Below, piece by piece: positions 1-25,396 of a DNA stretch of 25,396 nt. Both the position numbers and the translations under genes were made by a program. This stretch comes from a virus. Position 1 is the stretch's first letter, and each line of letters starts with the position of its first letter. The stretch spans positions 1 through 25,396 of IMG/VR virus record IMGVR_UViG_3300046000_008493, one strand, 5' to 3'. The notes beneath the pieces were generated by a model. The model was not told the origin of the DNA. It ran no database searches and worked only from the letters and a program-made list of their open reading frames with translations.

Positions 1-1663
1 CGTAGAATTCAGGACGTACCATTTTCTTCGCGTAACGAGTCATGATACCTTTTCTTGGAGTGAAGGTATTTGGATCGTACACTAATGGAGTCATGATCAA
101 CGGAATGTATGGAGCATAAACAGCACCAGTTTCGAGGAATTGGTTACCACGGAAGCCCATAAGAATAACGTTTTCAAGCATATAAGGATTCTTATAAACT
201 TTGTAACGGCTATTTAATTGACCAATTTTCTGAACACCAAATGCATATTTCATGTTATCTGCTGCACCATCAGTATCAGCTGCAAATCCAGGAATTGATT
301 CCAAGATAGTAGCTACGTTTGGAGAAACAACCATGAAGTTAGCACCACCACGTAATGTTCTTTGATGAATTTGGTTAGATACTTTTTGTAATTTAATACC
401 TAAAGTTTGGAACCAAGTCATTTGAGTATAGTAAACACCAGATGTGTTGCTTGTAAACGCTGTAGCGTTAGCATTAATTTGGTTACCAACTTTTGCAGAC
501 CAGTATTCAGAAATTGGAGCGCTTTCGATCAACATGTCTAAGATTTCAAGGTCAATCTCAAGAGAGATATACTCACTTAACATGCTAGTCAATTCAGCTT
601 CAGCATCTAGATTTTGGTATGCATTCAAATCTTGAGCAAATTCTGGAGTCCATTGTGCTTTCAACTTACGAGTTTTAGCAGCAATAGTTTCAGAACGTAA
701 TTGAACGTTAATTTCTGGAATAGAAATAGCAACCCCAGCAGTATTACCTGTGTTAGAATAAGCAGCTCCATCTTCGAAATCACCACGAGCGTTATCAGCA
801 GTTTTCTTATTGTAGAAAATTGAAAATACTGATCCAGTTACACCTGAAGCAAGTGTAATTTCAGTTGTAGAAGCACTTACAAATAGTACAGCTGTAGCAC
901 CATTTATGTAGTTGTATGTATTTAAGTTATCAGCGGCAACGATAGATGCTGAAGTAGCAAATACTGCTTTAATAGCATTTGGATCTAAGTTAGCACTAAT
1001 ACTAGCTGTAGGTACATATAAGATTTTAACTTCATTAGCAGCTACAGAAGCTGAGATAGCAGAATCAAATCCAACTAAAGCAAAGATAGTATCAGCAGAT
1101 AAACCAGCACTAGAACCAGTGATGTATCCTGCAGTTGCACCTTGTCCAGCTGAAGAAGAAATACTTATTACAGAAGCAGAGAATTGGTTGATTGAATAAC
1201 CAAAACGACCAGCGCCATAAAGACCACCAGAAGCTAAGTTACCAAATCCTTCACCACCATCAGCAGTTCCATACATAGAATCACCAGAAGTAAATGGATT
1301 TTTAGTTGTTCCGTATTGGAAATCAAGATAAAATACCAAACCAGCAGGTAAAGACATTGGTTGTACAGAAACAAACTCTTTAGAAGCAATCTGACCAAAC
1401 ACTTTACGAACTAATGGAAGAGCAACGCCAGCCCATTGTTCACCTGTACCTGGAGCGAATGTACCGCCAGTACCAGTTTGAGAAGATTCTACTACTAATT
1501 GTTTTGCTTGATTTTCAAGCATCATTGCCATATTAGATTTGTTATAGTCACTAAGACCTTCTAACAAACCGGATTTATCCCATTTTTTAGCGAGACGAGT
1601 TGCATCGCCTTGCTGTGACTGCCATGGGTTAGCAGATTCGATTAAAGATTGAACAGTACTCAT
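1..1663 (-). CDS. 23: T4-like major capsid protein gp23 (3' end cut by window)
   Basis: Shell-forming capsid protein. The ATG at 1663 opens a frame that runs off the left edge with 554 residues visible; T4 gp23 has 521. The stretch around residues 328-370 (AKTRKLKAQW, then FAQDLN, DAEAEL and SLEIDLEILD) matches the T4 gp23 core AKSRQLKAAYS / LAQDLR / DADAEL. The visible C-terminus (YAPYIPLIMTPL, then TRYAKKMVRPEFY) matches the T4 YAPYVALTPL / TRYG region. An N-terminal pro-segment is expected to be removed by gp21; the best candidate is after E59 (QLVVE/SSQTG), close to T4 E65 but with V instead of L/I at P3. A Ser/Ala/Thr-rich segment at about residues 155-290 is longer than in T4 and may be a surface insertion. 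The gene lies 29 bases after the scaffold gene and has no Shine-Dalgarno sequence. Identity is secure; the cleavage site is inferred. Confidence 0.95.
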   Translation of the reverse strand, partial: MSTVQSLIESANPWQSQQGDATRLAKKWDKSGLLEGLSDYNKSNMAMMLENQAKQLVVESSQTGTGGTFAPGTGEQWAGVALPLVRKVFGQIASKEFVSVQPMSLPAGLVFYLDFQYGTTKNPFTSGDSMYGTADGGEGFGNLASGGLYGAGRFGYSINQFSASVISISSSAGQGATAGYITGSSAGLSADTIFALVGFDSAISASVAANEVKILYVPTASISANLDPNAIKAVFATSASIVAADNLNTYNYINGATAVLFVSASTTEITLASGVTGSVFSIFYNKKTADNARGDFEDGAAYSNTGNTAGVAISIPEINVQLRSETIAAKTRKLKAQWTPEFAQDLNAYQNLDAEAELTSMLSEYISLEIDLEILDMLIESAPISEYWSAKVGNQINANATAFTSNTSGVYYTQMTWFQTLGIKLQKVSNQIHQRTLRGGANFMVVSPNVATILESIPGFAADTDGAADNMKYAFGVQKIGQLNSRYKVYKNPYMLENVILMGFRGNQFLETGAVYAPYIPLIMTPLVYDPNTFTPRKGIMTRYAKKMVRPEFY

Positions 1664-1692
1664 TTTTGAATGAATTTAAATTGTTTTTTTGT

Positions 1693-2811
1693 TTATTTAA
1701 TAATTCCAGCTAATTGTTGCATTCTGCGAACAGCTGAATCGCTTTCTACAATCGGTTGTTTAGGTGCAATTCCTACTGCCTTAGAGGCAAATCCAACTGA
1801 TTCTCTAATGTTTGACTTAACTCTACTTGTCAAAGATTCAACTAAAGTTTCATAAATAGTTTTAGCTTCTTTAACATTTGATGCTTTGTCAAGTGATTTT
1901 ACCACTTTGATTTTTTGAACTTCACTTAAAGTCTTAGTTTTGAAGATCTTGTTTGTGTAAAGAAGTTTTGCGTTTAAAAGATTAACTTCATTAAGTTCAG
2001 ATTGTAAAAATCTAATAGTTCTGATAGCTTCTTCAAGATCTTTTTTGTCTTTTTTAGCTTCTTCTACTTTTTTACCATCTTCTTCTTTGTCTTTTTTCTC
2101 TTCAACTGATTTTTTGTCGTCTTCTTTATCAAGTTCGGCCAAAAGTTCGTCTAAAGAAATAGATTCTTCATCTTCAGTTTCTTCTTTTTCTTCACCAGCT
2201 TCTTTTTCTTCACCAGCTTCTTCTTCTTCACCAGCTTCTTCGCCAGCTTCAAATTCACCACCCATAACGTCTTTTAATACGTCACGAATAATGTCTTTAA
2301 GTTCGTCAACTGTGAGTTCGGTAACTTCGTCGTCGCCTTCTGCTTCATCTAAAGACTCTTCAACTTTCTTTTTGTCGTTGTCTTTTTTCTTAGCTTCTTC
2401 AACTTCTTTTTTACCATCTTTTTTGTCTTTACCTTCTTCCATTTTATCTTCTTTTTCGTGGCCTTTTTCTTCGGCTTCGAGTTGAGCTAAAATTTCTTCA
2501 AGGTCAGTTTCTTCCATTTTACCTTCTTCTTCGGTGTTTTTTCCTTCGATTGAGGTTTTTTGCATGGCGGGTCCAAAACCAATTTCGGCTTCATGGCCTT
2601 CTTCTGTTTTTTCATAGCCTTCTTCTTCAACTTTCTTAACTTCATCTTTCATGTCTTCGTCATCTTCCATCTCGTTTAATTTAGTGGAAAGCATAGCCAT
2701 GATTTGTGGAGTGAAAGTTTCTTCAAGAGCGGCTTTAGCGTTCGCTACTGCTGCATCACGTACAGATTTAGCGTCAGCAATTGCTTGCTTAAATAATTCT
2801 TGATTTGTCAT
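1693..2811 (-). CDS. 22: Prohead core scaffold protein, gp22-like
   Basis: Internal scaffold around which the capsid shell assembles; in T4 it is degraded by gp21 during maturation. The call rests on position (between protease gp21 and capsid gp23, as in T4) and composition. The 372-residue protein is extremely rich in Glu and Lys, strongly acidic in the middle and predicted helical or coiled. T4 gp22 has 269 residues, and the extra length is mainly a Glu-rich block (about residues 60-260) that includes a hexapeptide repeat of the type EAGEEK. The C-terminal 110 residues are less biased and end RRMQQLAGIIK, which resembles the leader peptides of two small proteins elsewhere in the window (16658-16969 and 5454-5966). 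The gene has its own leader with hairpins and a strong ribosome binding site, and a terminator isolates it from the protease gene. Sequence homology to gp22 cannot be shown by eye. Confidence 0.85.
   Translation of the reverse strand: MTNQELFKQAIADAKSVRDAAVANAKAALEETFTPQIMAMLSTKLNEMEDDEDMKDEVKKVEEEGYEKTEEGHEAEIGFGPAMQKTSIEGKNTEEEGKMEETDLEEILAQLEAEEKGHEKEDKMEEGKDKKDGKKEVEEAKKKDNDKKKVEESLDEAEGDDEVTELTVDELKDIIRDVLKDVMGGEFEAGEEAGEEEEAGEEKEAGEEKEETEDEESISLDELLAELDKEDDKKSVEEKKDKEEDGKKVEEAKKDKKDLEEAIRTIRFLQSELNEVNLLNAKLLYTNKIFKTKTLSEVQKIKVVKSLDKASNVKEAKTIYETLVESLTSRVKSNIRESVGFASKAVGIAPKQPIVESDSAVRRMQQLAGIIK
2181..2234 (-). repeat. 18-bp tandem repeat inside the scaffold gene
   Basis: Three head-to-tail copies of an 18-base unit (plus strand CTTCTTTTTCTTCACCAG). 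The first two are identical and the third differs by one base; a 12-base partial copy follows to 2246. In frame it encodes an acidic hexapeptide repeat (EAGEEK / EAGEEE) in the gp22-like protein. Near-identity suggests recent slippage expansion. Confidence 0.85.
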
Positions 2812-2820
2812 CTTGAAATT

Positions 2821-2828
2821 CTCCTTTT
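2821..2828 (-). promoter_or_regulatory. Strong Shine-Dalgarno sequence for the scaffold gene
   Basis: The coding strand reads AAAAGGAG, followed by nine bases and the ATG at 2811. This is an ideal SD and spacing. I did not see a comparable SD before the other genes, whose upstream bases are A/T-rich, so this gene appears tuned for high translation, as expected for a scaffold made in many copies. Confidence 0.8.
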
Positions 2829-2829
2829 G

Positions 2830-2856
2830 ATTGCTTATTAGATTTGGAAAAGCAAT
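2830..2856 (-). promoter_or_regulatory. Leader hairpin next to the scaffold ribosome binding site
   Basis: A perfect 7-bp inverted repeat (ATTGCTT / AAGCAAT) with a 13-base loop ends one base upstream of the AAAAGGAG. It could shape access to the ribosome binding site or stabilise the mRNA. The regulatory role is inferred. Confidence 0.45.
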
Positions 2857-2879
2857 ATAAGATTGTAAATGTTAATTTA

Positions 2880-2900
2880 ATGAGATATTGGAGATCTCAT
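2880..2900 (-). promoter_or_regulatory. Leader hairpin near the presumed 5' end of the scaffold mRNA
   Basis: A perfect 7-bp inverted repeat (ATGAGAT / ATCTCAT) encloses a 7-base loop. It lies just downstream, on the minus strand, of the candidate promoter element at 2913-2921, so it would sit close to the 5' end of the transcript, where hairpins often protect phage mRNAs. No U-tract follows it, so it is not a terminator. Confidence 0.4.
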
Positions 2901-2912
2901 ATTGGGGATGTT

Positions 2913-2921
2913 AATAAATAT
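2913..2921 (-). promoter_or_regulatory. Candidate promoter element ATATTTATT before scaffold-capsid unit
   Basis: The coding strand reads ATATTTATT, one mismatch from the nonamer ATATTTATA found before seven other genes. It lies about 100 bases upstream of the scaffold ATG and about 30 bases past the terminator at 2952-2975, where a new transcript would be expected to start. The promoter role is inferred from recurrence and position. Confidence 0.35.
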
Positions 2922-2951
2922 ATGCGGGGGTATATAAAGCGACAAAAATGA

Positions 2952-2975
2952 AACCTAGCCTTACGGGGCTAGGTT
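2952..2975 (-). terminator. Rho-independent terminator after the protease gene
   Basis: On the minus strand a perfect 9-bp stem AACCTAGCC / GGCTAGGTT closes a CCGTAA hexaloop and is followed by TTCATTTTTG. It lies 30 bases past the stop of the gp21 gene. The same hexaloop occurs in the terminator at 12209-12234. Just before it (about 2978-2998) is a weaker hairpin built from TCCA/TGGA and CGAT/ATCG arms. Confidence 0.85.
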
Positions 2976-3004
2976 AATCCAACGATACTATCGATGGAGT
3001 GGGA

Positions 3005-3634
3005 TTATTTTAAACAGCAAATACCTGTTTGAGAACAGATAATTTCTGATATTATGTTATTTACTTTAAAATATTTGTTTGATTTAACTGTATTAGGATT
3101 AAAATTTTCATTTAATCCGACTGGTCTCATATAAGCACCTTGTGTTGAAGGTGTACTTACAAAATCCCAACATAACAATTCAAAATCATCTTGTACTTCG
3201 ACTGTATTTTCACCTAATGGCTGTACTGAACCCATACCGCGAGATGAAATACCAACCGTTATATTGTTTATAAATAGTTCTTTTAATATATTACCACTTG
3301 GTGTAGGCAATACTTCAATTTGTCCCATTAAATCATCACCATCCCACCATAAACGTTTAATATTATGGCATACATTTTTAAGGTTAATAATAGATGAGTC
3401 TGGATGGTCTAATTCACCTAAAGCTCTATTTTCAGCTATTGGTCCAGCTACATATTTTTCGACTTCACGTTCTAGTGTATCTTTACGGTATATTCTTCCG
3501 TTTTGATTTTTTGCTTCAGCCCTCTGTACAACACCTTCAACAATTAAGTTTTTAGATGGAGATAGTTTAACCTCATTTAATGAACGAGGAGAAGGAGTGA
3601 ATGAAAAATACTCTATTAATACTTGTTTACTCAT
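3005..3634 (-). CDS. 21: T4-like prohead protease gp21
   Basis: Serine protease of the herpesvirus-assemblin/T4 gp21 type that cleaves scaffold and head proteins after Glu in (L/I)-x-E sites during prohead maturation. It has 209 residues, against 212 for T4 gp21. The family signature appears in order: an N-terminal strand with AKNQNGRIY (42-49), catalytic His77 in GELDHPDSS, catalytic Ser in VGISSRGMGS (S130 or S131, near T4 S140), and an Asp157 region ELLCWDFVSTPS. The C-terminus is Cys-rich (SQTGICCLK). A possible self-processing site is SLNE at residues 18-21. The start overlaps the end of the upstream 561-residue gene by 8 bases, suggesting coupled translation. A terminator follows the stop. 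The family call is confident. Confidence 0.93.
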   Translation of the reverse strand: MSKQVLIEYFSFTPSPRSLNEVKLSPSKNLIVEGVVQRAEAKNQNGRIYRKDTLEREVEKYVAGPIAENRALGELDHPDSSIINLKNVCHNIKRLWWDGDDLMGQIEVLPTPSGNILKELFINNITVGISSRGMGSVQPLGENTVEVQDDFELLCWDFVSTPSTQGAYMRPVGLNENFNPNTVKSNKYFKVNNIISEIICSQTGICCLK

Positions 3635-5312
3635 ATATTGAATAATTAGCCTTAGCTCTCTCAGCCGATTGAATATCGGTTGTAGCTGACTTAGGTATTT
3701 TTACTATTTGTCCTTTTTGTTTTGCTTGAATTAATTCAGCTGCTGAAATTACTTCTTTAATTTTAGTTTTTAGTAATTCTTTAAGTTTAGCATGTTTATC
3801 TTCATTCATTTGAAAAAATGAAGTTGTTACTTTTCTATCTGATGGAGCGTATTGATTAAATAATTCAACAGCTCTATCAATACCTATTGATTTGGCTAAT
3901 GATTTTAATTGTTTATCTAGAGCGGTTCCTCTATCATATGCTCTTGGATCATCTCCCATTTCATAATACCAATCATACTTTTTCATCAAATCTTCAAAAG
4001 TATTTTCATTAGATAACTCATTTGGATTTAAATCATCACTAGCATCTGCTTCCATTATATCTCCTTTACCTGGAAATTCATCTGGTTTGGAAAATAAATA
4101 ATAACTCATTTCCTGTTTAGCCCAATCTTCAACATCTTTTTCACTAGCATTTTCTTCATCAGTATCAAAGAAATAACTTGACGATTCATCAAATCCTTCT
4201 TCATCATCCATAAATACATCTACAGATTCAATTTCTTCAGGATCAATTACTGATTTAAGATAGTCAGAAACTAATACTTTATTTAATATAGGAAATTGTT
4301 CATCACCTTCAATTTCAACACTAATATATTTATTTGCTTTACCTTCTTCTAAATCTTCATTTATTTTTTTAACTCTACTTTTATGTACTTTTTTATACCT
4401 ACCTTTGCTATCTTCTGCTGGTTTGTTATTCATTGTATTTAAATAAACTAAATTAGCTCCACCAGCAGTATCAAAATCACCTATCATATATTTATTTCCT
4501 TCATATTCAATAGTATCTCCTTTTTTTAAATCTTCTTCAACTGTATCTTCAGATAAACTAATACCAGGAAGACCAGCCATTAATGCTATCAAAGATGTTG
4601 AATCGCCTTTCATAGCTTTTTCAGCTGCTGCTTTTACTTCCTCAGGCTTTATTTTACCTGATTTGATCATGTCTTCTACTTTATCACCAGCACCTTCTTT
4701 AATAGTTTTTTCAGAGCCAGTAACACCTTTATCAGGCATTACTTTAACACCTTTTGGTTTAGCTGTACCTTCTTCTTTCTTACCTAAATTATCTTTAACA
4801 TTAGATTTTTCGTCTTTCTTAGTTTCTTTTTTTAAATAACCATCAGCTTTAGCTTGCATACCTGGAGCATCTGTTTCAGGTGCTTTGAATTTGTATGGTG
4901 ATTGTTCTTGGTTTAGTAAACTAGAATAAAAGTTAGCGTCTTTAGCTAGATTTTTTAGTACAGTAGTTTTAGCTTTTTCTAAAGCTTCATCTGTGTATTC
5001 ACCTATAGCGTCTAATTCATGAGCTAAACCATGACGATATTCATATGGGTTAGCATAATCAATATGAAGTTCTTTTAACTTAGATTCTGTAGCTTTTTTA
5101 GGTTTAACTTCGGCTTTAACAGCTTCATCAGCTTTAGATTCTTTAGTTTCTTCAGTTACAATACCTTTGTTTTTAAGGATTTGAACAGCGTCAGTGTATG
5201 AGGTTAAGTTAGTAATATACGGTAAATTATTATCGCGTCTTACTTCATATAAGAATTTCTCGCGACTAATATCGCCAGACTTATGTTTTCTATATAATTC
5301 TAATGTTGTCAT
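3627..5312 (-). CDS. Head-module protein of unknown function (561 aa)
   Basis: I do not recognise a domain of known function. The N-terminus (ISREKFLYEVRRDNNLPYI, then TNLTSYTDAVQILKNKGI) and the DYANPYEYRHGL segment near residue 90 resemble conserved stretches I associate with structural-region proteins of environmental T4-like phages. The centre (about 150-260) is low-complexity, Lys/Glu-rich and probably disordered. About 265-330 looks like a small beta domain (KKGDTIEYEGNKYMIGDFD). About 330-430 is very acidic, and the C-terminal 120 residues are helical. Its size, charge and place just before the protease suggest a prohead core component, in the position occupied by gp67/gp68 in T4, but this is inferred. 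The ATG lies 3 bases after an ATATTTATA element. Confidence 0.75.
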   Translation of the reverse strand: MTTLELYRKHKSGDISREKFLYEVRRDNNLPYITNLTSYTDAVQILKNKGIVTEETKESKADEAVKAEVKPKKATESKLKELHIDYANPYEYRHGLAHELDAIGEYTDEALEKAKTTVLKNLAKDANFYSSLLNQEQSPYKFKAPETDAPGMQAKADGYLKKETKKDEKSNVKDNLGKKEEGTAKPKGVKVMPDKGVTGSEKTIKEGAGDKVEDMIKSGKIKPEEVKAAAEKAMKGDSTSLIALMAGLPGISLSEDTVEEDLKKGDTIEYEGNKYMIGDFDTAGGANLVYLNTMNNKPAEDSKGRYKKVHKSRVKKINEDLEEGKANKYISVEIEGDEQFPILNKVLVSDYLKSVIDPEEIESVDVFMDDEEGFDESSSYFFDTDEENASEKDVEDWAKQEMSYYLFSKPDEFPGKGDIMEADASDDLNPNELSNENTFEDLMKKYDWYYEMGDDPRAYDRGTALDKQLKSLAKSIGIDRAVELFNQYAPSDRKVTTSFFQMNEDKHAKLKELLKTKIKEVISAAELIQAKQKGQIVKIPKSATTDIQSAERAKANYSIYE

Positions 5313-5315
5313 ATG

Positions 5316-5324
5316 TATAAATAT
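5316..5324 (-). promoter_or_regulatory. ATATTTATA element, 3 bases before the 561-aa gene
   Basis: Exact copy of the recurrent nonamer on the coding strand; its first base overlaps the stop codon of the 42-aa gene. With only 3 bases to the ATG, a promoter here would give a leaderless mRNA, so its role at this site is uncertain. Confidence 0.3.
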
Positions 5325-5452
5325 TAATGTCCTTGACCACGGTAATTCTTTTCAGAACGATCGTGTTTGTTATATGATTTTTTTGCTTTACCTGTTTTAC
5401 GTTTACCAAATGATAATTTTTTAGAATCACCACCGCGTGTTGCTTTTGCCAT
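5324..5452 (-). CDS. Small basic protein, 42 aa
   Basis: Short open frame between the 170-aa and 561-aa genes. It starts one base after the upstream stop (TAA-G-ATG) and ends in TAA. The product begins MAKATRGGDSKKLSFGKRK and ends KNYRGQGH. It is very rich in Lys, Arg, Gly and Ser, strongly basic, with no acidic cluster and no membrane segment. The SFGKRK block and the YRGQG ending resemble short basic proteins I associate with head regions of other environmental phages. The tight junctions on both sides and the absence of any other use for this 130-base stretch support a real gene. A nucleic-acid or scaffold-binding role is possible from charge alone; function is unknown. Confidence 0.75.
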   Translation of the reverse strand: MAKATRGGDSKKLSFGKRKTGKAKKSYNKHDRSEKNYRGQGH

Positions 5453-5453
5453 C

Positions 5454-5966
5454 TTAGATATCGTTTACTATAATTTGATTAATATAATCACGAATATCTT
5501 CAACATCAAATCCTTCAGCATCTAAATCTCCCATTATACCTTCAGCGGCGGCTAATAAACTTAGAATATGGTTTCTATTAACTAAACCATCCATACGTTT
5601 AAATGCTTCACTACTTATTTCTTCTACTTTTTCTTTACCTTCATTCATACTAGGTTTAACCATATCATTTAAATAAACATCATCTATAGAAACAAAAGAA
5701 AATGAACCTGGGGCGTCAGGATACATAAACATATATTCACCTACTTTTCCAGCTGATGATCCACCACTTACTTTTCCTATATATTGATAACCATCATGCC
5801 ATTCATCCATTCCAGCATCATAAATTTGATAGTATTGTTTTTGTTTTAATTGAACTTCTTCTTCTACTTTTGCCTCATCTTTCATCATTGTTTCCTGGTA
5901 TTCACTTTCAGTAATTAATCCAGCTAAGCGTTTTAGTTTTGCTATTTCGTTTATTGGTTTTTTCAT
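5454..5966 (-). CDS. Head-module protein with LAGLITE leader (170 aa)
   Basis: Unknown function. Residues 1-20 form a leader ending RLAGLITE, closely similar to residues 1-20 of the 103-aa protein at 16658-16969, although the rest of the two proteins differs. The leader contains I18-T19-E20, a fit to the gp21 cleavage consensus (L/I)-x-E. After it comes an acidic linker (to about 37), then a compact beta-rich segment (about 40-100, QYYQIYDAGMDEWHDGYQYI) and a C-terminal helical segment with EGIMGDLDAEGFDVEDI. It lies 13 bases after the 277-aa gene and one base before the 42-aa gene. I infer a head-internal protein processed by the protease. Confidence 0.72.
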   Translation of the reverse strand: MKKPINEIAKLKRLAGLITESEYQETMMKDEAKVEEEVQLKQKQYYQIYDAGMDEWHDGYQYIGKVSGGSSAGKVGEYMFMYPDAPGSFSFVSIDDVYLNDMVKPSMNEGKEKVEEISSEAFKRMDGLVNRNHILSLLAAAEGIMGDLDAEGFDVEDIRDYINQIIVNDI

Positions 5967-5979
5967 TTTATTTTAATTT

Positions 5980-6813
5980 TTAATATCCTAATTTTTTAAT
6001 TCTTTCCTTAACAAATATAGCTGCTTGAGCTACTGGGTAGTCAAAGTCTTTAGCTATTCTTTTAAGAAAAGCTAATACTAATTTATCACCTTCTGGATTA
6101 TCAGATTTAAACATACGAACTGATTCTTCACTTAATTCACTTTGTCTACGTCTTGAGTAGTCACTAACTGGTTCTTCATTTGAATTTTCATCTTGATCTA
6201 TTTCGATATAAAATCCTATATCTTCAATTAATTCTTGTAATTCTTTAAGAGCTTGAAGTAATCCTACTTTATCTGTTGTTGAAATATTAGAGTTAGTAGT
6301 AATATTATTATTTAAATTTTTAATAATTACTTCAACTCTATCTACTAACATAAGAGGATCTTGAGCTTGTGCTTCATTTATAGTAGTAGATTCAAATAAT
6401 TTATTAAAAAATGCTTTTAATTTATCATGTAAAGCTGAAGCTTCGTCATCAGATAATTTTTTAGCTGCTTTAGCCATCACTGCTGTGATTTTATCATACA
6501 TGTCCTGTACTTTAGCTTGGTCAGGTTCTTCAGCTAAGAAGTCCATCATTTTTTCAGCTTGAGCATCTCCGATATCTCCACCTATGTCTTCTTTAACTTC
6601 TTCTTTTTCTTCACGTACACCTTGATCAGCGTACATTTTACAATAACTTATACTAACTTCATCACGGTTACCTTCATCATCTACACGATAGCATGTATAT
6701 CCATCATCACTATAAACGTATATTTTTTCAGATTCGTTTAATGTTTTTAATCTAGCATAAGATCCTAACTTATTTTCTGTTAGGAATTTTTTCATATCAA
6801 AATTGTCTGCCAT
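5980..6813 (-). CDS. Head-module protein with KKFLTENKL leader (277 aa)
   Basis: Unknown function. The N-terminus MADNFDMKKFLTENKL is nearly the same as MADFDYKKFLIENKL of the 322-aa protein at 12958-13926, and both carry an (L/I)-x-E site (here L11-T12-E13). Residues 28-60 form a short beta segment (KIYVYSDDGYTCYRVDDEG). The rest is acidic and helical, with NLNNNITTNSNIS marking a linker near 170. The C-terminal 50 residues (SDNPEGDKLVLAFLKRIAKDF) are a positively charged helical domain. Start follows the upstream stop as TAA-A-ATG. Presumed internal or core protein of the head by leader and location. Confidence 0.72.
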   Translation of the reverse strand: MADNFDMKKFLTENKLGSYARLKTLNESEKIYVYSDDGYTCYRVDDEGNRDEVSISYCKMYADQGVREEKEEVKEDIGGDIGDAQAEKMMDFLAEEPDQAKVQDMYDKITAVMAKAAKKLSDDEASALHDKLKAFFNKLFESTTINEAQAQDPLMLVDRVEVIIKNLNNNITTNSNISTTDKVGLLQALKELQELIEDIGFYIEIDQDENSNEEPVSDYSRRRQSELSEESVRMFKSDNPEGDKLVLAFLKRIAKDFDYPVAQAAIFVKERIKKLGY

Positions 6814-6814
6814 T

Positions 6815-7798
6815 TTATTTTAGTTTTGTCGATTTTAAAAATAAGGATTTAGTGGATTCTTTAATTTGCTGGATTGATTTTTCAGTATATTTTTTATATT
6901 TCAATCCACCCTCACTCTCACTTAATTCACTTTGTAAGCGATTCATATATTCGAATAAACGATTAATTTCGTTTACTTTTTGTTTTACTTGTTTAACTGC
7001 ACTATGGAATTGTTCTGGTTTAGTACGTGTTTTAGATTCGTTTCTAAAACGAGCATATCCTTCTTTTAAATACATACCAGTTAACTTTCTTAGCACTTTA
7101 ATAATTTCTTCTCTTGAAGCTCCTGGAGTATTCATCCATTGTAAAAATACTTCTTGAGCGTCTGGTGACAAAGTACCGTTTTGTTTAGCAGCTTGTAAGT
7201 AAGTTAAGATTTCATCTGTATTATTATCTGATGTTTCATTCATCATTGATGCTCTTCTTTTAATTTCTCCTTTATCCATATAAGGATTATTTTCACCTTG
7301 TCCTTTTAACATAGTGATTGCTCTATCAATTTTATTTAGCATACCTCCGTATCTATTAGCAATTGGACCACCTTCTGGTTCTGCTTCTTGTTCCATATCC
7401 ATCATTAATTGATTTCTCTGTCTTAAAAGTGCTTTAATTTTATCAGCATTTTTAATAGCTTTATAATCAGGATTGATTGTTTTTACAGGTTCAGGTTTTG
7501 GTAGAGATTTTTGATATGCCGCTGCTCTTACTTTCATTAAAACAGGATCATTAGCATCTATTTCTTTTACTTTATCTTCCCATAATTCTTTATAATCCAT
7601 AGCCTTAGACTTACGATTAGGAATTGATGGAGCTGCTTTCCAATCACTTGGAGTACCTTTGTTATCACGTTTACCAAAAGCATATTTGGTAGCTACACCT
7701 GCACCATCACCAGCAGTGACAGAAGCACCAGTACCAGTACCTGATATTTCTTTTCTAAGAGCAGTGGCTAATTCCTGTTTTAGTTTCTTTTTATCCAT
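6815..7798 (-). CDS. Head-module protein of unknown function (327 aa)
   Basis: No recognised domain. The N-terminus is a basic-acidic helix (MDKKKLKQELATALRKEI) followed by a Gly/Ala/Thr-rich flexible stretch (about 20-40). Then comes a helical part with LWEDKVKEIDANDPVLMKVR (about 72-91), a linker, and a region rich in Met, Gln and Arg. The last 90 residues are strongly helical and coiled-coil-like (QKVNEINRLFEYMNRLQSEL). The start overlaps the upstream gene by 8 bases. The location between portal and protease points to capsid or neck assembly, but nothing in the sequence settles this. Confidence 0.7.
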   Translation of the reverse strand: MDKKKLKQELATALRKEISGTGTGASVTAGDGAGVATKYAFGKRDNKGTPSDWKAAPSIPNRKSKAMDYKELWEDKVKEIDANDPVLMKVRAAAYQKSLPKPEPVKTINPDYKAIKNADKIKALLRQRNQLMMDMEQEAEPEGGPIANRYGGMLNKIDRAITMLKGQGENNPYMDKGEIKRRASMMNETSDNNTDEILTYLQAAKQNGTLSPDAQEVFLQWMNTPGASREEIIKVLRKLTGMYLKEGYARFRNESKTRTKPEQFHSAVKQVKQKVNEINRLFEYMNRLQSELSESEGGLKYKKYTEKSIQQIKESTKSLFLKSTKLK

Positions 7799-8645
7799 TT
7801 ACTTTTTTAATTTCTTCAGCTAATTGCTGATATTGAAGTAATGTTACTAAATGTTCATCTTTTACGGATGATTTAGTAGATATCGGTTTAATCAGCGTTA
7901 TAACTTCGTTTAACTTGATTTCAATTGTTCTATCATTAACTTGTTTAACTAAATCAGTTAGTTCTTTTTTAACTTTATTTAGGTTCTCATTAATGAATTC
8001 TTTCAGGTGTTCAGGATTAGAGATATTATTGATAAATTCTTTAAGAACTAACTTTTGTCTATCACTTAGATCAGAATATTTGGAATTGAATTTCTCAATT
8101 AACATTCTGTACGCTAATATGCGTATATTTTTGTCTTCTTTATTGAAACTTTTAAGTTCATCCGAATCATTATTTTCAATTAATTGTTTTTTCGTGATGT
8201 GTTCCATAATGGTAAGCTTATTGATCACGATTTGTTTCGGTTCAATAAACTTATTTTCCATTGCTGCTTCAAATAATGTATAGGCGGCGGCTAATGTTTT
8301 GTAGTTATTTACTTTTGATTTAAAGAAGCTTTCTAGATTATAATGTTTCTTAATTTCTTTAATTAAGTTATATTTTTCCTTAAGTAATTCTTCTTTTTTT
8401 AATTTTTTAGCTTGATCAACAATGGCATTAATTAAAGACTCAGCTTTACCCTCACTTAGGCGAGGTGCAGTTAATACTGTATGATAAAGTTTATGTTCTT
8501 TTGCCAATTCACTGTTAGTAAAAAATTTTTTTACAATTTTTACTGCTTTAGAATCAGTATTAGCCAATGTATCAGATGCAATTTGACGCACTAATAGTTC
8601 AAATAATACACCTGTGTTACGAAATTTGTTATGTTTAATACGCAT
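7791..8645 (-). CDS. Head-module protein of unknown function (284 aa), all-helical
   Basis: Predominantly helical, Lys/Glu/Leu/Ile-rich protein with no recognised catalytic motif. The N-terminal KFRNTGVLFELLVRQIASDTL (residues 7-27) is the most distinctive part; I associate similar stretches with unnamed proteins next to the portal gene in environmental T4-like phages. It follows the portal gene after a 36-base gap that holds an ATATTTATA element and a 6-bp perfect hairpin (8650-8665, stem TAGTAT/ATACTA, loop AATG on the plus strand). A head-assembly role is inferred from position only. Confidence 0.72.
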   Translation of the reverse strand: MRIKHNKFRNTGVLFELLVRQIASDTLANTDSKAVKIVKKFFTNSELAKEHKLYHTVLTAPRLSEGKAESLINAIVDQAKKLKKEELLKEKYNLIKEIKKHYNLESFFKSKVNNYKTLAAAYTLFEAAMENKFIEPKQIVINKLTIMEHITKKQLIENNDSDELKSFNKEDKNIRILAYRMLIEKFNSKYSDLSDRQKLVLKEFINNISNPEHLKEFINENLNKVKKELTDLVKQVNDRTIEIKLNEVITLIKPISTKSSVKDEHLVTLLQYQQLAEEIKKVNG

Positions 8646-8667
8646 AATTTAGTATAATGATACTACC

Positions 8668-8676
8668 TATAAATAT
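8668..8676 (-). promoter_or_regulatory. ATATTTATA element, 22 bases before the 284-aa gene
   Basis: Exact copy of the recurrent nonamer on the coding strand, in the gap between the portal gene and the next gene. The 22-base spacing to ATG would allow a short untranslated leader. Confidence 0.4.
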
Positions 8677-8681
8677 GTAGT

Positions 8682-10571
8682 TTATTTGATTTCATCGCGA
8701 ATGTTATCTTCATTTAACATATCGTTTTCAAATAATGTTGTTTTACGACTAACTGGTAGCTTCTCAAACATTTTTTTATTTTTAAGAAATGTTTCTAACG
8801 CAAGAGGTGAGCCACCTTTCCATTGAGTTTTTGCTAAAACATCTTCTTGATCAGTACCTGCTGAACGATATGTTTTAGACCCAAGACGATCTTTACCAAA
8901 TGCGTTATCTTGTCTATTGATATTTGATACAGATTTTTTTGGACGGCCAACTAGATGTACAGGTTCGTTTGGATTTTTCTCATCATATCCTATTGGTACT
9001 TCACCATCTTTTCTACCCTTACCATACGCTGTTGCTAATTGGTGTGGTGTACCATATACTTGACCTGTTTCTAATGGATCATTACCTTCATTTTCAATTT
9101 GATCTAGTCTAAATTTACGTTTTTTATCTTCAGCCATCAAATCACGATATTCATCATATTGATCTTGACTAAAGTGGAATAAATTATCATAGATCCAATC
9201 TGTTGGTAACAAATTATTTTCCATGATTTGAGAAGCTAAGTCAACTTTTTCTTTCATCAACGCTACACGCTCTTGATCATATATAATTGATGGTGTAGTT
9301 AATGATAATTCAAAATTAGTTAACATTTCACCATCATATCCCTGAGTATATAGATGTACTAATGCTATTTTGGTTAATTCAGATAATAATATTCTTTGGA
9401 TACGTTCCACTGTACGAGCGAAACGAATATCTTCAGCGGCTAATGTAGCTTTACCTGTTAAATCTTTTTCATATCCCATGAACGCTTTAGGTATCTTAAG
9501 AGCAGCGAATAATTTGTCTCTTAAATAAGCAACGTCCTCAATACCATTATATTCTAATCCTTTTGCTGTTTCAATACGAGTACTTTGATCATTACCACGA
9601 ACAGGAATATAAAAATCCTCCATCATGTTCATCATATTGTACTTAAGATTGTATTGACCTGTGGTTGGATCTACAAATGGTACTTTTTTAAGTTTTTGTA
9701 CTGTTTTTTGCATAAATGCTTCTACCTCATTTGGTGGAATAGCACCTACATTCATATAAAATATTCTTTTTTCAGGAGCGCGAACAATACGATGTATTAA
9801 CATTGCATCTTCCATCAAAATCATTTGTTTAAATATCTTACGACCTGGTTCTAGATAACTTCTACCATAAGGAAGATAATTGACATCACTTATTAATCTA
9901 AAGTGAGCCATTTCATAGTTTTCAAAGTAAATATCTGATGTAGATGTACCTAAAGCATATTGTGTTTGAGGAGCAGTTATACCAGATACACTTGTTGGAT
10001 CATATTTAAATCTAATATAGTTTGGATTATTAATATCAGTTCCTTCTTCACGTATAATTGAGTAAGCTGAGAATGGTATTACATTATATACACCAAATTT
10101 TTCAGCTATTTCTAATTTAAGATAAAAATCTCCATACTTACACATGTTACGAGCCCAACTCCATAAATTAAATTCAAGATTTAACACATCATAAAATAAA
10201 TTATAAAGTATTTTCTGAATATTTTCATCACTAGAGCGAATATGAAGCATTTCTCCATGTTCATTTTTTAAAGTACACTCATCAGCTATAATATCAAGTG
10301 CTGAAGCTACAATAGCGTCAGTATCCATTGCTTCATAATCAGTATAAAGTTGTACTCTTAATGTTTGGTAGTTATAAACGTTATTTACGTTATAAATCCC
10401 AGCACCAGATGTTGTATATATTTTAGTGAATCTATCAACTAACGCGTTAGTTTGTAAGGTACCTAATGATTGAATACGATCTGTATCTATTACTCTTAAT
10501 TCGTCTCCACCTACATTTCTAATAACGACGTCTGAGGAGAATAAACGTTTAAGATTGTTAAATAATCCCAT
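8682..10571 (-). CDS. 20: T4-like portal vertex protein gp20
   Basis: Forms the dodecameric ring at the head-tail vertex through which DNA is packaged and ejected, and initiates head assembly. The 629-residue protein shows gp20 family features: LNLEFNLWSWARNMCKYGDFYLKLEI (about 130-155); the central helix region where MILMEDAMLIHRIVRAPEKR matches T4 MEDSLVIYRITRAPDRR; NMMNMMEDFYIPVR, corresponding to the T4 NMSMTEDYWLQRR; and the stretch on AYLRDKLFAALKIPKAFMGY. It is about 100 residues longer than T4 gp20 (524); the extra length is mainly a polar Gly/Lys-rich C-terminal extension after about residue 510. It follows terminase with a 30-base gap. The fold call is confident; the tail extension may contact the neck or core and is unexplained. 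Confidence 0.95.
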   Translation of the reverse strand: MGLFNNLKRLFSSDVVIRNVGGDELRVIDTDRIQSLGTLQTNALVDRFTKIYTTSGAGIYNVNNVYNYQTLRVQLYTDYEAMDTDAIVASALDIIADECTLKNEHGEMLHIRSSDENIQKILYNLFYDVLNLEFNLWSWARNMCKYGDFYLKLEIAEKFGVYNVIPFSAYSIIREEGTDINNPNYIRFKYDPTSVSGITAPQTQYALGTSTSDIYFENYEMAHFRLISDVNYLPYGRSYLEPGRKIFKQMILMEDAMLIHRIVRAPEKRIFYMNVGAIPPNEVEAFMQKTVQKLKKVPFVDPTTGQYNLKYNMMNMMEDFYIPVRGNDQSTRIETAKGLEYNGIEDVAYLRDKLFAALKIPKAFMGYEKDLTGKATLAAEDIRFARTVERIQRILLSELTKIALVHLYTQGYDGEMLTNFELSLTTPSIIYDQERVALMKEKVDLASQIMENNLLPTDWIYDNLFHFSQDQYDEYRDLMAEDKKRKFRLDQIENEGNDPLETGQVYGTPHQLATAYGKGRKDGEVPIGYDEKNPNEPVHLVGRPKKSVSNINRQDNAFGKDRLGSKTYRSAGTDQEDVLAKTQWKGGSPLALETFLKNKKMFEKLPVSRKTTLFENDMLNEDNIRDEIK

Positions 10572-10588
10572 AATTTGTTTGTATATGT

Positions 10589-10597
10589 TATAAATAT
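10589..10597 (-). promoter_or_regulatory. ATATTTATA element, 17 bases before the portal gene
   Basis: Exact copy of the recurrent nonamer on the coding strand, in the 30-base terminase-portal gap. Spacing to ATG is 17 bases. Confidence 0.4.
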
Positions 10598-10601
10598 TTG
10601 T

Positions 10602-12188
10602 TTATATCAACCAGCTGATATCTTCCATACCTCCATTACCTGTATCCATTTGCCATGGATTTTGTTGGAGTGGAGATTGTGGGTTGTATGTATTCGGACC
10701 GGAAATATATGATACTTTTCCTATTCCTCCAAGTGAAGCTCTAGTTAAATCCATTCCTGTTTGTTGAAAACGTAAAGCTGTGTCACGTAAAAACATACCA
10801 ATACCAAACGCCATTACTAAATCGTCATTATATCCATCAGTAGCTTGAGCTTTTCCATTTTTCCAAATAAATGTTCTTAATTCTTCTAATGAACGACGTG
10901 ATTGTATAATACAAGCTCTGTCTCTCATATATGCTTCTAATTTAGAAACAACTAATGGACGTGTTTTAATAGTATTTGAGAAACCAGGCACTAAATTATT
11001 TTCATTTCTGTTTAAGAAATTATCCATTGTTATGTTTGTAGTATCTGATTTAGATGAGTAATACATATTTTTATATCCTCTATCTATAATAGTTTGAACT
11101 GTATCCCATCCTATATTATTGTTTTCAACTACAAGTAATGCTTCATTATATTCAGTAGCTAATGCTACAAGCATATGTCCATAGTCTCTAGTTCCAACTT
11201 GACCTTTATATTCTGCTACTTGTTTTGCTTCCATTATATCAATAACATGACATGCTGAATAGTCTTTACCATCTCCTCTTGCCACGTCAGCTACAACCAT
11301 ATAATTTTTTGAGTAGTCTGGATATTCCCATTTCCATAAGTTACCATCAAATCCAGTTTTAGAAACAGGATCTGCTTGGTAGGTTTGAATATACCAATTT
11401 AAAATATCAGGTTCAACAACTGTATCACCTGATGTACTAAAATCACAATCACATTCTTGGGCAGCATTTCTAAGACCTAAAATAGCATCTTGTTCATCTC
11501 TCCATTTTTGAGTTCTTTCAGGATGTACAGTCCATGGTAATTTAATAGATACAAATCCATTTTTTCCTTCTTCACCACCAATAAATGTTCTATGAAACCA
11601 GTTACCTGTACCATAAGGAGTTGATATAGCTACACATTGTCCTCCTGTAGCTAAAGTTTGTTGCGCAGATGCAAATATCTCATCAATACCTTCAATAAAA
11701 GCAGCTTCATCTAGCAGCAGTAGTGATACTGCTTCAGATCTACCTGCATCTCCAGTAGCGCCAATAGCTTTAATTTGAGACCCATTAGCTAGTTTTAAAC
11801 TTAATTTATTATTTTCTGTTGCTTTTAATTTTAACCATGTTGGTAAGTTATCATAGGCAAATTTTACTTTTGTAACCATGTTTTTAGCAGTTTCCTGCTT
11901 AGTAGCTATACAAAGTATATTTTTATCTTTATTAAATAACATTAACCAAAGTGAATAAGCAGATGATAAAGTAGATATACCTAATTGTCTTGACTTATTA
12001 ACAACATTATATTTATTCTTTTTAAATTGATTTAATACTCCTTCTTGAAATGGATATAAATTAAATTGGATACGACCACGTTGTGGGTGTTGAATCCAAT
12101 AATACTTTTTCATAAAATAAACAGGATCTGTAGCACATTTAATATATTCCTGCTTAATTATATCTTTAATATTTTGTTGATCACTCAT
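10602..12188 (-). CDS. 17: Large terminase subunit gp17 (packaging ATPase and nuclease)
   Basis: Motor that pumps DNA into the prohead through the portal and cuts the concatemer. The 528 residues hold an N-terminal ATPase: an adenine-binding region IQFNLYPFQEGVL (40-52), a deviant Walker A K65-SRQLG-I-S-T, Walker B LLLLD160-E161, and coupling motif STP at 189-191. A C-terminal RNase H-like nuclease follows, with acidic residues D301 (VVADVARGDGKDYS), E355 (LLVVENNNIG) and D455/D456 (DGYNDDLVMAFG). T4 gp17 is 610 residues and has SRQLGKT, so the usual Walker Lys is replaced by Ile here; the Lys six residues earlier may substitute, as in lambda gpA. The gene follows a terminator and an ATATTTATA element 3 bases before the ATG. 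No small terminase gene is visible in this window. Confidence 0.96.
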   Translation of the reverse strand: MSDQQNIKDIIKQEYIKCATDPVYFMKKYYWIQHPQRGRIQFNLYPFQEGVLNQFKKNKYNVVNKSRQLGISTLSSAYSLWLMLFNKDKNILCIATKQETAKNMVTKVKFAYDNLPTWLKLKATENNKLSLKLANGSQIKAIGATGDAGRSEAVSLLLLDEAAFIEGIDEIFASAQQTLATGGQCVAISTPYGTGNWFHRTFIGGEEGKNGFVSIKLPWTVHPERTQKWRDEQDAILGLRNAAQECDCDFSTSGDTVVEPDILNWYIQTYQADPVSKTGFDGNLWKWEYPDYSKNYMVVADVARGDGKDYSACHVIDIMEAKQVAEYKGQVGTRDYGHMLVALATEYNEALLVVENNNIGWDTVQTIIDRGYKNMYYSSKSDTTNITMDNFLNRNENNLVPGFSNTIKTRPLVVSKLEAYMRDRACIIQSRRSLEELRTFIWKNGKAQATDGYNDDLVMAFGIGMFLRDTALRFQQTGMDLTRASLGGIGKVSYISGPNTYNPQSPLQQNPWQMDTGNGGMEDISWLI

Positions 12189-12191
12189 GTA

Positions 12192-12200
12192 TATAAATAT
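12192..12200 (-). promoter_or_regulatory. ATATTTATA element, 3 bases before terminase
   Basis: Exact copy of the recurrent nonamer on the coding strand, directly after the T-tract of the terminator at 12209-12234. Its place right behind a terminator favours a promoter, but the 3-base spacing would make a leaderless message. Confidence 0.35.
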
Positions 12201-12208
12201 ATAAAAGA

Positions 12209-12234
12209 AAGTCTAACCTTACGGGGTTAGACTT
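12209..12234 (-). terminator. Rho-independent terminator upstream of terminase
   Basis: A 10-bp perfect stem on the minus strand (AAGTCTAACC / GGTTAGACTT) with a CCGTAA hexaloop, followed by TCTTTTATAT. It separates the auxiliary genes from the head module. A weaker 8-bp stem with two G-U pairs and a 6-base loop (about 12241-12262) precedes it. The rest of the 94-base gap (12189-12282) holds no gene. Confidence 0.85.
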
Positions 12235-12282
12235 CAGAGCCATAATACTGAGACTATAGCGGGGGTTGTTCCTAAGGTAGAA

Positions 12283-12954
12283 CTATTTTACAAGTAAAAA
12301 TGTTAAGCCAGCTATTGCTAATCCAGCTCCTATTTTACCTATTTGGGCGCGTATCTTAAGTTTATGATTTTCTAATTGGAGTGTTTTATGTTGAAATTTC
12401 CAATCTTTAATCTGATTTTGTTGATTATCAACTATATTTTTATAATTGATTTCTTTTTGAACATATAGTGATATAACACTATCTTTACCCACTATTCTTT
12501 GTCCATTTAAAGTAATAATATCATTTTTGACAACTAATTCTTCTTTAGCACCGTCTAATTCAATTAAATCTTTAGCTACGCTAACTAACACTGGTTGTGC
12601 TAGTGGAAGTGGATTAGTAATTGTATCTAATGGGTAACGTTTATTAAATGAAGATATTAATTCTTTTTCAGTATATGTATCAACTTTACTTTTAGATGAA
12701 TCAATCCATTTAGTTATAACTTTAACTTTACCTTTAGCTTCTTCTAATTGAAGTTCAAGATCATAATCAAGTTCTTCTAAAGCCAATACTTCTAAATCTT
12801 TTTGATGATTATCTTTTTGTAATGAATCAACAACCTGTACTAAGCTATCCTGCTTGACTACAAATTCTTTATTTAATCCACTAAATTTGACTTTGTCAAA
12901 TACTACCCAAATCAATAACAATAAAATAACTACTAATAATATATATTTTTTCAT
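12283..12954 (-). CDS. Membrane-anchored coiled-coil protein, spanin-like candidate
   Basis: The 223-residue protein has an N-terminal hydrophobic helix (ILLVVILLLLIWVVF, about 5-19) after MKK, with no lipobox or clear signal cleavage site. Then comes a long helical, charged, heptad-like stretch (about 30-85), a short non-helical part with RYPLDTITNPLPLAQPV (about 110-126), a second coiled-coil stretch (about 160-205), and a hydrophobic C-terminus (GAGLAIAGLTFLLVK). One or two membrane anchors around a periplasmic coiled coil recall spanins (Rz-type), which disrupt the outer membrane at lysis, or a holin-associated protein. I see no endolysin or second spanin gene next to it, so the lysis role is a guess. 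It is the last gene before the terminator at 12209-12234. Confidence 0.7.
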   Translation of the reverse strand: MKKYILLVVILLLLIWVVFDKVKFSGLNKEFVVKQDSLVQVVDSLQKDNHQKDLEVLALEELDYDLELQLEEAKGKVKVITKWIDSSKSKVDTYTEKELISSFNKRYPLDTITNPLPLAQPVLVSVAKDLIELDGAKEELVVKNDIITLNGQRIVGKDSVISLYVQKEINYKNIVDNQQNQIKDWKFQHKTLQLENHKLKIRAQIGKIGAGLAIAGLTFLLVK

Positions 12955-12957
12955 AAA

Positions 12958-13926
12958 TTAAATTTCTTCGTCTTCAATATCAATTGGTTCATCATCTATT
13001 CCTAATTTTTTTAATTCCTCTTCATCACTTGTTTTACGTTTTGAACCAATAGCCGGAATTTCTTTTTCACCTAATGCTTTAAGAATTTGTTTCAAAACAC
13101 TCCTGGTGTTAGTAGCTCCAAATTTATACTTATCTAGATCATTTAATACTTTAACATAAGCATTATAATCTTCATCTTTTAATTCTTCTAACTTATCAAC
13201 AAGTTGTTGAATTAAACTTGGTAAAGCTGCTTTAGCTACATTTTTAGAACTTTGTTGAGCTGATTTATAATCTGAACTTGACATACCTCCATCTTCAGCT
13301 TCAGTTACATTTTTACCTGTTTTAATATTTGATATAGAATATTGTTTGATAATTTTATCAATCAAATCACCATTATCAACTAACCACTCTCCAGCTTTTG
13401 AACCTGTAGCTGTTATTCTTGGTTTTTTAAGTTTAGCTATATCTTTTTCAGATGGCTCTTTTTCACTTTCATCTCCTGCTGCTGGTGCTTTTTTAGATTT
13501 TATATTTTTCTTACCAATAAACAAATCTTCAGCATCTTCAGGACTTACAAACATATCACCTTCTTCTGGTTCTTCATCAGCAGCAGTAGCTGTCTTAGCA
13601 GTTGTTGTTTGTAGTAATTGATTTCTAATATCTGGAGTAAAAGACCAGTTAATACCTGGAGCTGATTTTTTCTCAATATCACTCTTTAGTAATTCAACCT
13701 CCATTGGTTCAACACCTTGTTCTTTTGCTTGAGCTATAAAATAATTAATAACTTGTTGTTTCCTATCTACTTTAAATGTATCAGGTTTACTAATTCTATC
13801 TTTTATACCTGGAAATTCAGGATTTAGTTTATATTTTTCTTTGGCTAAACGAGCCATTTCCTTCATAGGAACTCTAATTTTAAGTTTATTTTCAATTAGA
13901 AATTTTTTGTAGTCAAAATCTGCCAT
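12958..13926 (-). CDS. Leader-bearing structural candidate (322 aa), unknown function
   Basis: Begins MADFDYKKFLIENKL, nearly identical to the start of the 277-aa head protein at 5980-6813, with an (L/I)-x-E site L10-I11-E12. No other similarity between the two is obvious. Residues 15-70 are basic and helical. About 110-175 is a low-complexity Ala/Glu/Lys/Pro linker. About 220-300 is helical (LPSLIQQLVDKLEELKDEDY, then VLKQILKALGEKE), and the last 25 residues are highly acidic (DDEPIDIEDEEI). Although it lies outside the main head cluster, the shared leader suggests it too is packaged and processed. ATG is 18 bases after an ATATTTATT element. Confidence 0.72.
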   Translation of the reverse strand: MADFDYKKFLIENKLKIRVPMKEMARLAKEKYKLNPEFPGIKDRISKPDTFKVDRKQQVINYFIAQAKEQGVEPMEVELLKSDIEKKSAPGINWSFTPDIRNQLLQTTTAKTATAADEEPEEGDMFVSPEDAEDLFIGKKNIKSKKAPAAGDESEKEPSEKDIAKLKKPRITATGSKAGEWLVDNGDLIDKIIKQYSISNIKTGKNVTEAEDGGMSSSDYKSAQQSSKNVAKAALPSLIQQLVDKLEELKDEDYNAYVKVLNDLDKYKFGATNTRSVLKQILKALGEKEIPAIGSKRKTSDEEELKKLGIDDEPIDIEDEEI

Positions 13927-13944
13927 GATTTGTGTTTATGTGTT

Positions 13945-13953
13945 AATAAATAT
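13945..13953 (-). promoter_or_regulatory. ATATTTATT element, 18 bases before the 322-aa gene
   Basis: One-mismatch copy of the recurrent nonamer on the coding strand, in the 28-base gap after the NadR-like kinase gene. Confidence 0.35.
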
Positions 13954-13954
13954 T

Positions 13955-14476
13955 TTAAATTATATTATCTAATATAGTATTCATACGATCTGCTGTGGAA
14001 CCACTAAGTACTATCATTTTTTTAGGTGGGTAAAGTGTTAATAAGCGCAAAATTTCTTGATTTATATTAGCTCTATATTCAAGATCTGTTTCTCTTACAC
14101 CATTATTTTCCATATTTGTACCTACAGGATCAATATAAAATACAATATCGTATTGTTCTCTTAATAACATAGCTGTGTTTACAAATTGAGATTTTTCATG
14201 CATTGTTATTGATTTAGCTAACATTGTAAATGCAGATACATCCCAAACAGTTCTATCAGCTATAAGATCTTTATGTAATAGCTCACTAGCTCTTTCAGCT
14301 AAAAATACTAATTGACCATTAATTGTTGAATCTGTATTAAGTGGAATACCTAAATCTCTTAAATATTTGCTACGTTCAGTAGCTATTTTATGTTTTTTAA
14401 ACAATTTCAGCTCAGACAACGATTTAACTAATGTTGTCTTGCCTACTGACATTGTTCCGCATAGTCCTATTTTCAT
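13955..14476 (-). CDS. NadR-like P-loop kinase (AAA_28 type)
   Basis: A 173-residue single-domain P-loop protein. It has Walker A G7-TMSVG-K13-T14-T15 right at the N-terminus, an acidic/Arg motif ADRTVWDVSAF (73-83) in the place of the kinase D-R-x-x-x-D region, a beta strand DIVFYID (110-116) before the lid, and a lid with NGVRETDLEYR (125-135) that recalls the nicotinamide riboside kinase domain of NadR and the AAA_28 family. NadR-type kinases convert nicotinamide riboside to NMN with ATP. Related phage proteins are also annotated simply as ATPases or nucleotide kinases, so the substrate is not certain. It sits two genes after a FAD flavoprotein, suggesting a small cofactor or redox group. 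ATG is 21 bases after an ATATTTATA element. Confidence 0.8.
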   Translation of the reverse strand: MKIGLCGTMSVGKTTLVKSLSELKLFKKHKIATERSKYLRDLGIPLNTDSTINGQLVFLAERASELLHKDLIADRTVWDVSAFTMLAKSITMHEKSQFVNTAMLLREQYDIVFYIDPVGTNMENNGVRETDLEYRANINQEILRLLTLYPPKKMIVLSGSTADRMNTILDNII

Positions 14477-14497
14477 ATTGGGTGGGGTATAGTTTGA

Positions 14498-14506
14498 TAT
14501 AAATAT
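14498..14506 (-). promoter_or_regulatory. ATATTTATA element, 21 bases before the NadR-like gene
   Basis: Exact copy of the recurrent nonamer on the coding strand, in the 33-base gap between the 76-aa gene and the kinase gene. Confidence 0.4.
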
Positions 14507-14509
14507 TGA

Positions 14510-14740
14510 CTAAAAACGTGTATCAAATTTTGGATCTTTAGCTGGTGGGACACCATTACTATCACGTTTGCGATCAAGCCACTCATCTTTAGTGTATTGA
14601 AATCCAAACAACCAATATTCTTTTTTACCGTCTGGGTGAATTACTGCAGGATCATCCCAATTATGTAGTTTTCCATTCAGTGCGTATACAACTGTACCAT
14701 CAGGTTTTTTTAATTTTTTTACTGGTTCTAATTTACTCAT
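14510..14740 (-). CDS. Small protein with MORN-like segment (76 aa)
   Basis: Contains NGKLHNWDDPAVIHPDGKKE (residues 22-41) followed by YWLFGFQYTKDEW. This resembles the NGKLHREDGPAV-type repeats seen in many phage proteins, which look like MORN or beta-hairpin repeats. The C-terminus (SNGVPPAKDPKFDTRF) resembles the NGLPxxKDP endings of short phage proteins. No catalytic residues stand out. It lies between the flavoprotein and kinase genes, with a diverged copy of the intergenic nonamer (TATCTTTATT region near 14754-14763) upstream. Function is unknown. Confidence 0.7.
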   Translation of the reverse strand: MSKLEPVKKLKKPDGTVVYALNGKLHNWDDPAVIHPDGKKEYWLFGFQYTKDEWLDRKRDSNGVPPAKDPKFDTRF

Positions 14741-14768
14741 ATTTTTATGTTTTAATAAAGATAGTTAA

Positions 14769-16070
14769 TTAATTAAGGTTAAGCAAACTTTCAGCTACAT
14801 AAATACCATGAGCACCTGATACTGTTATACCGCGAGCACTTAAAGCATCACCAACAAAGTGTACATTTGGATACTCATTTAATGATAAGTCTGTATAATT
14901 AACTAACGGTTCAGGAGATAAATATTTTACTTCAGGAATGTACATACCCCAATCATCACCAAATTCAAATACTTTATTCATATCATTGATAAAATCAGTA
15001 ATATATTTAAAATATCCTTGAAATTCTTTATCTACATCTTTTAAACCAATTTCATCAATTTGAGCTGTATTAATAGATGTTCCTTCTGATGTATTTGATG
15101 GTGTTCGAGTATTATTAGGTGAATAATATAATCCTGTGTTATTAGGTCTTATTTGTAGTTTATTTACTAAGTCACGTGACCATTTAAATGGGTCTTCAAT
15201 ACCTTTGATTTCCATTAATATACCAAAGTTGGTCATATTATTTCTAAATTCTTCTCCTTTTTTTGCATGGCCGTTGTATGTAACATCACCATACGTTTCT
15301 TCAACCGCCACATAAGCAGCGTTATTATTAGTGCAAAAGCTACGAAGGGATACGTTATCAAATTTTTGATAGAGTTTAAAGTCATAGCTGATATCTATTA
15401 GTTTTTGAAAGTATTTTTGTGGTGCTTCAAATCGAATACCAATTTGTACTGATTTAGCTTCGTTAGGTAGTTGATAATCATCTGCTAATTTTTGAGCAAA
15501 ATCAATACCTGATTTACCTACTGCGAATATTAGTTCTTCATATTTAAGATAATTATGTCCTATTCCTATTTCATTAGTATTAAAGTTAATAGTATTTACT
15601 TCAGTATTCCAAGCAAACTTAACACCTTTATCTACTAAAAATGAATACCATGATTTAGCAATTTCATGTAAGAAATTACTTCCAATATGCCATACAGGAA
15701 ATAAACGTAATCCAAAATATGGTTTAATGAAGTCAGGTTCAGCAATAGGATCAGACATAAAAATTTCATCTGGTTTAGGATGAAAACGAGTAAAATTATC
15801 TACTACTTGTTTCATTAATTCCATTGCTTTTTCCTCACCACAGTATTTAGATAATTGACCACCAATTGCTGTATGATAAGTTAATTTACCATCAGACCAA
15901 CCACCAGCACCTAACATACCTGTCATTACTTCTTCAGGTAAGCGATTTATTGGGTCATTACCTTTGTCTATGATTGTAATTAAACTACCATCATATCCAT
16001 TGTCTACTAATTTAGTAGCAGCGTTTATACCAGCTACACCTGCTCCTACAATGACTATTCTTTTATCCAT
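14769..16070 (-). CDS. FAD-dependent oxidoreductase, COG2509-like
   Basis: A 433-residue flavoprotein. The N-terminal Rossmann motif is IVIVGAGVAGINAA (G9-x-G11-x-x-G14), with an acidic residue ending strand 2 (IIDKG, about 33-37). LGAGGWSDGKLT (53-64) matches the GGAGTFSDGKL type signature of the uncharacterised FAD-dependent dehydrogenases of COG2509. The C-terminal FAD-binding block NVHFVGDALSARGITVSGAH (402-421) contains the G-D pair that contacts the FAD ribityl chain. The middle (about 190-330) is the likely substrate domain. The substrate of this family is not established. This is a host-type metabolic gene in a phage, with base composition like its neighbours. It overlaps the end of the upstream gene by 16 bases, suggesting coupled translation. 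Confidence 0.88.
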   Translation of the reverse strand: MDKRIVIVGAGVAGINAATKLVDNGYDGSLITIIDKGNDPINRLPEEVMTGMLGAGGWSDGKLTYHTAIGGQLSKYCGEEKAMELMKQVVDNFTRFHPKPDEIFMSDPIAEPDFIKPYFGLRLFPVWHIGSNFLHEIAKSWYSFLVDKGVKFAWNTEVNTINFNTNEIGIGHNYLKYEELIFAVGKSGIDFAQKLADDYQLPNEAKSVQIGIRFEAPQKYFQKLIDISYDFKLYQKFDNVSLRSFCTNNNAAYVAVEETYGDVTYNGHAKKGEEFRNNMTNFGILMEIKGIEDPFKWSRDLVNKLQIRPNNTGLYYSPNNTRTPSNTSEGTSINTAQIDEIGLKDVDKEFQGYFKYITDFINDMNKVFEFGDDWGMYIPEVKYLSPEPLVNYTDLSLNEYPNVHFVGDALSARGITVSGAHGIYVAESLLNLN

Positions 16071-16540
16071 TTAGGTATGTTATTTAATTTGTTATAATTT
16101 AATTTTTTAATTCCAATTTTATCTTTAATATAGAAATTTCTATATGCTTCTATTGTATCGTTTGATTTATATTCATCAGGCATACATTGTGGTGGTGGCC
16201 TAAATTCAATTTCCGGAATCTTACCAACTAATAAAGATAAGTTATCTTTTACCCAAAGCAAAACTTTTTCTGTAGCATGTGATTTACCATATCTAACAAC
16301 AAACTCATTACATATTTCTAAACCATGTTCAAGTAACCATTTAGTATGATAAATTGATTCACGAACCCATTTTGTTGATGGATGGTTATAATGAGCTTTC
16401 TTATATGGTGCATCAATACCATAGTGGTGAAATACTGTACATAACATTTGAGCAGATTCAATTTGCATTTTGCGAATATGATCATCTACTAATTGTTTAG
16501 CGGCTATTTTTGGATCAGGATGTATGTAAAATATATTCAT
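16055..16540 (-). CDS. Conserved phage protein with ESAQML motif (161 aa)
   Basis: The preferred start is the ATG at 16540, giving MNIFYIHPDPKIAAKQLVDD; an in-frame ATG at 16558 would add six residues, but related phage proteins that I recall begin with a strand followed by D-x-D-P. Conserved-looking features are D9/P10, DDHIRKMQIESAQML (about 19-33), YNHPSTKWVRES (about 51-62), the W-L-L-E-H-G helix, EFVVRYGKSH (about 79-88) and the C-terminal MPDEYK ... AYRNFYI segment. Conserved His, Glu, Asp and Trp residues suggest an enzyme. I associate this family with widespread phage proteins of unknown function; a distant relation to pyrimidine-dimer DNA glycosylases has crossed my mind but cannot be shown here. 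It follows the terminator at 16578-16602. Confidence 0.78.
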   Translation of the reverse strand: MNIFYIHPDPKIAAKQLVDDHIRKMQIESAQMLCTVFHHYGIDAPYKKAHYNHPSTKWVRESIYHTKWLLEHGLEICNEFVVRYGKSHATEKVLLWVKDNLSLLVGKIPEIEFRPPPQCMPDEYKSNDTIEAYRNFYIKDKIGIKKLNYNKLNNIPKWIKE

Positions 16541-16577
16541 ATTAATAATATAATTCATTTATATAGGTCAAATAAAG

Positions 16578-16602
16578 GTGGCGCCCTTTTTAGGGGCGCC
16601 AC
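16578..16602 (-). terminator. Strong GC-rich hairpin terminator
   Basis: Perfect 9-bp stem GTGGCGCCC / GGGCGCCAC, very GC-rich in an AT-rich genome, with a 7-base loop, followed on the minus strand by CTTTATTTGACC. It lies 56 bases past the stop of the 103-aa gene. The U-tract is weaker than in the other two terminators. Between the stop and this hairpin lies a small stem GACTG/CAGTC (about 16624-16642). No gene fits in 16559-16657. Confidence 0.75.
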
Positions 16603-16657
16603 AGCTGCCATATTTTATCTCTTTTGAGTGACTGGCTATGAATCAGTCTATATGTGT

Positions 16658-16969
16658 TTATTTAATAGCGTTAGCTATATATTCTTCTACTTCTTTAGAT
16701 ACGTTATCATAATCACCTTCAGTATCAAATTTTTCAAGAATAAAGTCAATAAAGTCATTTTCAAAATAATCAACATCTATTAAATCTTCAAAATCACCAT
16801 CTCTTTTAGCGTCCCTTACAGATTTATCTATAAATAATTTTAATTTTGGAGTTAATGATAATCCTTCTTCAACTTCTTCATTTTTCATTAGTGAGTCACG
16901 ATATTCACCTTCAGTGATTAATCCAGCTAAAAGCTGCATTTTTTTAATTTCGTTAATTTGCTTTTTCAT
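16658..16969 (-). CDS. Small protein with LAGLITE leader (103 aa)
   Basis: Residues 1-20 are MKKQINEIKKMQLLAGLITE, a close match to the leader of the 170-aa protein at 5454-5966 and similar to the last residues of the scaffold protein (RRMQQLAGIIK). The leader ends in I18-T19-E20, a gp21-type cleavage site, and is followed by GEYRDSLM and an acidic stretch. The rest (about 35-103) is acidic and helical (KLKLFIDKSVRDAKRDGDFED), with no known domain. Preceded by an ATATTTATA element 16 bases upstream. I infer a small internal head protein. Confidence 0.72.
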   Translation of the reverse strand: MKKQINEIKKMQLLAGLITEGEYRDSLMKNEEVEEGLSLTPKLKLFIDKSVRDAKRDGDFEDLIDVDYFENDFIDFILEKFDTEGDYDNVSKEVEEYIANAIK

Positions 16970-16985
16970 TTTTTTTTATTGTGAT

Positions 16986-16994
16986 TATAAATAT
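16986..16994 (-). promoter_or_regulatory. ATATTTATA element, 16 bases before the 103-aa gene
   Basis: Exact copy of the recurrent nonamer on the coding strand. It touches the stop codon of the upstream 502-aa gene at base 16994. Confidence 0.4.
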
Positions 16995-18502
16995 TATATC
17001 TTATTATAAGATAATTCAATTCTATTACCAGATATTTTATCTCCTTTATAAACAGATTCTTTAGTATACACAATTGGTCTTAAACCAGCTGTAGCGGATC
17101 TAGTTGAGTCATGTCTTACTACTAATATTGGCTCATATTTTGTTCCAATAATATCTTCTAAACTTGTAGCTAAGTTATCTACACTAATTGTTAGTATTTT
17201 ACCTTTTAAAGTAAAATCACTTTCATCAAATGTGTCTTTATCTACTACGGGTTGTGGTTTATCAGAACCAAATACAATTGAATCCATATCATTATTATTT
17301 AAATCAGTTATAATGATACCACTATATTCTTGATTAGTAGATGGATTATATAATCTATAAATATCTTTTTTATTAGATTTAGTTAAACCAAGATTTTTAT
17401 AAGGCTTTTTAAGTAATTTATCTACAAGTTTAATTATTAAATCTTTATAACGCTTATCAGCACTTTCCCACATTACAGCGTTTTCTTGTTTTAATGATAA
17501 ATTACCTACAACTTTACCATTAGATAATAGTCTAATATCTGATTTTTTATTTCCTGAAGTATCACGTCCTGCTTCTTCAGCTTTATCAACATTATTAAAT
17601 TTTATACTTTTACCATTGTCGCCTTTAACAACAATATTAATAGGACTACCTACTTCTTCAACAGTTGAATTGATTTTATTAGCTAAAAATGACTCATTTC
17701 CTAAACCAGCACTGCCTCCACCTTGTTTTTCTTTAGGTTTTGGTATAATAACACCTTTATCTTTAGTTATAATAGCACCAATAGAAGAGCCTTTGTAATC
17801 TCTATCCCATTTATATCCAGGTAACTTTATAAATTTATCAAGAGTAGCTTGTCTTTCTTTAGCGGGTACTAATAATTTAACTTTATCTCCACTTTTAGTT
17901 AATGGGATAATATCTTCATCTTTATATCCTAATTTTTTAAGATCAGATACAATATTTTCTTTAATTAATCTAATACCTAATTTTTTTGACTCAGCTAATT
18001 CTTCAGGTGCTTCCTCTTCAGCAGGTGTTGCTTCTGGATTTGGAGCATTCTCATCTGTTTCATCTGGAGTAGAAGCTAATTCAGTTTCAGGACCCTCAGC
18101 TTGTGGTGGGGCTCCCATTACTAATAGATTAGATATTTCAATAGTAGCTACTTCAAGTTCACTTACTTTTAATAACCAAAATTTCTTACCACTTACTTTA
18201 GCTTCATAACATTTACCCATATATGTTAAGTAAAAATAACGATTGTTATGTAAAACAATCTTAAATATGGTTGGTTTAGGTGCCATTATATAAACACCTG
18301 ATATGTAGTCTCTAAAGTCTGCGGTTAATAATTTAACTAGAGTTTCTTGTAGTGAAGGATATTTCTGTAATATGAATTCTAATGGATTAGATTCATAAGT
18401 TAGTTCTTGAGGAGCAGGAGCAGTAGTAACATCCAATTGTTGATCTATTACTTCATCTTCTACTTCTTTAAGTGGTTTAGATCTTAATATTTTAATCTTC
18501 AT
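16994..18502 (-). CDS. Two-domain phage protein of unknown function (502 aa)
   Basis: N-terminus MKIKILRSKPLKEVED carries an (L/I)-x-E site (L11-K12-E13). Domain 1 (about 38-135; FILQKYPSLQETLVKLLTAD, RDYISGVYIMAPKPTIFKI) is a globular alpha/beta domain I associate with structural-region proteins of environmental phages. An acidic Pro/Glu/Thr linker covers about 136-170. A second LIKEN segment (about 182-186) starts a small alpha/beta part (DLKKLGYKDEDIIPL). Domain 2 (about 270-502) contains GNKKSDIRLLSNGKVVGNLS then LKQENAVMWESADKRY; the KSD ... SLK arrangement loosely recalls PD-(D/E)xK nuclease-like proteins, but the canonical E-x-K is not present, so this is weak. The stop touches the next promoter-like element; the start overlaps the upstream gene by 11 bases. 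Confidence 0.75.
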   Translation of the reverse strand: MKIKILRSKPLKEVEDEVIDQQLDVTTAPAPQELTYESNPLEFILQKYPSLQETLVKLLTADFRDYISGVYIMAPKPTIFKIVLHNNRYFYLTYMGKCYEAKVSGKKFWLLKVSELEVATIEISNLLVMGAPPQAEGPETELASTPDETDENAPNPEATPAEEEAPEELAESKKLGIRLIKENIVSDLKKLGYKDEDIIPLTKSGDKVKLLVPAKERQATLDKFIKLPGYKWDRDYKGSSIGAIITKDKGVIIPKPKEKQGGGSAGLGNESFLANKINSTVEEVGSPINIVVKGDNGKSIKFNNVDKAEEAGRDTSGNKKSDIRLLSNGKVVGNLSLKQENAVMWESADKRYKDLIIKLVDKLLKKPYKNLGLTKSNKKDIYRLYNPSTNQEYSGIIITDLNNNDMDSIVFGSDKPQPVVDKDTFDESDFTLKGKILTISVDNLATSLEDIIGTKYEPILVVRHDSTRSATAGLRPIVYTKESVYKGDKISGNRIELSYNKI

Positions 18503-18848
18503 ATTCGTTATCTAATTTGTGATATCCTTTATTGGCTTGTGAAATATAATTTTCAGAATTGGTGATATGATCTTGAATCCATCCAGGAATATCAAATTCT
18601 TCATTTCCTATTTTACTCATTAGTTCTGAAGCAGCTCCTATAATAGATTTTAAACTTGATTGAGCCATAGATACTTCATGGTCTTCACCTTCTTTAGCTA
18701 CAATTTTAGCTTGTAATTCATCAGGTAAATCTTTTTGTCCACCTTTTAATTCAGGATTATCATCATGTTTGTCAGTGAATGTAGCTTCATCTATTTCTTT
18801 AATGGCTTGTTGTAATCGCCAGTTATGCATACTAAAATTGTCTTTCAT
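18492..18848 (-). CDS. Conserved small acidic phage protein (118 aa)
   Basis: I chose the ATG at 18848 (MKDNFSMHNWRLQQAIKEID), which follows the upstream stop as TAA-T-ATG. A longer in-frame start at 18989 would overlap the preceding gene by 140 bases and is unlikely. The segment FTDKHDDNPELKGGQKDLPD (about 24-43) and the C-terminal helix pair with SSLKSIIGAASELMSKI and DIPGWIQDHITNSENYI recall short conserved proteins in T4-like aquatic phages. The (L/I)-x-E pattern occurs near the N-terminus (I16-K17-E18 and I19-D20-E21). Function is unknown; a virion component is possible. Confidence 0.75.
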   Translation of the reverse strand: MKDNFSMHNWRLQQAIKEIDEATFTDKHDDNPELKGGQKDLPDELQAKIVAKEGEDHEVSMAQSSLKSIIGAASELMSKIGNEEFDIPGWIQDHITNSENYISQANKGYHKLDNEYED

Positions 18849-18849
18849 A

Positions 18850-19218
18850 TTATTTTGTTTTACCCCAAGTTTTTCCTTTACCTTTTTTCTTACATCCAGC
18901 AGGTGTTGGTCTACATGATGGGTATTTTGATCTTTTTTCGCCTTCTTTTCTTCCACAAGATTTATATCCTCCGTTTCCATCAGGAGCATTACAATCTACC
19001 CAACCAGTTTCTTTACCTTTAGGACCAGAACGTTTAAACCATTTATGTAATGATTCATCTTCTTTTAAATCTTTCCAAATGTCACCTTTACGGCATCTAA
19101 CAATAGCTCCTGATTTATAAGCAGATGGTTTATCATAACGTCTATCAGCTATACGATGGCATCTATCTTTTTTCTTTTCAAGAAGTACCTCAATCAATAT
19201 GTCTATTAGACGAATCAT
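18850..19218 (-). CDS. Cys-rich basic phage protein with leader (122 aa)
   Basis: Begins MIRLIDILIEVLLEKKK, one of three related LIDIL/LINIL leaders in this window, with candidate cleavage sites after E10 and E14. The rest is basic and Cys-rich: C20 (DRCHRIADRRYDKPSAYKSG), C42 (AIVRCRKGDIW), then WFKRSGPKGKETGWVDC76 and the YKSC88GRKEG / YPSC102RPTPAGC109 block. These two blocks occur in many small phage and large-virus proteins I have seen, always without an assigned function. The cysteines may bind zinc. The ending (KKKGKGKTWGKTK) is strongly basic and suited to nucleic-acid contact. It starts on the last base of the upstream stop (TAATG). Confidence 0.77.
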   Translation of the reverse strand: MIRLIDILIEVLLEKKKDRCHRIADRRYDKPSAYKSGAIVRCRKGDIWKDLKEDESLHKWFKRSGPKGKETGWVDCNAPDGNGGYKSCGRKEGEKRSKYPSCRPTPAGCKKKGKGKTWGKTK

Positions 19219-19757
19219 TATGCTAATAATTTAGTTATATAGTTTTTAACTTCACCACCCTTAACAGCTGTTAATGCTGCTTCTAAAGTAGCTAAAGATA
19301 TTTCTTTTGATTGTAAAGCTTTTACAGCTGTAGCACCTGATGCTATAAGTAAAATAGCTATAATGACATGAAATATAAAACTAGAAATCTTTTTAGCTTT
19401 ATTTTCATCTTTAACAAATTTTTTAACAACTAACTCAATTGGTTTCATATATAAATGATGTAATTCATCTGCTATACGACTCATTTGAGCAAAATATTTA
19501 TCTGCCTCGTTTTGATCAGTTGGTTTAGTACCTATTGTTCTTTTAACAATAGAAGATAAAGATTTACCTAAACGAGCTACTATACCTAGAATAGCAGGTA
19601 ATGCTAAAGCTATACTAGCTGTAGTTACAATACCTTCTTTTTGTTCTGTAGCTTTATCTTCAATAGCATCTTGTACACTATCAATAAAAGCACTCATTTG
19701 AGGTTTTACTTGAGCTATAAAACTTGATACTTCGTCTTCTTTAATTCTAATTTTCAT
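19218..19757 (-). CDS. Two-helix membrane protein with MKIRIKED leader (179 aa)
   Basis: Begins MKIRIKEDEVSSF, like MRIRIIED of the 108-aa protein at 22071-22397. I5-K6-E7 fits the gp21 site. Two hydrophobic helices are visible: about 45-62 (ASIALALPAILGIVARLG) and about 126-145 (ISSFIFHVIIAILLIASGAT), separated by a charged helical region with ELHHLYMKPIELVVKKFVKD. It could be an inner-membrane protein, a holin-like protein, or, if packaged in the head, a protein that inserts in the host membrane during DNA entry. None of these can be decided from sequence. TAG-T-ATG junction with the upstream gene. Confidence 0.72.
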   Translation of the reverse strand: MKIRIKEDEVSSFIAQVKPQMSAFIDSVQDAIEDKATEQKEGIVTTASIALALPAILGIVARLGKSLSSIVKRTIGTKPTDQNEADKYFAQMSRIADELHHLYMKPIELVVKKFVKDENKAKKISSFIFHVIIAILLIASGATAVKALQSKEISLATLEAALTAVKGGEVKNYITKLLA

Positions 19758-19758
19758 A

Positions 19759-20046
19759 CTATTTAATTATACGTGCTGTTCTATTTTTTAGATTTTTAAG
19801 TATATCTCTAAATTGAGCTAATTCAGAATCTTTAGGTGCTTTATCTAAATAATCAACTAAATCATCAAGTCTATTATATAAAAACTTAGGATCAACATCA
19901 TATTTAACATCCCATTCATGTCTACCTGTTTCAGGATCAATTTTAGTTAAAGTAGTTTTAACACCAGTAGTTGGATCAGTAACAGTTTTACCAATCTCCT
20001 CTTCAGCAATTTCTTTAACTATATTTTTTAAATCAGATTTTTTCAT
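19759..20046 (-). CDS. Small leader-bearing protein (95 aa)
   Basis: Begins MKKSDLKNIVKEIAEEE, closely related to the start of the upstream 147-aa protein (MKKSELKQLIREAIEE). The site would be VKE, a variant with V in place of L/I. Residues 18-48 hold a short beta segment with DPTTGVKTTLTKIDPETGRH, and the rest is a helical pair (FLYNRLDDLVDYLDK, FRDILKNLKNRTARI). Starts within the upstream stop (TAATG). No known function. Confidence 0.7.
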   Translation of the reverse strand: MKKSDLKNIVKEIAEEEIGKTVTDPTTGVKTTLTKIDPETGRHEWDVKYDVDPKFLYNRLDDLVDYLDKAPKDSELAQFRDILKNLKNRTARIIK

Positions 20047-20489
20047 TAGTCTTTAGTTACATCTTTTAATTCATCAACTACATCTTTAGTAGCTTTTTTA
20101 TTTTTCATGTATTCTTGTACTTTAGATAAAGTTTCTTCTTTCATTTTTCTGTAAGCTTCAGCAGCTACTTTAACTTCATCTTTTTTCTTATCACGCTCAG
20201 CTAATAGTTTTTCAGCTAATTTTTTAGCTTTAACTTCTTTAGTGAATACACCTTTTATATCTTCTACATTTAAACCGCCTTTAACTTGGTTAGCGAAATA
20301 AGCGACATCTTTACACTCAAAGCAAATATCGTCTATAGTAGCGCTGGTAGATGGTTTTTCAACCACCCAAAATGCACCTACCTCGTCAGTTTCAGGAGAA
20401 AATGCTTCATTAATTATATCTTCTTCAATCTCAGGTTTTACTTCTTCGATTGCTTCTCTGATTAGTTGTTTTAATTCAGATTTTTTCAT
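20046..20489 (-). CDS. Leader-bearing helical protein (147 aa)
   Basis: Begins MKKSELKQLIREAIEEVKPE, a leader shared with the next gene; I10-R11-E12 fits the gp21 consensus. Residues 30-70 are a small globular part with FWVVEKPSTSATIDDICFEC (C57, C60). From about 80 to the end it is a long charged helix rich in Lys, Glu and Ala, probably coiled coil. Start overlaps the cupin-like gene by 4 bases (ATGA). Function is unknown. Confidence 0.7.
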   Translation of the reverse strand: MKKSELKQLIREAIEEVKPEIEEDIINEAFSPETDEVGAFWVVEKPSTSATIDDICFECKDVAYFANQVKGGLNVEDIKGVFTKEVKAKKLAEKLLAERDKKKDEVKVAAEAYRKMKEETLSKVQEYMKNKKATKDVVDELKDVTKD

Positions 20490-20749
20490 TTTTTATATAT
20501 TTTTAATTTTAAATTTCCTGCGCCTTTTATTGTTCTATGCCACACATGTCGTGGTATAAATATTGGTTGGATCATAGACATTGGTAACTGGTTATCAAGT
20601 TGTATTAACCAATTAGTATGTTCTATAGCTTCAACCAATCTATTTTCATCATCTCGATGCCACATTAATTCTATAGGATCAATGTTTTCATCAAATTCCC
20701 TAATTATATATTCATCTGTCACAACTAAGTCCACATAAGGTTGACTCAT
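20486..20749 (-). CDS. Small cupin-like protein (87 aa)
   Basis: Short beta-rich protein with the pattern ELMWHRDDENRLVE (27-40), NWLIQLDNQLPMSM (46-59) and IFIPRHVWHRTIKG (63-76), ending NLKLKIYK. This is the layout of a small phage family with W-H-R-D and I-P-x-x-x-x-H-R motifs that I take to be single-domain cupins; H31 and H71 are the candidate metal ligands. A binding or enzymatic role is possible but the substrate is unknown. Two bases separate its ATG from the upstream stop. Confidence 0.72.
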   Translation of the reverse strand: MSQPYVDLVVTDEYIIREFDENIDPIELMWHRDDENRLVEAIEHTNWLIQLDNQLPMSMIQPIFIPRHVWHRTIKGAGNLKLKIYKK

Positions 20750-20751
20750 TA

Positions 20752-21069
20752 TTATTTATTTTCTATTAATAATTCACCTAATACCTCTAAACGTCCCATT
20801 TCAGTTTGAAATTCATTTTGAGACATATCTAATGAAATACTTTTTAAAGTTTTATTAAATTCCTCTTTAGCTATTTCTTTATCTAATTTACCATCCGCTG
20901 CTTTTTTGTAATATGGTAATTTAACTTTGTAGTGCTTATAAGTTAATAAAGATAATCCACCAGCTTCTTGAGTAGTGTCAGCAATTTTTTCAGCACCTTT
21001 TAGTCTAGTACTAGCAAAATCTTCAATACTTTCTTTTACTTCTTTTAATATGTTTATTAGTTTTATCAT
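20752..21069 (-). CDS. Small protein with MIKLINILKE leader (105 aa)
   Basis: I chose ATG 21069, giving MIKLINILKEVKESIED and a TAA-T-ATG junction identical in form to neighbouring junctions; the in-frame ATG at 21084 would only add five residues inside the upstream gene. L8-K9-E10 fits the gp21 site. The leader matches those of the 110-aa (MKLIDILKESL) and 122-aa (MIRLIDILIEV) proteins. The remainder is helical and charged (LTYKHYKVKLPYYKKAADGK near the middle). Unknown function. Confidence 0.72.
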   Translation of the reverse strand: MIKLINILKEVKESIEDFASTRLKGAEKIADTTQEAGGLSLLTYKHYKVKLPYYKKAADGKLDKEIAKEEFNKTLKSISLDMSQNEFQTEMGRLEVLGELLIENK

Positions 21070-21070
21070 A

Positions 21071-21709
21071 TTACCAAAATCCACTAAATGTTGTTTTGAA
21101 TCCTAATAATTTAGCATAGCGAGGTAAACGACAACTCCAATATGATGCTTTGGTTCTGTCTTTTTTCTGTGGACAATTATGGCGTTTAGAAAACGCTTGT
21201 CTTGCTTTAGGATTGTTGAGCTTTGCTCTTAATCCTCCACCTGCCATTCCAAATGATACTTTTTTTATTTTATCTTTATCCTTAACATACACATAGAATT
21301 TTTTAGCACCACCACGTTTAGGTTTACCTATAGCAGGTTGTTTTTTTTCTTCTTCTAAAGCTTCTATTAAAAATTCCTCAGTCAGAGGTAAATCTAATGG
21401 AACCATTATATCATTATACATTCCAAATTCTGTATTATCAAAATAATACTTATCAGCTTCACATAATTGTAAGCGTTTAGATTCATATAATCCTCTAGCT
21501 TCAACAAATAATTTTAAAAACATTGCTGATTGAGGACGATAAATTGATTCATGAAGTGGTAAATTACTTTCTATATGATAAAACATACCTTCAGAAAGGA
21601 AAATTGGTTCTTTATTTTCAGTTATGTTAAGTTTAGGACCATGATTATGTTCTTTTCCTACATAATCAATGATCTTAGCTATATGTTCTGATAGTTGTAT
21701 TGAGTTCAT
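21071..21709 (-). CDS. Conserved phage protein with C-terminal Cys-rich domain (212 aa)
   Basis: The N-terminal half (about 30-110) includes PIFLSEGMFYHIESNLPLHE, a stretch with YRPQSAMFLKLFVEARGLYE, and MYNDIMVPLDLPL. An acidic linker with EEFLIEALEEEKKQ (about 111-124) contains an (L/I)-x-E site. The basic C-terminal domain (about 135-205) has KKFYVYVKD, VSFGMAGGGLRAKLNNPKA and RHNC179 ... ASYWSC193R, a pattern seen widely in phage proteins with residues that could bind zinc. If the linker is cut by gp21, the two halves would separate; this is inference. No enzyme motif is recognised. Confidence 0.77.
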   Translation of the reverse strand: MNSIQLSEHIAKIIDYVGKEHNHGPKLNITENKEPIFLSEGMFYHIESNLPLHESIYRPQSAMFLKLFVEARGLYESKRLQLCEADKYYFDNTEFGMYNDIMVPLDLPLTEEFLIEALEEEKKQPAIGKPKRGGAKKFYVYVKDKDKIKKVSFGMAGGGLRAKLNNPKARQAFSKRHNCPQKKDRTKASYWSCRLPRYAKLLGFKTTFSGFW

Positions 21710-21736
21710 TATTTATTAATAGTAAAGTTAATGGGA

Positions 21737-22069
21737 TTACTTTAATTTTATTGTTGTATCTTTTTGTAATTTCATATCAAAAGTAAGTATTGTTACTCCT
21801 GGTTCAAAATATTTTTTATTAACCCATATTTCTTTTATTGAGCCTATATAATCAACTTTAAACGGAATATTTTTACTTGTTAAAAGTTCATTTACAATTT
21901 TATAACGTGGACTTTTATTTTTAGGTTTTCTTTCAATCCAAACAGAATCACCTACATTAAACCAAATATCAAATCCCCATTCACTTAAAGTATCAATATC
22001 ATTTTGATTTAGTTTATTAGTTTTAACTTCATTTATTAATGATTCTTTTAAAATGTCTATTAGTTTCAT
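21737..22069 (-). CDS. Small protein with MKLIDILKE leader (110 aa)
   Basis: The start at 22069 gives MKLIDILKESLINEVKTNKL and follows the upstream stop as TAA-T-ATG. The in-frame ATG at 22117 would overlap the preceding gene by 47 bases and hide the leader, so I reject it. L7-K8-E9 fits the gp21 consensus. Residues 30-110 form a small alpha/beta domain (WGFDIWFNVGDSVWIERKPK, then KIVNELLTSKNIPFKVDYIG). The function is not recognised. Confidence 0.72.
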   Translation of the reverse strand: MKLIDILKESLINEVKTNKLNQNDIDTLSEWGFDIWFNVGDSVWIERKPKNKSPRYKIVNELLTSKNIPFKVDYIGSIKEIWVNKKYFEPGVTILTFDMKLQKDTTIKLK

Positions 22070-22070
22070 A

Positions 22071-22397
22071 TTAATAAGGTTTTGTAGTAGTTGCTTTAGG
22101 TACAGTTTGGAATTCAACTACACCTTCTATGTTTTTAATCTGGTCAATAATTTTATTAATACCAGCTTTAGTATCACTACCTAATGAATGGGTATCAATT
22201 TTAACATCAATTTGTGCCTCATATCTTAACTGATTTTCAGCTGATATGTTAGGTTGAGAAGCTTGTGAATTAACAATTGTAACACCTGGTAATGAACGAA
22301 TAGCAGATAAAATATCTGTTTGTTTCTTTACTTTTGTATTAGTAATTAATTTACCAACTATTTGAAATTGTTTATCTTCAATTATGCGAATCCTCAT
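22071..22397 (-). CDS. Small protein with ferredoxin-like repeat pattern (108 aa)
   Basis: Begins MRIRIIEDKQF, related to MKIRIKED of the membrane protein at 19218-19757; I5-I6-E7 fits the gp21 site. The body has a beta-alpha-beta pattern: DILSAIRSLPGVTIVNSQ (about 28-45), then YEAQIDVKIDTH (59-70), then INKIIDQIKNIEGVVEFQTV (80-99), like a small ferredoxin-like (ACT-type) fold. No metal or catalytic site is evident. Starts on the last base of the upstream stop (TAATG). Confidence 0.7.
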   Translation of the reverse strand: MRIRIIEDKQFQIVGKLITNTKVKKQTDILSAIRSLPGVTIVNSQASQPNISAENQLRYEAQIDVKIDTHSLGSDTKAGINKIIDQIKNIEGVVEFQTVPKATTTKPY

Positions 22398-22948
22398 TAA
22401 TGTAAAAATTTAAGTTTGTACTTAGTTGATTCAATTAATGATACTACTTCATCAACTTGGTTTTGTATGTATGAATCTTGTGGTAATACGTTACGATTTT
22501 TTTCAACGTACATACATAACGCTTCAAAATACTTAACTACACTACCTTCATCTTCCATCCATATACTTTCACTTTTATATCCTCTTAAGATACCATAACG
22601 GCCTTGATATGATTCAATAATACCATCTACTAAACCTACAATTTCATCATAATATGTGTTTAATGCAGAATGAGCAGCAAATGATGGTGTTTGTAAATGA
22701 AATATATGAGCCTGTGTACGGGAAGCAAAAAGTGTTGACACAAAATTTGCCATCGTATTTGATGGTTCTGGTATTTCAATAGAAATTTCTGGTTGATCAG
22801 GGTTAATTGTAGAAATATCAAATCTTTCTTTTAATTCAGCAGCGTATAATGCTTTCATGTATTTTTCAGCTGTGTCTGTATCTTTAGAACAGCCAACTTT
22901 GGCGCCTGTTTCTTTATATACACAATTTCCTTTACGTTTGTATGGCAT
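22397..22948 (-). CDS. Dps/ferritin-like protein with full ferroxidase ligand set
   Basis: The 183-residue protein has two parts. Residues 1-40 carry YKRKGNCVYKETGAKVGCSK and a helix with TAEKYMKALYAAE, a basic Cys-containing module common at the ends of phage proteins. Residues about 65-182 form a helical bundle of Dps type: A-H81-IFHLQTPSFAA-H93 ... D108-GII-E112 reproduces the spacing of the E. coli Dps ferroxidase ligands H51, H63, D78 and E82 exactly (12, 15 and 19 residues). The E. coli D67 equivalent is N97. It resembles the phage DUF5856-type proteins as I remember them. Dps proteins oxidise iron and protect DNA from hydroxyl radicals; here the role could be to protect phage DNA or store iron. 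Oligomer formation is not shown by sequence. ATG is 20 bases after an ATATTTATA element. Confidence 0.82.
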   Translation of the reverse strand: MPYKRKGNCVYKETGAKVGCSKDTDTAEKYMKALYAAELKERFDISTINPDQPEISIEIPEPSNTMANFVSTLFASRTQAHIFHLQTPSFAAHSALNTYYDEIVGLVDGIIESYQGRYGILRGYKSESIWMEDEGSVVKYFEALCMYVEKNRNVLPQDSYIQNQVDEVVSLIESTKYKLKFLH

Positions 22949-22968
22949 TTTATATAGTTTTTATCCTA

Positions 22969-22977
22969 TATAAATAT
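22969..22977 (-). promoter_or_regulatory. ATATTTATA element, 20 bases before the Dps-like gene
   Basis: Exact copy of the recurrent nonamer on the coding strand, in the 30-base gap following the zinc-ribbon gene. It would head the long run of coupled small genes down to 16994. Confidence 0.4.
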
Positions 22978-22978
22978 A

Positions 22979-23554
22979 TTACAATTGCTGTTCACGTAAC
23001 TTTTTAATATATTCTTTAACGTTTTTTATTTCATCATCATTAATTTTACCTCCACCCCATGATTCAATTACACCCTGCTCATTTATATATGATTCATTTT
23101 TAGTTGATAAAAAATTATTAACAGCTTCTTCAAAATCATTAATCATAGCATCTTTATTAGTATTCATCATTGATTTTTCATACTCATTCCACTTGCCACT
23201 AATTTTAATTTTAGTTTCCATATCTACAACACAATCAAAACACATTTTATGTATAGTCCACATTTTCTTATTATACTCATTTATTTTCATTGGATTGTTA
23301 CAATGAGGACAAGAGATAGGCATAACAAATAGACGTTTTAAAGTGTCATATTTTGTGACTGTTTGTTTAATACCATTTTTAATAGTCCAAACTTTACCTG
23401 TATCTTCCCAAATGTCACCTTCTTGATAATCAATATGTTGTTTTGTATAACCTATTTGAGTACCTACAGAACCGCCAGAATTACCTGTAATAATATTTCT
23501 CATTCTCTGTACATCACGTTTAGAGAATTCTTTCTTTAATTGATTTTCATTCAT
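22979..23554 (-). CDS. Zinc-ribbon phage protein of unknown function (191 aa)
   Basis: Begins MNENQLKKEFSKRDVQRMRN, a basic helix, then a beta segment with YQEGDIWEDTGKVWTIKNGI (43-62). A four-Cys metal site C82-PH-C85 and C105-FD-C108 flanks MKINEYNKKMWTIHK, fitting a zinc ribbon. The rest is helical and charged. Zinc ribbons of this kind bind nucleic acid or protein; I do not recognise a specific family. The start overlaps the end of the multidomain gene by 4 bases (ATGA), so the two are probably translated together. Confidence 0.75.
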   Translation of the reverse strand: MNENQLKKEFSKRDVQRMRNIITGNSGGSVGTQIGYTKQHIDYQEGDIWEDTGKVWTIKNGIKQTVTKYDTLKRLFVMPISCPHCNNPMKINEYNKKMWTIHKMCFDCVVDMETKIKISGKWNEYEKSMMNTNKDAMINDFEEAVNNFLSTKNESYINEQGVIESWGGGKINDDEIKNVKEYIKKLREQQL

Positions 23555-25396
23555 AAACCTAAATCTTGTAACTGTTTTATTGTGTCAGCAGTTGATGTAT
23601 GATGTATTCCTACACCACCAGCATCTTTCCATCTTTGAATATTATCTGCTCTATCGTCTATTAATATAGCATTTGGTTTTGCAAATTGTTGTTTTTGTTC
23701 AGCTGCTCTTAATATAAGTTTAGTACCAGGCATATTTCTTTTTACCCAAACAAATTTACCTATTTTAGATGACTCATCTCTTGATGGTGCTGATAGTAAT
23801 TCAGGATTGTATTTGTCTATATAATTCCATAATTGTTTTCCATCAGGCATCCATTTTAATTTAATCCAAAATGCAGCACCTGCTTTTTGAATAGGTTCCC
23901 AAAATTGTTTAGGATCAGTACTAAAACTAGCTTCTGTACCAGTTAGATCTTTATATCCTTTATCAAAATCAACTAATACACCATCCATATCACAGTATAT
24001 CTTATATTCTTTATTTTCAGTTTTAACTGCTTCAAATATCTCAGGTTTATATTGACCAAATTGTCTTAATAAAACACCAGCGGCGGCATTAGCTTCATTC
24101 TCAATTGGTGAACCTGTTGCCCCATCATCTTGTGTTAATGGTTTTAATTCAGCTTGTTTACGATGTACTAATTCATGAGCTAATGTGCGTAAAATATCAG
24201 CTGTCATTCTTGATCCTCTAACAACTAATAATTTACCTGTGTCTGGTCTGTAAGAACCTAATGAATGCATTTGTTTAGCTACATCTTCATCATCTGTAAA
24301 TTCAATTTCAGGTATATCTTGTAATTCAAGTGCTTTAGTGGCAAAATCTATAAAATCACTTACTATATCTGTTTCATTTTCTTCTAGTCCTGCTTTATTT
24401 AATTTAGAGTAATATTTTGGATCTTCACCTAAATGAGCTAAAGCTATTTTTTTAGCTATTTTTTCATCAGTAGTGTGTTCTTTTTCTGTTTTAATTCCTT
24501 TCTTTAATTCTTCAGGATCAACATCTTTTTCATCTACTGTAGGAACATCAAGTTGAAGTTCAGTTAATGATTTTTGCCACCATTTAATAGTGAATAAATC
24601 TTCTTCAACATTAATCGGTATATTATGTTTAGATAAATATTTAAGTACTTGCTCACGCTGTGTCGGACTATCTCCTAAATTAGGAATCAACATACGTCTT
24701 TCTTGTCCGTCAAATGCATGTTGAGAATATTCAAATGGTATTAATAATGTATTAAGAAAGTTTTCTATTTTTGGAGTTAATTTATAAGGTACTCTTATAA
24801 TTAATTGACCATCTTGTTGATTTTCTTGTAATTGGTCAATACTTAATACTGGTATTCCTAATATATTGAGTATATCATCAAAATCACCTTTCTGAATTAC
24901 TACATCAGGAAAACATCCTTTAAGTAATTCAATATTGTTTAAATATTCATTTTTAGCTTTTGAATACTCAGTTGATTCTTTATCTGGAGTTGATCTTATT
25001 TGTAGTACTGATTGTTTTATTTTATCTATTACTTCACGAACTTGAGTTCCTGATAGTCTTTTATTTTGTGATACTACTTTTTCATTAACAGATATAGGCA
25101 TTACTCTTGTACCAAATGCTTTTTGTAATGAAACAAAGTATTGTTGATCTTCAACTTCTTCTTTAGCGCCAGCTACATACGCTATTAGTTCTAAGTCATT
25201 ATCCATTCTAGAAAAAATATCTTTAATTGGAGAAGCATTTTTAGATACTTCAACAGAAACTTTAGCCATAGGTGAAGCTGCTAAATATAAGTCCCAAATA
25301 CGTTTACTCATACTTGCTGTTATACCATCACGTTCTTTTTGTCCAATTAAAACTATTACTTTAGTAACATATGATCTTGAAGCTAAATCTTTCATT
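23551..25396 (-). CDS. Nucleotidyltransferase-like / metallopeptidase / HAD phosphatase fusion (5' end cut)
   Basis: The visible 614 residues contain several domains. The first ATG (25395) lies at the very edge and is probably internal, because the nucleotidyltransferase region lacks its N-terminal phosphate-binding H-x-G-H part. Residues 1-125 match the second half of that fold: VIVLIGQKERDGITASMSKR, LELIAYVAG and LSGTQVRE (113-120), the iSxTxxR-type ending. About 150-290 is an alpha/beta linker domain, unrecognised. About 345-455 is a zinc metallopeptidase: H407-ELV-H411 in LAHELVHRKQ, with downstream Glu candidates in PIENEANAAAG. About 463-614 is a HAD phosphatase: motif I D469-M-D471-GVLVDF, motif II LSAPS, motif IV LID580-D581RADN, like 5'-nucleotidase (NT5C-type) proteins. 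Uncommon domain combination; the role is unknown. Confidence 0.85.
   Translation of the reverse strand, partial: MKDLASRSYVTKVIVLIGQKERDGITASMSKRIWDLYLAASPMAKVSVEVSKNASPIKDIFSRMDNDLELIAYVAGAKEEVEDQQYFVSLQKAFGTRVMPISVNEKVVSQNKRLSGTQVREVIDKIKQSVLQIRSTPDKESTEYSKAKNEYLNNIELLKGCFPDVVIQKGDFDDILNILGIPVLSIDQLQENQQDGQLIIRVPYKLTPKIENFLNTLLIPFEYSQHAFDGQERRMLIPNLGDSPTQREQVLKYLSKHNIPINVEEDLFTIKWWQKSLTELQLDVPTVDEKDVDPEELKKGIKTEKEHTTDEKIAKKIALAHLGEDPKYYSKLNKAGLEENETDIVSDFIDFATKALELQDIPEIEFTDDEDVAKQMHSLGSYRPDTGKLLVVRGSRMTADILRTLAHELVHRKQAELKPLTQDDGATGSPIENEANAAAGVLLRQFGQYKPEIFEAVKTENKEYKIYCDMDGVLVDFDKGYKDLTGTEASFSTDPKQFWEPIQKAGAAFWIKLKWMPDGKQLWNYIDKYNPELLSAPSRDESSKIGKFVWVKRNMPGTKLILRAAEQKQQFAKPNAILIDDRADNIQRWKDAGGVGIHHTSTADTIKQLQDLGL

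Follow-up and report, generated by a model that had tools for sequence, protein, structure and literature searches.

What might a single protein that joins a nucleotidyltransferase (NTase), a peptidase and a phosphatase be doing among the head genes of a T4-like phage? The question is raised by a 25.4-kb IMG/VR virus fragment (25,396 nucleotides, analysed at full length and referred to here as the window), the minus strand of which carries a T4-like head cluster with genes for terminase, portal, a gp21-like prohead protease, scaffold and major capsid protein. The TerL, portal and capsid proteins are approximately 57–60% identical to those of Flavobacterium phage immuto. The ORF of interest, at 23551–25395 on the minus strand (as are all features of the window given below), encodes 614 amino acids and runs open to the end of the contig, its 5' end cut. 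The gene that follows it (22979–23554) is conserved and syntenic in loci L002, L010 and L021 and in immuto (gp086); two genes downstream of the target, 22397–22948 matches phrog_858 (starvation-inducible transcriptional regulator, 7.9e-24).

Two full-length siblings, L002 (683 aa) and L025 (661 aa), are 83–86% identical to the target. The ATG at 25395 is ruled out as the true start because both siblings carry a further 40 residues upstream, which we read as the approximately 40 residues missing here (MIDLNTILSELNEEGESSTPPAICFYPGGFKPPHEGHYEA); these comprise a short tag (MIDLNTILSELNE) and then GGFKPPHEGH, the HxGH half of the NTase. A first-pass annotation, made from the letters of the window, had predicted that this half would lie upstream of the contig end, and the siblings bear that out. 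We take the target to be the C-terminal 614 residues of a multi-enzyme protein of roughly 655 residues.

From N- to C-terminus the protein comprises the tag, a HIGH nucleotidyltransferase, a region without an assigned fold, DUF5661, a zincin (HExxH...E) and an NT5C-like HAD nucleotidase. In the window, the C-terminal part of the HIGH-superfamily NTase occupies 25006–25395, with LSGTQVRE at 25033–25056 and the HxGH half beyond the contig; the zincin-like metallopeptidase domain lies at 24046–24363, with HELVH at 24163–24177 and a candidate third ligand, ENEA, at 24091–24102; and the NT5C-like HAD phosphatase, of the 5'(3')-deoxyribonucleotidase family, lies at 23554–24012, with DMDGVLVDF at 23965–23991 and LIDDRADN at 23641–23664. 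The signatures that the first-pass annotation had placed on one chain (LSGTQVRE, LAHELVHRKQ with its HExxH at residues 407–411, DMDGVLVDF and LIDDRADN) are thus all present; what had been missed is DUF5661 at 24394–24537 (residues 287–334; Pfam score 46.1 bits against a cut-off of 27), which phage immuto also encodes, in another head-cluster protein with a tag of its own.

Chance occurrence of the motifs is excluded by the conservation of the catalytic residues across distant relatives, scored over 43–74 sequences depending on the domain. Within SGTxxR of the NTase, S and T are each kept in 72 of 74 relatives and R in all 74; the H, E and H of the zincin, together with both E of ExE, are kept in 54 of 54, and the D, D, K and DD of the HAD in 42/42 to 43/43. 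Compared with the PDB, the NTase profile has as its top match the archaeal NMNAT 1f9a (E 5.8e-4, SGTxxR included), an entry titled MJ0541; the HAD profile best matches mitochondrial 5'(3')-deoxyribonucleotidase (3.9e-7), and the zincin profile finds no sequence match there. In Pfam the zincin matches DUF6782, M91 and MPTase-PolyVal weakly, the last (PF18818) in 5 of 27 members, and against curated NMNAT and PPAT family models the NTase falls below every cut-off.

An AlphaFold model of the L002 protein, built with 33 sequences, is confident for the NTase (residues ~22–170), zincin (~412–517) and HAD (~530–683), with the tag (1–18) and linkers poorly modelled; mean pLDDT is 71, and with a pTM of 0.38 the packing of the domains is not fixed by this model. 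Foldseek places the NTase model beside PPAT and NaMN adenylyltransferase folds; the matches among viral models include deoxyribonucleotidases and, for the zincin, IrrE-like peptidases (38% identity over 108 columns, TMt 0.80). In the predicted model HExxH falls inside a helix-sheet-helix-helix zincin-like domain, and model and alignment together give the zincin fold its HExxH helix and, further along the chain, its Glu helix, in keeping with the peptidase first proposed. The HAD combines DxDGxxxDF, Ser/Thr, Lys and DD motifs with its profile match to NT5C, and the NTase has the HIGH fold of NMN/NaMN adenylyltransferases with (H/T)xGH and SxTxxR.

A profile scan of IMG/VR returned at least 566 confirmed relatives. 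GTDB genomes yielded three family loci only, two of them within one metagenome-assembled genome, which argues that the family is essentially viral; these three provided no usable link to a host. A tBLASTn search of cultured phages with the target gave no match of 80% coverage, only pieces (HAD, zincin or DUF5661). The HAD is fused in approximately 45 parsed loci and separate in 13 complete ones, where it is usually the next gene, and a second zincin copy is common among the parsed loci. Directly upstream of the NTase gene in nearly all loci is a gene for a zeta-like P-loop kinase; at L023 kinase and NTase are joined in one protein, which argues that the two cooperate. Domain content varies in other ways. 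The protein at L057:8001–10895 has a weak match to Tox-ART-HYD1, an ADP-ribosyltransferase family (E 1.4e-4), between NTase and zincin; immuto gp088 (L029:7131–9854) begins with an additional stretch resembling Pol-beta-type nucleotidyltransferases, and its preceding neighbour (L029:6221–7129) is also Pol-beta-like, in both cases on motifs recognised by eye; and at L020:564–2405, ahead of a terminase gene, a CCA-type tRNA nucleotidyltransferase shares one chain with this same HAD nucleotidase.

The first-pass annotation had suggested nucleotide or cofactor chemistry, which fits both the NTase and the HAD fold. From fold we infer that the NTase would adenylylate NMN/NaMN or a comparable phosphate supplied by the kinase, with a nucleotidase activity alongside; NMN is the most likely substrate of the NTase. 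Inside the cell, the HIGH NTase (most like an NMN/NaMN adenylyltransferase) would be aided by the zeta-like kinase encoded upstream, and at an early stage of infection NTase, kinase and NT5C-like nucleotidase would work on nucleotides or on the NAD pool, one possible use being against an NAD-depleting defence. Phage NAD synthesis that counters such defences is an established theme (PMC9503650), and a role in NAD metabolism has been suggested for the virion NMNAT of S-SCSM1 (PMC9602691). As a candidate for the NTase, Namat of NARP1 was set aside because it resembles Nampt and is no HIGH enzyme (PMC12774641).

The same enzymes could be assembled differently. A kinase and a HAD phosphatase, as in T4 PseT, together with nucleotidyltransferases might constitute a module for the repair or healing of RNA ends instead of one for NAD metabolism; polynucleotide-kinase families (phrog_505) are among the kinase's matches, the CCA-type fusion at L020 and the Pol-beta-like motif of immuto gp088 point the same way, and L074 has a weak NTP_transf_2 match. 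However, the HAD groups with NT5C deoxyribonucleotidases and not with PNKP phosphatases, and HIGH NTases of this type use small molecules as substrates; we regard RNA-end repair as quite improbable. Equally doubtful, in our judgement, is that the NTase makes nucleotide sugars. This cytidylyltransferase reading was proposed for the HIGH NTases of cyanophages (PMC7824862), and 'cyti(ti)dyltransferase' is the annotation in many phages, but both the profile and the SGTxxR motif are nearer to NMNAT, and the synthesis of sugar nucleotides presents no obvious need for injection from the virion.

Some other genes of these head clusters deserve mention in their own right. A putative FAD/NAD-binding oxidoreductase (MDKRIVIVGAGVAGINAATKLV) is encoded inside the head cluster of the window at 14769–16070, with counterparts in the clusters of contigs G001, G002 and G004. 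An AAA_28 (NadR-kinase-like) gene is kept in the head cluster at 13955–14476 of the window and at G004:41493–42450; in G004 its neighbour encodes a small HIGH NTase (GYFNPLHKGH) as a protein of its own, an arrangement resembling a split NadR. On the G003 contig, the terminase large subunit gene (L214:195–2957, minus strand) is a 920-aa open frame with an in-frame intein-like insert (CFSKDTIIYTKFGPQYI...THTYVTEYGIVHN, followed by C).

How might such an enzyme enter the head? Internal proteins of T4 carry a 10-residue capsid-targeting sequence in which residues 4 and 7 serve targeting and residues 8 and 10 processing, and gp21 cleaves after L/I-x-E (PMC9026906). T4 IpII and IpIII start MKTYQEFIAE, followed by A, and the ten-residue signal of IpIII is annotated in record X04567. 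HIGH NTases have been detected by mass spectrometry in purified virions of S-SM1 (PMC3037559), S-SCSM1 (PMC9602691, where S-CBWM1 is also cited) and S-CREM2 (PMC10665884). These three proteins start MKKFSAFLNE, MKSFLQFLKE and MKNFSSFLTE, respectively, each followed by A, the common pattern being MKxFxxFLxE and then A. Among cyanophage-type NTases in IMG/VR, 69 of 78 carry the strict tag MKx[FY]xxF[LI]xE, compared to 4 of 514 other ORFs; the remaining nine have essentially the same tag shifted by one residue (e.g., MKFKQFLSEA). T4 residues 4, 7, 8 and 10 are retained in the cyanophage tag. We found no earlier report of a T4-type tag on these NTases in the open-access literature. Our tag rule A misses IpI, one of the T4 positive controls, and is therefore incomplete. 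Other small ORFs with strict T4-type starts (e.g., MKTFLEFISEAEVAW, MKTYSQFIVE) also lie near cyanophage-type NTases at L138, L148, L166 and L208 and are candidate head cargo.

The strict pattern is absent from the window family. Its NTases instead bear a diverged, E-ending N-extension in 64 of 71 cases (the other seven start directly at the enzyme core), and in every one of the 64 extensions an [LIVMF]xE motif places its E at residues 11–15, against a shuffle mean of 40. The window's own N-terminus lies beyond the contig; in siblings L002 and L025 the tag ends LNE, a T4-type L/I-x-E ending. Diverged tags of this phage group include MIDLNTILSELNE, MISLVQLLKE and MDNFDLKKYLAE. Kinase orthologues have tags of the MISLVQLLKE type or the MDNFNLKKYLTE type; in the window's clade the kinase has no tag. 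Where the HAD is a separate gene next to the NTase module, it has an N-extension of approximately 10–40 residues, and the immuto NTase protein has no clear tag at its N-terminus.

To quantify such starts we used a rule (hydrophobic-xx-hydrophobic-hydrophobic-x-E within residues 2–24) that was shaped on immuto before the hold-out tests. In immuto, 13 of 32 head-cluster genes have tag-like starts, compared to 15 of 185 others (P=1.2e-5; 0 of 2000 shuffles). On three hold-out contigs the corresponding figures are 9/35 and 6/100, 8/30 and 4/95, and 7/25 and 1/38 (P=0.003, 0.001 and 0.005; combined P = 3.4e-6), comparisons which are not phylogenetically independent, the hold-out genes being related. 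In the window itself, tag-like starts are found by the rule at 18850–19218 (MIRLIDILIE, followed by V) and 16658–16969 (..LAGLITE, followed by G); three further ORFs with tag-like starts, at 12958–13926 (MADFDYKKFLIE, followed by N), 5980–6813 (MADNFDMKKFLTE, followed by N) and 5454–5966 (..LAGLITE, followed by S), have sibling genes in the hold-out test. On contig G001 (that of L010), six neighbouring ORFs at ~61961–64980 have different bodies and start MDNF[DN]L[KR]KYLAEG; they look like a cassette of tagged head cargo. Tags on NTases, kinases, HADs and the G001 ORFs, together with the enrichment in head clusters, point to a movable head-targeting signal.

If the N-extension were instead a structural or oligomerisation helix, the protein could be an ordinary intracellular fusion for nucleotide metabolism, an auxiliary metabolic enzyme that is never packaged. 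The 7 of 71 family NTases that have no extension fit this, as do the stand-alone NT5C-like HADs of other phages, most of which start at the core and resemble ordinary metabolic genes. The location of the target gene in a head cluster speaks against it, however, as do the over-representation of such tags among neighbours of unrelated sequence, the six G001 ORFs with their shared start, and the detection of tagged homologous NTases in virions; we consider it unlikely. The first-pass annotation had also entertained a multi-function virion protein, and a virion role is now well supported by the tags and by the virion proteomics of related NTases; the papers found contain no proteomics for the window's own phage group. 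Extending the published data of others on HIGH NTases in cyanophage virions and on targeting by the T4 tag, we infer that a short tag, later removed, probably brings the target itself into the head, from which it would enter the host together with the DNA.

The multi-enzyme protein would be made late and directed by its N-terminal capsid-targeting tag to the prohead core, where a T4 gp21-like prohead protease would trim the tag after L-x-E; the trimmed protein would then be packaged with DNA and injected into the host. The window encodes such a protease at 3005–3634 (phrog_207, 2.9e-52), presumably that which recognises L/I-x-E tags. The zincin most likely cuts its own chain or host proteins. 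A division of the polyprotein into its component enzymes by the zincin it contains, as the first-pass annotation envisaged and as has been proposed for P1 DdrB and other polyvalent proteins (PMC5512222), accords with the full catalytic set in 54 of 54 relatives and with the frequent second zincin copy. However, candidate prohead-protease sites ([LIVMF]xE) precede the HAD in 44 of 44 fusions, against 33 expected by shuffling, so that any processing may be the work of the prohead protease instead, which would render self-cleavage needless; these inter-domain sites remain a suggestion because stricter motifs are barely or not above shuffles. Moreover, in some relatives the HAD is already a separate gene beside an NTase–zincin chain. 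Self-cleavage seems on balance somewhat improbable.

Our reading is that of a late-made, tagged multi-enzyme protein that would be trimmed in the prohead, packaged and injected, with nucleotides or the NAD pool as its early targets in the infected cell. We consider this reading, as a whole, probable. It builds on what is observed here: the domain content, the conservation of catalytic residues, the synteny, and the tags with their enrichment in the head cluster. More speculative, and in our judgement rather unlikely, is that the tagged kinase and the tagged NMNAT–zincin–nucleotidase polyprotein of this widespread T4-like lineage form an injected cofactor-repair kit: equipped with T4-type tags and trimmed by the prohead protease, it might rebuild or redirect the NAD and nucleotide pools in the opening minutes of infection, prior to phage gene expression, and so counter NAD-depleting immunity.

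Reports of virion NMNAT-like enzymes in cyanophages left their route into the head unexplained; a T4-type tag, carried by 78 of 78 such NTases, offers an explanation. By the same logic, hundreds of unannotated head-cluster proteins of aquatic T4-like phages become predicted injected effectors, readable from their first 15–20 residues. The fused zincin and nucleotidase provide a good system for studying the processing of injected multi-enzyme proteins and ready-made NAD-repair enzymes in phages.

Polyvalent injected proteins, T4-type tags with internal head proteins, and virion NMNATs are each known kinds, and phage particles have already yielded related enzymes. Little notice has been taken of the tag and of the form with three enzymes, and the combination of these known kinds, the wide family and the explanation by tags are, as far as we have checked, new. 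With polyvalent proteins (Iyer et al. 2017, PMC5512222) the family shares at least two biochemically unrelated domains, including a zincin, on one chain of a phage with portal and terminase, predicted injection, and variable insertions (here the weak ART-like match at L057). It differs in apparently entering the head by a T4-type N-terminal tag and in a zincin that matches PF18818 weakly; no HIGH-NTase terms were found in the text of that study. T4 IpI–III and Alt resemble the family in their short N-terminal tag, its hydrophobic positions and L/I-x-E end, and in the gp21-like protease, and on the cyanophage NTases the residue pattern of T4 is matched exactly; here, however, the cargo is a multi-domain enzyme, and the tags of the window group have diverged. 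The cyanophage virion NMNATs or cytidylyltransferases (S-SM1 GC190, S-SCSM1 ORF91, S-CREM2 ORF154) are likewise HIGH NTases of T4-like phages, located in the virion, with an NPPxxGH-type HIGH motif and an S-x-(S/T)-x-x-R-type motif, and the related pelagiphage HTVC008M also has a zeta-like kinase next to its NTase; in contrast to the target they have neither zincin nor fused HAD, and a longer linker precedes the NTase. NadR (NMN adenylyltransferase and ribosylnicotinamide kinase) similarly couples a HIGH adenylyltransferase to a P-loop kinase, but the kinase of the target family is zeta-toxin/AAA_33-like and its NTase scores below curated NMNAT cut-offs. Finally, the NT5C 5'(3')-deoxyribonucleotidases (mdN, cdN; phrog_2643) share all HAD catalytic motifs and give the best profile match, whereas the HAD of this family is fused C-terminally to NTase and zincin or, when separate beside the NTase, is tagged.
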